From the NCBI GenBank assembly GCA_033391075.1, contig JAWPMV010000001.1:4464001-4528000 (forward strand): a stretch of DNA of 64,000 nucleotides. The letters are read 5' to 3'. Source of the DNA: Bacteroidia bacterium (GTDB lineage: Bacteria; Bacteroidota; Bacteroidia; J057). Below, one piece after another: positions 1-64,000 of this stretch (the stretch's first letter is position 1; every line of letters starts with the position of its first letter). The notes beneath the pieces are model-generated. The model did no database searches, was not told where the DNA came from, and was given only the letters and a program-made list of their open reading frames with translations. A program made the translations under genes and the position numbers.

Positions 1-2
1 AC

Positions 3-1517
3 TATATATCCACCTATGGAAGCGATTTTGAGGATGAAGTCTACATTCCAAGTGAAGTACTCAAGCTTCCAGATGTCAAACTTGTCTTCAAAATTGTCAT
101 GGCTTATTCCGAAGAAGAAATGACTGAAAAATGTCTGAACTTATTGCAATCCGGAATAGCCCTGAAAGAGGAAACCATCAATGATGTTTTGTCTATTCTG
201 GAGGACGAGCTTTCCTATACATTTACCGGAGAAGAAAACATCAAAAACAAGGAAGCGGTTGTTAAGATTGCAGATCTGTACGGCATCCTTCCAACAGATA
301 CCCTGGAGTTTTTCCGCTACATCATTTACAAAGCTACGGATGATTCTTTGCTCATTAAAAGTGAGGAAGTGATTGAGGCGATCAAGCAATCTCCATTCAA
401 CCCAGCCGCTCAGTTCGAGCAGTTTGGTTTGGAGAAATTAGCTCAAATTTTCAATCGCTTTAAGCCCTTGTTTTTGGCCTTTAAACCCAAATGTGCCAGA
501 ACCATCAATAGGCTTTCAAAGCTTTCCAAGATTCATCACAAGCCTTTAGTTTCTAATCCTTTAAACCTGGCTACCAGCATTACTTTGACAGAAAAGGATA
601 GACATTGGTTAGATAATGCGCCCCCCTTTGCACTGTTTAGAGCTATATCCGCATGTCATGCCCGGATGCAAGGTCAAGATGCCTTTGCGTATCGGATCAG
701 AAATGGAAAATCTTTTGTAAAGAGGAATAAGACTTCCGGAGTCGTATGGGGAAATTATTTTTTCTTGATGGAGTATTGCAAAAGCAGATTTGACCTACAG
801 GGGAAGAAATACTTTTTGCCCCATGAGGTAGAATTTGCCCTCCCAACTTCAGAGAAAATGTTTGTGGGAAATATTCCTACCGGAAGCAAGTTTTTCGGTA
901 AGTCCCTGGCTGTAGGTATTTATTGGGAAAATAAGTGGGGAGCCCATGATCTGGATTTGTCTGGATTGAATATTGGTGGAAAAGTTGGATGGAATTCCAG
1001 CTATCAGCAAGGCAAGGGAAATTTGATGTATTCCGGAGATATGACGGATGCCTCAAATGGGGCAGTTGAGTATTTGTATGCACAATATAGCCTTAGCGAA
1101 CCGACCCTGGTAAAAAACAATGTTTATTCCGGTGCAGGAAATTGTGAGTATAAGATCATAGTCGGAAAAGGAGATGCTGTGGATTATGATTTCATGATGA
1201 ATCCGGAAAAACTATTTATGGAAGCCAAGTGTCAATCTGTTCAGAGACAAAGTATTTTGGGATTACTTATACCTGAAAAAGCCAGGCAATGCTTTGTCCT
1301 CCTCAACTTCGGAGCAGGTACGAGTAGAGTTTCTGGTAGTTCAGAAATTTCAATAACCGCAACCCAGGCCTTGTACCAACAATGGAGCAATCCATTTACA
1401 TTTAGAGACATGATCCTGGAATTAGGAGGGGAAATTGTAGGCAAAGTAGAAGAAGCAGACCATAATTTTTCCCTGAACGCTTTGCAAAAGGATAGTTTCA
1501 TCCGGGCATTTGCCTAA
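3..1517 (+). CDS. Conserved protein resembling the MXAN_6230/SCO0854 family, 5' end cut by the window
   Basis: The reading frame is open to the window edge. An ATG at 99 exists, but the 32 codons before it (reading STYGSDFEDEVYIPSEVL) look like coding sequence, so the true start lies upstream and 504 residues are visible. The C-terminal half has an HDLDLSGL stretch followed by VGWN and YSGDMTDASNGAVE (about 945-1070), reminiscent of the TerD-like fold and of actinobacterial and myxobacterial MXAN_6230/SCO0854 proteins. No signal peptide can be judged. Function is unknown; the TerD resemblance is recalled, not computed. A hairpin cluster follows the stop. Confidence 0.6.
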   Translation, partial: YISTYGSDFEDEVYIPSEVLKLPDVKLVFKIVMAYSEEEMTEKCLNLLQSGIALKEETINDVLSILEDELSYTFTGEENIKNKEAVVKIADLYGILPTDTLEFFRYIIYKATDDSLLIKSEEVIEAIKQSPFNPAAQFEQFGLEKLAQIFNRFKPLFLAFKPKCARTINRLSKLSKIHHKPLVSNPLNLATSITLTEKDRHWLDNAPPFALFRAISACHARMQGQDAFAYRIRNGKSFVKRNKTSGVVWGNYFFLMEYCKSRFDLQGKKYFLPHEVEFALPTSEKMFVGNIPTGSKFFGKSLAVGIYWENKWGAHDLDLSGLNIGGKVGWNSSYQQGKGNLMYSGDMTDASNGAVEYLYAQYSLSEPTLVKNNVYSGAGNCEYKIIVGKGDAVDYDFMMNPEKLFMEAKCQSVQRQSILGLLIPEKARQCFVLLNFGAGTSRVSGSSEISITATQALYQQWSNPFTFRDMILELGGEIVGKVEEADHNFSLNALQKDSFIRAFA

Positions 1518-1544
1518 TATTCAGGATAAATCACAATGCAGAAA

Positions 1545-1609
1545 GCCCTATGTTCTATTAGCGCATAGGGCATTTCCTTTACTCAAGCATAAGGGAAATG
1601 AGGCTTGAG
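1545..1609 (+). terminator. Hairpin cluster after the first gene
   Basis: A perfect 8-bp stem GCCCTATG/CATAGGGC (1545-1552 with 1564-1571) lies 28 bp after the stop codon and is followed by ATTTCCTTT, so it probably terminates the upstream gene. Two further stems overlap each other: CATTTCC/GGAAATG (1571-1577 with 1594-1600) and CTCAAGC/GCTTGAG (1582-1588 with 1603-1609), so only one can form at a time. Only the first is a confident terminator candidate. Confidence 0.5.
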
Positions 1610-1645
1610 CCGAGAGGACTCCAAAGCCTTAAAAAAAATGACCTA

Positions 1646-1666
1646 CCCCTGACAGCATATGTCATA
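1646..1666. promoter_or_regulatory. Candidate WYL-regulator operator, copy 1
   Basis: CCCCTGACA-N5-TGTCATA, with the perfect inverted repeat TGACA/TGTCA at 1650-1664. The same pattern recurs at 2388-2408. In both places the palindrome starts 26 bp before the first base of a TAnnTTTG -7 box. It would cover the -33 region of the regulator's own promoter, which fits autoregulation. Confidence 0.6.
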
Positions 1667-1675
1667 TCAGCTTCA

Positions 1676-1683
1676 TAGATTTG
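1676..1683 (+). promoter_or_regulatory. -7 promoter element for the WYL regulator
   Basis: TAGATTTG matches the Bacteroidota housekeeping -7 consensus TAnnTTTG and lies 15 bp before the ATG at 1699, which implies a very short 5' leader. The -33 region is occupied by the candidate operator. Confidence 0.5.
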
Positions 1684-1698
1684 TATAAATAAAAAATC

Positions 1699-2394
1699 AT
1701 GAACCACCTCTCAAGGCTACTATCCATTTTGACCATCTTGAAATCAAAACGGATCATAACAGGTACTGAGCTGGCCAAGAAATTTGAGGTTAGCCTTCGC
1801 ACCATTTACCGGGACATCAAAAAGCTGGAAGAATCCGGGGTTCCCATTATCACGATTGAAGGTAGGGGCTATTCGATTATGGATGGCTATGTGGTGGCTC
1901 CTATTATGTTTGATGAAATGGAAGTAAATGCCTTGATCACGGCAGAGCAACTCATTGCCAAAACCAATGATGATTCCCTCATCAAACATTTTGAACGAAC
2001 CCTGGAAAAAATAAAATCTGTCTTCAGGAGCACTTTGCAAATGCAGGGAGAGTTTTTAAGTAGTAAAATGCTGGTGCTAAACCACAAGAAAGACCAGGTC
2101 AAATCTTCCTCTCTCTCCTATATGCAGATGGCTATAATAAATTTCAGAGTTGTAGATATCGTTTACCAGGCCAAGGAGAAAGAAAAGACCCAAAGAAAAA
2201 TAGAACCTCTGGCAATTTATAGTTACAATGACAAATGGATTCTGATTGCCTGGTGCCGTTTGCGTATGGATTACCGTGCCTTTAGGCTGGACAGGATCCA
2301 TCATTTCAAAATCCTTGAAGAGGTCTTTGAAGATCGGAATTTTGAGCTCGGAGATTATTTCATGACTTGCTCAGAAATTAATTTCAACCCCTGA
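1699..2394 (+). CDS. YafY-type transcriptional regulator, HTH plus WYL domain
   Basis: A 231-residue DNA-binding regulator. Residues about 7-51 form a winged helix (TELAKKFEVSLRTIYRDIKKL) typical of the HTH_11/DeoR-like class. Residues about 135-210 form a WYL domain in which the signature reads KWILIAWC, followed by YRAFRLDRI, so the tyrosine of the name-giving triplet is replaced by isoleucine. WYL domains are thought to sense ligands, often nucleotides or oligonucleotides; the ligand here is unknown. The downstream NTF2-like gene carries the same operator, so it is the likely target. Its stop codon (2392-2394) lies inside operator copy 2. Confidence 0.85.
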   Translation: MNHLSRLLSILTILKSKRIITGTELAKKFEVSLRTIYRDIKKLEESGVPIITIEGRGYSIMDGYVVAPIMFDEMEVNALITAEQLIAKTNDDSLIKHFERTLEKIKSVFRSTLQMQGEFLSSKMLVLNHKKDQVKSSSLSYMQMAIINFRVVDIVYQAKEKEKTQRKIEPLAIYSYNDKWILIAWCRLRMDYRAFRLDRIHHFKILEEVFEDRNFELGDYFMTCSEINFNP

Positions 2395-2408
2395 CATGAT
2401 CTGTCATA
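2388..2408. promoter_or_regulatory. Candidate WYL-regulator operator, copy 2
   Basis: CCCCTGACA-N5-TGTCATA, with TGACA at 2392-2396 and TGTCA at 2402-2406. The flanks extend the symmetry (CCCC before, GGGG at 2409-2412 after). It overlaps the regulator's stop codon and starts the palindrome 26 bp before the -7 box at 2418, exactly as at copy 1. Confidence 0.65.
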
Positions 2409-2417
2409 GGGGGCTTG

Positions 2418-2425
2418 TATATTTG
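2418..2425 (+). promoter_or_regulatory. -7 promoter element for the NTF2-like gene
   Basis: TATATTTG fits TAnnTTTG. It is placed 50 bp before the ATG at 2476, with the palindromic operator over the -33 region. Confidence 0.5.
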
Positions 2426-2475
2426 CTTTATATCCACACATTAATTCTAATTTTTTACTCAACAAATATTCACTT

Positions 2476-2844
2476 ATGACTACACAAGAAGTAGCAAACA
2501 AATGGGCAGAATACTGCCGCACAGGACAATGGGACAAAGCCCAGGGAGAACTATATGGACAAAACTGCGTGAGCCTCGAAATGGAAGGCGCAGAAGGATT
2601 TCCAGCAAGAGTTGAAGGCATGGAAGCCATCAGCCAGAAAGGACAAGCATGGAATGAAATGATGGAAGAATTCCACGGCATAGAAATCGAAGGTCCTATC
2701 GTAGCGGGCGATCATTTCACAGCCACTATGAAAATGGACATCACCCCCAAAGGCCAGGAAAGAAGAGTGGACGAAGAAGTAGCCGTATTTCGAGTAAAAG
2801 ATGGCAAAATCGTATCCGAACAATTCTTTTATCCCTTAGGCTAA
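2476..2844 (+). CDS. SnoaL-like / NTF2-like small protein
   Basis: A 122-residue cytosolic protein without a signal peptide. The N-terminal helix pair (EVANKWAEYCRTGQWDKAQ) followed by alternating strands ending in VAVFRVKDGKIVSEQFFYP is typical of SnoaL-like NTF2-fold proteins. These are ligand-binding or small enzymatic barrels and their reactions cannot be told from sequence alone. It stands alone between its own promoter and a strong terminator. The matching operator implies control by the WYL regulator just upstream. Confidence 0.8.
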   Translation: MTTQEVANKWAEYCRTGQWDKAQGELYGQNCVSLEMEGAEGFPARVEGMEAISQKGQAWNEMMEEFHGIEIEGPIVAGDHFTATMKMDITPKGQERRVDEEVAVFRVKDGKIVSEQFFYPLG

Positions 2845-2850
2845 TCGATC

Positions 2851-2888
2851 AAAGCGCAAATGCCGGACGAGTGGCATTTGCGCTTTTT
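2851..2888 (+). terminator. Rho-independent terminator
   Basis: A stem of at least 12 bp (AGCGCAAATGCC / GGCATTTGCGCT, arms about 2853-2864 and 2873-2884) with an 8-nt loop is followed directly by a run of T. It lies 8 bp after the NTF2-like gene's stop. Confidence 0.85.
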
Positions 2889-2960
2889 TTATCCCACACA
2901 AAACCATTTACTGAAAAAAGGGTACACAACATTGTCTAAACCTGCGATTGCAAATCGACA

Positions 2961-3779
2961 ATGAAGATCTTAAGTAAAGGAAGATATTACGGCAACCAAA
3001 ATTCTGAGCGCTCCTTCAATGGGGTGCTCTTATCGCATTATACCTATACAGGAGTAAAAACGGATTGGCATTACCATGAAAATCCCTATTTCATGTACGT
3101 ATTGCAAGGAAATATGAAGGACTGTAACAGAAAGCAGAAAACCCTCTGTCCTTCTGGAAGCCTGATGTACAACAATTGGCAAGAGCCTCACTATGGATCC
3201 AAACATTCTGAGCAGGCCAGTGGATTTCATTTGGAATTTGAAACAAGCTGGCTAAGGAAAAACGGTTTTACTGAAAACTTGTTGGAAGGAAGTCAATTAA
3301 TCGAGCATCCCCGGATTCACGTATTGTTTGTCCGACTCTTTCACGAATTCGCTTTCAAGGACACCTATAATGAAGTTTCGGTTGAGCTATTACTTCTGCA
3401 GCTATGTGAGGCCTTGAATTCGGCAAAACAACTGGCTGGGGCGGAAGAGCCTGAATGGATTGCGGGCCTTAAAGAATTGCTCCACTACGACACAAACAAG
3501 CTTAGCCTCCAATACCTTTCCGATCAATTGGGCGTACATCCTGTGCACATTTCCAGAGCTGCTCCCAAATATCTTTCGATGAGTGTGGGAGAATATATTC
3601 GAAAAGAAAAACTCAAAAAAGCGATTCCCCTCCTCTATAGTCCTTCTTTATCTCTTACTGAAATTGCTTACCAGTCCGGCTTTTCAGACCAAAGCCATTT
3701 CAATCGGGTTTTTAAATCCTATTTCGGAATGAATCCGGGAGATTATCGAAAAAAAGGACAGCTGTCTTTCTGCTCCTGA
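2961..3779 (+). CDS. AraC-family transcriptional regulator
   Basis: 272 residues with a cupin-like N-terminal sensor domain (DWHYHENPYFMYVLQG, about 30-50) and a C-terminal double helix-turn-helix (about 170-265). The latter includes LSLQYLSDQLGVHPVHISR and LTEIAYQSGFSDQSHFNRVFKSYFGMNPGDYRK, the classic AraC signature. It is transcribed alone from 116 bp of intergenic DNA. A short palindrome CGATT-GCA-AATCG (2945-2957) ends 3 bp before the ATG and could be an operator or part of the ribosome-binding region. The effector is unknown. Confidence 0.9.
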   Translation: MKILSKGRYYGNQNSERSFNGVLLSHYTYTGVKTDWHYHENPYFMYVLQGNMKDCNRKQKTLCPSGSLMYNNWQEPHYGSKHSEQASGFHLEFETSWLRKNGFTENLLEGSQLIEHPRIHVLFVRLFHEFAFKDTYNEVSVELLLLQLCEALNSAKQLAGAEEPEWIAGLKELLHYDTNKLSLQYLSDQLGVHPVHISRAAPKYLSMSVGEYIRKEKLKKAIPLLYSPSLSLTEIAYQSGFSDQSHFNRVFKSYFGMNPGDYRKKGQLSFCS

Positions 3780-3787
3780 ACCCACCG

Positions 3788-3830
3788 CCTCAGGCCCACA
3801 CTCCCTTGTTTTCCAAACAAAGGAGTGCGC
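3788..3830. repeat. Dispersed palindromic repeat, copy A
   Basis: CACTCCCTTGTTT (3799-3811) pairs with AAACAAAGGAGTG (3815-3827), one mismatch in 13, with a 3-nt loop. The core, together with the flanking CCTCAGGC and GCGC, reappears in reverse orientation at 27525-27565. Both copies sit in non-coding DNA shortly after a gene end, as expected of a REP-like or miniature mobile element, or of a shared terminator-like structure. Confidence 0.5.
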
Positions 3831-4004
3831 AGCAGGCTACAGAGAAATAAATCATGCATGCTGGGAGCAGAGTATAAAATGTCCATTGCGGTTACTTTCC
3901 TGCTTGAAGGGAAACTGGCAGGCAGCGGACGGGTCTCCATGTTAATCTCATACAATTTTAAGGCTTTCCCACTTCCTATCTTTACTGCTTAACCCTACAT
4001 AAGC

Positions 4005-5720
4005 ATGTATAAATACCTGATCATTTTCGCATTTCTATCATTTTCCATTCTCCTAAGTTGCGCCCAAACAGAGGCAAACGATTATGAAGGAGAATGGATC
4101 GGCCATTTACCGGATAGGAATAGTTTCAATTTTGAAATTCGCCTGGAAAAGCTGGCAGAGAATGAGTACCAGCTCCTCATTTCCAATGATAAGCCTCTCC
4201 TGAATAAAAAAGTAAATTCTTCGAGTAAAGATCATCTCCAATTCAATATCGAAGATCAGCTAGACCTTAATTTTTACAAACATGGAAAGACCAGGCAATT
4301 GTCTGGCTTTATCAAATCTGGAAGATTTTACTACCATCTGGATTTACAGGAACAAGAACCTCATGTTTATATGGGCAAATGGAATCCATTTATGGTTCAT
4401 AAAGGCCTTATATCCGATGATGTCATGCTTTATATGGAGTATGACGCAGAGTCGGAACTTGTAGCCTATCCATTTTTTGGAGATCAAAGATTCAGAGGAA
4501 CCTGGACAAGCGGCTTTAAACAAAAAGGAAATACCCTATACTACCAAGATAGCAATACAGGGTTTAATTTTCGATCAAGGCTTTCAGGGGAAAGCGTAAG
4601 CCTGGAAATTTATTTAGTTGATGCCCTGATTACCAAGACCCAGCTTAGGCACGCAAATGATTGGGAATATAAAAGAGATCCAGACCCTGAAGGACAAGGT
4701 CCCCAAACACCAGAATCCCTGGAGGATGGCTGGGAGACTGCAAATATTCGGGATTTTGGGTTTAAAGAAGATAAATTGCTTAGGATGATTGATCGGGTAA
4801 AGGACAATAGCCTGGTAAATACCCATAGTATCCTTATCGCTAAAGAAGGGAATTTGGTATTTGAAAACTATTTTGAAGGATTCAATGCCCATATTCCTCA
4901 TGATTTGCGTTCGGCTTCCAAGAGCATTTCCTCAGCTACTATTGGCATCGCTATAGATGAGGAAATCATTAAAGGGGTTGATGAAAAACTATATGATTTC
5001 ATTCCCCAGAAATACCAATACACCAAAGACAAACAAAAAGCTGAGATTAGCCTCAAGGATTTATTGACGATGAGCTCAGGACTGGATGTAAACAAACAGG
5101 CATCTGAAAACTATTATCAGGATCCTCGCAATACGGACAATTGGCTAAAAACAGTACTAGAGGCACCTATGGTTAATGAACCGGGAAGCTATGCCGATTA
5201 TGGTTCAGCCAATCCCTTTCTACTTGGCGTTTGTCTAAGTGAACGTTTGGATAAACCTGTGGAAGTATATATGCATGAAAAACTCTTTGCACCTCTGGGC
5301 ATAACCAACTACATAAATCAGTCAGACGAAACAAAAGAGAGGCCTTATTTTGGAGGAGGCATGCTACTTACTCCCAGAGATCTCCTCAAATTCGGACAAC
5401 TTTTTCTCAATAAAGGGAGCTGGAAAGGAAAGCGGATCATCTCAGAAAGCTGGGTCGAGGAGTCGACTCAAAAACATGTTCGATTGCAGGACTACGAGGA
5501 TAAAAATGAATACGGATACCAGTGGTGGCACGATAGCTATGAGGTAAATGGACAGAAAATAAATGCCATAGAAGCCAGAGGTGCAGGCGGCCAATTCATC
5601 TTTATTCTCCCTCAGTTGGAATCTGTGGTGGTGATTACTTCCGGCAATTTCAGAAATGGAAAAGGGAATCAGGCTCGAACCATTTTAAAAGACTATATTC
5701 TTCCAGCAATGGTATTTTAG
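4005..5720 (+). CDS. Lipoprotein serine hydrolase, beta-lactamase/penicillin-binding family
   Basis: 571 residues. The N-terminus is a lipoprotein signal (lipobox LLSC, Cys near residue 19). A roughly 230-residue N-terminal beta-rich region follows, then a class C beta-lactamase-like domain. The catalytic SxxK is SASK at residues 303-306, and the later YADYGSAN stretch supplies the probable catalytic tyrosine region. Such proteins act as esterases, D-peptidases or amidases in the periplasm. The unusually long N-terminal region may recognise the substrate. A second, shorter member lies at 39802-40893. Confidence 0.85.
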   Translation: MYKYLIIFAFLSFSILLSCAQTEANDYEGEWIGHLPDRNSFNFEIRLEKLAENEYQLLISNDKPLLNKKVNSSSKDHLQFNIEDQLDLNFYKHGKTRQLSGFIKSGRFYYHLDLQEQEPHVYMGKWNPFMVHKGLISDDVMLYMEYDAESELVAYPFFGDQRFRGTWTSGFKQKGNTLYYQDSNTGFNFRSRLSGESVSLEIYLVDALITKTQLRHANDWEYKRDPDPEGQGPQTPESLEDGWETANIRDFGFKEDKLLRMIDRVKDNSLVNTHSILIAKEGNLVFENYFEGFNAHIPHDLRSASKSISSATIGIAIDEEIIKGVDEKLYDFIPQKYQYTKDKQKAEISLKDLLTMSSGLDVNKQASENYYQDPRNTDNWLKTVLEAPMVNEPGSYADYGSANPFLLGVCLSERLDKPVEVYMHEKLFAPLGITNYINQSDETKERPYFGGGMLLTPRDLLKFGQLFLNKGSWKGKRIISESWVEESTQKHVRLQDYEDKNEYGYQWWHDSYEVNGQKINAIEARGAGGQFIFILPQLESVVVITSGNFRNGKGNQARTILKDYILPAMVF

Positions 5721-5739
5721 CCATCTGGAAGCATATAAG

Positions 5740-6285
5740 ATGAAATTCACCTTCGAAGCATTTAAAGTCGAATTTAAGAACTATTGTCTCCGCTACCTCT
5801 CTTCTTTGCATGTGGAAAGGGAAGCTATATCTTCTTTTGGAGTATTTACAGACCAGGATATGTCCTCCTTTGTTTTGGCCTACAATACCCAAGAGCATAT
5901 CAAAAATTTGGTGCCGAAAGATTCTTCTTCTTCAGAAGCAGAGTTGGCAAATTTGACAAATATATGGTGGATACCCGAGTGGAAAGGAAGTGATGAAACA
6001 TTTGATCCGAAAGAGAGTCAAAGATTTTACCTGAAACTTGAAAAATTGGCAGCACTTCTTCCCTCTCCCCTCTACAAAGAATCTTTGTTCAATATGTATT
6101 GCGAAGTTCTGGCAGAGATCAAACATTCCAATTCTCTACCAAAACATTCCTCTAATTTCTTTGTACTGGTTCAGGAAGCGGACAATTTTGGATTACGTGA
6201 CTCTGATAAATTGAAAAAGATCCTAAATGAGCTAGAATGGCTAGAATATGTGAGATTCAACAAAGTCTTTATGGGCTTAGATTAA
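5740..6285 (+). CDS. DUF4303-like cytosolic protein
   Basis: 181 residues, no signal peptide, starting 19 bp after the serine hydrolase. The pattern of an aromatic-rich strand with TDQD near the N-terminus, a central NIWWIPEWKGSDE and a C-terminal charged helix with FVLVQEAD resembles DUF4303 proteins, which are often found near toxin-immunity or unknown genes. No catalytic residues can be named. The spacing suggests cotranscription with the upstream hydrolase, but the functional link is unclear. Confidence 0.6.
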   Translation: MKFTFEAFKVEFKNYCLRYLSSLHVEREAISSFGVFTDQDMSSFVLAYNTQEHIKNLVPKDSSSSEAELANLTNIWWIPEWKGSDETFDPKESQRFYLKLEKLAALLPSPLYKESLFNMYCEVLAEIKHSNSLPKHSSNFFVLVQEADNFGLRDSDKLKKILNELEWLEYVRFNKVFMGLD

Positions 6286-6321
6286 ATCGATATATTCCAT
6301 TTTAAGCTCTAGTAGGAAGAA

Positions 6322-7125
6322 ATGCCTAATATCTTTTTCATCACCCTTATCGGCCTTTTTCTATTCTCTGCATTCGGATGTAAAGAAAAGAGCGCGCATA
6401 AAACTCCCTGGATAAAATCAGAATTACTGTTCGAGGATAAGGGAATCCATAACTGGCAGGCAAAGTGGATGCTGGATGGAGAAAGGGCGCAAATCCTTCA
6501 TACAGAAGCAGGCATGGAACTGATTGCGGGTCCTGAGCATGGGAATGATACTTGTCATACTGTTTTATGGACGAAAGAAAGCTTTAGCGGAAATATTAGG
6601 ATTGAATACGATTATACACGCACCGACACAACTACCCGATGTGTAAACATCCTGTATTTCCATGCAACAGGCTCAGATAATGAAGGATATCCCCAGGATA
6701 TTTCCTTATGGAATGCAAAACGCAAAGTTCCCCATATGAGGACTTATTTCAATAATATGCATGCCTATCATATCAGTTATGCAGCCTTTTCCGCCAAAGA
6801 ATATTCCGGTGATAATGATTACATCCGCTTGCGAAGGTATAATCCTCAAATAGGAGGACTAAAAGGGACAGATATAGCCGGAGACAAATTCCGAACAGGC
6901 CTATTCAAACCGAATATTTCTTATCACATAAGCTTAAGCAAATATGAGGGTCAGATCGAAATGCATATCCAAAATCTCGAGGACAAATCTGATAATTTGC
7001 TTTGTAGCTGGGACGTTTCGGGATTTCCTTTATATGAATCGGGCAGAATAGGATTCCGCCATATGTATACGCGAAAAGCAAGATATAAGAATATTGAAGT
7101 ATGGCGGCTGAAAGCAAAGCCCTAA
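6322..7125 (+). CDS. DUF1961 lipoprotein (concanavalin-like sugar-binding fold)
   Basis: 267 residues with a lipobox at FSAFGC. The body reads as a beta-sandwich: GNIRIEYDYTRTD, VNILYFHATGSDNEGYPQDI, MRTYFNNMHAYHISYAAF and GRIGFRHMYTRKARYKNIEVWRL. This order of motifs is characteristic of DUF1961 proteins, which are common in Bacteroidota and Planctomycetes near glycan or sulfated-polysaccharide degradation genes. No catalytic assignment is possible. It is 36 bp downstream of the DUF4303-like gene. Confidence 0.75.
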   Translation: MPNIFFITLIGLFLFSAFGCKEKSAHKTPWIKSELLFEDKGIHNWQAKWMLDGERAQILHTEAGMELIAGPEHGNDTCHTVLWTKESFSGNIRIEYDYTRTDTTTRCVNILYFHATGSDNEGYPQDISLWNAKRKVPHMRTYFNNMHAYHISYAAFSAKEYSGDNDYIRLRRYNPQIGGLKGTDIAGDKFRTGLFKPNISYHISLSKYEGQIEMHIQNLEDKSDNLLCSWDVSGFPLYESGRIGFRHMYTRKARYKNIEVWRLKAKP

Positions 7126-7283
7126 AATTAGTCTCAGGGCGTCCATTTAATAAATCTCTTCGTTATCTTAATGATTTGGCTGCAAAGCATAGCCTCACAC
7201 GCTGGTCAGAAGCTAGCGATAGCATTTGATCGACTGGATGGGCAGCCTTCTCCAGAAAAATACGGAACTATAAACCCTAAAAG

Positions 7284-7721
7284 ATGAAAGGAAAGATTAT
7301 CCTCCTATTGATTGTAGCCCTGGCTAGCTTTAGCGCTTGCCAACAAACTCAGAAGTCCCAGGAAGCTCCTCAAGCTGCTGCTACAGAAAGTCCAAAAAGT
7401 GATAAAGGTATGATCAAAGTTAGCATCCTTTACCCCAATGAAGAAGGCAAAACCTTCGACATGGACTATTATTCCCAAAAACACATGCCTATGGTCGCGG
7501 ACTTATTGGGAGAATCTCTGAAGAAGCTGAAAATTGATAAAGGAATCGGAGGAAGAACTCCTGATGAACCTATTCCCTATTTTGCGATCGGCTATTTGTA
7601 TTTCGACAAACTTTCCGAATATCAGGAAGCATTTGGCCCAGTAGCGGGACAAATTACCGGCGACATTCCCAATTATACCAATGTTCAGCCGATAGTACAG
7701 ATTAGCGAGGTTCTGGAATAA
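7284..7721 (+). CDS. EthD-domain lipoprotein
   Basis: 145 residues: a lipoprotein signal (LASFSAC), an alanine/serine-rich linker of about 25 residues, then an EthD-type ferredoxin-like domain starting at MIKVSILYPNEEGKTFDMDYYSQKHMPMV and ending IVQISEVLE. EthD proteins are normally small cytosolic dimeric alpha-beta barrels. The lipoprotein leader is unusual and would place this one in the periplasm or on the outer membrane. It is the single gene between a 158-bp and a 65-bp spacer. Confidence 0.8.
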   Translation: MKGKIILLLIVALASFSACQQTQKSQEAPQAAATESPKSDKGMIKVSILYPNEEGKTFDMDYYSQKHMPMVADLLGESLKKLKIDKGIGGRTPDEPIPYFAIGYLYFDKLSEYQEAFGPVAGQITGDIPNYTNVQPIVQISEVLE

Positions 7722-7786
7722 AGAGCGGGCACCTCCCAAAGGATAAATCGTCCGGATAGCCAAGCCTATCTATAAATATTTAAACC

Positions 7787-8335
7787 ATGAGAACACTAAG
7801 CACAATCATTGTCCTTTTTCTATGTTTAAATGTCCTAAAGGCCGGAGATCAGTTTATTTCTGGCACCGTAAAAAGTGACCTGGACATAGAACTCTTCCAT
7901 GTCAATATTCATGTGAAGGGAGCTGAGAAACTCGGAGAAACGGATTGCCAGGGAAAATTCAGAATAAAAGCTGAGCTAGGAGATACCCTGATTTTATCAA
8001 AGCCAAATTTCGAATCGAGAAGCTGGATTGTAGATTCCCTCTCAGATAATTCCCTGATTTTAACATTTAACTACCCCCAATTAAGGAAGAAGCTCGAAGG
8101 AAATCCGGCTTTCAGCCTCTTATGTCAAGGAAGTAGCAGTGAGCCTTTATACATTATCGATGGTATGACCAAAGACACCCCCTATTACCATGCTATCCGA
8201 AATGAGATTATAGAGGAAAATATATCTTCCTTATTCATTCTGAAAGACCCTGAGGTCCTGGATTTATTAGGTCCATGCGCAGCCAGTGGGGTCGTGTGGA
8301 TAAATACGACTTGTGCATTTCGGACGAAAGAGTAG
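7787..8335 (+). CDS. Small exported protein: carboxypeptidase-like domain plus plug-like C-terminus
   Basis: 182 residues with an N-terminal signal peptide (cleavage after about residue 20, LKAG). Residues about 24-90 look like a CarboxypepD_reg/CNA-B strand-rich domain (FISGTVKSDLDIELFHVNIHVKGAEKLGETDCQGKFRI). The C-terminal part, with PLYIIDGM, NISSLFILKD and ASGVVWINTT, resembles the start of a TonB-receptor plug. A barrel is absent. It may be a free-standing adaptor or a remnant of a SusC-like receptor; the frame is intact. Confidence 0.65.
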   Translation: MRTLSTIIVLFLCLNVLKAGDQFISGTVKSDLDIELFHVNIHVKGAEKLGETDCQGKFRIKAELGDTLILSKPNFESRSWIVDSLSDNSLILTFNYPQLRKKLEGNPAFSLLCQGSSSEPLYIIDGMTKDTPYYHAIRNEIIEENISSLFILKDPEVLDLLGPCAASGVVWINTTCAFRTKE

Positions 8336-8365
8336 TTTGCAAGGGAACTCAAATCTCTGAACAAA

Positions 8366-8848
8366 ATGCATCGCTTCCATGCCAAACTGGAAATCATAGT
8401 AGGTAACCCTTTCGTCTACCTTCCTCCAGCGATCCTCCAAGTAATATTTGAGGAAGCCCAGAAAGACAAGGGACACATTCCGGTCAGAGGTACCATCAAT
8501 GCCCTGGCCTATCAACAAACGCTGGTAAAATACAGCGGTGCATGGCGGCTCTACATCAACATGAAAATGCTCAAAGATTCTCCCCGGAGAATAGGAGAAG
8601 AGATTTCTGTTGAGATTGAATTTGATCCCAGTGATAGAAGCATACAGCCACATCCAAAATTGATTGAGGCTTTGAATAAAAATGAAGCAGCAAAAGCTGT
8701 ATTCGATAGCTTATCCCCTTCCCGACAAAAGGAAATCATCCGCTACATTGCCCAGCTAAAATCAGCGGAAAGTGTAGATAGAAATGTAAAGCGAGCCATT
8801 AATTTTCTATTGGGGAAAGAAAGATTTGTCGGCAGGGCTAAACCTTGA
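8366..8848 (+). CDS. DUF1905 / YdeI-OmpD-associated family protein
   Basis: 160 residues, cytosolic. The N-terminal half (FVYLPPAILQVIFEEAQ, VPVRGTINALAYQQTLVKYSGAWRLYINMKMLKD, IGEEISVEIEFDP) matches DUF1905, a small beta-barrel domain. The C-terminal helical part (FDSLSPSRQKEIIRYIAQLKSAESVDRNVKRAINFLL) matches the bacteriocin-protection YdeI/OmpD-associated domain. The two-domain arrangement is common in soil and marine bacteria and its molecular role is not known. Confidence 0.75.
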   Translation: MHRFHAKLEIIVGNPFVYLPPAILQVIFEEAQKDKGHIPVRGTINALAYQQTLVKYSGAWRLYINMKMLKDSPRRIGEEISVEIEFDPSDRSIQPHPKLIEALNKNEAAKAVFDSLSPSRQKEIIRYIAQLKSAESVDRNVKRAINFLLGKERFVGRAKP

Positions 8849-8900
8849 TGTTGATCGGAAATTTCTGCAAATCAAAGAGCATAACTTTATCATAAAAAAA

Positions 8901-9125
8901 ATGCAGGATATCCGAATGGATCGAATCAGGGTCCATCCTCTTTTCCTGCTGGGAAATACTCAAACCATGTCCAGCCCCAGAAAAACTTTCCGCCACAAGC
9001 GAGAGGCCCCTACCCTCCTGACTGGAGAAGAAAATCTTCCTTTTTTTGAAATTGCAAATGAAACCGCACAAGAATGGATGGTTGGCTATTTGCAAAAGAA
9101 AAGAGAGATGAGAAGAATCAGGTAA
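8901..9125 (+). CDS. Doubtful small open reading frame
   Basis: A 74-codon frame beginning at an ATG after an A-rich stretch. It encodes a basic peptide without recognisable domain, signal or membrane segment (MQDIRMDRIRVHPLF at its start). It fills most of the gap between the DUF1905 gene and the propeller lipoproteins. Codon content is not clearly gene-like, so it may be chance. Confidence 0.25.
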   Translation: MQDIRMDRIRVHPLFLLGNTQTMSSPRKTFRHKREAPTLLTGEENLPFFEIANETAQEWMVGYLQKKREMRRIR

Positions 9126-9196
9126 TTGATGTACTTCAAAGAAAGACAGAATATTTATTGAATGACCAAAAGTAGAAGAAATTAACTCCCCAAATT

Positions 9197-9224
9197 TTAC
9201 ACTCGTCTTACACTATTTTACACT
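9197..9224. promoter_or_regulatory. Three helically phased TTACACT direct repeats
   Basis: TTACACT occurs at 9197-9203, 9208-9214 and 9218-9224, spaced 11 and 10 bp, so all three face the same side of the helix. The last copy ends 30 bp before the -7 box of the propeller lipoprotein pair, a position where an activator would act. Confidence 0.5.
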
Positions 9225-9253
9225 CAGCATCTCAGGGTTGAGTAGCATAAACT

Positions 9254-9261
9254 TATATTTG
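9254..9261 (+). promoter_or_regulatory. -7 promoter element for the propeller lipoprotein pair
   Basis: TATATTTG fits TAnnTTTG and lies 25 bp before the ATG at 9287. No convincing TTTG -33 element is present at the expected distance, which fits a promoter needing an activator. Confidence 0.5.
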
Positions 9262-9286
9262 TAGTAAGCAAAATAGATCAACAAAA

Positions 9287-10393
9287 ATGCTTAAGCCTGC
9301 ATTTGTATACTTCTCTCTACTACTTATTTGCTTAAGCTGCAATAAGCAAAACAAGGGAAACCTGGCTGAAGAATCCCTCACAGACTTCAGGCAGATTGCT
9401 GTGGATTCTACTCAGCAATCTGCTGAAGAAGCCTATGTTGATCCCTTTGAAGGTCTGAATATCGATGCCCAACTTATGTTGGTTCTCCGGCATGTCTTTC
9501 AGGATAAGCAAGAGAATTTCTGGTTCGTAGGAGATAATGTCTTTTTATACAATAGAGACAGCTTATTCAAGCTCGATGACATTGGGCTATTTGACAAGCT
9601 CGCCACCCGAGTGGTAGAAGAGGATCAGGAAGGCAATATCTGGATTGGTAGCTCTGAGGGAGTTTTCAAATTTGATCCCACAACGAGTCCGAATATCGGG
9701 CCTGAATCCTTCCATAACTTCTCAGAAGAGGAGGGGATGTTGGGCCATGATGTATGGTGTTTAAAGGCTGACAGCAAAGGAAGGCTCTGGGTAGGAACTA
9801 TGGAAGGTTTAAGCTATTTCGATGGAAAGAATTTTACGCACTTTCCCCTACCCGAAGCAGAAGTGGATAGCAATAGAGGTATGAGCAGTGCAAATATTGT
9901 ACATAGCATTACAGAAGATCGCAAAGGCCGGATGTGGTTTGGGACCAATGGAGGTGCTTATGTATATGATGGAAAAGACCTTCTAAATATTTCGGTGAAA
10001 GACGGACTTTGCCACAATGCAGTCAATGATATAGAAGAAGATGAAGAAGGTAATATCTGGTTTGCTACCCATTATCAAGGCGTATGTCGTTGGGATGGCA
10101 AGACCTTTACTTCAATCACAGATGGATTGGGCCTGGATGAAATAGAATGCTGGTTTCTCTTTAAAGATAATGCCGGCAATATTTGGTTTCCAATAGAACA
10201 TAAGGGCGTCTATCGTTACGATGGTCAATCTCTTCAAAACTTCCACAAAGCAGAAGGCTTTCCTATGAATGGCGTATTTAGCATGATAGAAGACCAGGAA
10301 GGCAATTATTGGCTTTCCGGTTTTGGTGGCCTTTATCGCTATGATGGAACTGCCTTTCTCAACTTCAATAAGAATAGCTCCTGGGATTTTTAG
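9287..10393 (+). CDS. Seven-blade Reg_prop-type propeller lipoprotein, copy 1
   Basis: 368 residues with lipobox LICLSC and a short acidic linker. Seven repeats of the form D-x-x-G-N-x-W-[FI]-G-T...G-[VL]-x-[RK]-[YFW]-D-G-x-x-[FL] fill the rest, enough for one complete propeller. In hybrid two-component sensors such propellers come as larger tandem sets followed by a Y_Y_Y domain and a histidine kinase. None of those partners is present here, so this is a stand-alone surface or periplasmic propeller, perhaps ligand-binding. The next gene, 9 bp downstream, is a paralogue. Confidence 0.85.
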   Translation: MLKPAFVYFSLLLICLSCNKQNKGNLAEESLTDFRQIAVDSTQQSAEEAYVDPFEGLNIDAQLMLVLRHVFQDKQENFWFVGDNVFLYNRDSLFKLDDIGLFDKLATRVVEEDQEGNIWIGSSEGVFKFDPTTSPNIGPESFHNFSEEEGMLGHDVWCLKADSKGRLWVGTMEGLSYFDGKNFTHFPLPEAEVDSNRGMSSANIVHSITEDRKGRMWFGTNGGAYVYDGKDLLNISVKDGLCHNAVNDIEEDEEGNIWFATHYQGVCRWDGKTFTSITDGLGLDEIECWFLFKDNAGNIWFPIEHKGVYRYDGQSLQNFHKAEGFPMNGVFSMIEDQEGNYWLSGFGGLYRYDGTAFLNFNKNSSWDF

Positions 10394-10402
10394 TCTATTT
10401 AT

Positions 10403-11488
10403 ATGAAAAGCCTTCTAGTATATACAAGCCTCTTATTCCTTTGTTTCCTTGCTTGCAATAAGCAACAACAGAGCAATTTGCCTGAGGACAATGTTGAAAA
10501 CACCAAAGCGGCACCTATTCCCGCTAAACCAGAAGTGGATAGACTCTTTTTCGTAGAAGGCCAGCTCTGCCAGCATCTTCGCAACATCTTTCAGGATAGC
10601 AAAGGCAATCTATGGTTCGGAACCAATGTATATGGCATCATGCGCTATGATGGGGATAGTCTGGTCTATTTTGACAAAGACAATGAGCAGAGCAAAATAG
10701 GTCGTATCACGGGAATTGTAGAAGATAACGATGGAAATATTTGGTTTGGAGCCTATGGAGGTTTGCTGAAATATGATGGGAGCAGTTTTCAGAATTTCAC
10801 AACTAAAAATGGCCTTATCGATCATGAGATCTGGAGTTTGATTCAGGATAGTGAGGGCATATTTTGGATAGGAACAACCGAAGGTATTAGTCGGTTTGAT
10901 GGTCAAAAATTCACCTCCTTTCCCTTTCCTAAAGCAGAAGTCACCAATCCCGATCCGGTCTATGCTCCCAATCGGATTTCAAGTCTCATGGAGGACAGTC
11001 AGGGAAAAATTTGGATAGGAACCGATGGATATGGCATCACCCTATATGATCCTTCTCTCTCCAATGAATCTGATGCTTTTAGCCATATTACCAAAGCAGA
11101 AGGCCTCGCAGATAATAACATCAGTGGCTTTCTGGAAGGCAAAAATGGAGACATCTGGATCGGGACCATGTTTGGGGGCCTTAGTCGATTTGATGGAAAA
11201 ACCTTTAAAAATTTCACCGAAGAAGGAATCATCGAAGGGGTGGAAGTAGGCGGCTTTCATCTGGACAGAAAAGGAAATTTTTGGTTCACAGCCGAGAACA
11301 ATGGTGTATATCGCTATGATGGAAGCTCATTTAGCAATTTTTACAAAGACGCGAATCTTCCGACAAATGCTATTCTTGCCATTTATGAAGATAAAGAATC
11401 TCGCTTTTGGTTTGGAGGCTGGGGAGGGCTTTTTCGTTTTGATGGAGAAAGCTTTCAAGCAGTAAGCAAAGAAGGTCCCTGGGACTGA
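10403..11488 (+). CDS. Seven-blade Reg_prop-type propeller lipoprotein, copy 2
   Basis: 361 residues, a paralogue of the upstream gene. It shares the lipobox region (LLFLCFLAC followed by NKQQQSNLPE) and seven D-x-x-G-x-x-W-F/I-G repeats ending FWFGGWGGLFRFDGESF. The two genes are almost certainly cotranscribed and arose by tandem duplication. A short stretch with FTSFPFPKAEVTN in blade 3-4 matches the equivalent insertion in copy 1 (FTHFPLPEAEVDS), so the loop is conserved and may be functional. There is no kinase or regulator next to the pair. Confidence 0.85.
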   Translation: MKSLLVYTSLLFLCFLACNKQQQSNLPEDNVENTKAAPIPAKPEVDRLFFVEGQLCQHLRNIFQDSKGNLWFGTNVYGIMRYDGDSLVYFDKDNEQSKIGRITGIVEDNDGNIWFGAYGGLLKYDGSSFQNFTTKNGLIDHEIWSLIQDSEGIFWIGTTEGISRFDGQKFTSFPFPKAEVTNPDPVYAPNRISSLMEDSQGKIWIGTDGYGITLYDPSLSNESDAFSHITKAEGLADNNISGFLEGKNGDIWIGTMFGGLSRFDGKTFKNFTEEGIIEGVEVGGFHLDRKGNFWFTAENNGVYRYDGSSFSNFYKDANLPTNAILAIYEDKESRFWFGGWGGLFRFDGESFQAVSKEGPWD

Positions 11489-11537
11489 TTCCAAACGCTT
11501 TTACTGAACAAAAACATCCTCAATCATTTTTAAGCAG

Positions 11538-11587
11538 CTCCTATAATGTCAAAGAGTCCGCCTTTGATAGGGGATAATGATTTTTCT
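11538..11587 (+). terminator. Bulged hairpin after the propeller pair
   Basis: TCAAAG/CTTTGA (11549-11554 with 11562-11567) is extended across a 5-nt bulge by CTCCTA/TAGGGG (11538-11543 with 11568-11573, one G-U). A T-rich stretch follows 8 nt later. It is a plausible weak terminator or structured leader in the 226-bp gap. Confidence 0.35.
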
Positions 11588-11714
11588 TGTGTCTTAACAA
11601 GGAGCAGGATTTGCTCATAAACAACAGGAGCAGGCAAATTGCAATTCTTAGCTTCAATGCTAACTTCTCCTCATAAAAAGACACACAATTTTACGTCATA
11701 ATTTCCATATTCTC

Positions 11715-12305
11715 ATGCCCTTTATTTCAACTTCCATTCCGGATAAACTGGGCGGATTCCGTCCCCTTTTGCTAAGCCTGTTTATCATTTTCCAAACAGC
11801 AAATACCTATAGTCAAATCTCTAAATCTGCATACACGATATCCTTTTACTCTCCTTATTTTACACAAGTCGGAACAAAAATAGGAGCCAGTTTTTTCCTG
11901 GCTGATGTATCTAAAAAGGGAATAAGCAAAGAAATAAGGATAGGTCCTCAGGTGGGCTTTTTCAGCCAAATAGGGATCAGCCAAAACTATCTACTAAACG
12001 CTGAACTAAGTCTCCTGAGAAAGAGAGATTCGAAAAAAAGATTTCAAAGTTTTGGATTGGGCCTTGCTTACCTGGTCTCTTCCAAAGGCCTGGGACCAAT
12101 AGTCGATCTGGGTTCCGCAGGAGTTTCGTCAGCAAGCAGAGAAACAGATTCCTTTATCACACCTAGTTTGAATTATAGTCTCGGCCTTAGTCCTTCTAAG
12201 GGACCCGCTTATCAATTCAGTTTATTTCTTGGCAAAAAATTCTCTTTGCAGGACAAAGGAGAACTCTTCTTCGGTTTTGAAACCGGTATTATTCTCAACA
12301 ACTAA
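11715..12305 (+). CDS. Predicted outer-membrane beta-barrel protein
   Basis: 196 residues. A hydrophobic signal (LLLSLFIIFQ, cleavage likely near TYSQ, about residue 33) is followed by alternating polar and aromatic strands such as IRIGPQVGFFSQIGI, FQSFGLGLAYLV and ELFFGFETGIIL, which ends close to the C-terminus as in small OmpW/OMP_b-brl barrels. No specific family is recognised. The stop is 5 bp before the amine oxidase ATG, so the two are probably cotranscribed. Confidence 0.55.
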   Translation: MPFISTSIPDKLGGFRPLLLSLFIIFQTANTYSQISKSAYTISFYSPYFTQVGTKIGASFFLADVSKKGISKEIRIGPQVGFFSQIGISQNYLLNAELSLLRKRDSKKRFQSFGLGLAYLVSSKGLGPIVDLGSAGVSSASRETDSFITPSLNYSLGLSPSKGPAYQFSLFLGKKFSLQDKGELFFGFETGIILNN

Positions 12306-12310
12306 TACAG

Positions 12311-13528
12311 ATGAAAAGAACAGAATTTATTAAAAAAGGACTGGCCATGGGACTGGGTATGCCTTTCCTATCCATGTTTCTGGAATCCTGCTCGCAGGCA
12401 GAAAATGAAGCGAGGGAATTAGTACCTCAAATTTCTACAGATTTTACCGGCAAGGTGCTGATTGTAGGAGCAGGAGCCGCAGGAATGAGTGCTGCCTATT
12501 TTCTGGAAAGGAACAATATCGAATATGAGGTTCTGGAAGCTTCCTCAACATATGGAGGCAGGGTAAAGAGAGCAGCAGATTTTGCAGATTTCCCCATCGA
12601 CCTGGGGGCAGAATGGCTGCATGCAGATCCGATTGTATTAGCCGAAATTCTTGATGATTCCTCCATTGACGACAACATAGAACTCATTACCTATAATCCT
12701 CAATCTTATTCGGTATGGAATGGTAAAAAGTTGACTCGCCACAATTGGATAAGGAATTTCTACAGTGAGCATAAATTCAAAAGCACTACCTGGTTTGGCT
12801 TCTTTGAGAAATACATGATCCCTAAGATCGGAGGTAAGATTCTCTACAATCATGTGGTCGAAGAAATAAACTACCAAAACGAAATGGTCCAGCTCAAAAC
12901 CGCCAATGGTCAGAGTTTTGAAGCAGATAAAGTACTCATCACGGTTCCGATATCCGTCCTTCAACAAGAGCTAATTGAGTTTAGCCCTGCCTTGCCCTCT
13001 CAAAAAGTAGAAGCAATCAATGGAGTTGATATGGGGGAAGGAATTAAAGTCTTCATCGAATTTCAGGAGAAATTTTATCCGGATATAATATTCATGGGGG
13101 GCCTCGCGGGAGCCTTAAGTGCATCCGAACTCATCTACTATGATGCTGCTTTTCGAAAGGATGCTGAGAAACACGTATTGGCCCTCTTTACGGTAGGGGA
13201 AAAAGCGGCTCCTTATGCCCTACTGGAAAATGATGAAGCTATTATTAATAAAATCCTGGGGGAACTGGATGAGATGTTTGAAGGGAAAGCCAGTGAAACT
13301 TATAAAAAACATATTATCCAAAACTGGTCGAAAGAGCCTTACATAAGAGGCTCCTATGCACAGGATTATGAAAACAGGAGCCAAAACATCTCGGATATTC
13401 TGGAACCTGTGAATGCGAAAGTCTATTTCGCAGGCGAGGCCATACATGATGACTGGCAATCTACCGTAAATGGAGCTTGTGAATCGGGCTATGAAGTAGT
13501 AAAAAATCTATTGGGGCTAAGTGAGTAG
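12311..13528 (+). CDS. Exported FAD-dependent amine oxidase
   Basis: 405 residues of the flavin monoamine oxidase family. The N-terminus is a lipoprotein-like signal (SMFLESC). The dinucleotide-binding motif VLIVGAGAAGMSAAYFLE follows at about residues 50-67, with E at the strand end (VLEAS) and the GGRV motif. The C-terminal FAD-contact region reads VYFAGEAIHDDWQSTVNGACESG. Members oxidise amines such as polyamines or amino acids, releasing H2O2 and ammonia; the substrate is not predictable. An exported form would act in the periplasm. Confidence 0.88.
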   Translation: MKRTEFIKKGLAMGLGMPFLSMFLESCSQAENEARELVPQISTDFTGKVLIVGAGAAGMSAAYFLERNNIEYEVLEASSTYGGRVKRAADFADFPIDLGAEWLHADPIVLAEILDDSSIDDNIELITYNPQSYSVWNGKKLTRHNWIRNFYSEHKFKSTTWFGFFEKYMIPKIGGKILYNHVVEEINYQNEMVQLKTANGQSFEADKVLITVPISVLQQELIEFSPALPSQKVEAINGVDMGEGIKVFIEFQEKFYPDIIFMGGLAGALSASELIYYDAAFRKDAEKHVLALFTVGEKAAPYALLENDEAIINKILGELDEMFEGKASETYKKHIIQNWSKEPYIRGSYAQDYENRSQNISDILEPVNAKVYFAGEAIHDDWQSTVNGACESGYEVVKNLLGLSE

Positions 13529-13665
13529 GTGAAATTTTTTAGGAAAATTCAGCCTAGCTAAACTTAGGTGAAACTATTTGCTATGCAAATGATACTCAAC
13601 ACAAAACTTGGGAACTGAACTTTCCTGCCCAGGATGCTTTCGAAATATCAGACAGTTCAAGGAAA

Positions 13666-13698
13666 TTGACGCCACCTAAACAGCTTGGCGTCTTTTCT
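13666..13698 (+). terminator. Rho-independent terminator after the amine oxidase
   Basis: The 7-bp stem GACGCCA/TGGCGTC (13668-13674 with 13686-13692) with an 11-nt loop is followed by TTTTCTTTT. It lies about 140 bp after the stop, inside a 245-bp gap with no other recognisable gene. Confidence 0.7.
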
Positions 13699-13773
13699 TT
13701 TCCAGGATGCTCTAAGCTTCTCTTTTGTATGAAAAAAAGTTTTTGAAGATATTAGCTTAAAATTCGAAGCACC

Positions 13774-14508
13774 ATGAAAATACAATTCACTCTCATCCTC
13801 CTTTTTCTTTTAGGTATATCCCTTCAAGCTCAAGAAGACAGCAGCCTTGACATATTGAATCAGGCGGGAATGCCCAATCTTGAGGAAAGCTGGAGCATGG
13901 AAGAATACAATCTGGCAGCCCTTATTCTTGTGAATACAGTTAAAGAAGGCAAAATAGAATTACCCCATCACAAGCAGCCTAGCTTCAAACTCCTCGAAAG
14001 ACTGACCAATACCCAAAATTATTTCCAATACAAGGATACCAGCCTCAACGGAAGATTTAAAACAAATTCCCAATTTCAGCTAAAAATTGGAGAATTGCAG
14101 CAACTTTATGTCCAGAAATTCAGGGTAATAAATGGCAAACTGAATTATGGGAAAGAGGGGCTTCTCATCATGAGATCCGCACTTTATATGACCCAGGATC
14201 TAAGCGAACTGGGAGAAATATTTCTTAAAAAAAATCCAAATTTATCTGACAGACAAAAGGCAGGACTTGCACGTTACAGGGGTGGAGTCAAAAATATCAT
14301 GCTGGGATGTTTGATGACCATATTTGATGAATTCGAACTTTATGAAGAAGAGGATATTTGTAGCTTCTCACAAGACTTTCTGGGCTTATATCTATCCCTT
14401 GAGAAAAGATTGGAACCCGCAGATAAAGTCGAACTAAGAAAGAGAATATTGGCTTCCAAGGGAAAGGTAAAACTCAATTGCATTAAAGAGTCGCTGGAAA
14501 AATTATAA
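13774..14508 (+). CDS. Exported protein of unknown function
   Basis: 244 residues with a clear signal peptide (LILLFLLGISLQAQ, cleavage near residue 20). The mature protein is mostly helical and contains no motif I recognise. A central segment (GLLIMRSALYMTQDLSELGEIF) and a C-terminal cysteine pair separated by about 30 residues can be seen. It is 35 bp upstream of another unknown gene. Exported helical proteins like this are common and uncharacterised in Bacteroidota. Confidence 0.6.
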   Translation: MKIQFTLILLFLLGISLQAQEDSSLDILNQAGMPNLEESWSMEEYNLAALILVNTVKEGKIELPHHKQPSFKLLERLTNTQNYFQYKDTSLNGRFKTNSQFQLKIGELQQLYVQKFRVINGKLNYGKEGLLIMRSALYMTQDLSELGEIFLKKNPNLSDRQKAGLARYRGGVKNIMLGCLMTIFDEFELYEEEDICSFSQDFLGLYLSLEKRLEPADKVELRKRILASKGKVKLNCIKESLEKL

Positions 14509-14543
14509 ATGAGTGGAAGGCTTCCTAATGCAAACAGAAGGTA

Positions 14544-15428
14544 ATGGTTATGGAAGGGAGACAAGAGTTTGAATTATTGATCCCGAATTATGTGCTGGAT
14601 GAAATTGTAGCCTACCGGGTTTTCAAGGAAGAAAGCTTTTCATTCAAAGGATCTTCCTCAAAGCCCTTTAAAAGGGTTTATTCCTTCGAACTGCGAGAAC
14701 TTGAGGGAAAGGTATACGAAATCTATTATCCCCAAAGCCTGCTCAGTGTATCCAAATATTTCCTCGAACTGGAGGAAGAAATCCTCCCTTTGGCACATCC
14801 TCAAAATAGCAGCCTGTACCTCTCAATAAATGAAGACGATGAACTGGAGATGCTAAATTTTGAGGCCATAAAGAAGAACCTCTTTCAACTAAAAGAAGCC
14901 CTAAAAGAGCAGCTTTCAACTGGTGAACAGGACGAACAAATAGAAGAGCTCTTCGACTACCTTTCTACCAAAGAGAAAGCCGCCAAATACCTCATGGAAG
15001 ACCTGAGATATTTATTCGACTTTCATGGATTAGCTAAAGAAGATGGGGTTTACCTCGATTTTACAAAGGAAGAAAGCAAACTGGAATCAGTGGCAAAATC
15101 CGTTTTTAGCATGATAGGCATAAATCCCCTCCTCTCCAGCATGGACGTCATGAAGTTTGACTACCTGGAAGATGGCAGCTACAAAATCGAGAGTTTGTCT
15201 GGCATTGATACCCTCTCAACAGATGAAAGGCATGATTTTGAGAAAATTCAGGAATGCTTCCTGAAAGCTGAATTCGATTTTGATGCCTATCAGGACATTA
15301 CGCTACATCACAAGCAATACCTCTACGACATAGACAATATCCTTAGTTCCTATTTCTACACATGGAAAACAGATACTCCGGATATGAGAAAGCACAAAGA
15401 GATCAGGATAGAGCGACTTGATAATTAA
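14544..15428 (+). CDS. Cytosolic protein of unknown function, acidic
   Basis: 294 residues, no signal or membrane segment. An in-frame ATG at 14550 is an equally good start. The sequence is very rich in Glu, Asp and Leu, with a long predicted helix in the middle (FQLKEALKEQLSTGEQDEQ). It matches no family that I recognise. The close spacing after the exported unknown suggests an operon. Confidence 0.6.
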   Translation: MVMEGRQEFELLIPNYVLDEIVAYRVFKEESFSFKGSSSKPFKRVYSFELRELEGKVYEIYYPQSLLSVSKYFLELEEEILPLAHPQNSSLYLSINEDDELEMLNFEAIKKNLFQLKEALKEQLSTGEQDEQIEELFDYLSTKEKAAKYLMEDLRYLFDFHGLAKEDGVYLDFTKEESKLESVAKSVFSMIGINPLLSSMDVMKFDYLEDGSYKIESLSGIDTLSTDERHDFEKIQECFLKAEFDFDAYQDITLHHKQYLYDIDNILSSYFYTWKTDTPDMRKHKEIRIERLDN

Positions 15429-15525
15429 AGATTAGCCTGCTATCCCCCTGATTTTCCCTACCACCTCACTGGGCTTTTCATAGCTCTTTAGTAACTTATC
15501 CTGCCTAAAATCTACTAAAATTGCT

Positions 15526-16449
15526 ATGAACAGAAGGAAATTTATCGAGAGAACCGGAATTTTAAGTGCCGCAAGTCTTTTCCCCTTAGCTGCATGTACA
15601 GAAAAAGACAATAAGGATATGGACAAACAGGAGATGGATAAACCAAAATACAAATTGGGATACCAGCTTTTTTCCATTCGAGACGAAATGGGAAAAGATC
15701 CCATCGCCACCCTAAAGGCCTTAAAAGAACTAGGCTACCAGGATTTTGAACATTACGGCTATGATGAAGAAGCAGGAACTTTCTATGGGTTTAAAGCTGC
15801 TGAATTGAAAAAAATGCTGGAGGATATGGAACTAAATATCAGCAGTGGGCATTACGCTTTTTCTCCTTTCCTGGAAAAATCGGACGATGAGCTAAAACGC
15901 TATTTGGATGGCTGTATTGAAGGATCCAAAGCATTGGGGGCAGATTATATCACCTGGCCCTGGATGGCTCCCGAACAGCGAAATCTGGAATTCTATAAAA
16001 TCCTGATTGACAAGCTCAATTTGATGGGAAAACAGATCGCGGAAGCGGGTTTGGGTTTTGCCTACCATAACCACGGCTACGAATTTGAAGATCTGGGAGG
16101 AAAAACAGCTTATGATATGATCATGAATGAGACCGATCCGAATGAAGTTAAACTTCAGTTGGATATGTACTGGCTCAAACGATCCTCCAATTTTACTCCC
16201 CAACAATTGATTGATAAACAACCCGGTCGCTTTAGCATGTGGCACATCAAAGACATGGATCCGGAAACTGAGGATTATACTGAACTGGGCAATGGATCAA
16301 TAGACTATCTGACATTTTTGCCTGATCCTAAAAGTTCAGGTCTGGAGTACTACTATATCGAACAAGGAGGAAACTTCACCCACAATTCGATGCAAAGTGC
16401 CATCGATAGTGCCAGTTATTTCAAAAAACACCTACAGAAATTTCTCTAA
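15526..16449 (+). CDS. Exported sugar phosphate isomerase/epimerase-like TIM barrel, copy 1
   Basis: 307 residues. The N-terminus carries a Tat-like RRKF motif and a lipobox (MNRRKFIERTG ... PLAAC). The body is an AP endonuclease-2-type TIM barrel (YQLFSIRDEM, FEHYGYDE, GFAYHNHGYEF, LQLDMYW, MWHIKDMD, YYIEQGG) with the metal-binding His, Glu and Asp residues placed as in xylose isomerase-like enzymes. These proteins isomerise or epimerise sugars or 3-keto sugars, and Tat-exported members are frequent in Bacteroidota. A second one is at 38838-39788. Confidence 0.88.
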   Translation: MNRRKFIERTGILSAASLFPLAACTEKDNKDMDKQEMDKPKYKLGYQLFSIRDEMGKDPIATLKALKELGYQDFEHYGYDEEAGTFYGFKAAELKKMLEDMELNISSGHYAFSPFLEKSDDELKRYLDGCIEGSKALGADYITWPWMAPEQRNLEFYKILIDKLNLMGKQIAEAGLGFAYHNHGYEFEDLGGKTAYDMIMNETDPNEVKLQLDMYWLKRSSNFTPQQLIDKQPGRFSMWHIKDMDPETEDYTELGNGSIDYLTFLPDPKSSGLEYYYIEQGGNFTHNSMQSAIDSASYFKKHLQKFL

Positions 16450-16461
16450 TCCGCGAGATAC

Positions 16462-17016
16462 ATGGATGGGCAAAACTCCTTTATCACTCTTCATATGGTA
16501 TGTAGCCTGGATGGCTTTATCGCTAAAGCGGATGGAGATATATCCTGGATGCATCGAACGCATGAATATGATAAAGGAGTAAGCCTGACCGAAGCGGATA
16601 TAGAAGCCTTTCTCAAGGGAGTTGATTGCTACCTTATGGGTTCAAAAACATATGAACATGCCCTGGAACTAGGATGGCCCTATGGAGAGACCCCAGTTTT
16701 CGTTCTGACAAAACGAACACTTCCTTCAACTAAAGAAAGCGTTACTTTTCTTTCTGGTGATCTCAAAGAACTTCTTCAATCAGAGCTCAACTCTTCTTAT
16801 AAAAATATCTGGATGGTGGGAGGAGCAGAATTGACGAAAGACTTTCTCCAAAAAGGCCTGGCCGATGAAATCGTCATTACGATCATGCCGGTCATTCTGG
16901 GTGGGGGCACCCCTTTTTTCGATTTGATTGGAACAGAAATTCAGTTGGAATTGAAGGATCACAAAGCGTATACAGAAGCGATGGTTGAACTAAGGTATCG
17001 GATTGTAAAGAACTAA
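16462..17016 (+). CDS. DHFR/RibD C-terminal-domain family reductase
   Basis: 184 residues. The motifs MVCSLDGFIA (about 12-21), YLMGSKTYEHAL, PVFVLTKR, IWMVGGAELTKDFLQ and DEIVITIMPVILGGGTPFF are those of the RibD C-terminal/dihydrofolate reductase-like fold that binds NADPH through the VGGAEL loop. Stand-alone members are common and their substrates are mostly unknown. It starts 12 bp after the sugar isomerase and converges 29 bp away on the lipoprotein gene of the other strand. Confidence 0.85.
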   Translation: MDGQNSFITLHMVCSLDGFIAKADGDISWMHRTHEYDKGVSLTEADIEAFLKGVDCYLMGSKTYEHALELGWPYGETPVFVLTKRTLPSTKESVTFLSGDLKELLQSELNSSYKNIWMVGGAELTKDFLQKGLADEIVITIMPVILGGGTPFFDLIGTEIQLELKDHKAYTEAMVELRYRIVKN

Positions 17017-17045
17017 TTCCTGCTGATAGCTTTTTGCAAGCTCTC

Positions 17046-17918
17046 CTACTTCATATCCATTTTCTTCTCCAGACCGGGCAAAGGATAAAGCTCGCTTTCT
17101 TCAAATCCGCCAAAAGAAAAGTCTTCAATGCTAAATTGGTGGAAATAGTTTTCCAGATCATCCGCCCTGATCACTCCATCATCAAGCAGAACCGGCATCT
17201 TCGTCGCTACTTTAAAACCATCGACTTCCCAGTAATCTAAATAAGCGATTGAACCATATTTATGTCGGGTAAGAGGATTGCCATTATCGCGTAAGGTGTA
17301 GATGCAATAATCCAGCAAGTGACTTTCCTGATTGATCCAGAGTATGTATTGATCATACTCTTCACTCGCTTCCTCACTGCCCCAACTCACAAATACCAAA
17401 TCGTATTTCTGACCTTTGAGTTCTCTCTCCCCATAGTACCGCTTCAATGGAGCATTCCGGAGACGATAAGGCAATTCGATGAAATAATGAAGAACCACGA
17501 TCCCAAATTCCATCGTCCGTGCCTCCGCTTTAGCTACTTCCCCACTCCCCGCAGGCTTTTCATAATATTGCCATCCTTGTACACCGATCAAATCTCCTTT
17601 CTTTTCGCCAGAAAGAAGCTCTGCATTTCCATCGAAAGTGTTGAAGTTGTATCGAAACTGAAATTGGGTATTGGGGTCCGGCCAAAGTTTAGCCATCTTT
17701 CCCAGAAAACCCTTCCAATCATCTGTAACCCGGGCCTGATATAGATTCTTTTCTTTTAGAACGTCAAAGCCCTGGGCTTCCAGAACCTGGTCCAGTATCT
17801 CATTGGCGATTTGCTCTGATTTTTGCGGATGTAATTCCGTAGGCTGACTAATGTCTGCAATTTTACAGGCATTTAATACTAATAGCGCACTTAGCAGAAT
17901 CAAGGGATTATTTTTCAT
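17046..17918 (-). CDS. Conserved lipoprotein, possibly DUF6503-like
   Basis: 290 residues with lipobox LLVLNAC at residue 18. After a linker, the protein begins with an amphipathic helix (ANEILDQVLEAQGFDVL) and continues as repeated strand pairs (WPDPNTQFQFRYNFNTFDGNAELL, YDLVFVSWGSEEASEEYDQYILWINQESHLLDYCIYTL). This resembles the LolA/LppX-like half-barrel of Bacteroidota lipoproteins. It is transcribed divergently from the AraC gene at 18044 and may be its regulated partner. The family assignment is from memory and weak. Confidence 0.7.
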   Translation of the reverse strand: MKNNPLILLSALLVLNACKIADISQPTELHPQKSEQIANEILDQVLEAQGFDVLKEKNLYQARVTDDWKGFLGKMAKLWPDPNTQFQFRYNFNTFDGNAELLSGEKKGDLIGVQGWQYYEKPAGSGEVAKAEARTMEFGIVVLHYFIELPYRLRNAPLKRYYGERELKGQKYDLVFVSWGSEEASEEYDQYILWINQESHLLDYCIYTLRDNGNPLTRHKYGSIAYLDYWEVDGFKVATKMPVLLDDGVIRADDLENYFHQFSIEDFSFGGFEESELYPLPGLEKKMDMK

Positions 17919-17968
17919 CGTTTTTATTTCTTTACAACAAAGCTAAAGAGGATTTAACCCTGAATAGA

Positions 17969-18004
17969 TGAGAGGAAGCGACAGAGAATTGAGAAAAAGC
18001 GACA
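17969..18004. promoter_or_regulatory. 21-bp direct repeat, candidate AraC-family binding site
   Basis: TGAGAGGAAGCGACA (17969-17983) and TGAGAAAAAGCGACA (17990-18004) agree in 13 of 15 positions and start exactly 21 bp apart. Two half-sites two helical turns apart is the classical AraC-family arrangement. A loose -7 box (TA-N4-TTTG, 18011-18020) follows directly before the AraC gene. Confidence 0.6.
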
Positions 18005-18043
18005 ATTATATAGATTTTTGCCAGCCTATAAGTAGCTTCAGAT

Positions 18044-19048
18044 ATGAAGCAGAAACTCATTTCAAAATCTCTCTTCAATAGTTGGCTCCAATTTGCTGCC
18101 CAGCAGGGCCACGATACCTCATCTATCCTGCAGCATCTGCAAATTCCTGAAACGGAACAGATGATTCCCTTTTCGAAGTTTGCCAATTTTGCACAGTGGC
18201 TGATGCAAAAGTCGGGAAACTCTCAAATTGGATATAGCTTAGGCAGACAATCCAGTTTGGCAGCTATGGGCATGGTCGGTCAATTGATTCAATCGAGTCG
18301 GAATATTCGGGAGGGACTGGAACATGCCTGTAAATTTTTCAATCTGTTGAGTGAGGTACTAAGTCTGAAACTAGAAGAAGGAGAAAAATATGCTTCCCTG
18401 ATATTTGAGTTGGATAAAGAATCAGTGCAAGACTTTCCGGAAGTTTGTCAACAACTCTTGCTCACTTCTATGATCTTCAGTTTCAAGGAAGTTTACTTTC
18501 TCACTTTACAGAAAGCTTATCCTCAGCAAGTCGATATCACCTTCGCCCCCATCCATCAAAAAGAAATGGAAGCCCTGTTTCAGTGCCAGATTCGGGCAAA
18601 GAGTAATCGGAACCTTATGGGATTCGAAAAGGAAGTATTGGACCAGAAGATATTCTTCGCCGATTATGAATTGATGCTTCATCTGGAAAAACTGGCTTGC
18701 CACCGCTTGGGAAAGCAGATGGAAAATCAGCAGGAATTCTCCGATAAGATAAAGGCACTGGTATACACTTTATTAGATCCCAGCTTTCCTTCACTGAAAA
18801 GCGTTTCTCTCCAATTGGGCATGTCAGAAAGAAACATCCAGAGAAAACTGAAAGAAGAAAACACCTCCTATTCTTCTTTAATCACAGAAATGAAGAAATC
18901 TATGGCCACCGCATTTCTGGACAAAAAGCTTAGCATTAAAGAAACCACTTACTTACTAGGATACTCAGAACCCAGCGCTTTTATCCACGCTTTTATTAGC
19001 TGGTTTGGTATTTCTCCGAAAAATTACCAAAATCAACAGATTGCATAG
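18044..19048 (+). CDS. AraC-family regulator with arabinose-binding-like N-terminal domain
   Basis: 334 residues. Residues about 10-200 form the Arabinose_bd-type sensor domain found in OruR/ArgR-like AraC proteins (FNSWLQFAAQQGHDTSSILQHL, FAQWLMQKSGNSQIGYSLGRQS, DITFAPIHQKEMEALFQCQIR). The C-terminus (about 235-330) holds the HTH_18 domain, with VSLQLGMSERNIQRKLKEE and ATAFLDKKLSIKETTYLLGYSEPSAFIHAFISWFG. The 125-bp divergent region upstream contains a 21-bp direct repeat. Regulation of the divergent lipoprotein gene and of itself is inferred. Confidence 0.9.
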   Translation: MKQKLISKSLFNSWLQFAAQQGHDTSSILQHLQIPETEQMIPFSKFANFAQWLMQKSGNSQIGYSLGRQSSLAAMGMVGQLIQSSRNIREGLEHACKFFNLLSEVLSLKLEEGEKYASLIFELDKESVQDFPEVCQQLLLTSMIFSFKEVYFLTLQKAYPQQVDITFAPIHQKEMEALFQCQIRAKSNRNLMGFEKEVLDQKIFFADYELMLHLEKLACHRLGKQMENQQEFSDKIKALVYTLLDPSFPSLKSVSLQLGMSERNIQRKLKEENTSYSSLITEMKKSMATAFLDKKLSIKETTYLLGYSEPSAFIHAFISWFGISPKNYQNQQIA

Positions 19049-19096
19049 ATTTGAATACGTGGAATCTGAGCAAGACATTTCCATAGATTTAACACA

Positions 19097-19669
19097 ATGA
19101 AAGAAGGACTTATAAAGAATACCTGGGAATTATTCCTGAAAGAAATACAGACCATCCTGAGTCTCCTATATTTATTGATGATCGGGATTGGAATGATTTT
19201 CAATTATAAAAAGTACATCAACTTTGGGATCAACATATTTGAATACGCAGACATCTTTCATTTTCTGATAGCACCTTTTCAGGACATACGCATCATTATG
19301 GTTTCTGTGATATCTCTCTTGATTCCGTTAAGTGTATATGGTCTCAGGAAAGCATTTTATAGCCAATTTCCAAAGCTCGGAAAAAAACTCAGTCTGGGAC
19401 TTCGGGATAAAAGCTGGTATCAAAAAGCAAGAATTATCTTTTGGGGTCTCATCATAATATTTTTTATTTCTGAGGCAGCTTTAGGTTATGCAAATTTCAT
19501 CAAAAACAACCTCGACTTTCAACCCAGTGTCAGTATTACCTATGCAGATAATGAGAAAATTCAGGGACAGCTCCTCGGCAAAACCAAAGAAGTTCTCTTT
19601 TTGCATCAAGCGGGAAAAGTAAAGGTAATTATGATTACTGCGGCAGTTAAAGAAATCGAAATTCTTTAG
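19097..19669 (+). CDS. Integral membrane protein of unknown function
   Basis: 190 residues with about three membrane segments: near 16-33 (IQTILSLLYLLMIGIGMIF), 60-80 (IIMVSVISLLIPLSVYGL) and 111-132 (IIFWGLIIIFFISEAALG). The C-terminal 50 residues form a soluble strand-rich region (VSITYADNEKIQGQLLGKTKEVLFL) like a small beta domain. No family is recognised. The 264 bp after it hold only an imperfect GGGGCTTTAT/ATAAAAGCCC inverted repeat (about 19803-19857). Confidence 0.6.
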   Translation: MKEGLIKNTWELFLKEIQTILSLLYLLMIGIGMIFNYKKYINFGINIFEYADIFHFLIAPFQDIRIIMVSVISLLIPLSVYGLRKAFYSQFPKLGKKLSLGLRDKSWYQKARIIFWGLIIIFFISEAALGYANFIKNNLDFQPSVSITYADNEKIQGQLLGKTKEVLFLHQAGKVKVIMITAAVKEIEIL

Positions 19670-19933
19670 CCGAGAAAAGAGCAAGAATTTTCGAAAAGAA
19701 ATCCAAGATTCAGGAAATTGAAAGGATTTATAAAATTATCGCTAAGTTGCTGCCCCAAAAATGCCTACAGAATACTAGCACAATTTTGACTAAGCCTCAG
19801 TAGGGGCTTTATATTTTAGGATAAAATGATCTTAGAAAGATTGATTGGATAAAAGCCCTAATCTTTTTCTTGAGAGATCGAATTAGCCACAAATTCTTAA
19901 TATCTTCGGCTCAAATTAAAATTCACTACTAGC

Positions 19934-21277
19934 ATGTATTTCTCACTACTAAGCAAGAATTACCTCAAACTAGCTATACTCTTTACTTTCCTCATCTCCT
20001 TTTCCTGTACTGCAGAAAAAGAAGTTGCAAAAACCAACAAAGTTGAAATCCGAAAAACCGGTTTAGAATATGATTTCTATATCAATGACCAACTCTTTCA
20101 GATAAAAGGAGCAGGTCTGGATGTCAATAATGGAAAAAACTTCAAAGCCCTTTCTGAAGCAGGTGCAAATACCTTTAGAACCTGGCGAACGGACCATGCT
20201 GAAATGGAATTGGACTCCGCCCTTAAATACAATTTCAAGATTGCTATGGGCATTGATATGGGAAAAGAGCTCGAGCATTTCGACTATAATGATACCGAAG
20301 CTGTAAAAAAGCAGTTTGAACGCATAAAAGGAGAAATCCAGGAATACAAGGATCATCCGGCTCTCCTGTGTTGGGTGGTAGGAAATGAATTGAATCTCTT
20401 GATACAGGAAGATGGTTCTTTAGGGAAAATAAACCCCAAGGCTTATGATGCACTTTCTGATATTGTAGATTATATCCATGAAGTAGATCCAAATCATCCT
20501 GTAACCACTACTTTTGCAGCCGGTGCGCATGGCGAGCATGTAAAGGTCATGCTAGAAAGATGTCCACAAATAGATTTCCTTTCTTATCAGGTGTACAACG
20601 ATCTCATCAACCTGCCTCGTCAGGAAATGGCTAATAATCTGGATATTCCCTACCTGGTGACAGAATTTGGTCCAAAAGGGCATTGGGAAATGCCATCAAC
20701 AAGTTGGGGGCGTGAAATCGAGGAGAACTCAAGCCAAAAAGCTGAAGGACTGAGAGAGCGGATGCGCATCGGGCTAAGCTCCGATACAACTGGAAGAAAT
20801 ATGGGAGGCTATGCTTTCGTTTGGGGACAAAAGCAGGAAAGAACTCCTACCTGGTACGGGATGTTTAATAAAGATGGTAAAGCCACTGCCGTGGTGGATG
20901 AATTGACTTTGTTCTGGTCAGGCGCTTATCCGTCCAACAGAGCCCCTGCAGTTGAGGGAATGAAACTGGATGATAAAGTAAGTACGGATAATATCAGCCT
21001 GAAAGCAGGAACTGAGTACCAAAGTGAAGTTATGGCATTTGACCATGAAGAAGATGCCCTAAGCTACAAATGGGTGCTCATGGAAGAAGTAGGTGCAAGG
21101 AGCCAGGGAGGAGCCTTTGAGGCCGAACCTGAAGTTCTTGAACTTGACATTATTTCAGAAGAAAACGGAAAAATCACCTTCAAGGCACCTGCGAATAAAG
21201 GCGAATATCGAATTTTCTGCTATATCTACGACGATCAGAAAGTTGCTAACGCAAATATTCCTTTTTTGGTAGAGTAA
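19934..21277 (+). CDS. Glycoside hydrolase family 2-type TIM-barrel lipoprotein
   Basis: 447 residues with lipobox LISFSC. The catalytic barrel resembles the C-terminal TIM barrel of GH2 enzymes: FQIKGAGLDVN, GANTFRTWRTDH, HPALLCWVVGNELN (acid/base Glu in GNELN), VDPNHPVTTTF, YQVYND, and YLVTEFGPKGHW with the nucleophile Glu in TEFG. It lacks the jelly-roll and immunoglobulin domains that precede the barrel in full GH2 enzymes and instead ends in a C-terminal immunoglobulin-like region of about 110 residues. The glycan substrate is unknown. It was probably acquired for use at the cell surface. Confidence 0.85.
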   Translation: MYFSLLSKNYLKLAILFTFLISFSCTAEKEVAKTNKVEIRKTGLEYDFYINDQLFQIKGAGLDVNNGKNFKALSEAGANTFRTWRTDHAEMELDSALKYNFKIAMGIDMGKELEHFDYNDTEAVKKQFERIKGEIQEYKDHPALLCWVVGNELNLLIQEDGSLGKINPKAYDALSDIVDYIHEVDPNHPVTTTFAAGAHGEHVKVMLERCPQIDFLSYQVYNDLINLPRQEMANNLDIPYLVTEFGPKGHWEMPSTSWGREIEENSSQKAEGLRERMRIGLSSDTTGRNMGGYAFVWGQKQERTPTWYGMFNKDGKATAVVDELTLFWSGAYPSNRAPAVEGMKLDDKVSTDNISLKAGTEYQSEVMAFDHEEDALSYKWVLMEEVGARSQGGAFEAEPEVLELDIISEENGKITFKAPANKGEYRIFCYIYDDQKVANANIPFLVE

Positions 21278-21347
21278 AGCCTATCTGGCCATTCGAAGGA
21301 GACTATTTCCCATTCCTCTGTTTTTTTCCTAAGTTGGTTTAAGCAAG

Positions 21348-22193
21348 ATGGAATTTTTCAGGAATATAGTTAAGCACCTTAATAAGCCTTTCCCCGAGCA
21401 GAGTAGCAATTTTGGAGAGCCCAAAATTCTGGCTGCCCTCAGCTTATTTGTAGCCTTATTCCTTTTTGTATTCCAGCCTTTTGGTATTTCGACCATAGAA
21501 TCCAACAAATTCCTCATCTGCCTGGGATTTGGAGCCATGACCTTCCTGGGAAGCAGTCTGTATGAATTTATAGTTGGGAAGGTGCTGAAACTAAAGGGAG
21601 AGCTGGAAAAATGGACCCTGGGAAAATGGATGCTCAATAATCTGGGGATCATGCTCGTCATAAGCCTTGCAAACTTCCTTTTTGCCAGACTAGTCTTTTT
21701 TGGCTATATCCAGTGGGAGCTGTTTCCGGCCATGATGTACGGCACATTTATGATAGGGATCATCCCGATTTCCGTCCTGGGCGCATTTATCGTATGGCAG
21801 CAGGAAAAAAAGTATATAGGGATAGCTGAAAGTATGAATCAACAGCCCCTCTCATCTTCTTCACAGAAAGCTATCAATGAAAAGCATCTTTTCCAGATCC
21901 CACTCAGCAATATTCGCTATATACAAGGTTTACAAAACTATGTTAGCCTGGCTTATATAAATGAGGAAGGTCTATTAAAAAAGAAAACAGAACGAGCGAC
22001 CCTAAAACATATTCTGGATAATCTTTCAGACAGTTCAATCATTCGCTCTCATCGATCTTTTCTGGTCAATAGTTCCTACATCCTTTCTGCTTCCGGCAAT
22101 GCCCAGGGACTGCTACTTAGCCTTGCTGACTGTGATCGGGAGATTCCTGTTTCTCGGACCTATGTACCTACCTTTAGAGCAGAAATCGTATAA
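21348..22193 (+). CDS. Membrane-anchored LytTR-family transcriptional regulator
   Basis: 281 residues. Four hydrophobic segments span about residues 28-145 (ILAALSLFVALFLFVFQPFG, FLICLGFGAMTFLG, LGIMLVISLANFLFARLVFF, MMYGTFMIGIIPISVLGAFIV). A C-terminal LytTR DNA-binding domain follows at about 180-280, with IPLSNIRYIQGLQNYVSLAY and IIRSHRSFLVNSSYI. There is no receiver domain, so it probably senses membrane or envelope signals directly. A four-fold 20-bp direct repeat starts 8 bp after its stop codon, before the amidohydrolase gene, its probable target. Confidence 0.88.
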   Translation: MEFFRNIVKHLNKPFPEQSSNFGEPKILAALSLFVALFLFVFQPFGISTIESNKFLICLGFGAMTFLGSSLYEFIVGKVLKLKGELEKWTLGKWMLNNLGIMLVISLANFLFARLVFFGYIQWELFPAMMYGTFMIGIIPISVLGAFIVWQQEKKYIGIAESMNQQPLSSSSQKAINEKHLFQIPLSNIRYIQGLQNYVSLAYINEEGLLKKKTERATLKHILDNLSDSSIIRSHRSFLVNSSYILSASGNAQGLLLSLADCDREIPVSRTYVPTFRAEIV

Positions 22194-22200
22194 AACAGCT

Positions 22201-22280
22201 TTGTAATTCGTCCCACTGCCTTGCAAACAGTCACTTTGCCTTGTAATTCGTACCACTTCCCTCTCAGTCGTCACATCTTC
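22201..22280. promoter_or_regulatory. Four tandem 20-bp repeats, candidate LytTR binding array
   Basis: Four units begin at 22201, 22221, 22241 and 22261. Unit 1 (TTGTAATTCGTCCCACTGCC) and unit 3 (TTGTAATTCGTACCACTTCC) match in 18 of 20 positions. Units 2 and 4 keep the GT at positions 10-11 and the pyrimidine-rich end. A 20-bp step keeps the sites near two helical turns, as expected for LytTR proteins bound to direct repeats. Confidence 0.65.
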
Positions 22281-22281
22281 C

Positions 22282-22312
22282 TTGTCCACAGCAGTTTGAG
22301 CGCATAGTTTTG
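22282..22312 (+). promoter_or_regulatory. Promoter of the amidohydrolase gene
   Basis: TTG at 22282-22284 (-33) and TAGTTTTG at 22305-22312 (-7, TAnnTTTG) are 20 bp apart. The -33 element abuts the last 20-bp repeat. The -7 box covers an in-frame upstream ATG at 22310, which therefore cannot be the translation start. Confidence 0.6.
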
Positions 22313-22339
22313 TTTTGTCCATCACTCAAACCTTTTATT

Positions 22340-23869
22340 ATGAAGCTCAAAAAAGTTCTAAAATACGTCCTGATCTTCCTTCTCCTGGGTAGCCTGATAC
22401 TCCTCTATCTCGCACAGCAAAATACAATCAGGATTTATGGGGGGAAAACAGAAATTGTGAATCATAGTGATTTTCAGATAGAGCAGAAATCCTTTTGCAT
22501 AGAGCATGTAAATCTCCTGGCTGAAGACGGAGAAAGTTTTATCTCCAATCAACGAATATGCATCGATAACGGAAAAATCGTTTCCGTGGATAGCAGTTTC
22601 CAGGCTCCTTCAGACTGGCCCACAATAGATGGTTCCGGAAAATACCTCATACCGGGTCTGATTGATTCACATGTGCACCTTTTCAAAAGTCAAAACGACC
22701 TTTTACTCTACCTGGCTACAGGAGTTACAGAAATCCGTGAAATGATCGGGGAAGAAGATCATTTGCAATGGCGTGAAGAAATTAAAGCAGGAAGACCCGG
22801 ACCTGATATGTTCATTGCCTCTCCCCGCCTGGGAAGTTTTGGTTTCATGGAAGGATGGTTTATGAAAGTTAGCCAGGGCTTCAACAATATCAGAGATGCC
22901 AAAGAAGCCGAAAGTTATGTCAATAGATACGCCGAACTAGGCTATGATGCAGTGAAGATTTATTGTTATCTCAATGAAGAAGCCTATGAAGCGGTCAATA
23001 AGTATGCGGTGGAAAAAGGAATGAAAGTGGTCGGACATATACCCTTTGACCTTGAGCTGGATGCTATATGGAATTCAAATCAAACTGAAATTGCCCATAT
23101 CGAAGAATTGATGAATGCTTTCCGCAGAGAATATGGACGATTTGAAACGCAGGAGGAGGCAGATGATTTTTTAGCCTATGTAGATCGGCGTAGCAGAGAG
23201 ATCGCTCCTAATCTCAAAGAAAACAGGATTTCAGTTACGACTACCATTTGGCTTACCCAAAGTTTCGTCAGACAGAAATTTGAATTGGAGAAAGTGCTCA
23301 AAGAAGTAGAACTCGCATATGAAAATCCGGGCATCAGTGAGTGGGATGAAAAAATTCCCGGAGGTCTGGGATGGTTGCCTCATATTAACCGCTATAAAAT
23401 GCCTGAAGGATTAACTGAAGGAGAAAAGGCAGGACAAAAGATTTGGTGGTATACCTATGGATATGCCTGTCAGCTCATCCTGGGAAGTCTGCATGAAGAA
23501 GGAGTGAGTATCATAGCCGGAACAGATGCAAACCTTCCTCCTACCGTTCCAGGCTTTTCCCTGCATAACGAACTACAAGCTATGCAAGAAGCAGGAATGT
23601 CACAGGCAGAAGTCCTGAGATCAGCTACAGCCATTCCCGCTCAATGGATGGGCAGTAATACGGGAGTCATAGCGGAGGGCTTCAAAGCCAATCTCTTATT
23701 ATTGGATCAAAATCCGCTGGCTGATATTTCTCATACCCAAAGTATAAACACGGTCATCCTCGATGGACGGATATACCCAAGAGCTCAGTTAGATGAAATA
23801 CTGAAAGCCGTAAAAGCAGCAACTGATGCAAGCAGGACAGAAGATATAAGTCGATTTTCTTCGGACTAA
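22340..23869 (+). CDS. Membrane-anchored imidazolonepropionase-like amidohydrolase
   Basis: 509 residues from the ATG at 22340; a start 30 bp earlier would lie within the promoter. An N-terminal membrane anchor (VLIFLLLGSLILLYLA) is followed by an amidohydrolase barrel. Metal-site motifs are DSHVHLF, the lysine of DAVKIY, GHIPFD, EIAHIEEL and GTDANLPP. Members hydrolyse cyclic amides, dipeptides or organophosphates; the substrate is not predictable. Control by the LytTR protein is inferred from the repeat array. A second exported relative lies at 43809-45302. Confidence 0.88.
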   Translation: MKLKKVLKYVLIFLLLGSLILLYLAQQNTIRIYGGKTEIVNHSDFQIEQKSFCIEHVNLLAEDGESFISNQRICIDNGKIVSVDSSFQAPSDWPTIDGSGKYLIPGLIDSHVHLFKSQNDLLLYLATGVTEIREMIGEEDHLQWREEIKAGRPGPDMFIASPRLGSFGFMEGWFMKVSQGFNNIRDAKEAESYVNRYAELGYDAVKIYCYLNEEAYEAVNKYAVEKGMKVVGHIPFDLELDAIWNSNQTEIAHIEELMNAFRREYGRFETQEEADDFLAYVDRRSREIAPNLKENRISVTTTIWLTQSFVRQKFELEKVLKEVELAYENPGISEWDEKIPGGLGWLPHINRYKMPEGLTEGEKAGQKIWWYTYGYACQLILGSLHEEGVSIIAGTDANLPPTVPGFSLHNELQAMQEAGMSQAEVLRSATAIPAQWMGSNTGVIAEGFKANLLLLDQNPLADISHTQSINTVILDGRIYPRAQLDEILKAVKAATDASRTEDISRFSSD

Positions 23870-24202
23870 AAAGTACCTACGGAAAGAAATAGATGCAGGA
23901 GAATTAAAGGAAACAGTATTTCCTCTTGCTTCTATTTTTTTCTATTAGAGAAACCTTCAAGTGCGTCAATATTAGGCATTATCCATAATACAACACATTG
24001 ACTTCCCGATTATTTAGCTGCCTATTATTCTGCATTTCAATTCTTTTTTATCCAGTCAATATATACACAGGTGATGGAAGATTTGGAGGAATAAGCACTC
24101 CTTTTAGCCAAACAAAATTGAGCAAAAAAACTGAGCCGCTATCGTATCAGATAGGGAAATGATTTGCCTCCTTCCTATATTGGGAATTGTAAACAATCAG
24201 AT
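23870..24202. other. 333-bp intergenic region without a gene
   Basis: No open frame with gene-like content is visible. The first part holds an imperfect long stem (GAAAGAAATAGATGCAGGAG pairing loosely with CTCTTGCTTCTATTTTTTTC, about 23880-23942) ending in a T-run, a possible terminator for the amidohydrolase. The rest is AT-rich with no clear promoter box. Confidence 0.4.
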
Positions 24203-24892
24203 ATGAAATCCAAGTTGCTGCTACTCCACGGTGCATTGGGCAGTTCAAAACAATTTGAGCCACTCAAAATCCAGCTGAAAGACACCTATGAGCTCTATGA
24301 TTTGAACTTTGAAGGTCATGGGGGAAGAAGCTCAGAAAATGAATTTTCCATCCAGCTTTTTACAGAAAATGTTATATCCTTCCTTTCAGCCAAAACCCTT
24401 TCAAAGGTCAATATCTTTGGCTATAGCATGGGAGGCTATGTCGCACTGAATCTGGCTCATCAACGTCCGGAATTAGTCGATAAAATCATCACGCTGGGGA
24501 CTAAGTTTGACTGGACAGAGGAATCAGCAGCTAAAGAAACGCGCATGTTGAATCCTGAAAAGATCGAAGAAAAAGTGCCAAAATTCGCAGAGATGCTAAA
24601 ACAACAGCATGCTCCATTGGATTGGAAAGAATTGATGCGAAAAACAGCCCAAATGATGTTGAGCATCGGTGCGGGAGCAAAGCTTCATCCGGAACAACTC
24701 AAGCGAATCCAACAAAATGTAATCATCGGCCTGGGCAGTGAAGACAAAATGGTTAGCCAGGAAGAATCGGAAAAAGCTGCCGATTTATTGCCCAATTCGA
24801 ATTTTGTCAGGCTAGAGGGAATTCCTCATCCGATAGATCGCATAGATCCTTCCATCCTGGCCGCTTATATCCAGCAAGCCTTTAGCCAGTAA
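24203..24892 (+). CDS. Alpha/beta hydrolase
   Basis: 229 residues from the ATG at 24203; an upstream TTG at 24164 would only add an uncharged non-conserved tail. The motifs are LLLHGALGSS (oxyanion hole), the nucleophile elbow FGYSMGGYVAL, the acid region GLGSEDKMV and the catalytic His in EGIPHPIDR. The enzyme is cytosolic and resembles MenH-like and esterase members; the substrate is unknown. The Crp/Fnr gene starts 16 bp downstream, so the two are likely cotranscribed. Confidence 0.85.
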   Translation: MKSKLLLLHGALGSSKQFEPLKIQLKDTYELYDLNFEGHGGRSSENEFSIQLFTENVISFLSAKTLSKVNIFGYSMGGYVALNLAHQRPELVDKIITLGTKFDWTEESAAKETRMLNPEKIEEKVPKFAEMLKQQHAPLDWKELMRKTAQMMLSIGAGAKLHPEQLKRIQQNVIIGLGSEDKMVSQEESEKAADLLPNSNFVRLEGIPHPIDRIDPSILAAYIQQAFSQ

Positions 24893-24908
24893 AACAAGCT
24901 ATCAACAG

Positions 24909-25463
24909 ATGCAATCCTCCCAGGCCTTATCTCCTCAGATTGTAGAGCTTTTGCACCTATACGGCACAAAGCGAGAAATGAGTGCGCATGAGATTTTAAT
25001 TGGGGTTGGGGAAAGTTGCAACAGCATTTATTATGTATTGAAAGGTGGTTTTCTGAGAAAGTTTTACAATGAAACCTCCGATGTACTGCGTAGCATTTCC
25101 TTTCATCTAGCGGAACATCGCCCTTTCATGACCCTCAATGAAAGTTATTTTACAGGAACAGCATCTTTATACGAAATCCGGAGTTTTACCAGTTCTGAAG
25201 TTCTGGTATTTGAAAGGGAGCTCGTTGAGAAAATGAATAAAGAACATCCTTTTGTCAGGGAGTTTTACGACAAATGGATACTCGGCACCTTGCTCTTCGA
25301 AAATGAATTCAAAGCCCGTCTGATCAGCTACAGCAGCCAGGAATTTTATGACTACCTCCTCAAAGAATATCCTGAAATCATAAAACAGGTCCCCGCTAAA
25401 TACATTGCGGAAATCATGCGCATTTCCCCCGAATGGCTTAGCAAACTTAAACAAAAGCGCTAG
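24909..25463 (+). CDS. Crp/Fnr-family regulator, first of four
   Basis: 184 residues. An N-terminal cyclic-nucleotide-binding fold (EILIGVGESCNSIYYVLKGGFLRKFYNE) is followed by a helical linker and a C-terminal HTH (QVPAKYIAEIMRISPEWLSKLKQ). It lacks the arginine/serine phosphate-binding cassette typical of true cAMP-binding proteins, so the ligand is uncertain. Such short Crp-like proteins are abundant in Bacteroidota. The hairpin CTTGAA-TTAG-TTCAAG (25477-25492) follows as a weak terminator candidate. Confidence 0.8.
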   Translation: MQSSQALSPQIVELLHLYGTKREMSAHEILIGVGESCNSIYYVLKGGFLRKFYNETSDVLRSISFHLAEHRPFMTLNESYFTGTASLYEIRSFTSSEVLVFERELVEKMNKEHPFVREFYDKWILGTLLFENEFKARLISYSSQEFYDYLLKEYPEIIKQVPAKYIAEIMRISPEWLSKLKQKR

Positions 25464-25476
25464 CCTCCCTCACTTT

Positions 25477-25503
25477 CTTGAATTAGTTCAAGGATCATTT
25501 TCC
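25477..25503 (+). terminator. Weak hairpin after the Crp gene
   Basis: CTTGAA/TTCAAG with a 4-nt loop and a short T-run (CATTTTCC) follows. The stem is only 6 bp. The remaining 230 bp before the next gene show no recognisable gene. Confidence 0.3.
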
Positions 25504-25736
25504 AATTCTTCCCTAATATTGAATTGCAACATTCACATGAATCTATGGTTTGAATCTTTAGCTGAATATAGAGATACAAAATCCTAATCTAAGGTGTGTT
25601 AGAACTAGAACGACTGTAAATAGATGGACTTAGGTCCTGACCCTTGTTTAGGCATTCCGATTTTGCGCAATTTTTCCAAAAAAATGCAAAAAGCCTTCCC
25701 AGACAAACAGAAGAATTATCTAAAAAAAAACTTCTC

Positions 25737-27467
25737 ATGACTACTACCCTCATCAAAAATGGCACTTTCTTCGACGGCAGTGGAGCCAAAGGGAAAAAAG
25801 CGGATGTCCTGCTTAAAGACGGAAAAGTGGAAGCGGTTTTTGATACAGCTCCTGAAATAGAAGCTGCTCAAGAAATTGATGCCCACGGTAAATGGGTAAC
25901 TCCCGGTTTCATCGACATCCATACCCATTATGATGCTGAGATCGAAGTCATGCCGGGTTTGGAAGAATCTCTGAGACATGGAACCACTACCGTAGTTATG
26001 GGAAATTGTTCCATTTCGGCAGCTTTGGGGAAAGATGAGGACATCGTGGACCTCTTTTGCCGGGTGGAAAATATGCCCGCCCAGGTCCTGACTGAATGGA
26101 TCAAGGACCGCATCAGCTGGAAAAATCTGGGCGAATACTATGAGCATTTGGAAACCCTGCCCATGGGACCCAATGTCGCCAGCTTTGTAGGCCATTCAAA
26201 TATCCGTATTGCAGCCATGGGAGTAGAAAGGAGTTTCAAACAAGCCCATGCTAAGGAAGCCGAAAAAGTGAAGATGGATAATTACCTGCAGGAAGCTATG
26301 GAAGCAGGTTATCTGGGTATGTCCATTGACATGCTACCTTTCCATCGTTGGGGAGGCGTATTCACTAAGGAATACAAAGGCACTTCCGTTCCCTCTCAAC
26401 AGGCCTCGGTCAAAGAATACCGTAGACTCGCCAATATCCTGCGCAGATATAATCGGGTCTTACAGGCAACTCCCAATGCCCTGGATAAAATGTCAGGGGT
26501 ACACCTATTGGGCATGAGTTCCGGTTTATTCCGAAAACCCCTGAAAACAACCATCGTAGCTGCTATGGATCTAAAGTCCAATGAAAGCATCCATAAACTG
26601 GTAACCACCCTTGCCATGATGGGGAAAAGATTCTTTAATGCCGACATGAAATTCCAGGCATTGGCCATGCCTTTCCTCAACTATGGTGAAGGGCCCATCA
26701 CCCCGCTTTTCGAAGAATTCCCTTCTATGGTAGAAGTCATAGGAGCAACACCCGAAGAAAGAAAAGCAGCCTTCGAAGATCCTGCTTTCAGAAAATGGTT
26801 TCGAAAAGACTGGAACCATAAAGCTACTTCCGTTTTTCCCCGCTTATTGAAAGAAATGACCGTAGTCAAAGCTCCGGATAGCAGCCTGATTGGCAAAAGC
26901 TTTCAAGAGCTGGCAGATAAACAAGGAGGTGATGCTTTGGATTACTTCATGGACCTCATCATCCAATTCGATACCGATCTAATCTGGAAATGTACGGCTG
27001 CCAATCACAGAGATGATGTCCGTGTCAAACTTCTGGCTCACGAAGCCACCATTCCCGGCTTCAATGATTCCGGTGCTCATAATGTCAATATGGCATTCCA
27101 TGATGGTTCATTACAGGCCTTGCGCCAATCTTTAGAATACCCTGAGATATTCCCGATTGAAAAAGCCATCCATCGACTCACCCAAATGCCCGCAGAATGG
27201 CTGGGACTGGATGCCGGTTCATTAGAGATTGGAAAGAGAGCAGATGTATGTGTAATCGACCCTTCAAAACTGAGTAGCGGTCTTACAGAGGAACCCATCG
27301 AAGACTATCACTCCAGCCTCAAGGGTTCTTTCCGTTATGTCAAGCGATCAGACGGAGTAGTAAATCATGTATTCGTCAATGGAGAAGAAGTATTCAATGA
27401 CCAAAACGGCTTTTCTGCAGGAGTAGGAAAACAGAAGTACGGACAATTGCTTAGGAGTATCAATTAA
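25737..27467 (+). CDS. N-acyl-D-amino-acid deacylase-like amidohydrolase
   Basis: 576 residues from the ATG at 25737; an ATG at 25644 gives an extra basic 31-residue tail that does not look coding. The start TTTLIKNGTFFDGSGAKGKKADVLLKDGK and the metal motif GFIDIHTHYDAE are typical of the D-aminoacylase/N-acyl-D-amino-acid deacylase group. Later motifs are GHSNIRI, EAGYLGMSIDM, a histidine in AANHRDDVRV and NDSGAHNVNMAFHDGS. No signal peptide is seen, so it acts in the cytosol, probably on D-amino-acid derivatives. Confidence 0.82.
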   Translation: MTTTLIKNGTFFDGSGAKGKKADVLLKDGKVEAVFDTAPEIEAAQEIDAHGKWVTPGFIDIHTHYDAEIEVMPGLEESLRHGTTTVVMGNCSISAALGKDEDIVDLFCRVENMPAQVLTEWIKDRISWKNLGEYYEHLETLPMGPNVASFVGHSNIRIAAMGVERSFKQAHAKEAEKVKMDNYLQEAMEAGYLGMSIDMLPFHRWGGVFTKEYKGTSVPSQQASVKEYRRLANILRRYNRVLQATPNALDKMSGVHLLGMSSGLFRKPLKTTIVAAMDLKSNESIHKLVTTLAMMGKRFFNADMKFQALAMPFLNYGEGPITPLFEEFPSMVEVIGATPEERKAAFEDPAFRKWFRKDWNHKATSVFPRLLKEMTVVKAPDSSLIGKSFQELADKQGGDALDYFMDLIIQFDTDLIWKCTAANHRDDVRVKLLAHEATIPGFNDSGAHNVNMAFHDGSLQALRQSLEYPEIFPIEKAIHRLTQMPAEWLGLDAGSLEIGKRADVCVIDPSKLSSGLTEEPIEDYHSSLKGSFRYVKRSDGVVNHVFVNGEEVFNDQNGFSAGVGKQKYGQLLRSIN

Positions 27468-27524
27468 GCCCTCCCCTTGCTCTTTAAGCTAAAGAAGGTG
27501 CGTAAGTCCAGAGGCTCGGTCTGC

Positions 27525-27565
27525 GCGCACTCCTTTGTTTTTCAAAACAAGGGATTTGCCTGAGG
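27525..27565. repeat. Dispersed palindromic repeat, copy B
   Basis: GCGCACTCCTTTGTTT, a short loop, AAAACAAGGGA and GCCTGAGG reproduce copy A (3788-3830) in opposite orientation. It lies 58 bp after the D-aminoacylase-like gene's stop and 103 bp before the quinoprotein. Palindrome arms are CTCCTTTGTTTT and AAAACAAGGGA with one mismatch. Confidence 0.5.
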
Positions 27566-27667
27566 GCAAGCTTTATTTCTCTCCTACTGGAATCTCCAAG
27601 ATATTCTGACTAATATGAGTGTAGGAATATGCTTCTGCTCTTAGCAAGCATCCACTAACGGAGATCC

Positions 27668-29533
27668 ATGCTGAAAAAACTACTACTATTGACCGCTGTC
27701 GTCATTCTAATCCTCGTTTTGAGTTTGAATTGGCGAACGGAAAACGTTTCGGGCGAAAGGATAACCGAAGAATTGGAAATCCAGGAACTCTTCGAAACTC
27801 GTTGCGGCATTTGCCACAATGGAGCTAGTCCCGAAGCTCCCAGAGTCAGTTCCCTAAAACTCCTCCCGGAAGCCCAAATCCTGGCCGCTCTGAAAACAGG
27901 GGTTATGAAGAATCAGGCGGCTATGCTCTCTGATAAGCAACATAAAGAGCTTGCAGCTTATATTTCAGAGGTAGATGCTCATTCAGAATCAAATACAATT
28001 GTAAAGGGATTATGCAGCGAGGAAATGGATCTTACTGCCTCTTCTTCCTCTGCTCAAATCAATAATTGGGGGATGGGCCTGGAAAGTCATCGTTATCAGG
28101 ATGCAGAAAACTTGGCGATCAAGGCATCCAATGTCGCTAAGCTGGAACTGGACTGGGCCTTTGCCTTTCCCAATGCTTCCAGGGCCAGAGTCCAACCAAC
28201 TATTTCAGGCAATACCCTTTTCACAGCAAGTCAACAAGGAACGATCTATGCACTCAATCGAAAAACGGGATGCATCCAGTGGACTTTTCAGGCGGATGCT
28301 GAAGTCCGGAGTGCACTCGTCATTGGCCGAGATTCAATAGGTCAGGCCAATCGTCTGTATTTCGGTGATTTCAATGCCCAGCTATATGCCCTTGATCTCC
28401 AAAAGCGAAAACTCCTTTGGAAGAAAAAGGCCGATGATCATCCGGTAGCAACCATCACAGGAAGTTTAAACCTGTATAATGACAAACTTTATGTACCCAT
28501 TAGTTCAACAGAAGTAGTCAGTGCAGCAATTGAATCCTATGTCTGCTGTAGCTTTAGAGGAGCAGTAGCCTCCTTTGACACTAAAGATGGAAGCCTGCTT
28601 TGGAAAACCCAAACCATAGCAGAAAGTCCAAAGGAAGTAGGAAAAACAGCCAAGGGGATAGCCATCATGGCCCCTTCAGGTGCACCGGTTTGGACCAGTG
28701 TAACTATAGATACTCAAAGAAACTGTCTCTATGTTGGGACAGGAGAAAATTATACCCGGCCAGCCAGCCAGACAAGTGATGCTATCCTGGCCTTTTCTCT
28801 GACAGATGGGGAACTTCTTTGGAGTCAGCAAACCATTTCCAAAGATGCCTGGAATGGAGCCTGTGTTACCCTCGATCGCCGAGCCAATTGTCCGGAAGAC
28901 AATGGCCCGGATGCTGACTTTGGAGCAACACCTATACTTGTGAAGAGAGAAGCTGGAGATTTGATTTTGGCAGGACAAAAATCCGGATGGGTCTATGCCC
29001 TTGATCCCGATAATAAAGGAGCCATTGTTTGGAAACAATTGGTAGGAAGAGGTGGCATGATGGGCGGGATACATTGGGGAATGGCAACGAATGGGGAAGA
29101 ACTCTATGTACCTATCAATGATGGAGGGGTTTATGGCTTAAACACGGATAAAGAAAAATCTCCCGGTATGCATGCCCTCAATATTGCTGATGGAAAAATC
29201 CTTTGGTCTACCCTGGAAGAAGATCGATGTAAAACGACATTGAGAGGATGTGGTCCGGGTATCTCTGCTGCGATTACTCTTACACCCGAAGTCGTATTTG
29301 GAGGGGCATTGGATGGAGTATTAAAAGCTTATGCAACTGATAACGGACGAGAACTTTGGAGCTTTGATACGAAGCAGGATTATGAAGCTGTAAATGGAGT
29401 AAAAGCCTTTGGAGGAGCCATAGATTCTGATGGACCTGTAATTGTAGAGGACCAGGTATTCATTACTTCCGGCTATGCAAAATTCAGCGAAATAGAAGGC
29501 AATGTCTTGCTTTGTTTCTCTCTCAAAGAATAG
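27668..29533 (+). CDS. Exported PQQ-type quinoprotein with cytochrome c domain
   Basis: 621 residues. After a signal or anchor segment (LLLLTAVVILILVLSL) comes a c-type cytochrome domain with haem motif CGICH at about residues 46-50 and downstream MLSDKQHKELAAYI. An eight-blade PQQ propeller then runs from about residue 130 with W-motif repeats (GTIYALNRKTGCIQWTF, LYALDLQKRKLLWKKK, GAVASFDTKDGSLLWKT and others). This layout resembles polyvinyl-alcohol dehydrogenases. It would oxidise an alcohol in the periplasm and pass electrons to cytochrome; the substrate is unknown. Confidence 0.85.
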   Translation: MLKKLLLLTAVVILILVLSLNWRTENVSGERITEELEIQELFETRCGICHNGASPEAPRVSSLKLLPEAQILAALKTGVMKNQAAMLSDKQHKELAAYISEVDAHSESNTIVKGLCSEEMDLTASSSSAQINNWGMGLESHRYQDAENLAIKASNVAKLELDWAFAFPNASRARVQPTISGNTLFTASQQGTIYALNRKTGCIQWTFQADAEVRSALVIGRDSIGQANRLYFGDFNAQLYALDLQKRKLLWKKKADDHPVATITGSLNLYNDKLYVPISSTEVVSAAIESYVCCSFRGAVASFDTKDGSLLWKTQTIAESPKEVGKTAKGIAIMAPSGAPVWTSVTIDTQRNCLYVGTGENYTRPASQTSDAILAFSLTDGELLWSQQTISKDAWNGACVTLDRRANCPEDNGPDADFGATPILVKREAGDLILAGQKSGWVYALDPDNKGAIVWKQLVGRGGMMGGIHWGMATNGEELYVPINDGGVYGLNTDKEKSPGMHALNIADGKILWSTLEEDRCKTTLRGCGPGISAAITLTPEVVFGGALDGVLKAYATDNGRELWSFDTKQDYEAVNGVKAFGGAIDSDGPVIVEDQVFITSGYAKFSEIEGNVLLCFSLKE

Positions 29534-29567
29534 CTTTCCTTTTAGGCCGAAAAAAACCACATAAAAA

Positions 29568-30674
29568 ATGCCTATTCCTTCTCAACATACGCCCATCAAA
29601 TGGTACCAGAGGAAAGCCACAAAATGGGGCCTCGGAACGCTGACTCTCATTGCGATCGCTTTCTTTGGGCTGAAGTCTTACCTGAGTTCCCCAACTCAGG
29701 CACAAGCGAATATCACAGACTCTCCTAGCAGCATCATCGGCTTCAACCATGTCGGGATTTCGGTCCTTGATCTGGATAAAATGCTCGACTTTTACCAAAG
29801 GACCACTTCTTTTGAATTGATAATAAGAGAAACAGTCAAAGAGAATCCAGCGGCTGATAAATTGTTTGGCCAGGAAGGAATAAGCTTTGAACGAGCGGTT
29901 CTAAAAGCCCCCAATATGCTACTGGAACTAACTGAATTTGAAAATCAGAGCGATAGCATCATAGAAAATATGCCCCCACAGGGACCGGGCATGACACATA
30001 CCTGCTATCAATCAGCTATGGCCAGATCGGGTTATGCTCAATTCAAAAAAGGAGGAATAGACATGCTGACAAGAGGAGAAAAAGCTGTCAAACTGGGAAA
30101 TTATGGCGTAAGTTATGCCTATGGCTATGATCCTGAAGGCAATATGTTGGAGATGGAACAAATGTCAGAAGATATCATTTCGCTCAACATAGACAGTGAT
30201 TGGGCAGAGGCAAATCCGATCTGGATGACACAGGTGGCTATTCTAAGTCCGGATATCGAAGCTCTCAAAGCTTTTTATCAAACTGTCCTCGAAATCGAAC
30301 CTGCCAGGGAAGGACTTTTCAAGGATAATCCTGCTTTTGATGAAGTCGCAAACCTCAATGATCTCTCCTTCAAAGCTGCCTGGTTTATGTTGGATGGCAG
30401 AGGAAAGAAACTGGAACTGATGGAATATCAGCCTCCAAATGCAACTCCCAAACCTACAGGAAAACGGAGAATTACAGATCTGGGATATAGCTATTCCTAT
30501 GAGGTATTGGATATAGATAAGGAATACCAGAGATTGCAAGCTGCTGATGTTGAGTTTGTCAGTGAACCGCAGAAATTAGGAAACTTTGTGATGGTCTATG
30601 CACATGATTTGGATGGAAATGTCTTTTCGCTCAGGCAAGCCCTGGAAGAAGAGTTTTCCTTGAAAAACTTTTAA
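29568..30674 (+). CDS. Membrane-anchored double VOC-domain protein
   Basis: 368 residues, starting 34 bp after the quinoprotein. The N-terminus has a membrane anchor (LGTLTLIAIAFFGLKSYL). Two vicinal-oxygen-chelate halves follow: FNHVGISVLDLDKMLDFYQRT (about 62-82) and VAILSPDIEALKAFYQTVLEI (about 222-242), the second ending in MVYAHDLDGNVFSLRQ. Metal-binding His/Glu pairs are plausible. VOC enzymes are usually cytosolic; a periplasmic location fits the secreted quinoprotein and suggests that both act on the same extracellular substrate class. Confidence 0.8.
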   Translation: MPIPSQHTPIKWYQRKATKWGLGTLTLIAIAFFGLKSYLSSPTQAQANITDSPSSIIGFNHVGISVLDLDKMLDFYQRTTSFELIIRETVKENPAADKLFGQEGISFERAVLKAPNMLLELTEFENQSDSIIENMPPQGPGMTHTCYQSAMARSGYAQFKKGGIDMLTRGEKAVKLGNYGVSYAYGYDPEGNMLEMEQMSEDIISLNIDSDWAEANPIWMTQVAILSPDIEALKAFYQTVLEIEPAREGLFKDNPAFDEVANLNDLSFKAAWFMLDGRGKKLELMEYQPPNATPKPTGKRRITDLGYSYSYEVLDIDKEYQRLQAADVEFVSEPQKLGNFVMVYAHDLDGNVFSLRQALEEEFSLKNF

Positions 30675-30694
30675 TCAAACATCTGGCAGTAGAA

Positions 30695-30976
30695 ATGAAA
30701 AGTCAAACAAAAACAGCCATTCTTTTGGGCTGGGCCTTTGGAGGCCTGCTTGTGATCATCGGAATTCTGAACATATTTCTCGTTCATCCCGTACCCGGAC
30801 TCATTTATCTTCTATTATCTATCCTCTTTCTTCCTTCTGCAACTGCCTATCTACAAGACAAATTTTCCTTTACCATGCCTTCGGCGGCTAAAATCATATT
30901 GGGCATCCTTATCATGTGGTTTACCCTGGGGGTAAGTGATCTCTTCGAGCTACTTGAAGCAGCTACGCTTAGATAG
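30695..30976 (+). CDS. Small membrane protein
   Basis: 93 residues with two or three hydrophobic helices (ILLGWAFGGLLVIIGILNIFLV, LIYLLLSILFLPSATAYL, AKIILGILIMWFTLGVSDLF). Starts 20 bp after the VOC gene and is likely part of the same transcript. No family recognised; it could help anchor or assemble the quinoprotein/VOC pair, but that is speculation. Confidence 0.6.
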   Translation: MKSQTKTAILLGWAFGGLLVIIGILNIFLVHPVPGLIYLLLSILFLPSATAYLQDKFSFTMPSAAKIILGILIMWFTLGVSDLFELLEAATLR

Positions 30977-31041
30977 CTATATCACAACTTTTCAAGGGAA
31001 GAATAGTATGATAAATGAACATAACTATATCCACTACTTTT

Positions 31042-31950
31042 ATGAAACCTGCTATTCTTTTTCCTATCCTGATTTCCTTTCTATTGCTCACTTCTTGTGG
31101 GAATCAAAAAACCCAGGAAGTAGCTTCAACACCAGACATCCCAGAAAAAGTAGAACTTAGGAATGAAGGGGTATTTATCCATCATCAAATGTTTGGGAAA
31201 GGAGATACGACCCTCCTCTTTGTACATGGATGGTGCATAGATCAAACTTATTGGAATCAACAGATCGAGGCCCTAAAAGATCAATATCAAATTCTTGCCA
31301 TAGATTTAGTTGGATTTGGAAAATCTGGAAAGAATAGAGAAAAATGGTCCATGGAAGCTTATGGAAGAGATATTCGAGCTGCCATAGATCAATTGAAACT
31401 AGAAAATGTCATCCTTATCGGGCATTCTATGGGTGGGGACGTTATACTCGAAGCGGCCATAGAGAATGATAAGGTAATAGCCTTAATCGGTATTGATAAT
31501 TTTAAAGATGTAGGACAGGGATTGGATGAAAAAGCACAGGAAGAGATCGGCAATTTCATGACAATGCTTAAGGGCAATTTCTCTGTTGTTGCTCCTGCCT
31601 ATGCCGAGCAATTTCTCTTTCACCCAAATATGGATACTACGCTGAGAGAGCAACTGAAATCTGATTTTGCATCCAGTGATTCTGTGAGTGCAATTGGAAG
31701 TTTGGAAGCTTTATTTTCCTATGCAGAAAAAGAAGCGAAACAACTGACCCGCCTAAAACAAAAACTTTACCTCATCAATAGCACGGCCATTCCAGCAAAT
31801 TGGGAAGGCTTGATTAAGAGTGGAGCATCCTATGAGGTTTTTGATATTGATGGGACAGGGCATTATCCCATGCTTGAAAAACCCCAGGTATTCAATAAAC
31901 TCTTGGAACAAGCCCTGCAGAAAATCTCCACACAGCATTCAGAGGAATAA
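31042..31950 (+). CDS. Alpha/beta hydrolase lipoprotein
   Basis: 302 residues from the ATG at 31042; an in-frame ATG 27 bp upstream would break the signal peptide. The lipobox is FLLLTSC. The motifs are LLFVHGWCIDQTYW (oxyanion hole), VILIGHSMGGDVIL (nucleophile) and the catalytic His in GTGHYPMLEKP. It belongs to the haloperoxidase/epoxide-hydrolase-like branch, is exported, and has no predictable substrate. The GNAT gene begins 3 bp after its stop, so the two form an operon. Confidence 0.85.
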   Translation: MKPAILFPILISFLLLTSCGNQKTQEVASTPDIPEKVELRNEGVFIHHQMFGKGDTTLLFVHGWCIDQTYWNQQIEALKDQYQILAIDLVGFGKSGKNREKWSMEAYGRDIRAAIDQLKLENVILIGHSMGGDVILEAAIENDKVIALIGIDNFKDVGQGLDEKAQEEIGNFMTMLKGNFSVVAPAYAEQFLFHPNMDTTLREQLKSDFASSDSVSAIGSLEALFSYAEKEAKQLTRLKQKLYLINSTAIPANWEGLIKSGASYEVFDIDGTGHYPMLEKPQVFNKLLEQALQKISTQHSEE

Positions 31951-31953
31951 AAT

Positions 31954-32415
31954 ATGTTGAAGATCAGAAGCGCTACCAAAGAAGATGTATCCATCCTCTA
32001 TGAACTCATCATAGGCATTGCCCGATACCACGATCAGGAATATGCGGTTAAAACCACTGAGGAAGAATTGCGAAAATCCGGCTTTGGCGAATCGCCTCGT
32101 TTTGGCGTCCTTATCGCTGACTATAATGGAAAAGCCGCAGGCTACCTTTCCTATACCTGGAGCTACTCGATTTGGAATGCCGGGACCTATATGAATCTGG
32201 ATGACCTTTTTGTAAAAGCTGAATTCAGAGGAAAAAAAATTGGGGAAGCCTTGATGCAAGAAGCAAAGCTTTTATGCCAAAGCAGAAATACAAAGCTGAT
32301 CCGCTGGGAAGTACAAAAAGACAATCCGGGAGCCATTAAATTTTACGAACGCCTGGGAGCCAAAATGAAGATTAAAGGGATATTTCGCTGGGAGTTGGAA
32401 GAGAAATCCTCATGA
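31954..32415 (+). CDS. GNAT-family N-acetyltransferase
   Basis: 153 residues. The GNAT core includes MLKIRSATKEDVSILYELI, LDDLFVKAEFRGKKIGEALM (the acetyl-CoA-binding R/Q-x-x-G-x-G/A region) and NPGAIKFYERLGAKM near the C-terminus. This is the common diamine/polyamine-acetyltransferase-like layout. It overlaps no gene but follows the lipoprotein hydrolase by 3 bp. The acceptor cannot be named. Confidence 0.88.
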   Translation: MLKIRSATKEDVSILYELIIGIARYHDQEYAVKTTEEELRKSGFGESPRFGVLIADYNGKAAGYLSYTWSYSIWNAGTYMNLDDLFVKAEFRGKKIGEALMQEAKLLCQSRNTKLIRWEVQKDNPGAIKFYERLGAKMKIKGIFRWELEEKSS

Positions 32416-32451
32416 TAAATATCTAGTAGGTAGATATAGCATAAATAAATC

Positions 32452-33087
32452 ATGAAAAACACACTCATTATTGCTAAGACTAGCTCTTCTAATTTTGCCT
32501 GGGGAATCTACGGATTTTGTAAAAAGGTGCTCTGGGAAGACATCAAGTTCTACAATCAAGACGATGTGCATTTGGCCAGTACCTGCCTCAACAGTAAAAC
32601 CTATTTAAGAGAAGCATTGCCAGAATTAAGGGGAAAGCCGGAAGAGCTTTTATTTGCAAAAGCAGTGGAGCAATTTCTGGCAGACGACAGCTGCCATTAT
32701 TGGTATTATTATGATCGAGAGGGAAGAGATGCTGAAGACTTTTACGAAGTCCCCTATTGGGGTCCGAAAAATGAAGATGGGATTAAGCCAAGATCCATCG
32801 AGACCTGGCATCCTGATGAAAGATTGGGGATAGAGAGCCTTCAGTCAGGGGCTAAAGCATTTTTATCCAAGCATTTAGGGATAGAAAATTGCGAAATCAT
32901 CGTAGATTATGAATCTGACGAATCTTTTGAAGAAAGCCTTCAGTCTTTTAAAGAATACGCCGAGGTCTTTTGGGGAGAAAAATCTCCGAAGATTGAGTTT
33001 AGTGATGATTTAGTCCAACAGCTTTCTCATCTATGGCAACGATCAAAAGACGAAGTATTGCAAAGACTAATGAATGCGAGCAAATAA
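32452..33087 (+). CDS. Protein of unknown function
   Basis: 211 residues, cytosolic, no membrane segment. Visible stretches are SSSNFAWGIYGFCKKVLW near the N-terminus, an aromatic run CHYWYYYDREGRDAEDFYEVPYW in the middle, and a helical C-terminus (LVQQLSHLWQRSKDEVLQRLM). The two cysteines are not in a recognisable metal motif. It lies 36 bp after the GNAT gene and 12 bp before a barrel-like protein. No family recognised. Confidence 0.55.
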   Translation: MKNTLIIAKTSSSNFAWGIYGFCKKVLWEDIKFYNQDDVHLASTCLNSKTYLREALPELRGKPEELLFAKAVEQFLADDSCHYWYYYDREGRDAEDFYEVPYWGPKNEDGIKPRSIETWHPDERLGIESLQSGAKAFLSKHLGIENCEIIVDYESDESFEESLQSFKEYAEVFWGEKSPKIEFSDDLVQQLSHLWQRSKDEVLQRLMNASK

Positions 33088-33099
33088 TTTCCCGAAACC

Positions 33100-33774
33100 A
33101 TGAAAAAACTATTCTACCTCCTGACTTTCCTACTCTTCAGCTCCGGTCTATTTAGCCAGAACATAGAAGCCTATTATGGAGCTACCTCTAGCATGCTTAA
33201 CAGTAATATTCGCGAGTCTTCCCATGAATTTGTTGAGTTTAATAGAAGCACAAAGTCCAGCTTTTCTATCGGGATAAGCCAAATAAAAATACCGATAGGG
33301 AAAAAGAAATTCTTGTTGAATGCATTCATAAACTACGACGATTATGAAGGAAAGCTCAGCAGCAGCACAGAGTTACCGGGAGTTATTAATTCTACCCAAA
33401 CCCGGGTCAGGAAACAAAGCCTGAGCCTTGCACTTTACCCCCTAAACCTACATTTTTTTGCAAAAAGGCTATGGATTTCAGTCGGTCCCGAATACGCCAG
33501 GCCCATTCAACAATCCCTCAGTGGCTACCATGCCTATGCCTATATTGATGAAGGTTTGATAAAATCAATCAAGGACAATGATCCCGCATATTTAGTCGAT
33601 GATCGTTTTAGTTTAAACTTCCGAATGGACTTCAAGCTCCTTCAAATGGAAAAGCTTTCCCTCCATTTTATGTCCAATTACAATAAGGGATTAAGCAAAG
33701 AGTTTGCAGGATTTGATCACGATCCTTTTGCTGATTTCCTGAGATTAGGATTCGGTTTTGTGCGGAAGATTTAA
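33100..33774 (+). CDS. Predicted outer-membrane beta-barrel protein
   Basis: 224 residues with a signal peptide (LLTFLLFSSGLFSQ, cleaved near residue 19). Repeated amphipathic strands (SFSIGISQIKIPIGKKKFLLNAFINYD, LSLALYPLNLHFFAKRLWISVGPEYA, LSLHFMSNYNKGL) end in an aromatic strand FLRLGFGFVRKI, as expected of a small barrel. The exact family is not recognised. Confidence 0.55.
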   Translation: MKKLFYLLTFLLFSSGLFSQNIEAYYGATSSMLNSNIRESSHEFVEFNRSTKSSFSIGISQIKIPIGKKKFLLNAFINYDDYEGKLSSSTELPGVINSTQTRVRKQSLSLALYPLNLHFFAKRLWISVGPEYARPIQQSLSGYHAYAYIDEGLIKSIKDNDPAYLVDDRFSLNFRMDFKLLQMEKLSLHFMSNYNKGLSKEFAGFDHDPFADFLRLGFGFVRKI

Positions 33775-33810
33775 CGGCTAAGCAAACAAAACTGTATCTT
33801 GAAATCCTAC

Positions 33811-34689
33811 ATGAAGCAGGATCCCATACAAATCAAATTCAAAAACCGTCAAAATCCTCAGGCGGAATTTGACATGATTGATTTAGGGGAAATTTTCTAC
33901 CGCAAAGACCTGAATCATTCTCCCTTTGATCTTCATCTCGTAAATTTCTACCTGATTGTACTTTTTGAAGAAGGAGAAAGTGGGCACACCATTGACTTTA
34001 GCAATTATAATTGTGAAAGGGGAAGCCTTATCACCATTCGAAAAGACCAGATTCACAGGTTCCATAATCATCCCGCAGCCAAAGGAAAATTACTCCTTTT
34101 CACCGATGACTTTCTCCTCAGTTATCTGGAGAAACTGGAAGCGCTGAAATCTTTGCAATTATTCAATGAACTCCTGGGGGAACCCAAAATTCAGTTGAAT
34201 GAGAGTGAATTAAATGAAGTCCAGAACCTCATTCAACGAATAAGTCAGGAGTATTTCAAAACCAATGATGAGTACTCACTCGGAATCATCCGCAGTGAAT
34301 TACACATCCTCCTGGCCAAACTCTACCGTATCAAATCCCAAAGAAACCAGATCATAGAGAACCGCAAATACCTCGAAGAATTCATCAAATTTCAAAACCT
34401 GGTCGAAAAGTACGCAAATCAGCATAGCAAGGTAAAAACCTATGCAGACATGATGAGCGTAAGTTCCAAAACCCTCAATGCATATACCCAGGCGATTGTC
34501 CATAAATCAGCCAAGGAATTTATCGATGAGATCTGCACCAAACAGATCAAACGCCTCCTCATCAATACCGAACTTTCCGTAAAGGAAATTGCCTATGCTT
34601 CGGGTTTTGAGGAAACCACCAATTTCTATAAATACTTCAAACGCCAGACAAGTTTCACCCCAGAAGGTTTTCGGGAAAGCGCCCGCTAG
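33811..34689 (+). CDS. AraC-family transcriptional regulator
   Basis: 292 residues from the ATG at 33811; an upstream TTG at 33799 adds only four residues. The N-terminal cupin-like region (YLIVLFEEGESGHTIDFSNYNCERGSLITIRKDQIHRF) is the sensor. A central helical linker leads to the C-terminal HTH_18 domain with YADMMSVSSKTLNAYTQAIV and VKEIAYASGFEETTNFYKYFKRQTSFTPEGFRE. Only 36 bp separate it from the barrel gene, so it has little room for its own promoter. Confidence 0.88.
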   Translation: MKQDPIQIKFKNRQNPQAEFDMIDLGEIFYRKDLNHSPFDLHLVNFYLIVLFEEGESGHTIDFSNYNCERGSLITIRKDQIHRFHNHPAAKGKLLLFTDDFLLSYLEKLEALKSLQLFNELLGEPKIQLNESELNEVQNLIQRISQEYFKTNDEYSLGIIRSELHILLAKLYRIKSQRNQIIENRKYLEEFIKFQNLVEKYANQHSKVKTYADMMSVSSKTLNAYTQAIVHKSAKEFIDEICTKQIKRLLINTELSVKEIAYASGFEETTNFYKYFKRQTSFTPEGFRESAR

Positions 34690-34785
34690 TTTCCCATTTT
34701 TACAGTCATTAGGCTTTTTCTTATATCCATTTACGGGAGAATCATTCCCAGCTTTGCTTCATCATCACAAAGCAAATAAATCAAG

Positions 34786-35655
34786 ATGAAAGCAATAACA
34801 TTTTTTAGCCTCATTGCCCTCGCGATTGTATCAATCAATTGCAGCGGCAACAAACAATCAATGTCTCAAACTAAGCAAAAAACTCCTATGGAATTGACAA
34901 ACAAGGAAAAAGCAGTCGTACTTATTGAAAGCCTTCAAACTGGTGCTCAGGAGCCCGCAGGATACATCAATCCGAGCAAGTACATCCAGCATAATCTGGC
35001 AGTAGGTGATGGCCTCGCTGGATTTGGTGAAGTAATAAAAAATGCACCTCCAACAGGCTTTAAAGCCAAAGTTATACGTGCATTTGAAGATGGAGATTTC
35101 GTTTTCCTACATTCTGAGTACGACTTCTTCGGCCCGAAAGCCGGTTTCGACATCTTTCGATTCGAAGATGGAAAAATTGTTGAGCACTGGGATAATCTCG
35201 CAGAAATCACCCCTCCCAACCCTAGCGGAAGAACCCAATTGGACGGAGCTACCGAAATCACAGAGATGGATAAAACGGAAGTAAACAAAAGCATCGTTCA
35301 GAATTTTGTCACCGATATCCTCCTAAATGGAGAAGCCGATAAAATGACGGATTATGTGAGTACAGAAACCTATTTGCAACACAATTCAGGAATTGCGGAT
35401 GGACTCGAAGGATTGGGTGGAGCCCTACAGTACTTTGCAGAAAATGGCCTGCTTTTACAGTATGATAAATTGCACAGAGTTCTGGGCGAAGGGAACTTTG
35501 TCCTGACGGTAAGTGAAGGGAAATTTGGGAAAGGAGATCATGTAGCATACTACGATCTCTTCAGATTGGAAGAGGGTAAAATCGTTGAGCACTGGGATAT
35601 CATTGAAACCATTTTACCAGAAGATCAGTGGAAAAATAGCAATGGGAAATTCTAG
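34786..35655 (+). CDS. Lipoprotein with two NTF2-like (SnoaL) domains
   Basis: 289 residues with a lipobox (AIVSINC). Two SnoaL-like halves are visible: the first (about 30-150) has FVFLHSEYDFFGPKAGFDIFRFEDGKIVEHWDNL and the second (about 160-285) has FVLTVSEGKFGKGDHVAYYDLFRLEEGKIVEHWDIIETI. The repeated K-I-V-E-H-W-D ending is typical of SnoaL-like enzymes and the fused halves would make an intramolecular dimer. It may act downstream of the AraC gene (97 bp gap). The function is unknown. Confidence 0.78.
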   Translation: MKAITFFSLIALAIVSINCSGNKQSMSQTKQKTPMELTNKEKAVVLIESLQTGAQEPAGYINPSKYIQHNLAVGDGLAGFGEVIKNAPPTGFKAKVIRAFEDGDFVFLHSEYDFFGPKAGFDIFRFEDGKIVEHWDNLAEITPPNPSGRTQLDGATEITEMDKTEVNKSIVQNFVTDILLNGEADKMTDYVSTETYLQHNSGIADGLEGLGGALQYFAENGLLLQYDKLHRVLGEGNFVLTVSEGKFGKGDHVAYYDLFRLEEGKIVEHWDIIETILPEDQWKNSNGKF

Positions 35656-35674
35656 TTGACATTGATAGTCATGA

Positions 35675-35710
35675 GAAAGGACCACTCTATGATGAGTGGT
35701 CTTTTTTTTG
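35675..35710 (+). terminator. Rho-independent terminator
   Basis: The 8-bp stem GACCACTC/GAGTGGTC with a 6-nt loop is followed by eight T, about 20 bp after the NTF2-like lipoprotein gene. Confidence 0.85.
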
Positions 35711-35807
35711 TGCATTCTCCAACTTTCAACTTCACTTATCACTCCTTTCTAAAAATAAAACACTCACTTAATCTAAATTCCCCATTACAGGGAAAAGCTA
35801 CATCGAT

Positions 35808-36779
35808 ATGAAGGGCATCTTTACAAACGCAAATGAAGGCCGATTGCGAGCCGGATGGAGAATTCTCTTTTTCCTCTTTTTATTCTGGATAGGAGCAGCT
35901 ACAATTTTCGTAGTTAAACCTCTTTTGGGAGATATTAGCAAAAAGGCTTTTCTCGGGGATTACAGTTTGCTGATAGTAGCGATTCTTGCAATCACTGCTT
36001 CCATTGCTGTACCCATAGCAAGAAAATACCTGGACAAAAAATCTTTTGTCTCATTGGGCCTAAAAATAGACGCACATACCTTCAAGGATTTGTTTTTCGG
36101 CTTTTTTCTCAGCGCTGCAATGGCTGGCCTGTTTTATCTCCTGGCAATTTCTTTGGGACTGATAGAATATCAGGGAATAAACTTCCAACTTTCATCTTCA
36201 GTACAAGGCTTCAATTTTGTAACCTTCATGAAAGTTCTTTCCTGGGGCTCCCTCCTGCTATTACTCCTGGAACATATACTGGTTGGCTATTGGGAAGAAC
36301 TATTTTTTCGCGGCTACTTACTTCAAAATATGGCTGAGGGCATGGGTTGGATAAAAGCCATTGTTATTTCCTGTCTGATTTATGGTATCGTTCACGCAAG
36401 CAATCCAAACGCAAGCTTGATTTCCTCAAGTATCATCGTTCTTTTCGGATTTCTACGCATCTATGGTTACCTCAGCAGTCAAATGCTTTGGCTATCCATA
36501 GGCATGCACATAGGCTGGAATTTCTTTCAGGGCCCGATCTTTGGATTTGCTGCCAGCGGGCATCAAAATGCAACTTTGATACAACACAGCTTAGTATCTG
36601 AGAAAGCCTGGTTAAGTGGGGGCGAATTTGGGCCAGAAGGAAGCATATTGATCATTCCCATCATACTGCTGGCAATGTATGCGATGAAATTATACACCCG
36701 AAAACGTCCGGGAATTCAAATTCGCCCTCAGAACAAAAACATAGAAAACACGCCAGAGATACAACCATTTTCCCGGTAG
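35808..36779 (+). CDS. CPBP-family intramembrane glutamic protease
   Basis: 323 residues with about eight membrane helices. The CPBP/Abi motifs are present: EELFFRGYLLQ (the EExxxR motif), GIVHASNP (second motif with His) and GMHIGWNF (third motif, HxxxN). This family includes prenyl-protein proteases and bacteriocin-resistance proteins. The C-terminal 30 residues are basic and cytosolic. The gene has its own 150-bp upstream region. Confidence 0.88.
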   Translation: MKGIFTNANEGRLRAGWRILFFLFLFWIGAATIFVVKPLLGDISKKAFLGDYSLLIVAILAITASIAVPIARKYLDKKSFVSLGLKIDAHTFKDLFFGFFLSAAMAGLFYLLAISLGLIEYQGINFQLSSSVQGFNFVTFMKVLSWGSLLLLLLEHILVGYWEELFFRGYLLQNMAEGMGWIKAIVISCLIYGIVHASNPNASLISSSIIVLFGFLRIYGYLSSQMLWLSIGMHIGWNFFQGPIFGFAASGHQNATLIQHSLVSEKAWLSGGEFGPEGSILIIPIILLAMYAMKLYTRKRPGIQIRPQNKNIENTPEIQPFSR

Positions 36780-36831
36780 GATAGTAAGATGAAACTAGAC
36801 CATTCGCCACTCATCTACTCTCCTTCATAAA

Positions 36832-37404
36832 ATGGACATCTTTGACAGCTTTCTCCAACAATTTCCCAACTACTCCCCCGAGGCATTTGAGGCAGTGAGG
36901 CCTTACCTGAAAGTTCGGGACCTGATAGCAGGGGAATATTTCCTTCAGCAAGGAGAGGTTTCCAAACAGATTGCATTTATTGAAGAAGGTTTACTGAGGC
37001 TTTACTACCTCAAAGACGGCAAAGAAATCACCCATTGTTTCTGCAAAGAAAAAACACTCTCCACTTCCTATAGTAGCCTTATCACCCAAACAGAAAGCAA
37101 AATTTCGATTCAGGCCATCGAAGCCAGCCGATTGATTGTGCTTTCGTATGAAGCTTTGCAGAAATTATATAGAAGCCATTTATTTTGGCAGGAAGTCGGA
37201 AGATTAGCGGGCGAAAATGAATACGTGATCAATGAACATCACAAGCATTTTCTCATGGACCTATCTGCAACCGAAAGGTATTTGCAGATCCTCGAAAAAG
37301 ACAAAGCGCTTCTCCAACGCATTCCTTTACGTTATCTAGCTTCCTATTTACAGATTGCCCCAGAAACCCTGAGCAGGATTCGAAAAAAGATCTCCCGAAT
37401 TTGA
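36832..37404 (+). CDS. Crp/Fnr-family regulator upstream of arsM, second of four
   Basis: 190 residues. The cyclic-nucleotide-binding-like region carries YFLQQGEVSKQIAFIEEGLLRLYYLKDGKEITH, and the C-terminal HTH reads LRYLASYLQIAPETLSRIRKK. The stop codon (37402-37404) lies within the perfect palindrome TTGACC-CA-GGTCAA that precedes the arsenite methyltransferase gene. This arrangement suggests that the protein controls arsM. The ligand is unknown and the usual cAMP contact residues are not evident. Confidence 0.82.
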   Translation: MDIFDSFLQQFPNYSPEAFEAVRPYLKVRDLIAGEYFLQQGEVSKQIAFIEEGLLRLYYLKDGKEITHCFCKEKTLSTSYSSLITQTESKISIQAIEASRLIVLSYEALQKLYRSHLFWQEVGRLAGENEYVINEHHKHFLMDLSATERYLQILEKDKALLQRIPLRYLASYLQIAPETLSRIRKKISRI

Positions 37405-37414
37405 CCCAGGTCAA
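37401..37414. promoter_or_regulatory. Candidate Crp/Fnr operator before arsM
   Basis: The perfect inverted repeat TTGACC/GGTCAA with a 2-nt centre can be read as TTGAC-N4-GTCAA, the spacing of Fnr-family sites. It overlaps the stop codon of the regulator gene and lies 58 bp before the methyltransferase ATG. No second copy was found in the window. Confidence 0.55.
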
Positions 37415-37472
37415 TTTTCGAGAAGCTTACAGGCGACAACTTGATCCATCGTTTAATTTTAACCCCTTTAAC

Positions 37473-38306
37473 ATGGATACAAAAAGTCTGAAAACTTCCG
37501 TTGTAGATAGCTATTCTAAATTGGCTACTCTTAGCCAAAAAACAGCCTTCTCCAAATTATTCGCTTGCTGTGATACAGGCGCAAACCCTAGCTTGATAGG
37601 AGAAAAAATTGGCTATTCCTCTGAGGAATTAGAAGCTGTTCCGGAAGGATCAAATTTGGGAGTTGGGTGTGGGAACCCTTCGGCCCTTGCCAAAATTCAA
37701 AAAGGAGAAACCGTAATTGACCTGGGATCCGGTGCCGGTTTTGATGCCTTTCTTGTCTCCCCCATCGTAGGAGATAGCGGGAAAGTCATAGGCATTGATC
37801 TCTCGGAGGAAATGCTAGAGCTAGCTAGAAAAAACTCCAAACAGGGTCAATTTGCTAATGTAGAGTTTCTGAAAGGAGATATAGAAGCCCTTCCCCTTCA
37901 GGAAGAAATCGCCGACCATATCATTTCCAATTGTGTGATCAATCTTTCTATCAACAAAGCGGAGGTTTACAAGGAAGCCTATCGGGTATTAAAAAATGGG
38001 GGTAAAATCTCAATCAGTGATATCGTACTGGAAAAAGACTTGCCTGATTTCATCAAAAATTCTCAGGCAGCGCATATTGCCTGTATTGCAGGTGCTGAGA
38101 AACTGGAAGATTATTTAGGATATGTGAGAGCAGCTGGATTTCAGGACATCCGGATTGAAGGCAAACAATCCTTTCCATTGGAAGTCATGCTGTTGGATCC
38201 ACAGCTACAGCAGTTAGCCCGGGAACTCAATTTTGATATGAATAGCCAGGAAGTGAAAGAACTTGCCAGCAGGGTGAGTAGTATTTCCTTAAGTGCGAGA
38301 AAGTAG
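37473..38306 (+). CDS. arsM: Arsenite methyltransferase
   Basis: 277 residues from the ATG at 37473; an upstream TTG start at 37401 would lie inside the operator. It is a class I SAM-dependent methyltransferase with motif I VIDLGSGAGFDAFL. The ArsM-specific segments are ACCDTG near the N-terminus, GSNLGVGCGNPSALAKI, NCVINLS and AAHIACIAGA, which supply the cysteines that bind As(III). It converts arsenite to methylated, volatile species. Neighbouring Crp/Fnr and DUF1761 genes form a small group; no arsR or efflux gene is seen. Confidence 0.9.
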   Translation: MDTKSLKTSVVDSYSKLATLSQKTAFSKLFACCDTGANPSLIGEKIGYSSEELEAVPEGSNLGVGCGNPSALAKIQKGETVIDLGSGAGFDAFLVSPIVGDSGKVIGIDLSEEMLELARKNSKQGQFANVEFLKGDIEALPLQEEIADHIISNCVINLSINKAEVYKEAYRVLKNGGKISISDIVLEKDLPDFIKNSQAAHIACIAGAEKLEDYLGYVRAAGFQDIRIEGKQSFPLEVMLLDPQLQQLARELNFDMNSQEVKELASRVSSISLSARK

Positions 38307-38315
38307 CGGAGATAT

Positions 38316-38350
38316 GAAATGCATTTCCTCATTCAGGGGAAATGCATTTC
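38316..38350 (+). terminator. Perfect 13-bp hairpin after arsM
   Basis: GAAATGCATTTCC (38316-38328) pairs with GGAAATGCATTTC (38338-38350) across a 9-nt loop. The arms are themselves nearly palindromic around ATGCAT. Only a short T-run (GGTTTTCC) follows, so termination is uncertain; an RNA-processing or protein-binding role is possible. Confidence 0.5.
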
Positions 38351-38401
38351 GGTTTTCCAACTCCTGATTTTTCCCTACCTTATGAGAAAAACTACTACTC
38401 T

Positions 38402-38818
38402 ATGGACTTATCTGGAATAAATCTGGCAGAAATTTTAGTCGCTGCCCTTTCTACTTTTGTCGTCGGTTTTCTTTGGTACGGAGATTTCCTGTTTGGGAAA
38501 ACCTGGAGAGAATTATCAGGAATCAGTGAAGAAAAAGCCCAAAGCGGACACATGCCCCTCATCTTTGGAGGATCTTTCCTCCTAAATCTCATCATAGCTG
38601 CAGCTCTATCCATTTTTACAGAAGTTGCTATGATGTTAGGCACTTCAGCGATCTATGCAGGCATCATGGCTTTCCTCCTTTGCTTTGTATTTGTTGCTAC
38701 CAGTTTCGGAGTCAATTATCTTTTCGCTCAAAAACCTCTGAAGCTATATCTTATCGATGTAGGCTATATGTTTGTAAGCTTTTTTGTAATGGGCCTAATC
38801 GTAGGAGCCTGGTATTGA
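38402..38818 (+). CDS. DUF1761 membrane protein
   Basis: 138 residues from the ATG at 38402. An ATG 60 bp upstream falls in the hairpin after arsM and gives a poor N-terminus. Four membrane helices (LAEILVAALSTFVVGFLWYG, FLLNLIIAAALSIFTE, AIYAGIMAFLLCFVFVATSF, YLIDVGYMFVSFFVMGLIVG), with the WYGDFLFGKTW motif in the first loop, are characteristic of DUF1761. The function is unknown. Confidence 0.85.
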   Translation: MDLSGINLAEILVAALSTFVVGFLWYGDFLFGKTWRELSGISEEKAQSGHMPLIFGGSFLLNLIIAAALSIFTEVAMMLGTSAIYAGIMAFLLCFVFVATSFGVNYLFAQKPLKLYLIDVGYMFVSFFVMGLIVGAWY

Positions 38819-38837
38819 TTTTTTAAAGCATAAAAGA

Positions 38838-39788
38838 ATGGAAAGAAGAAAATTCATACAGAAATCAGGACTGGGTTTATTGGGAATAACAGCACTCGGG
38901 CTTAATGCTTGTTCTGATCTACTCCCGGAAGCCTCAGCCCTTCAATTAGGTACCGCTCCTCTTCCTGCAGGCATGCCTTTCAAGATCTCCCTGGCTCAAT
39001 GGTCCCTCAATAATAGTCTGTGGACGGGCAAATTGGACAATCTGGATTTCGCCCAATACACCAAAGAGACCTTCAACATTGAGGCAGTCGAATATGTCAA
39101 TCAGTTTTTTATAGATAAAGCCAATGACACTGCATATTTATCTCAAATGAATCAACGGGCTGCTGATCATGGAGTCAAAAATCTACTCATCATGATTGAT
39201 ATGGAAGGGAATCTCGCGAGTTTGGATGAGAAGAGCCGATTAGAAGCCATTGACAATCACTACAAATGGATAGACGCAGCTAAATTTCTCAACTGTCATT
39301 CTATACGTGTAAATGCAATCGGCAAAGGAGAACGCAATGCAGTTGCTTCGGCTATGGTAGATAGCCTGGGCAAACTCAGTGAATATGGAGCCAAAGAAGA
39401 AATCAATGTAGTGGTTGAAAATCATGGCGGTTATTCAAGCGATGCTGCATGGCTGGCAGGGGTTATCCAGCAAGTCAACAATCCCTATTGTGGGACCCTA
39501 CCTGATTTCGGCAATTTCATGATCAATCTTTTCCCCCGAAAAGAATACGATCCAATAAAAGGCCTGAAAGAACTCATGCCCTATGCAAAAGGAGTCAGCG
39601 CAAAATCCCATGACTTCAATGCGGCTGGAGAAAATAGCCATGCCGACTTCCCTGCCATGATTAAGATTCTTCAGGACTTTGATTACAGGGGCTATGTGGG
39701 CATCGAATATGAAGGCTACAAACTGAGTGAAGAAGCTGGCATCAAAGCAACAAAAGATCTACTCATTAAATCAGCCATGGCAAGCTAA
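38838..39788 (+). CDS. Exported sugar phosphate isomerase/epimerase-like TIM barrel, copy 2
   Basis: 316 residues. A Tat-like RRKF motif and lipobox-like cysteine (LGLNAC) lie in the N-terminus. The barrel shows ISLAQWSLN, IEAVEYVNQFF, SIRVNAIG, NVVVENHGG with the metal-binding Glu, GTLPDFGNF, VSAKSHDFN and YVGIEYEG, the typical AP-endonuclease-2 set. It probably acts on a sugar or polyol at the envelope. It begins 20 bp after DUF1761 and is followed 14 bp later by a serine hydrolase. Confidence 0.88.
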   Translation: MERRKFIQKSGLGLLGITALGLNACSDLLPEASALQLGTAPLPAGMPFKISLAQWSLNNSLWTGKLDNLDFAQYTKETFNIEAVEYVNQFFIDKANDTAYLSQMNQRAADHGVKNLLIMIDMEGNLASLDEKSRLEAIDNHYKWIDAAKFLNCHSIRVNAIGKGERNAVASAMVDSLGKLSEYGAKEEINVVVENHGGYSSDAAWLAGVIQQVNNPYCGTLPDFGNFMINLFPRKEYDPIKGLKELMPYAKGVSAKSHDFNAAGENSHADFPAMIKILQDFDYRGYVGIEYEGYKLSEEAGIKATKDLLIKSAMAS

Positions 39789-39801
39789 GTATCTTTAACC
39801 C

Positions 39802-40893
39802 ATGAAAACCTATTCCCTATTTATTTGCCTAGCTCTGCTTATGGCATGTAATATGAGCTCTCCTCCTCAATCCTCTTCTTCTGCGGAGGAAGGTCTCTTT
39901 CGTCATGAGCAAGATGAACTGATCATACATGCTATTACCCTTATGCCAGAGAATACCCAATTCGCGATGGCATTGATCAAAGCTGGGGAAGTTGAATTTT
40001 TGGGAGTTAACAGAATCGATACTAGTAGCTTTTATACTAAGAATTCCTCCAGTGTCTTTGAAATTGGTTCCATCTCTAAAGTATTTACTTCCACCCTGTT
40101 GGCAGGCCTCTCTATTGAAGGTAAAATAAAACTGGAAGATAAAGTAGAAACCCAATTACCCTTTTCCTTCAAACAAGGAAGCGAAATCACCTTTGAGCAA
40201 CTGGCTACTCATACCGCAGGCTTGCCACGCATTCCTCCCAGCCTGGAAACCGTAAGTCTGGATAATCCTTATTTAGGCTTTGATGAAACAAGACTCAAGC
40301 GCTACCTCAGTCAGGAGTTATTGCTGGAAAATGAGCCCGGCAAAGTCTGTGAATATTCCAATCTGAGTGCAGCTGTACTCGGCTATAGCCTGGAGAAAGT
40401 AAGTGGGAGCAGCTACGAAGAACTGCTTCAGCAGAGAATCTTCACCAAATATGAGATGCCCCATTCTACTACCCTCAGAGAGAATATTAAAGACAGGCTG
40501 GTAATAGGGATCAATGACGAGGGCGAAGAAGTTCCCAATTGGGATATGGAAACTTTTATGGGAGCAGGTGGAATTCTTTCTACCGTCGAGGACCTTTCCA
40601 AATTCGCCCTGGCTCAATTTGACTCAAGCAATCAGGAACTCAATCTCACTCGACAGGAATTCTTTCCTGTTACAGAAAATTTCTCCATGGGCCTCGGATG
40701 GAGCCTTATTAGCGCCGAGTCCGGAGCCATTTGGAATTGGCACAATGGCGGGACCGGAGGATATACCTCTTCCATGATTCTTGAAACAGAATCCCAAAAT
40801 GGAGTCATTGTCCTTTCCAACATTTCGGCTCTAGGAGAATTGACCAGCGAAGTTTCCGGACTCGCACATGCCTTGATGCTGAGTTTGGAATAG
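39802..40893 (+). CDS. Lipoprotein serine hydrolase, beta-lactamase/penicillin-binding family
   Basis: 363 residues with lipobox ALLMAC. The class C beta-lactamase-like domain has SxxK as SISK (in FEIGSISKVFTSTLLAG, about residue 92), YSN in VCEYSNLSAAVLGYSLE, and the C-terminal HNGGTGGYTS motif that supplies the third active-site element. This is the size of a minimal family member and lacks the long N-terminal region of the protein at 4005. The activity could be esterase or D-peptidase, in the periplasm. Confidence 0.88.
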   Translation: MKTYSLFICLALLMACNMSSPPQSSSSAEEGLFRHEQDELIIHAITLMPENTQFAMALIKAGEVEFLGVNRIDTSSFYTKNSSSVFEIGSISKVFTSTLLAGLSIEGKIKLEDKVETQLPFSFKQGSEITFEQLATHTAGLPRIPPSLETVSLDNPYLGFDETRLKRYLSQELLLENEPGKVCEYSNLSAAVLGYSLEKVSGSSYEELLQQRIFTKYEMPHSTTLRENIKDRLVIGINDEGEEVPNWDMETFMGAGGILSTVEDLSKFALAQFDSSNQELNLTRQEFFPVTENFSMGLGWSLISAESGAIWNWHNGGTGGYTSSMILETESQNGVIVLSNISALGELTSEVSGLAHALMLSLE

Positions 40894-40968
40894 AAAACCC
40901 ATTCCCCGACAATCATTCTATTTATAATTAGCAAAACCTTTCGCTTCGTATCCGTAAATAGTAGCATC

Positions 40969-41577
40969 ATGCGAAACACAATCATTTTACTCCTCCTCTC
41001 TAGCCATCTATTCATTTCTTGCGAAAATTATTTTGAGGATAAATATGTCTCCCAAAAAGAGATCTACGCTTATCTGGAACAAGCGTCCAAAACAAAGCCT
41101 TCTCAAAATCATCCTTCTCCCTTTAGAGAAATTGATTTCGATAAAGTAATTGCATATGATTTTGAGGGGAATTATGAGCCTTACCCAGCTGTTTATAATA
41201 ATAGTAGCCAAAACTTTGTCCCCGTGGTTTTACGGCAAAAGGTACTCACACAAAAGCAGCTCGATCAAATGCTTAATTTCCTGACGAAGCCCGAAACCTA
41301 TGGCAAAGGTACAGCAGCTTGTTTTGACCCAAGAATGGCCATTGTATTCTTTAAGGGAGACAAAGTTATATGCCAGATAAACATTTGCCTGGATTGCAAT
41401 TACCTCACTTCTACCATAGAGATTCCGGCAAGCAGTGAAAAGATGATCCAAATTGATGAAGATTTTGAATATCCCGCTAAGGGGTTTAGTACATCTGGTA
41501 TTGCAAGCATTATTGAGCTGGCAAAGGAATTGAACATGGAATATGCATCCTACTTCAAAGGAGAACCAATAGAATAG
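40969..41577 (+). CDS. Lipoprotein of unknown function
   Basis: 202 residues with lipobox HLFISC. After a linker the protein reads FREIDFDKVIAYDFEGNYEPYP and later VICQINICLDCNYLTSTIEIP, with an NICLDC cysteine pair. The pattern (a value near VVLRQKVLTQKQLDQMLNFLTKPETYG, then CFDPRMAIVFFKG) is seen in other Bacteroidota hypothetical lipoproteins. No enzymatic motif. Confidence 0.6.
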   Translation: MRNTIILLLLSSHLFISCENYFEDKYVSQKEIYAYLEQASKTKPSQNHPSPFREIDFDKVIAYDFEGNYEPYPAVYNNSSQNFVPVVLRQKVLTQKQLDQMLNFLTKPETYGKGTAACFDPRMAIVFFKGDKVICQINICLDCNYLTSTIEIPASSEKMIQIDEDFEYPAKGFSTSGIASIIELAKELNMEYASYFKGEPIE

Positions 41578-41603
41578 ATCAACTTAATCCTGAAATAAAG
41601 TGT

Positions 41604-41671
41604 GGAATCAATAGGAGTTGAAGCTCTTACTAAGTAGAGCGCTTCAACTAAAAAACACATCCTTTGATTCC
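41604..41671. repeat. Nested inverted repeat
   Basis: An outer pair GGAATCAA (41604-41611)/TTGATTCC (41664-41671) encloses an inner hairpin AGTTGAAG-CTCT ... AGAG-CG-CTTCAACT (41616-41649). The 68-bp unit ends 2 bp before the ATG of the decayed SH3 gene. It could be a small mobile palindrome or the fold of a leader RNA. Confidence 0.45.
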
Positions 41672-41673
41672 GC

Positions 41674-41893
41674 ATGAAAAGCCTGAGAATATTTGCCTTA
41701 TCCATTCTATTCTATCCAGACAATGCTTTAGTCCAGCTCATTTACAAAGAGATTGTTCATACCAATGCGAATGTCCGCTTAAAAGAAGGGCCGGGAAGTC
41801 TGGATAGAGGGATGGTGGCGATTGAAAAAGGGGCAATTGCATAAAAAAGATTTCAATCTGATTAAGAAATATGAGTTAATCGAAGAAGAATAA
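41674..41893 (+). pseudogene. Frameshifted SH3-domain gene remnant
   Basis: The first frame runs 56 codons and stops at 41844. It has a short signal-like start (LRIFALSILFY) and the SH3_3-type motif NVRLKEGPG. A second frame covering about 41815-41893 reads WRLKKGQLHKKDFNLIKKYELIEEE and ends in TAA, which looks like the true C-terminus of the same protein. The intact domain would need more sequence between the two, so both a frameshift and a deletion are likely. Confidence 0.5.
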
Positions 41894-41916
41894 CCTGCAA
41901 TATTATCAGAAACAGC

Positions 41917-42654
41917 ATGACTGAATCATCAAGCACAAAAGGAACGAAAAGCTGGTTTTGGCTAGGTCTCCTTAGCTCATGGACTTGCTTTTTACTTTTC
42001 TTCACCCAATTTATTGGATTTTTGATTTGGGGAGGAGCCCTATTCGTTTTAATTCATCGAAAATCTTCCCTTAGGTGGAATCTACTTGCCTTTTCCCCCT
42101 GGCTCTTGGTCCCCTTATTATCCATGACTTTTGCGACGGCAAACTACTTCCAGGGCGAAGCTTCTCTAAAATATACCGGAATGCCCTCTCAAGAATTTTA
42201 CAATCTTGATCCTGAATCCAGAAGCTGGAAGCAAACTTCCGGATGTCTGATCATAGGTTATGAATTTTTTACCCATAGTCCCAATAATGTAATGGTCAAG
42301 CTATGGACCCACCTATTGGGTCCGCAAAGAGGGATATATCAGGGGATATATCCTGACAAGCGCGAAACAGAGGAATTGCTGGCTACTCAAGCTTCCAGCT
42401 TGATCTTTAAGAAAGGAATAAAGGGTTCTACTTTCCAGCTGAATGGAAAAACTTTCCTGATAGAAGAATATCAGTATCACCCACAGGAAGACCTTTCCCT
42501 GGATAAGATTGCTCATGTTTTATTTCTGAATAAGGAATTGATCATTTTCAAAGCCCTCGACCAGAAAAGCTTTCCAATTACTTACCTGATAGATTATAAA
42601 AGCGGCAAAATATTCGCACGTTATAGAGATGATCCGGCAGGCCCGAATTTTTAG
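41917..42654 (+). CDS. Membrane protein of unknown function
   Basis: 245 residues. Three hydrophobic segments lie in the first 80 residues (FWLGLLSSWTCFLLFFTQ, FIGFLIWGGALFVLI, LLAFSPWLLVPLLSMTFA). The rest is a soluble domain with LNGKTFLIEEYQYHPQEDLSL and YLIDYKSGKIFARYRDDP. No family recognised. It follows the SH3 remnant by 23 bp and so may have once been cotranscribed with it. Confidence 0.6.
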   Translation: MTESSSTKGTKSWFWLGLLSSWTCFLLFFTQFIGFLIWGGALFVLIHRKSSLRWNLLAFSPWLLVPLLSMTFATANYFQGEASLKYTGMPSQEFYNLDPESRSWKQTSGCLIIGYEFFTHSPNNVMVKLWTHLLGPQRGIYQGIYPDKRETEELLATQASSLIFKKGIKGSTFQLNGKTFLIEEYQYHPQEDLSLDKIAHVLFLNKELIIFKALDQKSFPITYLIDYKSGKIFARYRDDPAGPNF

Positions 42655-42770
42655 ACAGAATTCCTCTCCAAATTTCCAACTCAGTAAGAAGTCAAAGCCT
42701 CCTTATCCAAAGATTCATTTATCTTAGCGGGGATGCTTTGCATCCTTATTAGCTTTATTCTTCAAACATA

Positions 42771-43733
42771 ATGAAAAAAGTTTTTCTCGGATTGGCCCTA
42801 CTTGGAATTCTTGCCGTTGGGTATTTGGTATTGGACAGTTTTCTTTTTGAAGGAGTTCGCCCTCAAGCAATCAATGAGCAGGGATTTCAGGCAAATTATT
42901 TTGCGCATGACACACTTTCCAATCAGTTGGCAGTAGTATTAATTGGGGGTGGGCAATGGGGAGATTACTGGGCTTCAGAATTTGCCAAGAAAGGCTATGC
43001 AGCTCTTTCTCTTCCTTATACACAGGCAGAAGGATTGCCCGCTCTTCCGGAAAATATCGAACTGGAGTATTTTGAAAAAGCCATAAACTGGCTAAGAGAT
43101 CAGGAAGCAGTAGATCAAGATAAAATTATCGTCATGGGGGCTTCCAGAAATGCAGAATTAAGTTTGGTATTAGCGAGCACCCTGCCCGAACTCATAGGAG
43201 GTGTCATTGCCTTTGCGCCCAGTGCAGTTTCCTGGTCGAATACCGTTTTGCCCTACAATTCTGATGAATTAACAGCCAGTTGGACCTATAAGGGAAAGGC
43301 TATTCCCTATATTTCCATGAAAAAACTCAGAGGTGGAGAGTCAGAAAAGCTCAATACCCTGGCTTATTGGTCTGCAGGTCTGGAAGACTCTCTAGCTGTG
43401 GCTAAGGCTATCATTCCTATCGAAAAAATCAAGGGTCCAGTGCTCTTATTGTCTGGCAAGGATGATAAAGTCTGGCCCTCCGCCAGCATGGCTGACAGGC
43501 TGGAAGAGAGAAGCAAAGCTTACGCATTCACTTATCCTTTCGAAAATATCCAATACGATGATTCAGGTCATTTGATTTCAACTGATCCCAATCAAAAAGA
43601 AGGCCCCCGAAAAGGCCAAATGACTATCGAAGGAAAATCCTACAGTTTTGAATTTGGCGGCAGTGCGTCCGGAGATTTTAAAGCAAAACAGGATGCCTAT
43701 CGGAGGATCATGCAGTATCTTGAGAAACGCTAG
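42771..43733 (+). CDS. BAAT/acyl-CoA thioester hydrolase-like alpha/beta hydrolase
   Basis: 320 residues with an N-terminal anchor (LGLALLGILAVGYLVLDSFLF). The catalytic region reads VVLIGGGQWGDYW (oxyanion), the nucleophile elbow IVMGASRNAELSLVLA, an acid region LLLSGKDDKVWPSASMADRL and the catalytic His near YDDSGHLIS. This is the layout of the bile acid-CoA:amino acid N-acyltransferase C-terminal family, whose bacterial members hydrolyse thioesters or esters. The anchor places it in the envelope. Confidence 0.8.
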   Translation: MKKVFLGLALLGILAVGYLVLDSFLFEGVRPQAINEQGFQANYFAHDTLSNQLAVVLIGGGQWGDYWASEFAKKGYAALSLPYTQAEGLPALPENIELEYFEKAINWLRDQEAVDQDKIIVMGASRNAELSLVLASTLPELIGGVIAFAPSAVSWSNTVLPYNSDELTASWTYKGKAIPYISMKKLRGGESEKLNTLAYWSAGLEDSLAVAKAIIPIEKIKGPVLLLSGKDDKVWPSASMADRLEERSKAYAFTYPFENIQYDDSGHLISTDPNQKEGPRKGQMTIEGKSYSFEFGGSASGDFKAKQDAYRRIMQYLEKR

Positions 43734-43808
43734 CCAGATGTTTCCTTGATTCTTTAAGGCAACTCTCAGGATTGTGAAAAGTCTTTAGCCTAATACATCG
43801 AAAACCAC

Positions 43809-45302
43809 ATGCAAAAACACACGCTTTCCCTACTCCTTTTTTTGCTTTTCATTTCCTGCAAAGACAACAAACAAGTCATTTCCCTTCAGACGGGCCTACT
43901 AATATCTCATGTCAACATTCTGAGCAGCGAAGATGGGAATTATGAAGCCTATGAAGGCTATGTTCTACTGGAGCAGGATAAAATCATGTATGTGGGAAAG
44001 GAGAAACCTGAAATTAAGGGTGAGTTTGAAGAACTTGATGGGACAGGCAAATACCTGATTCCCGGCCTGATCGATAGCCATGTGCATGTAACAGAAGTGC
44101 AGGGGATGAATTTTGATCAGCAGGCTAAACACACAGCACCGGCAGAGCAATTTAGAAAGCAGGTCCCACGCTCCTATCTGTATCATGGATTCACCAGCCT
44201 GATAAATCTGGGTGGGATCAGTGAAGACCAGCTAGAGTTTTTTGCAGCTCAGCCTTTAAGTCCGGAAATATACCATACAGGTAGATCAGGGGTTTCAGTC
44301 CCAAATGGTTATCCCATGAATTTCGTCCCGGAACAATTTCGCTTTGAAGCTGCTCCTAACTTTGTTTTTCTGGAAAGTGAGGCCGATAAGATTCCGGAGA
44401 AATTCAATCCCGAGGATCATAGCCCCAAAGCAGTTGTCAAACGCATCAAAGAATCAGGCGCTATAGCTGTCAAAACTTATTATGAATCCGGTTTTCGCAA
44501 TTTGGGAACCTTACCCCTCCCTACAGAGGAAATCATAACTCAACTTCAGCAGGAGGCAGATGCAAATGATTTGGTCCTGAGTGTTCATGGCAATTCCTAC
44601 GAAGCCCACAAATTTCTCACGGACATAGGCGTGGACATCATCACGCATGGGATGTGGAACTGGGGCGATTATAAAGATGTTCCTTCGGATTCTTTGCCAC
44701 CGGAAATAAAGGAAGTATTGGACAAACAAATCGAGCAGCAAATTGGATACACGGCTACCTTGACCGTTCTGGAAGGAGAAAAAGTACTGACTGATCCAAA
44801 CTTCCTGCATAAAGCAGAATTGGCAAAGGTAGTCCCTGCACAAATGATCGATTGGTACAAAAGTGAGGAAGGCCAATGGTTTGGCAAAGACATATTCGGA
44901 GATATGCCTCCGGAAATGGTAGACCGCATTTACGGAAATATCCAGGCGCATGCCCTTCTGGTACTTAAATACCTGGCAGAGCATGGAGGCCTGATTTTGT
45001 ACGGAACTGATACGCCCTCTGCCCCAACCTATGGGAATCCCCCTGGCTTAAACGGATATTGGGAATTGGAACTGATGGCAAAAGCTGGCATGTCCCTGGA
45101 ACAAATTCTTGCCTCAGCTACCATTCATAATGCAAAGGCCTTTCATCTGGAAAATGAAATTGGTTCCATCGCAAAAGGGAAAAGAGCAAACCTTGTACTC
45201 CTCAGTTCCAATCCCCTGGAATCTATCGAAGCCTATGCCGCAATCGATCACATCATTTTGAATGGAGAGCTGATTGAAAGAGAAAGTCTTTCTGCGAAAT
45301 AA
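43809..45302 (+). CDS. Lipoprotein imidazolonepropionase-like amidohydrolase
   Basis: 497 residues with lipobox LLFISC. Metal-site motifs in order: GLIDSHVHV, the lysine of AIAVKTYYESGF, VLSVHGNSYEA, IITHGMWNWGDY and LYGTDTPSAP. The C-terminal barrel ends with SIAKGKRANLVLLSSNPLE, the family's usual tail. It resembles the amidohydrolase at 22340 in fold but has a lipoprotein leader instead of a membrane anchor. Substrate unknown. Confidence 0.87.
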   Translation: MQKHTLSLLLFLLFISCKDNKQVISLQTGLLISHVNILSSEDGNYEAYEGYVLLEQDKIMYVGKEKPEIKGEFEELDGTGKYLIPGLIDSHVHVTEVQGMNFDQQAKHTAPAEQFRKQVPRSYLYHGFTSLINLGGISEDQLEFFAAQPLSPEIYHTGRSGVSVPNGYPMNFVPEQFRFEAAPNFVFLESEADKIPEKFNPEDHSPKAVVKRIKESGAIAVKTYYESGFRNLGTLPLPTEEIITQLQQEADANDLVLSVHGNSYEAHKFLTDIGVDIITHGMWNWGDYKDVPSDSLPPEIKEVLDKQIEQQIGYTATLTVLEGEKVLTDPNFLHKAELAKVVPAQMIDWYKSEEGQWFGKDIFGDMPPEMVDRIYGNIQAHALLVLKYLAEHGGLILYGTDTPSAPTYGNPPGLNGYWELELMAKAGMSLEQILASATIHNAKAFHLENEIGSIAKGKRANLVLLSSNPLESIEAYAAIDHIILNGELIERESLSAK

Positions 45303-45481
45303 GCCTTATGTAGGTTCAAAATAGCGCTGCCGATTTTTGTTTCAAAAATTGAAAAGACTGAAAATTAGAACTAGCTTAGGATTACATATTTCAGTTAAGG
45401 TCTATCCTACATTGTTACACACATACTTCCTTCGAATACTTACTTCACGCATAGGGATTCATGAGCAAGCAATTTTGACGA

Positions 45482-45505
45482 TAGCTTTGCCAACACCGCT
45501 TGGCA
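45482..45505 (+). promoter_or_regulatory. -7 element with overlapping inverted repeat
   Basis: TAGCTTTG at 45482-45489 fits TAnnTTTG. The inverted repeat TGCCAA-N6-TTGGCA (45488-45505) begins within it, where a repressor could block start of transcription. The ATG at 45569 is 80 bp downstream; the leader also holds TACTA-N7-TAGTA (45511-45527). Confidence 0.4.
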
Positions 45506-45568
45506 GTAGATACTAGTTCTATTAGTATACCGCTGAGATTCAGAATTTCAATCTCACAACGAAAAGCT

Positions 45569-47080
45569 ATGAAGTCAATCCTTAAGTTTTCATCCATTTT
45601 TTTCCTGGCCCATATGCTACTTTGGTCACCTTTGCAATCTCAGGTCTTATTAGGATCAGCGATCTCAGGAGAAGGCAGCACGGACGCTTCGGGTACAGCA
45701 ATAGCACTCTCTTCCGATGGCAATATACTGGCAATAGCTTCCGAAAGAGCCCTTTCCGCAGGTTTTACAACGGGACATGTTCGTGTGTTTAGCTTTCAGG
45801 ACAGTATGTGGATCCAGAAGGGAATGAACATTGACGGCCAGGCCGGAGGGGATAGAGCAGGCAGTTCACTCGATATTTCAGCTGATGGAACAAGAGTAGC
45901 CATAGGTTCTAATGGGCATAATGTTAACAGAGGACATGTACGGGTATTCGAATGGCAAGACAGTAGTTGGGTACAGATTGGGCAAGATATTGATGGAGCA
46001 AGTGGTGGTTCTCGGGCAGGATCCTCTCTTTCTTTATCATCAGATGGCAATCGTTTGGCAATGGGTGCTCCCTGGAATGATGATGTTGCCTCTAATTCCG
46101 GCCAGGTAAGAGTTTTTGACTGGGATGGAACTAATTGGATACAAATAGGGACAGATATTGAAGGCCAGAATGCCGGAGATCAAGCCGGTGCTTCGGTTGT
46201 CCTTTCTTCTGATGGTAATCGGCTGGCAATCGGCGCTATAGACAGTGATAGTGCAAATATTCAGGATGTAGGGGAAGTAATAGTTTTTGAGTGGACAGGA
46301 ACTGATTGGACACAATTGGGTCCTTCCATATACGGGAGAAATGCAAACGACGTATTTGGTTCCTCAATTCGTCTATCTAATAATGGAAATAGATTAGCAG
46401 CTAGCGCCAAGCCAACTAGCAGAAGAATCGGTGGATATATCAGAATATTTGAGTGGGATGGGACTAACTGGAACCAAGTGGGGGCTGATATTTTGGCAGA
46501 AACAAATGGAGATGGTTTTGGTGAAGCAATTGATTTATCTGAGGATGGAAATCGAATTGCTGGAGGTGCTCCAGAAAATAGTCAGAATATATCAGGTGCC
46601 GGGCATGTGCGAATTTTTGACTGGGACGGTGGACAATGGATGCAAGTTGGGGTAGATATAGAAGGCTCCAGTACTCGAGCTGATTTAGGAAGTGCACTGG
46701 CTTTTTCAGCAGATGGAAATATATTGGCCGTAGGGGCTCCTTTTCAAAATGGTGCATCCGGAGAGACTCTGGTCTATGAACTTGATTTTACCAGCACTCC
46801 CATAGATCCATACATTTCTTCCTTTCATGCTTTTGAAAAGCTATTTCCTAATCCATCCACAGGAATCGTACATCTTCAAATAAATCTAAATACCTCCGCA
46901 GAAGTACAATTGAGTCTGTACAATCTATTTGGTCAAGTCATGTATTCAGAAAAGAAACAGGGTTTATACGGAAAGAATCAGCTGGAAATGAATATCAAGA
47001 ATTTACCTGCAGGGATTTATGAGGTATTTGTGACGGTTAAAAACATCTCCATTAGCCGAAAACTGGAAATAAGAAAGTAA
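45569..47080 (+). CDS. Type IX secreted seven-blade propeller protein
   Basis: 503 residues from the ATG at 45569; a TTG at 45500 lies within the leader repeat and gives no signal peptide. The signal (FSSIFFLAHMLLWSPLQSQ) is followed by seven repeats of the form G-x-x-x-x-A-G-S-S-[LV]-x-[LI]-S-x-D-G-N-R-L-A-x-G-A, each ending in VRVF-W and a Q[IV]G-x-DI stretch (FG-GAP/WD-like propeller). The C-terminus is a type A sorting domain (LFPNPSTGIVHLQINL ... LPAGIYEVFV ... KLEIRK). It is exported by the type IX system and attached at or released from the cell surface. Confidence 0.87.
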   Translation: MKSILKFSSIFFLAHMLLWSPLQSQVLLGSAISGEGSTDASGTAIALSSDGNILAIASERALSAGFTTGHVRVFSFQDSMWIQKGMNIDGQAGGDRAGSSLDISADGTRVAIGSNGHNVNRGHVRVFEWQDSSWVQIGQDIDGASGGSRAGSSLSLSSDGNRLAMGAPWNDDVASNSGQVRVFDWDGTNWIQIGTDIEGQNAGDQAGASVVLSSDGNRLAIGAIDSDSANIQDVGEVIVFEWTGTDWTQLGPSIYGRNANDVFGSSIRLSNNGNRLAASAKPTSRRIGGYIRIFEWDGTNWNQVGADILAETNGDGFGEAIDLSEDGNRIAGGAPENSQNISGAGHVRIFDWDGGQWMQVGVDIEGSSTRADLGSALAFSADGNILAVGAPFQNGASGETLVYELDFTSTPIDPYISSFHAFEKLFPNPSTGIVHLQINLNTSAEVQLSLYNLFGQVMYSEKKQGLYGKNQLEMNIKNLPAGIYEVFVTVKNISISRKLEIRK

Positions 47081-47164
47081 GCTCAGGCAAAAATTTTTCG
47101 ACGACTGAAGGAATTCCCAGTGAAGAGCGTCTAAGCCTTTACAACAAACAAAATTCCTTTATTC

Positions 47165-48199
47165 ATGAACTATTCGAAAATTATTTTTGCCCTCTTTTTG
47201 AGTCTTTCCCTTTTTTTCTATGCATGCGAAGAAGAGAGTCTTTGTCCTGACACGATTTGGTACCAGGATGCGGACGGAGATGGGCTGGGGAATCCGGATC
47301 AAAGCCTTAGTGCATGTGAACAGCCCTCAGGCTACGTAAGCAATGCAAATGACACCGATGATTCTGCTTCTAATGGGATTGTCGCTTTAGGCGATGCACT
47401 CTCAGATCAGATCGATGCAGGAGATGGAGCGGGTATAGACAATGCCTTTCGCAATAGCGGGATCGTTATTGATGAAGCTGCCAACACCTATTTCGCAGTA
47501 AATGGTGTCCATCCCATCAATTCTGGAGATTACTCCTCTTACTATCCCAAATCCATCGTTGAAGCCTCCCTGGATACGGATGAAATTGTCAATGTCTGGT
47601 CCTTCGATGCTAACACTTTGGGAAGGCAAGTAGATATGGAAGGTCTGACTTTCGCCGAAAATACAGACTTCCTTTACATTGGAGATGAATACAACTTCAT
47701 TTACGAATTGGATCTGAGTAGCGGGCAGGTTACACGTGAATGGGACCTTGCAGAAATAGGAATTAGCACAAGTACTGATCGAGGGGTAGAGGCTTTGACC
47801 TATCTGGATGGATATTTTTATGCGGGTGTTCAAGCAGACCAAAGTATCTACCAATTGGATTTGCACCTGAGTGCAAACGATCCCAATGATGCCGATTATC
47901 AGAAAGTAGAATCCATTTCTTCTTTTTCTGTAGGAGTATCTCCGAGTGGCTTATTCGGAGCTAGCGATGGGAGTATTTACATGATTGCTGTGACAGGAGA
48001 TCAGGTCATTTACAATTATAGCACTTCTGGCTCTTTAAACTGTACCTACACCCTGGCTTCCAGCCTGAATCTTCAGAGAGCTGATGGAATATATATTGAT
48101 AGCAATGAAGAATATGCATACATCGCAGATTCACAGGGTATGCTAAACGGGCTTTCATCCGTTTACAAAATCCCCTGGGACTCAGGCGCATGTCAATAA
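47165..48199 (+). CDS. Calcium-repeat lipoprotein with propeller-like body
   Basis: 344 residues with lipobox SLFFYAC. The region YQDADGDGLGNPDQS (about residues 35-50) is a thrombospondin type 3-like calcium-binding motif. The body, with GIVIDEAANTYFAVNG, FLYIGDEYNFIYELDLSSGQVTREWDL and FYAGVQADQSIYQLDL, looks like an SdiA-regulated or phytase-like propeller. Its partner or substrate is not known. It follows the type IX propeller gene by 84 bp. Confidence 0.72.
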   Translation: MNYSKIIFALFLSLSLFFYACEEESLCPDTIWYQDADGDGLGNPDQSLSACEQPSGYVSNANDTDDSASNGIVALGDALSDQIDAGDGAGIDNAFRNSGIVIDEAANTYFAVNGVHPINSGDYSSYYPKSIVEASLDTDEIVNVWSFDANTLGRQVDMEGLTFAENTDFLYIGDEYNFIYELDLSSGQVTREWDLAEIGISTSTDRGVEALTYLDGYFYAGVQADQSIYQLDLHLSANDPNDADYQKVESISSFSVGVSPSGLFGASDGSIYMIAVTGDQVIYNYSTSGSLNCTYTLASSLNLQRADGIYIDSNEEYAYIADSQGMLNGLSSVYKIPWDSGACQ

Positions 48200-48240
48200 C
48201 GAAGTTTAAGGCATTAGTATTAGAAAGCTGCTTTAACAAG

Positions 48241-48275
48241 GAGGCGACACCTGGGTGTCGCCTTTGCTTTATTCA
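48241..48275 (+). terminator. Rho-independent terminator
   Basis: The stem GGCGACACC/GGTGTCGCC (48243-48251 with 48254-48262) is followed by TTTGCTTTATT. Nine base pairs, all but a few G-C. Confidence 0.75.
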
Positions 48276-48357
48276 CTAGCTATCGAATTATTAGCAAATA
48301 AAAAGTTCGCATACTAATTTGCAGAAACACACATAAACTTTTTATTCTTCTTTCCCC

Positions 48358-49125
48358 ATGAAAATACGCTCAGCCAAAGACGTTGAAAAACTGGATGCCC
48401 GACTAAAGGAAGAACTCGGCATAGATGTAAGCACCTACCGAAACGAAGAGGCAGTCTCCAATTTCACCGAACTTCTCATTTTCCCTAAATATGTAATCAA
48501 CTGGACACTCAGACCAGTCCTCATCGCCTTTTTGTTATACATCATTGGCTTTTTCTTTCTGGATTTGGTTCATGTCGAATACCTGTTATATGCTTTGATT
48601 GGCCTGGTACTATTCCTGCTTAGCGGCGTCTTTTTCGGCCTGCTTTTTCTGACCTGGCGAATGAAAAAAGACCTTTGGGGCATCATCGAATATTCGCTGG
48701 GGATTATGAAAACAGCTGTCAGTGATATCAATCAGGTCAGTAAGCAGATAAAGCCAGAGAACCGTAAAGAAGTTTTGTCTCTGGTATTCAAGGGAGTTAT
48801 TCATATCGTTACCATTCCCATGCTCAGTAAAGTAATTTCGGATAAAATCCCTCTACTAGGTGGAGTAGTTAATTCTTTTGTTAAAAAAGTTCTCACACTC
48901 GTATCCGATAAAATCAAATTCGATGAGGTGCAACTGGAAGAAGAATTGCAAAAGAAAAAGGATGAGCCTGGAGCCTTAAAGGTCTATGCAAATACCCTTT
49001 CCTCAGCCAGTACAGGACTTGAAAAAATCTTGAATGTCACTTTTGGGGTAGCACAGTTTCCCATCAAAACTTTCTTTTTCATCTCCGCTACCTTTTTGTT
49101 TCTTTTCCTTTACCTGATTAATTAA
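48358..49125 (+). CDS. Membrane protein of unknown function
   Basis: 255 residues. A charged N-terminus leads to two membrane helices (about 60-105: PVLIAFLLYIIGFFFLDLVHV and LLYALIGLVLFLLSGVFFGLLFL), a long soluble helical region (YSLGIMKTAVSDINQVSKQIKPENRKEVLSL) and a C-terminal helix (FFFISATFLFLFLYLIN). No family recognised; length and layout resemble DUF697-like proteins only loosely. Confidence 0.55.
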   Translation: MKIRSAKDVEKLDARLKEELGIDVSTYRNEEAVSNFTELLIFPKYVINWTLRPVLIAFLLYIIGFFFLDLVHVEYLLYALIGLVLFLLSGVFFGLLFLTWRMKKDLWGIIEYSLGIMKTAVSDINQVSKQIKPENRKEVLSLVFKGVIHIVTIPMLSKVISDKIPLLGGVVNSFVKKVLTLVSDKIKFDEVQLEEELQKKKDEPGALKVYANTLSSASTGLEKILNVTFGVAQFPIKTFFFISATFLFLFLYLIN

Positions 49126-49148
49126 CTTAGGAAAAGGACTCCTACTAC

Positions 49149-49865
49149 ATGGAAAAATTCAAGCACCTACACCTTTGGATGATTCTCCCTTTACTTATCA
49201 TCCAATTAGGTATTTTCAATTACTATTGGCCAGGATTTAGCAGCAAAAGCTGGGAGATACATATTCACTACTGGCTGGTAAGTGCTTGGTACTTATTTCT
49301 TATCCTACAAGCACATTTCCTAACAAAAAATAAGCTAAGCAAGCACCGAACATGGGGAATATTCGGCTTTCTGCTCGCGGGCGGAGTGATTTTCTCAGCT
49401 ATAAGCTTGCTGGATTTTCCACTCAAACTAGCAGCGCAGGCGAATCCTGAAGCTGGAGGACCTCCCGTATTTTTCTATTATGCAACCCTCATAGCTGAAT
49501 TCTTTTCGATTATTGCCTTTGCCTATGCCATTTCACAAGCCATTATTCACAGAAAAAATCTACAGGAACATGCCTGGTGGCTAATCGCCAGTGTATTTTA
49601 CATGATGGTTCCGGCTCTGGGAAGGGGAATGATTCTTTTCTGGCGGACGATTTTGAATCCAGAAGATTTTAGTCCCCTCTATGTTTTTACGAGCACAGAA
49701 CTTATCTATCTGTTTCTATTTCTATTCTTTGCCTATAAGTTCGGTAAACTAAAACACCCGGCAAGCTGGATAGGCTTAGGCCTGATTGCCATCCGCTTCA
49801 TAAGCAAGCCATTGGCTGCAAATGAATCTGTACAGGATTTTCTTCAAAGCCTTATTAAGTATTAG
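49149..49865 (+). CDS. Seven-helix membrane protein, paralogue 1
   Basis: 238 residues with about seven membrane helices. Histidines lie close to helix ends (IHYWLVSAWYLFLILQAHFL and KHRTWGIFGFLL), a pattern shared with the protein at 55381-56124, so the two are paralogues. The shared His-aromatic pattern may bind haem or a quinone, but this is inference. It starts 23 bp after the preceding gene. Confidence 0.6.
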   Translation: MEKFKHLHLWMILPLLIIQLGIFNYYWPGFSSKSWEIHIHYWLVSAWYLFLILQAHFLTKNKLSKHRTWGIFGFLLAGGVIFSAISLLDFPLKLAAQANPEAGGPPVFFYYATLIAEFFSIIAFAYAISQAIIHRKNLQEHAWWLIASVFYMMVPALGRGMILFWRTILNPEDFSPLYVFTSTELIYLFLFLFFAYKFGKLKHPASWIGLGLIAIRFISKPLAANESVQDFLQSLIKY

Positions 49866-49921
49866 ATTTTCCCCTGTCAGATGAAAGGCCTTCTTTATTC
49901 CTTCAAGTTTTTTTCAGCAAA

Positions 49922-49948
49922 CTGTCAGGATTTAGCTTTTCCCGCGTA
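49922..49948 (+). promoter_or_regulatory. Possible ECF-type promoter before the sigma cluster
   Basis: CTGTCAGG (49922-49929) and CGTAG (49944-49948) are separated by 14 bp, a spacing used by extracytoplasmic sigma factors, and lie about 30 bp before the ATG at 49976. A second CTGTCAG occurs at 49874. Suggestive only: autoregulation by the sigma factor would be expected of this group. Confidence 0.3.
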
Positions 49949-49975
49949 GTCCTTGTAAATGCTAATAGAAAACTT

Positions 49976-50773
49976 ATGAAACGGATTCCAATTTTTATCC
50001 TTCTGCTCAGTTTACTTTCCTCAACTTTCGCCCAGCACCGTTACGAAATTCCGATGGCAGAAAAAGGGGAGTTGAGTATTGACGTTTATGATGCTTCGAT
50101 TCGCGTGATAGGAGTAGCGGGCAAGAATGCCAGTGTCGAAATCCTTAAGGAAGGAAGCGAAAAGCCTGCAAGCAATAAAGAGATTCCGCATTATGATGTG
50201 AAGAAGGAAGGGAATAAGCTACAGATTGTAAAAAAGGAAAGTTACCGAATCAAAAACATCCTGATTCTCGTTAAAATTCCCTGGAATTTCAGCTGTAAAT
50301 TGGATACCTATTATGGGAAAGATCTGGAAGTCAGTAATATGAAAGCAGATTTACTCGCAGATGCTTATTACGGAAATGTAAGTGTAAAAAATTGCGATGC
50401 ACGCATAGAAGTGAATAGCTTTGAAGGCCTGCTGAAACTTGATGATTTAAAGGAATCGGTCATCGCACATAATACCGAAGGAGATATACAGGCAAGCTTT
50501 CAGCATATCCCCGCTTCCTTCTCCTCCATTTTTTCCAGCAATAAAGGCAATATCAAGATCAAGCTGAATACAAATGAAAAACTCCTTGTAGCCATGGACA
50601 CCTATTTTGGCAAGATCAATAGCCAATTCAAACTGGGTATTCCAGATGCCAGCGAACTTCCCAATCCCGATAGGAAGAATAAACTCTCCTTTCGCACGAT
50701 CAATCAGGGATCAAAAGCAAAAGTCCTGACGATCAAAAACTACTTTGGGAATATTGACCTCCTGAAAAACTAA
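49976..50773 (+). CDS. Exported DUF4097-like adhesin-type protein
   Basis: 265 residues with a signal peptide (LLLSLLSSTFAQ). The body consists of repeated short strands of the DUF4097 beta-helix type (GELSIDVYDASIRVIG, WNFSCKLDTYYGKDLEVSNMKADLLADAYYGNVSVKN and others ending IKNYFGNIDLL). Such proteins often lie beside ECF sigma and anti-sigma genes in Bacteroidota. The sigma gene begins 6 bp after its stop. Confidence 0.72.
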   Translation: MKRIPIFILLLSLLSSTFAQHRYEIPMAEKGELSIDVYDASIRVIGVAGKNASVEILKEGSEKPASNKEIPHYDVKKEGNKLQIVKKESYRIKNILILVKIPWNFSCKLDTYYGKDLEVSNMKADLLADAYYGNVSVKNCDARIEVNSFEGLLKLDDLKESVIAHNTEGDIQASFQHIPASFSSIFSSNKGNIKIKLNTNEKLLVAMDTYFGKINSQFKLGIPDASELPNPDRKNKLSFRTINQGSKAKVLTIKNYFGNIDLLKN

Positions 50774-50779
50774 ACAGAC

Positions 50780-51286
50780 ATGCTGAGCGAACACACCTAC
50801 AGGATGTTTGTCCGAGAACATAGCGATAGCCTATTCAGGTATGCCTACTTCTTCCTCAAGAATCAAATGGATGCAGAGGATGTCTTGCAGGAGTGCCTAC
50901 TCAAACTCTGGGACATCAGAAAAACAACTACCCTAAGGGGAAATCCCCGAGCTTTTGTTTTCCGCATGATCAAAAACAAATGCATCGACCGATTGAGAAA
51001 AGAAAAACGAAACCCCATCGGTACTGCTGAAGAATTACCAGAAACAGCCAGTGCTGCCCAGGCCTTAAGCACTTTAGAAGTCAAAGAAAGCAAGGGCCAA
51101 CTCATGCACATCATCCAACAACTCCCGGAATTGCAAAGAGAAATTCTGATTCTGAGAAATATGGAAGGATGTAGCATAGAAGAAATCGCAGAAAGCCTGG
51201 ATATGAAAATCAATACCGTAGAAGTCTATCTCTCAAGAGCACGAAAAAAAGTAAGAGCTGCCTATACCAAAATTGAAAAGTCATGA
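50780..51286 (+). CDS. ECF-type RNA polymerase sigma factor
   Basis: 168 residues. Region 2 includes HSDSLFRYAYFFLKNQMDAEDVLQECLLKLWD (about residues 15-46) and RAFVFRMIKNKCIDRLRKEKR. Region 4 includes ELQREILILRNMEGCSIEEIAESLDMKINTVEVYLSRARKKVR. It would direct RNA polymerase to envelope-stress genes. The stop overlaps the start of the anti-sigma gene (ATGA), so the two are translationally coupled. Confidence 0.93.
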   Translation: MLSEHTYRMFVREHSDSLFRYAYFFLKNQMDAEDVLQECLLKLWDIRKTTTLRGNPRAFVFRMIKNKCIDRLRKEKRNPIGTAEELPETASAAQALSTLEVKESKGQLMHIIQQLPELQREILILRNMEGCSIEEIAESLDMKINTVEVYLSRARKKVRAAYTKIEKS

Positions 51287-52074
51287 AGCATAGCATAGAT
51301 AATATAAAAGCCCTTTTGGAAAAATATTATGAGGCCAGGACCAGCCTTGAAGAAGAGCAAATACTTTTCGACTACTTTTCTTCTGAAGAAGTTGCTGAAG
51401 AACTCCTCCCCTATAAAGAAGAATTTCAGGCATTTTCTCAGGAATACCCAAAATTGAAAGTTCCCGAGAATCTGGTCGAAGATATTATCTCCAACTCCTA
51501 TCAAAAGAGTTTTCAGGAGAAAGTCAGCTCAAATAAAATTTCTGTAAATCGCTACCTCATGATTGCCGCCTCTGTTTTCCTGATTGCTTGTTCATTTGCA
51601 GTAGGATATTATAGTGGGGACAAAAGCACGCTAATTGCAGAAGAGGAAAAGGGAGACATACACAGCCTGAAAGAAGAAATTCGGGACATGAAATCCCTCA
51701 TGGTTCAAAACTTCCTTGACCAGAAGCAGAACCACCAAAAATTGTATGCCTTGAGCCTTGCCTCTCAATTTGATTCTATAGAGGGCGAAGTGCTGGATCG
51801 GGTTCTGACTACACTCAAACATGATGAGAATGTAAATATTCGTCTGGCTGCTGCAGACTTACTTTATCAATTTGCCGCCAATCAGGAAGTTCAACAAGGT
51901 TTGGTAGAAGTATTTCCCAATCAGGAATCTCCCCTTGTTGTCCTCGAATTGGTCAGAATCATCAAAAGTCTTCAGCCCGCAACTTCTCAGGCATTACTAG
52001 ATGAAATCATAAAACAAGAAAGCTTACAGGATTCTCTCAAAGAGCAGATCCTGACTACCTATAAAGCGATTTAA
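51283..52074 (+). CDS. Membrane-anchored anti-sigma-like protein with HEAT-like C-terminus
   Basis: 263 residues. The N-terminal cytosolic part (IKALLEKYYEARTSLEEEQILFDYFSSEEV) matches the usual start of Bacteroidota anti-sigma proteins. One membrane helix lies at about residues 88-108 (YLMIAASVFLIACSFAVGYY), followed by a coiled coil (about 118-150). The exterior part carries HEAT-like repeats (VLDRVLTTLKHDENVNIRLAAADLLYQF, VFPNQESPLVVLELVRIIKSL), an unusual sensor for this class. Start overlaps the sigma stop. Confidence 0.82.
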   Translation: MKHSIDNIKALLEKYYEARTSLEEEQILFDYFSSEEVAEELLPYKEEFQAFSQEYPKLKVPENLVEDIISNSYQKSFQEKVSSNKISVNRYLMIAASVFLIACSFAVGYYSGDKSTLIAEEEKGDIHSLKEEIRDMKSLMVQNFLDQKQNHQKLYALSLASQFDSIEGEVLDRVLTTLKHDENVNIRLAAADLLYQFAANQEVQQGLVEVFPNQESPLVVLELVRIIKSLQPATSQALLDEIIKQESLQDSLKEQILTTYKAI

Positions 52075-52092
52075 CCTAAAGCATTAATTAAA

Positions 52093-53316
52093 ATGAGAAC
52101 ATTCCTATCCAGCCTATTTATAGGCCTGAATCTCCTATGCCTTTCATTCAGTGCTTTTACTCAAAAGCCATTGACAGCTGAAGACCTTTTGCCCTATACC
52201 ACTCACTTCGACCTCAAGGAAAATCTAAGCCTTGAGGGGGAAGTAGTTGACATCCTGGAAAAAGAAATTCAGGCACACCAATTTGTGGGTTTGGCAGAGC
52301 TGCATCGTTCCAAAAATCTAAGCCTGTTTACAGTCGCTTTCCTTAAACTCCTCCATAAACATGAGTTCGATTATTTTGCGATGGAACTGGGCCCCATTTC
52401 TGCGCAATTCCTTCAAAAATATGCTGAAAATCCGGATCAGGTAGGCGAGCGAATAAAACAGATCAATCGAAGCTATGGAAGCAAAACCTTTGATATTGCG
52501 CCCTTTGTATTTGCCGATAGAAAGGAGGACGCCCTTTTTATGGAAGAAGCCGCTCGATTGGATTTCGAATTCTGGGGCCTAGATCAGGAGTTTTTTGATT
52601 CCTTCGAGCTTCATTTGGACTCCATTTATGCCACAGCTGATAAAAAAGGGGGAGAGATCGAAAGCTTATACAAGGAGTGTAAATCGAACATTCGAAAATG
52701 GAGGAGAAAAGAATTGTGGAAGGGGAATTTCGCCTACACCTGTAAGCTTCTTGAAGATGAATCTCTCAATGATTTTTTTTCCTCTTTTAAAGGAAACCTC
52801 ATTGCGGAGCCTCATATAGATGCCGTAAAAAGCAGTCTGAGAATCTATTGTAAAAATGAGCAGGGCAAAGGTAGCAACCAGGAACGAGCCTATTATATGC
52901 AATCCAATTTTGAGCAGAGGTATAAGCAAGCACAAAAAGAGAAGGAACAGCCTCGGGTATTTATCAAAATGGGTTCGGTACATTTGAGTAAAGGGACTTC
53001 CATTTTTGGGGTAGACGATATGGGAAAGTTTTTGGAAGAAAAGGCAGCTTTAGAAAAGACCGCCTACCTGAATATCAGACACCTCAGGCGATTTCGAAAT
53101 GGGAAGGATCTCATTGGGAAGAAAGGCTGGGAAGAAGTAGGCCTACTCATGAAACTAGGAAAGAAGGATCGTTGGACCCTGACAGATCTTAGACCGATGA
53201 GAAAGGCTTTGCAAAGAGGCGAAATACAAGTGGACAAACATATCAGTTATGAACTGATGAATTTTGATTTTCTCCTCATTCCCCCGAATGACAAAAAATC
53301 GAAACCCAATTTTTAA
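52093..53316 (+). CDS. Exported EreA/ChaN-superfamily-like protein
   Basis: 407 residues with a signal peptide (LNLLCLSFSAFTQ). Stretches FVGLAELHRSKNLSLFTVAFLKLLHK, FDYFAMELGPISAQFLQKYA, FWGLDQEFF and VFIKMGSVHLSKG recall the erythromycin-esterase-like and ChaN haem-binding superfamily, where the corresponding GExH, E and H motifs form the active site. The first motif here is GLAELH. It is in the same orientation as the sigma cluster, 18 bp after the anti-sigma gene, so is probably the last gene of the operon. Confidence 0.65.
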   Translation: MRTFLSSLFIGLNLLCLSFSAFTQKPLTAEDLLPYTTHFDLKENLSLEGEVVDILEKEIQAHQFVGLAELHRSKNLSLFTVAFLKLLHKHEFDYFAMELGPISAQFLQKYAENPDQVGERIKQINRSYGSKTFDIAPFVFADRKEDALFMEEAARLDFEFWGLDQEFFDSFELHLDSIYATADKKGGEIESLYKECKSNIRKWRRKELWKGNFAYTCKLLEDESLNDFFSSFKGNLIAEPHIDAVKSSLRIYCKNEQGKGSNQERAYYMQSNFEQRYKQAQKEKEQPRVFIKMGSVHLSKGTSIFGVDDMGKFLEEKAALEKTAYLNIRHLRRFRNGKDLIGKKGWEEVGLLMKLGKKDRWTLTDLRPMRKALQRGEIQVDKHISYELMNFDFLLIPPNDKKSKPNF

Positions 53317-53343
53317 CCCAAAATCAGATCTATCCTAATCTCA

Positions 53344-53385
53344 GCCAGGCTTTTCTCATGCATGAGCAAGGCCTGGCCTTTATAG
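53344..53385 (+). terminator. Hairpin after the ECF cluster
   Basis: GCCAGGC/GCCTGGC (53344-53350 with 53371-53377) encloses a second palindrome CTCATG/CATGAG. A weak T-rich tract follows. Confidence 0.5.
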
Positions 53386-53493
53386 TTAGTACAGTTTATG
53401 GAAATAGGATATAAATTGCTTCTTCCTATAAAAGATAGCTGTAGGAGTTCGGCCTAAAGAACTGCCCGATTTCGACCCACAATTTTTGTCAAG

Positions 53494-54072
53494 ATGAAAA
53501 GACTTACCTGCATCATTTCCCTGAACTTTATAATCCTTTCTTCCTGGGCTTGTTCATGTATTGGCATTCATCCAATCAACCTTGCCAGCCTATATGCCGA
53601 TCAGGTCGTTGTCGCCAAAATCAGTCCCCAAAGACCCTATTCCAATGCCATCGAAGTCAAGATAACACAAGTCCTCAAAGGAACTGCCGAGCTTAAGGGC
53701 CAAGCGGTTCTCTTATGGCAAGATTTCTTTGAGTGTTCTTCTCTTCCACGCATAGATAGCAGTCAAGAATTTGTGTTTGCCTTTGATCGAATCGAGGAAG
53801 AATATTTAGTAGAATATTGGGCCAATAGCAAGGAATTGCAAACCGTATCGGATTCTAGCAGCTATAAAAATGTCCTGACAAAGCTGAAAGCACATCAACA
53901 CTTTGGGCTTCCTGGCTGTAGCGTTTCCTATATTAAAATGGAAGCTCAAATGGAAGTTGTACTTGCCCGCAAATACAAGCCGAAAAAAAACAGAATCATC
54001 CTTCGTACGAGAAAAAGAAAATTAAGCCGGGAGGATTTCATCCAATACCTCAAAAATTTGGAGAAGATCTAA
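53494..54072 (+). CDS. Netrin/TIMP-like exported protein
   Basis: 192 residues. The signal ends at SSWAC, with CSC directly after, a cysteine pattern seen in TIMP/netrin-like domains of Bacteroidota. The strand pattern (DQVVVAKISPQ, IEVKITQVLKGTAEL, VLLWQDFFECSS) supports an OB-like fold. The C-terminal 35 residues are strongly basic. The function is unknown; it may be a surface lipoprotein because the first Cys is in a lipobox-like context. Confidence 0.62.
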   Translation: MKRLTCIISLNFIILSSWACSCIGIHPINLASLYADQVVVAKISPQRPYSNAIEVKITQVLKGTAELKGQAVLLWQDFFECSSLPRIDSSQEFVFAFDRIEEEYLVEYWANSKELQTVSDSSSYKNVLTKLKAHQHFGLPGCSVSYIKMEAQMEVVLARKYKPKKNRIILRTRKRKLSREDFIQYLKNLEKI

Positions 54073-54075
54073 TCT

Positions 54076-54096
54076 GATGAGAATTCTCATTTTGTC
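54076..54096 (+). terminator. Short palindromic terminator candidate
   Basis: ATGAGAATTCTCAT is a perfect 14-bp palindrome followed by TTT, 4 bp after the TIMP-like gene's stop. The loop would be 4 nt. Weak. Confidence 0.35.
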
Positions 54097-54226
54097 AGCT
54101 AATGAAAAGATAGCTGCCGTTAATATTTTGTATATTACACCCGCTATAATAACTTACTAAAAAATGCCCGGGAGACAGAACGAATAATGCCTGAACAGCC
54201 TTAGCTGATCGGTTTTTCGAATCTGC

Positions 54227-54247
54227 GACACTTCCCTAAAAAGTGTC
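54227..54247. promoter_or_regulatory. Inverted repeat before the SDR gene
   Basis: GACACTT (54227-54233) pairs with AAGTGTC (54241-54247) with a 7-nt centre. It sits 25 bp before the ATG at 54273, where a regulator might bind. A GTG inside the repeat (54243) is not the start codon. Confidence 0.35.
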
Positions 54248-54272
54248 AATCCCCCAAATCACACCTACTATT

Positions 54273-55112
54273 ATGAAAAAACAAGCCATTGTAACTGGAG
54301 GAACCAGAGGAATTGGCAAGGAAATTTGCAGGCAACTCCTGGAGAAAAACTACCATGTGCTCTTCATTGGAAGAGATAAACAAGCAGGAGCCGAAATAGA
54401 ACAAGAGTTCCAACAAGCCTTCCCTGATCTAAATGCAAATTATCTCTATGGCGATCTAGGCAGCATTGCCTCTTGCAAAAAACTGGCCGCCGACCTTCAA
54501 TCTCAGTTCGAAAAAATTGACCTCCTGATCAACAATGCCGGAATATGGCCTACCCAGCTTAGCACCAATCCTGATGGACTTGAAATAGCCTTTATGGTCA
54601 ACCATCTTGCCCCACTCATCCTCACAGAAGCTTTGCTTCCCAATATTCAGAAAGCAGAAAACGCTAGAATTGTCAATGTAAATGCCGGCCTCTACCCCAA
54701 AGGAAAAGTTTCTGTAGAGGAAACCCCTTATGGCAAGGATTTTCACAAGATCAAGACCTATTGCAATACCAAACTTTGCAACATACTGGCAACCTTGGAG
54801 ATAGCGGAGAAACTGGAAGGAAGTGGAACCACCATCAATGCTTTGCATCCCGGTGTCATAAAAACAGGACTCGGAGATTTTGGAGGATTTATGGGACTCT
54901 TATTGAACTTCGTAAAGCGTTTCTGGAAAAGTCCTTCTCAGGGGGCAGAAGCTCCCGTATGGCTAGCAACAGCAGCGGAAATAAATGGAGTAAATGGAAA
55001 ATATTATGATGAAAAAAAGCTGGAGGAAATTACCGGCCAGGCGACCGATGCTGAAATAAGAAAAAGTATGTGGAACAAAAGTCTCGAATTGGCAGGAATA
55101 GATTGGAAGTAA
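54273..55112 (+). CDS. Short-chain dehydrogenase/reductase
   Basis: 279 residues from the ATG at 54273, giving the standard SDR beginning KKQAIVTGGTRGIGKEICRQL (cofactor motif TGxxxGIG). Further motifs: YGDLGS, LLINNAGIWPT (NNAG), RIVNVNAGLYP and the catalytic YCNTK (YxxxK). Its relatives include retinol-dehydrogenase-like SDRs. Cytosolic, NAD(P)-dependent, with an unknown substrate. A small unknown gene follows after 12 bp. Confidence 0.88.
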   Translation: MKKQAIVTGGTRGIGKEICRQLLEKNYHVLFIGRDKQAGAEIEQEFQQAFPDLNANYLYGDLGSIASCKKLAADLQSQFEKIDLLINNAGIWPTQLSTNPDGLEIAFMVNHLAPLILTEALLPNIQKAENARIVNVNAGLYPKGKVSVEETPYGKDFHKIKTYCNTKLCNILATLEIAEKLEGSGTTINALHPGVIKTGLGDFGGFMGLLLNFVKRFWKSPSQGAEAPVWLATAAEINGVNGKYYDEKKLEEITGQATDAEIRKSMWNKSLELAGIDWK

Positions 55113-55124
55113 GGATGGAGCATT

Positions 55125-55403
55125 ATGGAATGGGAAGTGCAAGGGTATTATAAAAACCCGGACGAATTAGCTCCTTCCTGGCATGTGGACTGTTCGTGTG
55201 ATTTTATTGAGGAAGTGGAAGCATACGGGCAAAAAAATCTTCTGGATGTGGGAGATACTGCTGAGGTAGAAATCTTCTTTGGAAATACCGGGCTGGAATT
55301 ATTCCGGGGAATTTTCTACATGCCTGAAGCTGGAAAAGGAAAAGTAGCAGAAGAACAATTAAAGTCATTTATCGAAAAGTATGTTGAAGACGAAAAAGGA
55401 TAG
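55125..55403 (+). CDS. Small acidic protein of unknown function
   Basis: 92 residues, cytosolic. It reads EWEVQGYYKNPDELAPSWHVDCSCDFIEEVEAYG with a CSC pair, then VGDTAEVEIFFGNTGLELFRGIFYMP. Its 23-nt overlap with the next gene suggests translational coupling. No family recognised; the shape would suit an immunity-like or adaptor protein, which is speculation. Confidence 0.55.
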   Translation: MEWEVQGYYKNPDELAPSWHVDCSCDFIEEVEAYGQKNLLDVGDTAEVEIFFGNTGLELFRGIFYMPEAGKGKVAEEQLKSFIEKYVEDEKG

Positions 55404-56124
55404 GTATTTTTTCATCCTTCACAGCCTTTTATTACTCCTTGTCTTGCTAGGGTTTGCGCCAAGCTTTTACCTGCGTCCATTGAGCAATCAAGCTGCATTG
55501 CCTTTCCATCTCCTGATCCATGGAATCAGCTGTACCAGCTGGTTTATCCTCTGTTTACTCCAGGTATATTTAATTCAAAGCCATCGAACACTATCTCACA
55601 AAAAACTTGGAACTTCTGCAAGTATCCTCGCGCCTGCAATCTTCCTTAGTGGTCTTTGGGTGATGTACCATCGGATACAAAATTTTTATGTAAAAAACGG
55701 AAATGATCTGTCAGGAAGGCTGGACTATCGCGAATTTGAGAGCATGCTGATCTGGGGAGATATTTTTGTACTTATCTCCTTTCTACTCCTGGTTTATCTG
55801 GGATATCGATTTCGGCAAAAGATTCATCATCACAAGCGATATATGCTTTTCGCTTCGATCATGATTGTTCCTCAGGCATTTGTACGGATCGGAAAGCTTC
55901 CTTTTTTACAGTTGGGAGATGATCCCGGGGCCAGTGGGAGTATCTATGCAGTCCTGGGTCCGGTTTTGATCTTGCTCTCTTTGATTTTCTATGATAGAAA
56001 AACATTGGGGAAAGTGCATCCCGTAACCAAATTGTCCTGGGGCTGGTATATAGGCTTATTAGCAATTGCGACCCTCCTGATGCGAACTGGTTGGGGAGCA
56101 GATATACTGGAAGTATTTCAATAA
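55381..56124 (+). CDS. Seven-helix membrane protein, paralogue 2
   Basis: 247 residues with about seven membrane helices. It shares with the protein at 49149 an H-x5-W-[FY]-[IL]-[LF]-x-L-x-Q pattern (HGISCTSWFILCLLQVYLI) and HRTLSHKKLG. The loop IHHHKRYMLFASIM has a histidine cluster. It overlaps the preceding gene by 23 nt and its stop is immediately followed by the next gene's ATG. Function unknown. Confidence 0.65.
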   Translation: MLKTKKDRYFFILHSLLLLLVLLGFAPSFYLRPLSNQAALPFHLLIHGISCTSWFILCLLQVYLIQSHRTLSHKKLGTSASILAPAIFLSGLWVMYHRIQNFYVKNGNDLSGRLDYREFESMLIWGDIFVLISFLLLVYLGYRFRQKIHHHKRYMLFASIMIVPQAFVRIGKLPFLQLGDDPGASGSIYAVLGPVLILLSLIFYDRKTLGKVHPVTKLSWGWYIGLLAIATLLMRTGWGADILEVFQ

Positions 56125-56700
56125 ATGATTCCTCTTGATATGAAAGCCTTTCTTTCTCAGATATACAAAGTAGAAGATGACATATTCGAGGCATACATTT
56201 CTCACTGGAAAGCTTTCGAATTACCCAAAAAGACCATCATGACTGCTCCGGGAGAGACCGAGCGCTTCATGTATTATGTAAAAGAAGGAATCCAGAAATC
56301 CTATTACCTCAGTGGAAATAAACAGCATGTGATCGCTTTCGCCTATGCTCCTTCTTTTAGCGGAATCCCCGAATCTTTCTTTACCCAAACTCCTTCTCGC
56401 TATTACCTGGAAACGATCACGGATAGTACATTTCTTCGCATTCCCTATGACAAACATCAGGAACTCATGCAGAAGTACCGCCCCATAGAAACCCTTTTTA
56501 GAAAAGCTACAGAAATCTTCCTCACAGGTGTCATCCAACGCCAACATGAACTCATGGCTTTTGACCTCGAAACCCGCTTCAAAACTTTCGTCAAAAGAAG
56601 TCCCCATCTGCTCAATATGGTTTCCCAAAAAGACCTTGCCTCCTACCTACGTATGGACGCTACCAATTTCAGCAAATTGATGAACAGCATTCACATTTAA
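56125..56700 (+). CDS. Crp/Fnr-family regulator, third of four
   Basis: 191 residues; an ATG at 56140 is an alternative start that aligns better with relatives. The cyclic-nucleotide-binding fold includes ELPKKTIMTAPGETERFMYYVKEGIQKSYYLSGNKQHV, and the HTH is NMVSQKDLASYLRMDATNFSKLMN. It abuts the membrane protein's stop codon and so belongs to that operon, perhaps with the DinB gene 12 bp downstream. Ligand unknown. Confidence 0.82.
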   Translation: MIPLDMKAFLSQIYKVEDDIFEAYISHWKAFELPKKTIMTAPGETERFMYYVKEGIQKSYYLSGNKQHVIAFAYAPSFSGIPESFFTQTPSRYYLETITDSTFLRIPYDKHQELMQKYRPIETLFRKATEIFLTGVIQRQHELMAFDLETRFKTFVKRSPHLLNMVSQKDLASYLRMDATNFSKLMNSIHI

Positions 56701-56712
56701 TCTTCAGATATC

Positions 56713-57231
56713 ATGAATCAGCTTAAGTGGTTTGACAGGAAATTTAATTTTGAGCATACGCAAAATATCCTTCCTTCGGTCATGGAAAGATTGAGATTGA
56801 CCCCATTAGGCCTGGCCGCTACCATAGAAAGAGTGCCACAGGAAGTACTGGTTCAAAAAGCGGAAGGCAAATGGTCCATCCTGGAAAACATCGGACACTT
56901 GTTGGATTTGGAAAGCATTTGGCAAGGAAGATTGGAAGATATCTTAGCGGGCAAAAAGTACCTGCGTGAAGCAGATCTTTCCAATACCAAAACCCATGAA
57001 GCCCAACACAATCTCAAGGATGCTGAGGTACTGTTAGAAGCATTTAGAGAAAGTCGAACAAAGACCGTGATGGAGCTAGAGAAATTGGATGAAACAGATG
57101 TTTTCAAATCCGCCCTTCATCCCCGTCTGCAACAGCCCATGCGAACCCAGGATTTATTCCTCTTTGTCGCAGAGCATGATGTTCACCATCTGGCAGAAAT
57201 CACCTATCTAAAACGGAGCTTGCGTTCCTAA
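56713..57231 (+). CDS. DinB-family protein
   Basis: 172 residues, a four-helix bundle. The metal-binding histidines are at ILENIGHLLDLESIWQGRL (first), and FVAEHDVHHLAEITYLKR (second and third) near the C-terminus, the DinB/DUF664 pattern. Members act as thiol- or metal-dependent transferases or are damage-inducible. It is probably cotranscribed with the upstream Crp gene. Confidence 0.85.
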   Translation: MNQLKWFDRKFNFEHTQNILPSVMERLRLTPLGLAATIERVPQEVLVQKAEGKWSILENIGHLLDLESIWQGRLEDILAGKKYLREADLSNTKTHEAQHNLKDAEVLLEAFRESRTKTVMELEKLDETDVFKSALHPRLQQPMRTQDLFLFVAEHDVHHLAEITYLKRSLRS

Positions 57232-57289
57232 GCCTGTTAACAAATCAAGGCCTGCTTCGTCTTCCGGGAAATAACCTAATTCCACGGAT

Positions 57290-58330
57290 ATGCGAAACCT
57301 ATTATTGCTAACTTTTATTCTCCTCTTCCCTCTATCCATTCATGCCCAAAGCCTCTCTTCTCAGGATAGCATTCAGCTAGTATTTGAGAAAATTTTTGAG
57401 AATCTCGAAGCAGATTACCTGTTCAGGAAACAGGTAGATTGGCGAAAATGGAAAACAGATATTTATCCAAAGGCCCTTCAGGCAAACAGTCTTGAGGATG
57501 CGCTTAGCTACAGTACGCAATTATTTGACAGCATCGGATGCAATCATTGCATGATATTTTCCAGCAATGGTTTTTTCCAAAGCAGCTTGAATAAAAACTT
57601 GCAACAGGAAGATTTTAGCCGAAATTTTCTATTAAAATATGAGAAAGAACCCGGCTTCGAAACAAAGATCATCCAGGATTCCTATGGCTATGTCCTCATC
57701 CCGGGTATGCTACTTCTGGATGCGGATAGAGATTCTCTGGATCGGGTCGCCCAACATATGTATAATGAGATTCTAGCATTGAGTGAAGGTAGAGAAATCA
57801 AGGGCTGGATCATCGATCTTCGTTTCAACATTGGGGGAAATGTCTATCCCATGCTCGCAGCCCTCTATCACCTCCTGGGGGATGCAGTAGCCTATACGGA
57901 ACTGGATGAGAACAGTAAATTGATTCAAAAGAATCATTTAGAGGCCGGTGCATTTTATACCGCCGAAAAAGAATTGGTCAAAGTGAATCCTGCCGAGCTC
58001 CCGGATCTCAAAACTCCGATTGCAATTATTACAGGTAAACTCACCGGAAGTGCGGGAGAGGATGTCGCCATTGCGTTTAAAGGCAGAGAAAACACCCTTT
58101 TTCTAGGCGAAGAAAGCTATGGCTTTTTAACGGGAAATGAGATGGTAGAAATCTCTTATGATGCAAAAATGGCCTTTACCACCTGCTTTATAGCGGATAA
58201 ATACCATGTGTACAGAGAGACCGTCAAACCAGACAATCTTATCGAAAAAGGAGATAATTTCGATCAACTTGAAGAAGACGCAAATGTGATTCGCGCCCTG
58301 CAATATTTTAATTCATGGGAAAAAGACTGA
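57290..58330 (+). CDS. Exported S41-family peptidase
   Basis: 346 residues with a signal peptide (LLLTFILLFPLSIHAQ). The tail-specific protease core carries WIIDLRFNIGGNVYPMLAAL (the strand before the active site) and IAIITGKLTGSAGEDVAIAFK with the catalytic serine in GSAGE. No PDZ domain is evident, so it is a short member. It degrades or trims proteins in the periplasm. Confidence 0.83.
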   Translation: MRNLLLLTFILLFPLSIHAQSLSSQDSIQLVFEKIFENLEADYLFRKQVDWRKWKTDIYPKALQANSLEDALSYSTQLFDSIGCNHCMIFSSNGFFQSSLNKNLQQEDFSRNFLLKYEKEPGFETKIIQDSYGYVLIPGMLLLDADRDSLDRVAQHMYNEILALSEGREIKGWIIDLRFNIGGNVYPMLAALYHLLGDAVAYTELDENSKLIQKNHLEAGAFYTAEKELVKVNPAELPDLKTPIAIITGKLTGSAGEDVAIAFKGRENTLFLGEESYGFLTGNEMVEISYDAKMAFTTCFIADKYHVYRETVKPDNLIEKGDNFDQLEEDANVIRALQYFNSWEKD

Positions 58331-58373
58331 TCTTGGGAAAAGCAGCTGTTGGCTGTTTAACGTTCCCGGATCA

Positions 58374-58940
58374 ATGAACATCTTTACTTCTGATAAAGAG
58401 AAAAAACTATGGAGGAGGGTATTCCTTGTCCTGGCAGCCATTTATCTCAGCCTGGGATTTGCAGGCAGTCTTGTCAATTGGTTGGAGGACAAAGGTTTGC
58501 TGACTACCGGATTCATACTTGCTTTTGGACTGGTCTCTGCTGCAGTTCTTGGAAGTGTTATCAAACGTAAGTTGGGAGGGGTAGAAATCTGGCTCTTATT
58601 GGGAATCATAGGTGTCTATACTTTCCTGATCGTTCGTTTGGGAATCAGTCCCATTGAGCGCACGCATTTATTTGAGTACGGATTATTGGCCATACTGATA
58701 AAAGAAGCACTGACAGAAAGAAACGTCCAGCTTCCCAATAGTCCCTCTCCCTGGCTGGGAGCCTTTATACTCACCACACTCTTCGGGGCCCTGGATGAAG
58801 GAATACAATACTTCTTTCCCGATCGGGTATTTGACCTGAGAGATATCCTCTTCAATACCCTGGCAGCTTTTATGGCCTTAGTCGCACATTTTATCCTACT
58901 TTGGGGGAAAGAAAAGTTTTCAGCAAGGAATTCAGCTTAG
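58374..58940 (+). CDS. VanZ-family membrane protein
   Basis: 188 residues with about four membrane helices. The VanZ signature is at the C-terminal half: ERTHLFEYGLLAILIKEAL, ALDEGIQYFFPDRVFDLRDILFNTLAAFMALVAHF. VanZ proteins are linked to teicoplanin resistance, but most members are of unknown function. Starts 43 bp after the S41 peptidase. Confidence 0.83.
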   Translation: MNIFTSDKEKKLWRRVFLVLAAIYLSLGFAGSLVNWLEDKGLLTTGFILAFGLVSAAVLGSVIKRKLGGVEIWLLLGIIGVYTFLIVRLGISPIERTHLFEYGLLAILIKEALTERNVQLPNSPSPWLGAFILTTLFGALDEGIQYFFPDRVFDLRDILFNTLAAFMALVAHFILLWGKEKFSARNSA

Positions 58941-59002
58941 GGAAATTGGCAAAAATGCAGGGATCATGTATTTTCATTCTTTAGCCCCATAAGTCTCACA
59001 CA

Positions 59003-60166
59003 ATGAAAAACATCCTCTCGATTCTCCTCCTGTATTTACCCTTTTCCTTATTGGCACAAAATTCTCAAACCCACGGATGGGTCTTTGAGGATAAAAACAG
59101 AAATGGAATTCGGGATACAGGTGAGGCAGGTATTGCCGGAGTAAGCATTTCCGACCAGCATAAGGTAGTACAAACAAATGCACAGGGATTTTTTCGCATA
59201 GAAAGCAGCCTCGATTTCCCCTACCTCTTTATCAGCATGCCTGAGGGATACAGCGGGAAATTCTATTATCCAAAAGCCTCAGAGCAAAACTTCCCCCTGA
59301 CAAAAACGGAAAAGCAAGACCATTTTTTCTTTATCCATGCTTCAGACACCCATATAGATTCTGCCAATTTGCCTCGTATGCTCCACTTCCGAAAGATGGC
59401 AGAGGAATTGAATCCTGCTTTCATCATAATTACCGGTGATTTGGTTAGGGACGCCTTGCGGGTGGATGAAAAAATAGCCAGCGCCTATTATGAGATGTAT
59501 GTAGAGGAAATTGAAAAATTTTCCATGCCTGTGTTCAGTGGAGTGGGAAATCATGAAATTTTCGGGATAGAGCGAGACAAATCCCTGGTAAGTCAAAAAC
59601 ATCCTTTATATGGAAAAGGCATGTATCGACATTACCTTGGCCCCAATTACTACTCCTTCAATTATGGTGGGTTGCATTTCATTTCTATAGATGGTGTAGA
59701 CTACCAGAATCTTTATTATTTCGGAGGTGTAGATTCGGTTCAGCTGGATTGGTTGGAAAATGATTTGAGTTTTGTAGAGGAAAGCAAAGGTGTCATTACT
59801 TTCAACCATATTCCTTTTGTCTCTCCGGGATTTTCCTTTCAGAATTTTGATTCCCATCTTTTTTACGGCCCGGTCCTTCTCAAACAGAAGGGGAAACTGG
59901 AACACCGGCATATTGTCTACAATTATGAAGAGGTAAAAAAACGAATCGGTGATCGCCCATTTCCCTTTGCATTGTCTGGGCATTATCATGCCGTTCAGGA
60001 AGGAAATATTTTCACCTATCCCACAACTTTTGCCCAAACTTCAGCCATTTCCGGGCCAGACAGCTTCCCTTTTCAGGGACATGTGGTTAAGTCAGGCTTT
60101 ACATTATATGAGGTAAAAGAAGGAAAGATTATCAGGAGCGAATTTATTCCCCTGAATTTGCCCTAG
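59003..60166 (+). CDS. Exported calcineurin-like metallophosphoesterase with N-terminal Ig-like domain
   Basis: 387 residues with a signal peptide (LLLYLPFSLLAQ). The N-terminal domain (HGWVFEDKNRNGIRDTGEAGIAGVSIS) is an SdrD-B/CNA-B-like Ig fold. The catalytic domain has the metal ligands in order: FIHASDTHIDS, IITGDLVRD, GVGNHEIFG, VITFNHIPF and ALSGHYHAVQ. A phosphodiesterase or phosphatase role in the periplasm or on the surface is expected. Phosphoester substrate not known. Confidence 0.9.
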   Translation: MKNILSILLLYLPFSLLAQNSQTHGWVFEDKNRNGIRDTGEAGIAGVSISDQHKVVQTNAQGFFRIESSLDFPYLFISMPEGYSGKFYYPKASEQNFPLTKTEKQDHFFFIHASDTHIDSANLPRMLHFRKMAEELNPAFIIITGDLVRDALRVDEKIASAYYEMYVEEIEKFSMPVFSGVGNHEIFGIERDKSLVSQKHPLYGKGMYRHYLGPNYYSFNYGGLHFISIDGVDYQNLYYFGGVDSVQLDWLENDLSFVEESKGVITFNHIPFVSPGFSFQNFDSHLFYGPVLLKQKGKLEHRHIVYNYEEVKKRIGDRPFPFALSGHYHAVQEGNIFTYPTTFAQTSAISGPDSFPFQGHVVKSGFTLYEVKEGKIIRSEFIPLNLP

Positions 60167-60190
60167 ATTATTCAACACAAACAAAAAGAG

Positions 60191-60526
60191 ATGCAATTTG
60201 ACAAGGACCTCGCTTCCGAACATCGCGAGCTTTTTTTAGCAGCCCGCGAACTTTTACTTTCTTTTGAGGGAGTAGTAGAAACCAAAAAGCCACGCATCAC
60301 TACCTACTCCAATCAAAAAGGAGGCATTTGCCATATGAGGACCATGTCCTATGGAAAAGATTTCGGATTTCTGAAAGGCGCTCGTATGGAAGATAAGTAT
60401 GGCAGTCTGACAGGCAAAGGAAAATCCATCCGTGTACTCCCTCAAAAAGGAAGCCTTGAGGAAGAGAAAATTCGATATTATTTGGAGCAGGCTATCAGGA
60501 TAAACTCTCAGAAAAAGGCCAAATAA
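60191..60526 (+). CDS. DUF1801-family protein
   Basis: 111 residues. The C-terminal motif DFGFLKGARMEDKYGSLTGKGKSIRVL matches the DUF1801 signature (G-F-x-x-G-A-x-L ... L-x-G-x-G-K-x-x-R). The fold is a small alpha-beta domain; function is unknown. The gene is compact and converges 15 bp away on the type IX cargo gene of the other strand. Confidence 0.72.
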   Translation: MQFDKDLASEHRELFLAARELLLSFEGVVETKKPRITTYSNQKGGICHMRTMSYGKDFGFLKGARMEDKYGSLTGKGKSIRVLPQKGSLEEEKIRYYLEQAIRINSQKKAK

Positions 60527-60541
60527 TCCAAATGGTATTTA

Positions 60542-62161
60542 CTAGAATCTTTTTTGAATCTGGATTTTCTCATTGATTAGATTGCCTATATCATCCTCAA
60601 TCTGCAGCACATAAACCCCTGGTATAAATGCACTCACATTTAATTGAAATATAGGTGATGTGATTTTCTCTTCCAATAAGATTTTTCCGTCTATCTGATA
60701 AAAGCGAAAAGCCTCCAAAGGTCGATTCTCTTTGTGAGAAACAGTAAGTAAACCATTAGCAGGATTGGGATAAACTTCAAGAGGAGAAGCTACTAGCTCC
60801 TCAACTCCGACAATCTGTCTGTCTGAGTATTTGGCGATAAAAATGTTTGAATGGTTACTTGCAGAAAGGTTAACGCTTCCAGGAGAAGGATCAAAATCTA
60901 CTGTATCAGTGATTTCTCCAGTTATATAGACATATCCATTTTGGTCTGCATTAATACCGTAGCCATTATTGTTAGTTTTTCCGGAAAGCTCAAATTCCCA
61001 CAATAGATTCCCATTTGGATTTCTTTTCTGCACCAGAATGTCCTGGTGATAAATAAATGGATAGGTAGAATCCGGGGATATCTTGTAAAAATTCCCGGAA
61101 ATATAAGAATTCCCCAATGCATCGACAGAAAGGCCATATACTCTGTCATCAAGTCCACCTCCCATTCGCTCTGCCCAAATCAAATCTCCCTTAGGGCTTA
61201 ATTTCTGCAGAAACATATCTTCATATCCTACTGCACTTAAAAAAGTAGTATCGGGCCCTGGATGAAAATCTGTTTTGCCTGAGAAAAAACCCCCTACAAA
61301 TAGGTTCCCTCTTAAATCCGATTCCAGACTTAATGGAAGATATTTGATTGCTTTTGCCCAAAGAAATTGCCCGTGCTTATTTAATTTCTGGATATAGGCA
61401 TTTCCTGAATTACCATTCCCCAAAAAATAGCTTCCAGAGCCAGGATCCATATCTACCCTTCCTTGGATATATCCTGAACTATACACGTTCCCAAATGGAT
61501 CTACTGTCATCGCATAACTATTATCATCTTCATAACCGCCGAAAGACCTGATCCAAAGATGATCGCCACTTTTATCAAGTTTCCATATAAAATTATCCAT
61601 ACGTCCATTTGAACAAGGATTCTCAATCCAGTTTTGAGTGTCAAGGATTATACAATCAGAATATGATCCGCTAAGGTAAATGTTGCCTTCTTTGTCCATA
61701 TCCATATCTCCAAATATTGAATATGTCGCGGGAAGAATTTTAGTCCAAACAATCTCCCCTTCAGGGTTCAGTTTTTGCAATGTCGTAGATAAAATCCAGC
61801 GAGACCCACAGGTAAAAACATTCAAAGAATCATCAACAAAAACTCTATAAGTTGGATATCTATACAAAGTGCTGTACAATATACGTACCCAACACAAATT
61901 CCCTTCAGCATCTAGTTTTTGAACAAATGCACTTCCTATAGTAGGGTCAGCACTTACCATATGAGTATCAGGTCCCGGATCAAAATCAACGGTTCCCTTA
62001 AACCTACCGGTGATATACACATTTCCTAGCTTATCAGTTGTTACAAAACTGGACAGGTCATTATCTTCATCACCAAAAGAGTGAGCCCAAACAAGGTTTT
62101 GCCCTGAGGTTTCAAGGATGATAGTGGTGAACAGAATCAAGAAAATGCAGATAGGTCTCAT
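60542..62161 (-). CDS. Type IX secreted SBBP-like propeller protein
   Basis: 539 residues, on the - strand. A signal peptide (LILFTTIILETSGQ) precedes about seven SBBP-type repeats (DKLGNVYITGRFKGTVDFDPGPDT and relatives such as DPFGNVYSSGYIQGRVDMDPGSG), each with a Y-[IS]-[TS]-G-x-F/Y-x-G core. The C-terminus is a type A sorting domain (VYPNPANGLLTVSHKE ... FIPGVYVLQIEDDIGNLINEKIQIQKRF). It is a probable surface or secreted protein. Confidence 0.87.
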   Translation of the reverse strand: MRPICIFLILFTTIILETSGQNLVWAHSFGDEDNDLSSFVTTDKLGNVYITGRFKGTVDFDPGPDTHMVSADPTIGSAFVQKLDAEGNLCWVRILYSTLYRYPTYRVFVDDSLNVFTCGSRWILSTTLQKLNPEGEIVWTKILPATYSIFGDMDMDKEGNIYLSGSYSDCIILDTQNWIENPCSNGRMDNFIWKLDKSGDHLWIRSFGGYEDDNSYAMTVDPFGNVYSSGYIQGRVDMDPGSGSYFLGNGNSGNAYIQKLNKHGQFLWAKAIKYLPLSLESDLRGNLFVGGFFSGKTDFHPGPDTTFLSAVGYEDMFLQKLSPKGDLIWAERMGGGLDDRVYGLSVDALGNSYISGNFYKISPDSTYPFIYHQDILVQKRNPNGNLLWEFELSGKTNNNGYGINADQNGYVYITGEITDTVDFDPSPGSVNLSASNHSNIFIAKYSDRQIVGVEELVASPLEVYPNPANGLLTVSHKENRPLEAFRFYQIDGKILLEEKITSPIFQLNVSAFIPGVYVLQIEDDIGNLINEKIQIQKRF

Positions 62162-62335
62162 GACAGAAGCTTAACGAAGTGTACGCAATATTCTAACGCT
62201 AATTCCATACAAGAGGTAATTCCTCAAAATAAAAATTCTGAAAACTGTTCGCCTGATTAAATCGTACAAAGACTGTAAGAAAGACACCTCTCTCCCAACT
62301 AATACTATACACCACAAGAACTAATTTTCTATTCA

Positions 62336-62920
62336 ATGGAAAAGGAACTTTTAGCCTTTATGAGCCAGTACGTCGAACTGGATGCTCGTGAAGAGGAAAT
62401 CTTTCTCTCAAGTCTCAATTTCCAGCACTTCAAAAAAGGGAGCTTTTTGCTTAAAAAAGGAGAAATAGCCCAGCACTGCTTTTTTGTTGTCAAGGGCTGT
62501 GTCAGGAAGTATTACGTCATGGGAGGTGAAGAAAAGACCACCGCCTTTTATACAGAGTACCAACCCATCAATCCCATCAGCCTCATGACCCAGGAACCTT
62601 CCTCCTACTATTTGGCTTGTACGGAAGATTGCATTTTGTCTGTGGGAGATCAGGAGAAAACCGACGAACTTTTCCGCGAAGTTCCCAAGTTTGATTTGCT
62701 CGCCCGGGAGTTCAGTAGCCAGATGATGGTCGAACAGGAAATCATGTTTGATGATTACCACAACCTCGATCCGGAAATGCGCTATGTAAAACTCATGGAC
62801 AAACGGCCGGACCTCCTTCAAAGAGTCCCCCAATACCAGCTTGCCAGCTATTTGGGCATCAAGCCGGAATCCCTAAGTCGTATCAGAAAAAGGATACGTG
62901 AAAGAGAGCAAGTGGCATAA
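62336..62920 (+). CDS. Crp/Fnr-family regulator, fourth of four
   Basis: 194 residues. The sensor fold has SFLLKKGEIAQHCFFVVKGCVRKYYVMGGEEKTTAF, and the HTH reads QYQLASYLGIKPESLSRIRKRIRERE, very similar to the C-terminus of the arsM-linked regulator (IPLRYLASYLQIAPETLSRIRKK). The gene stands alone with a 174-bp divergent upstream region shared with the type IX protein. It has a structured GC-rich stretch after it. Confidence 0.85.
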   Translation: MEKELLAFMSQYVELDAREEEIFLSSLNFQHFKKGSFLLKKGEIAQHCFFVVKGCVRKYYVMGGEEKTTAFYTEYQPINPISLMTQEPSSYYLACTEDCILSVGDQEKTDELFREVPKFDLLAREFSSQMMVEQEIMFDDYHNLDPEMRYVKLMDKRPDLLQRVPQYQLASYLGIKPESLSRIRKRIREREQVA

Positions 62921-62934
62921 GCATACCAATGGTG

Positions 62935-63060
62935 TTCAACTAAACGTGCGAGGGCCATCAAAATTCGGTGTTCGGGGCCGGACAGAGCCAGGCTTTAGAA
63001 TTTTGACGGTTTTTGCGCCCCTTTTTTCCGTAAAAAAGGGGCAAACCCCTTATGATGTAG
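62935..63060. repeat. GC-rich double palindromic element
   Basis: TCAAAATTC (62958-62966) pairs with GAATTTTGA (62998-63006). An 11-bp stem GCCCCTTTTTT/AAAAAAGGGGC (63017-63027 with 63032-63042, loop CCGT) follows directly. The GGGGCCGG centre is compositionally unlike the neighbouring DNA. It lies in the 276-bp gap after the Crp gene; a mobile palindrome or structured RNA are both possible. Confidence 0.5.
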
Positions 63061-63148
63061 ACCCTTAAAAAGAACAAAAACTTAAATCATTTCTTAACTC
63101 AAATCAATGAAATTCATATTTGAGAAAAGTATTTTTGAATTCGTGAGC

Positions 63149-63164
63149 ATTACACATTTGTAAT
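63149..63164. promoter_or_regulatory. Inverted repeat before the 72-residue protein
   Basis: ATTACA-CATT-TGTAAT, a perfect 6-bp inverted repeat, lies 33 bp before the ATG at 63197. A candidate operator for that gene; no -7 box of the TAnnTTTG type was seen after it. Confidence 0.35.
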
Positions 63165-63196
63165 CCTTTCGTCTACTTTACGTCAAACACAGATTC

Positions 63197-63415
63197 ATGA
63201 AGATTCTCATTCTCAAAACAGACCTCCAGGATGACGAGGCCGTGGATCAGGTTCAAGATCTCCTGAATAGTCACCCTGACATTGCAAAATGGACCGTGGA
63301 TACCGAAGACATCGACAAGGTGTTACGTATCGAAGCCAAAGATGAATTATCCTATGATGAGGTAATCGCTATGGTAAATTATCAGAACTTTCATTGTGAA
63401 GAATTGGAGGATTGA
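63197..63415 (+). CDS. Small protein, possibly ferredoxin-like fold
   Basis: 72 residues. KILILKTDLQDDEAVDQVQDLLNSHPDIAKWTVDTEDIDKVLRIEAKD reads as beta-alpha-beta-beta of an HMA-like fold, but the metal-binding CxxC is absent. It has its own terminator, so it is transcribed alone. Function unknown. Confidence 0.6.
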   Translation: MKILILKTDLQDDEAVDQVQDLLNSHPDIAKWTVDTEDIDKVLRIEAKDELSYDEVIAMVNYQNFHCEELED

Positions 63416-63461
63416 TTTCCGTCTTCCATTCACGAGAACTTAACTTCCTAAAAATTAACTA

Positions 63462-63492
63462 TGCCCCACATTTGTGGGGTTTTCTTTTTACA
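63462..63492 (+). terminator. Rho-independent terminator
   Basis: CCCCACA/TGTGGGG (63464-63470 with 63473-63479) followed by TTTTCTTTTT, 49 bp after the small gene's stop. Confidence 0.75.
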
Positions 63493-63555
63493 GCAGGGAA
63501 ATGTAATTGACAAATTGTATTTATCAGCAATTCCTGAATATCTTTAGTCCAACAT

Positions 63556-64000
63556 ATGAAAGTCCTGCATTTATTCTCCTGCCTCGCTCTCCTTTCCCTC
63601 ATAGCATGTGCCAATTCGTCTGATAAAAAGCCAAAACTGGATCGGGAAGCATCTGTTTCAGAGATAAGCAGCAATTCTCCTGATTCTGATCTCGCCCTAG
63701 AAACAGCATTTTTCGACCCCAAACTTCCCTTTACCATATCAGAAATCAGCACTCCTCATGACTATCCCTCTTCCATGGACGATCCTTCCGTTTGCGAGGG
63801 ATGGGAGTTGGATGAAAAAGTAATCAGCCAAATCTTGAAAAGCTCAAGGGTTATAGAGGGTTCTGAATGGCATCACATCTTTGATCACCTGCCTTGCAAT
63901 CATCAGGCGGTGATTGGGCAAGGGAATCAGGAATACAAACTCTCGCTAAATGGAGGTTCCTGGATGAGTATCAGTAATTCGGATAGCAGTATGCTTATGG
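63556..64000 (+). CDS. Lipoprotein of unknown function, cut by the window end
   Basis: From the ATG at 63556 the frame stays open to the window end (148 codons). It begins with a lipobox (CLALLSLIAC) and a linker rich in Ser/Asp (SDKKPKLDREASVSEISS). The body reads SVCEGWELDEKVISQILKSSRVI and CNHQAVIGQGNQEYKLSLNGGSW. No family recognised. Confidence 0.65.
   Translation, partial: MKVLHLFSCLALLSLIACANSSDKKPKLDREASVSEISSNSPDSDLALETAFFDPKLPFTISEISTPHDYPSSMDDPSVCEGWELDEKVISQILKSSRVIEGSEWHHIFDHLPCNHQAVIGQGNQEYKLSLNGGSWMSISNSDSSMLM

Follow-up and report, generated by a model that had tools for sequence, protein, structure and literature searches.

A membrane LytTR gene, a repeat array and an amidohydrolase gene

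The window (the whole 64-kb stretch of DNA that was analysed) belongs to a genome of 9.49 Mb with 61 LytTR genes. One of these genes is separated by 146 bp from a gene for a membrane-anchored metal-dependent amidohydrolase, and the intergenic stretch contains four direct repeats and a promoter (Table 1). By hydropathy, the regulator has four transmembrane (TM) segments, at about residues 27-45, 57-75, 99-117 and 132-150, and its LytTR domain is C-terminal (residues 181-278; Pfam PF04397, 51 bits; cut-off 22.6). LytTR was its sole Pfam match, and no receiver domain was found. The protein therefore carries TM segments and a DNA-binding domain in one polypeptide, with neither receiver nor kinase, as a one-component transmembrane regulator does, and its initial classification as a receiver-less membrane LytTR protein holds. 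The HRSFLVN-type motif of the LytTR domain is kept across nine aligned relatives. An AlphaFold model of the regulator (two sequences) has four long helices and low confidence (pLDDT 48).

Table 1. Features of the LytTR-amidohydrolase locus in the window
Feature	Position	Strand	Description
4-TM LytTR regulator gene	21348..22193	+	281 aa; Pfam LytTR, hydropathy, orthologues
Repeat unit 1	22201..22220	+	TTGTAATTCGTCCC + 6 bp; 20 bits, matrix from other target families
Repeat unit 2	22221..22240	+	TTGCAAACAGTCAC + 6 bp; 12 bits
Repeat unit 3	22241..22260	+	TTGTAATTCGTACC + 6 bp; 15 bits
Repeat unit 4 (weakest)	22261..22280	+	CTCTCAGTCGTCAC + 6 bp; 8 bits
-33 element	22281..22284	+	CTTG; in array phase, where the TTG of a fifth unit would stand
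-7 element	22305..22312	+	TAGTTTTG (TAnnTTTG); 44 bp after the start of unit 4
Target gene	22340..23869	+	membrane-anchored metal-dependent amidohydrolase; Pfam Amidohydro_1, 59.8 bits

The four units stand in perfect 20-bp phase and start 8 bp after the LytTR stop codon. Units 1 and 3 are identical at 18 of 20 positions, units 1 and 2 at 13, units 2 and 3 as well as units 1 and 4 at 11, and units 2 and 4 at 9. Unit 4 is the weakest by identity alone, yet it fits the cross-genome unit matrix. The -33 element comes after all four units, and the core of the last one ends 7 bp short of it. The preliminary description had already reported the four units and their starts, the 18 matches between units 1 and 3, the distance from the regulator gene and a promoter directly after the array (TTG, 20 bp, TAGTTTTG), and our recount gave the same figures, with the TTG at 22282-22284. 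The array region was the top self-match of the window (25/40 and 36/60 at lag 20; 28/40 at lag 40). With a matrix derived solely from the arrays of other, non-amidohydrolase targets, the four units scored 54.2 bits, against a maximum of 11.3 bits in 20 Mb of random Markov DNA (ten 2-Mb sequences), so that the array is not a product of chance.

The start codon of the amidohydrolase is probably the ATG at 22340. The protein has one N-terminal TM segment (residues 6-24 by hydropathy), which makes an envelope enzyme plausible, and an HxH motif and later His/Asp metal ligands are visible. A short imperfect 13-bp tandem repeat (CAAACAAAACTGAG, 24109-24136) was noticed in the gap between the amidohydrolase gene and an alpha/beta hydrolase gene.

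The array is conserved at orthologous gene pairs

The preliminary description had read the locus as a membrane LytTR circuit controlling the amidohydrolase, a reading to be given up if the repeats were missing beside orthologues. We ran this comparison, and both orthologous loci have the repeats in the same promoter register. One comes from a different genus within the family (L032; LytTR 56% identical) and the other in a Eudoraea MAG (L070; LytTR 61%, amidohydrolase 63% identical). Each array has four units, with the third base of the unit 79, 59, 39 and 19 bp from the -33 TTG, apart from one unit shifted by 1 bp. The promoter that follows reads TTTG-N20-TAA(G/A)TTTG at these loci, with TTTG as the -33 element at both. 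The intergenic region of L032 measures 420 bp, and there the array is found at the amidohydrolase promoter, away from the end of the regulator gene; it therefore belongs to the target promoter rather than to the regulator's end. A Lysobacterales homologue of the amidohydrolase (42% identical) has neither a LytTR neighbour nor an array. The base at unit position 13 follows the order C, A, C, A along the array in the window (22201-22280), in L032 (2620-2699) and in L070 (3861-3940), and shows no such alternation in the DUF2306 loci described below.

The same motif follows distant membrane LytTR genes

The search of related genomes for the repeat, which had been proposed as a check, also returned arrays beside 4-TM LytTR genes that are less closely related and belong to several families of the phylum. 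A paralogue in the same genome (35% identical, C1:4072950) is followed by an array and then by a DUF2306-like membrane gene. The same succession of regulator relative, array of the same type and DUF2306-like gene was found in other families (L033, L071, L072 and L073). The ORF 5' of the LytTR gene in L072 (1144-1482) encodes repeated V(D/E)YESRAD peptide units. Overall, direct repeats of two to four units with a 20-bp period were present in about 50 loci, each unit consisting of the word TTGnnATTCRTC[A/C]C and six free bases. As far as sequence can tell, conservation of the repeats at orthologues and distant relatives supports the circuit first proposed for the amidohydrolase locus, but the family-wide motif with its interchangeable targets had been missed.

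The promoter distance is also fixed. In 15 loci picked blind to the promoter, a -7 box agreeing with TAnnTTTG at 5/6 bases or more lay 43-44 bp past the start of the last unit in 15/15 cases, against a background of 1.6% per locus. When the last unit was chosen automatically, the same distance was obtained in all loci but L034, where the failure was technical. Lag-20 matches at L034 (1287) and at some other loci were rejected as simple repeats (GGTTGGCT...), and the genuine L034 array was detected by the unit matrix. The amidohydrolase loci have a clear TTTG at -33, and in most other loci this element is degenerate.

Within the window's own genome, two array loci stood out (E 3e-13 and 4e-13; third match, E 0.4), under a model that had been trained on both of them. 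These are the only two arrays in 9.5 Mb, one at the amidohydrolase target and one at the DUF2306-like target of the paralogue. Accordingly, 2 of the 61 LytTR genes have an array directly 3', both of the 4-TM type, and none of the receiver-type LytTR genes does. Upstream of the regulator gene the best array score was -15, versus 48.9 downstream, and we found no autoregulatory array there. Weak orphan matches (E 0.03 and up) were discarded as noise, the best of them being antisense to a coding sequence. When the genome was searched with the pattern of one unit, match counts stayed near control, and therefore only chained units are informative. The own 4-TM paralogues L042, L043, L044 and L045 have one or two unit-like words past the stop codon, possibly degenerate arrays before genes for exported proteins.

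We then consider searches from DNA alone. The first model (R1) described the array without promoter or protein and was applied to 395 genomes of the class. It returned 14 sites, 12 of which lie on the same strand and 3' of a 4-TM LytTR gene, at no more than about 300 bp in eleven cases and at about 0.9 kb in the remaining one (G024). Among the sites outside the training set, 5/7 follow a 4-TM LytTR gene. The second model (R2) combined units and promoter and was applied to 395 genomes of the phylum and 399 of family f47. A same-strand LytTR gene ended -47 to +159 bp from the array at 37 of the 46 inspected sites, two of which were in the training set, while the chance rate of LytTR adjacency estimated from LytTR gene number is about 0.1%; these counts are not independent, because many of the species are related. 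The nine exceptions were mostly low-complexity or plain tandem repeats. Matches at L135, L140, L141 and L146 were rejected as low-complexity CACTTGTCACTCGTCACT runs without LytTR, and those at L148 and L186 as plain tandems without LytTR. The 20-bp tandem repeats of L186 (G932:C18:312323-312400; TTGACTTGGTAACAGTCACAA-like) recall the unit word, with no adjoining LytTR gene. Array-like sites without a neighbouring LytTR gene were found at L124 and L142.

A model of activation from the membrane

Taken together, we think it likely that the array is the operator of the adjoining membrane LytTR protein and that this protein activates the downstream envelope gene. The status of the array as an operator is well supported, whereas we infer binding, activation, dimer arrangement and signal. 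The regulator would remain in the inner membrane, and its cytoplasmic LytTR domains would bind next to one another on the 20-bp units, whose spacing of about two helical turns places them on one face of the DNA. An array of four units would accommodate two dimers, of which the C, A, C, A alternation at position 13 gives a hint, as it fits two pairs of units. The bound protein would probably contact RNA polymerase and turn on the envelope gene, given the fixed distance to the -7 box and the 7 bp between the last core and the -33 element. The signal would be read through the four-helix membrane domain. With arrays at this target and at the DUF2306-like target of the paralogue, and none before the regulator gene, the protein would act as a dedicated local switch, and having the operator close to the regulator gene would suit a protein retained in the membrane.

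Within the unit, about one helical turn separates the two conserved parts, TTG and TC[A/C]C. In the general picture of LytTR-DNA recognition, one domain reaches into neighbouring grooves, and the spacing would fit a single LytTR domain bound in this way. The 20-bp period of the array falls within the period of about 19-22 bp of LytTR direct-repeat operators. The units themselves are unlike known LytTR words: none of the window units matched the classical [TA][AC][CA]GTTN[AG][TG] with fewer than 2 mismatches, and none of seven described LytTR words recurs at 20-bp steps in the array. Therefore, we infer recognition by the regulator's domain from their association.

As to the sign of regulation, it is the promoter geometry that would point to activation, namely sites at a fixed distance upstream of the core promoter together with a weak -33 element. 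The degenerate -33 in most non-amidohydrolase loci would be expected where an activator compensates for it. At the amidohydrolase gene of the window, TTG-N20-TAGTTTTG is near consensus at both -33 and -7, and such a fairly complete promoter makes activator-independent basal transcription possible. A promoter that may fire unaided would also suit the opposite sign, in which the same regulator on the same operator represses the target until its membrane domain senses a ligand, much as the membrane LytTR protein CoxC represses through three direct repeats (PMC11347149). We judge repression unlikely. The CoxC repeats overlap the -35 element, whereas here, in 15/15 loci, the units keep a fixed distance and stand upstream of -33, which is degenerate in most of these loci, and the LRS and AgrA regulators activate from comparable upstream positions (PMC6193735, PMC4227749).

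The identity of the bound protein can be questioned as well. The genome has 61 LytTR genes and LytTR sites can resemble each other, so another LytTR protein might bind the array while the neighbouring membrane protein has other targets, and the orphan arrays at L124 and L142 would agree with this. We consider it quite improbable, since the array follows one membrane LytTR family across targets and taxonomic families, the receiver-type LytTR genes of the genome lack it, and arrays found from DNA alone point back to the same membrane LytTR family. Finally, there is next to no chance that the repeats are something other than a protein site (a tandem duplication that arose by chance, a mobile repeat, a terminator or the RNA leader of the target): they do stand directly after a stop codon, and Tandem Repeats Finder did not call the window array, its units being too diverged, but unit positions are conserved where spacers have diverged, 9.5 Mb hold only two arrays, the array is upstream of the promoter and therefore not in the leader, the RNA fold is weaker than that of shuffles (z +1.4) with no Rfam match, and the reading is refuted by a motif, period and promoter distance kept in unrelated loci.

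Relation to known LytTR systems

Earlier reports cover direct-repeat LytTR operators, membrane regulation by CoxC through three repeats, a 4-TM LytTR protein (HigX) and repeats at the LRS-like promoters of Bacteroides. The canonical LytTR operator is a pair of 9-bp repeats 10-13 bp apart (PMC11347149). The preliminary description called receiver-less membrane LytTR proteins poorly studied, which is partly outdated now that CoxC (2024) and HigX (2026) have been described. CoxC of Afipia carboxidovorans, an MHYT-LytTR membrane regulator, resembles the activator proposed here as a single-protein membrane LytTR acting on more than two direct repeats at a target promoter. It differs in its seven-TM MHYT sensor, whereas our regulator has four TM segments and no MHYT domain by Pfam, and in its RcoM-type repeat word, which is absent from the window array. 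In HigX of Caulobacter crescentus, LytTR comes after four TM helices, a periplasmic domain is absent and the targets are envelope-related (PMC13384398); HigX shares this layout and kind of target with the window regulator. By contrast, its ChIP motif is a spacerless inverted repeat with many scattered targets, and no gene-adjacent array has been reported for it.

In the Bacteroides LRS-like systems, the LytTR proteins contain TM segments and the promoter sequence is TGTA/TGTG-N19-TATCTTTG (Zou 2018, PMC6193735). Both these and LRS systems share with the window direct repeats about two turns apart just upstream of a promoter. However, an LRS pairs a soluble regulator with a separate membrane inhibitor and regulates its own operon through one repeat pair, with a 22-bp period in Bacteroides. 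In the window, sensor and regulator are one 4-TM protein, the next gene encodes the amidohydrolase, and the repeats are not upstream of the regulator's own promoter; arrays of this type follow the regulator gene, have up to four units with a 20-bp period, and use a different word. AgrA, BtsR, YpdB and ComE also have a LytTR domain and direct repeats upstream of activated promoters, but they are soluble two-component receiver proteins with one repeat pair and other consensus words.

The unit word, the four-unit 20-bp array, its fixed distance to -7, its place after the regulator gene and its exchangeable targets appear undescribed in the literature searched. That literature contained no description of the motif for Bacteroidota and no experimentally defined operator for a membrane LytTR protein of this phylum, only predicted repeats at Bacteroides LRS-like operons. 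Our comparisons suggest a widespread one-protein membrane-to-promoter switch in Bacteroidota, which are rich in LytTR genes. A motif with fixed promoter geometry turns regulators that are annotated but mute into predicted regulator-target pairs. It also makes testable how a membrane-bound regulator finds and activates a promoter, for which an operator adjoining the regulator gene may be an answer. The natural arrays of two to four units constitute a graded series for studies of cooperativity.

Apparent exchange of target genes

The targets include acyltransferase-3 (13), DUF2306-like proteins (10), a membrane family with one Rce1/CAAX-protease match (10), GT39/PMT_2-like proteins (7), the amidohydrolase (3), TPR proteins (2) and single others. 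Target classes were strongly clustered on the regulator tree, with 9 changes against a minimum of 8 and a shuffled mean of 28. The amidohydrolase clade nests among the DUF2306-type regulators, and for this reason regulator and array appear to have been kept through an exchange of the target. We lean towards a portable, phylum-wide one-protein switch, in which a 4-TM LytTR gene and an array of two to four units at a fixed 43-44 bp would be combined with swappable envelope-modifying targets, regulator and promoter module would travel together, and array length would range from one to two dimer sites.

The two-unit array without LytTR at L124 (1501-1592; G157:C6) lies ahead of a gene for an outer-membrane beta-barrel protein. 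Its product shares the stretch GGTHFWGHADF, recognized by eye, with that of the gene after DUF2306 in L104 (3132-4409; G024:C2), and a regulator of this kind may act on the L124 gene as a distant target.
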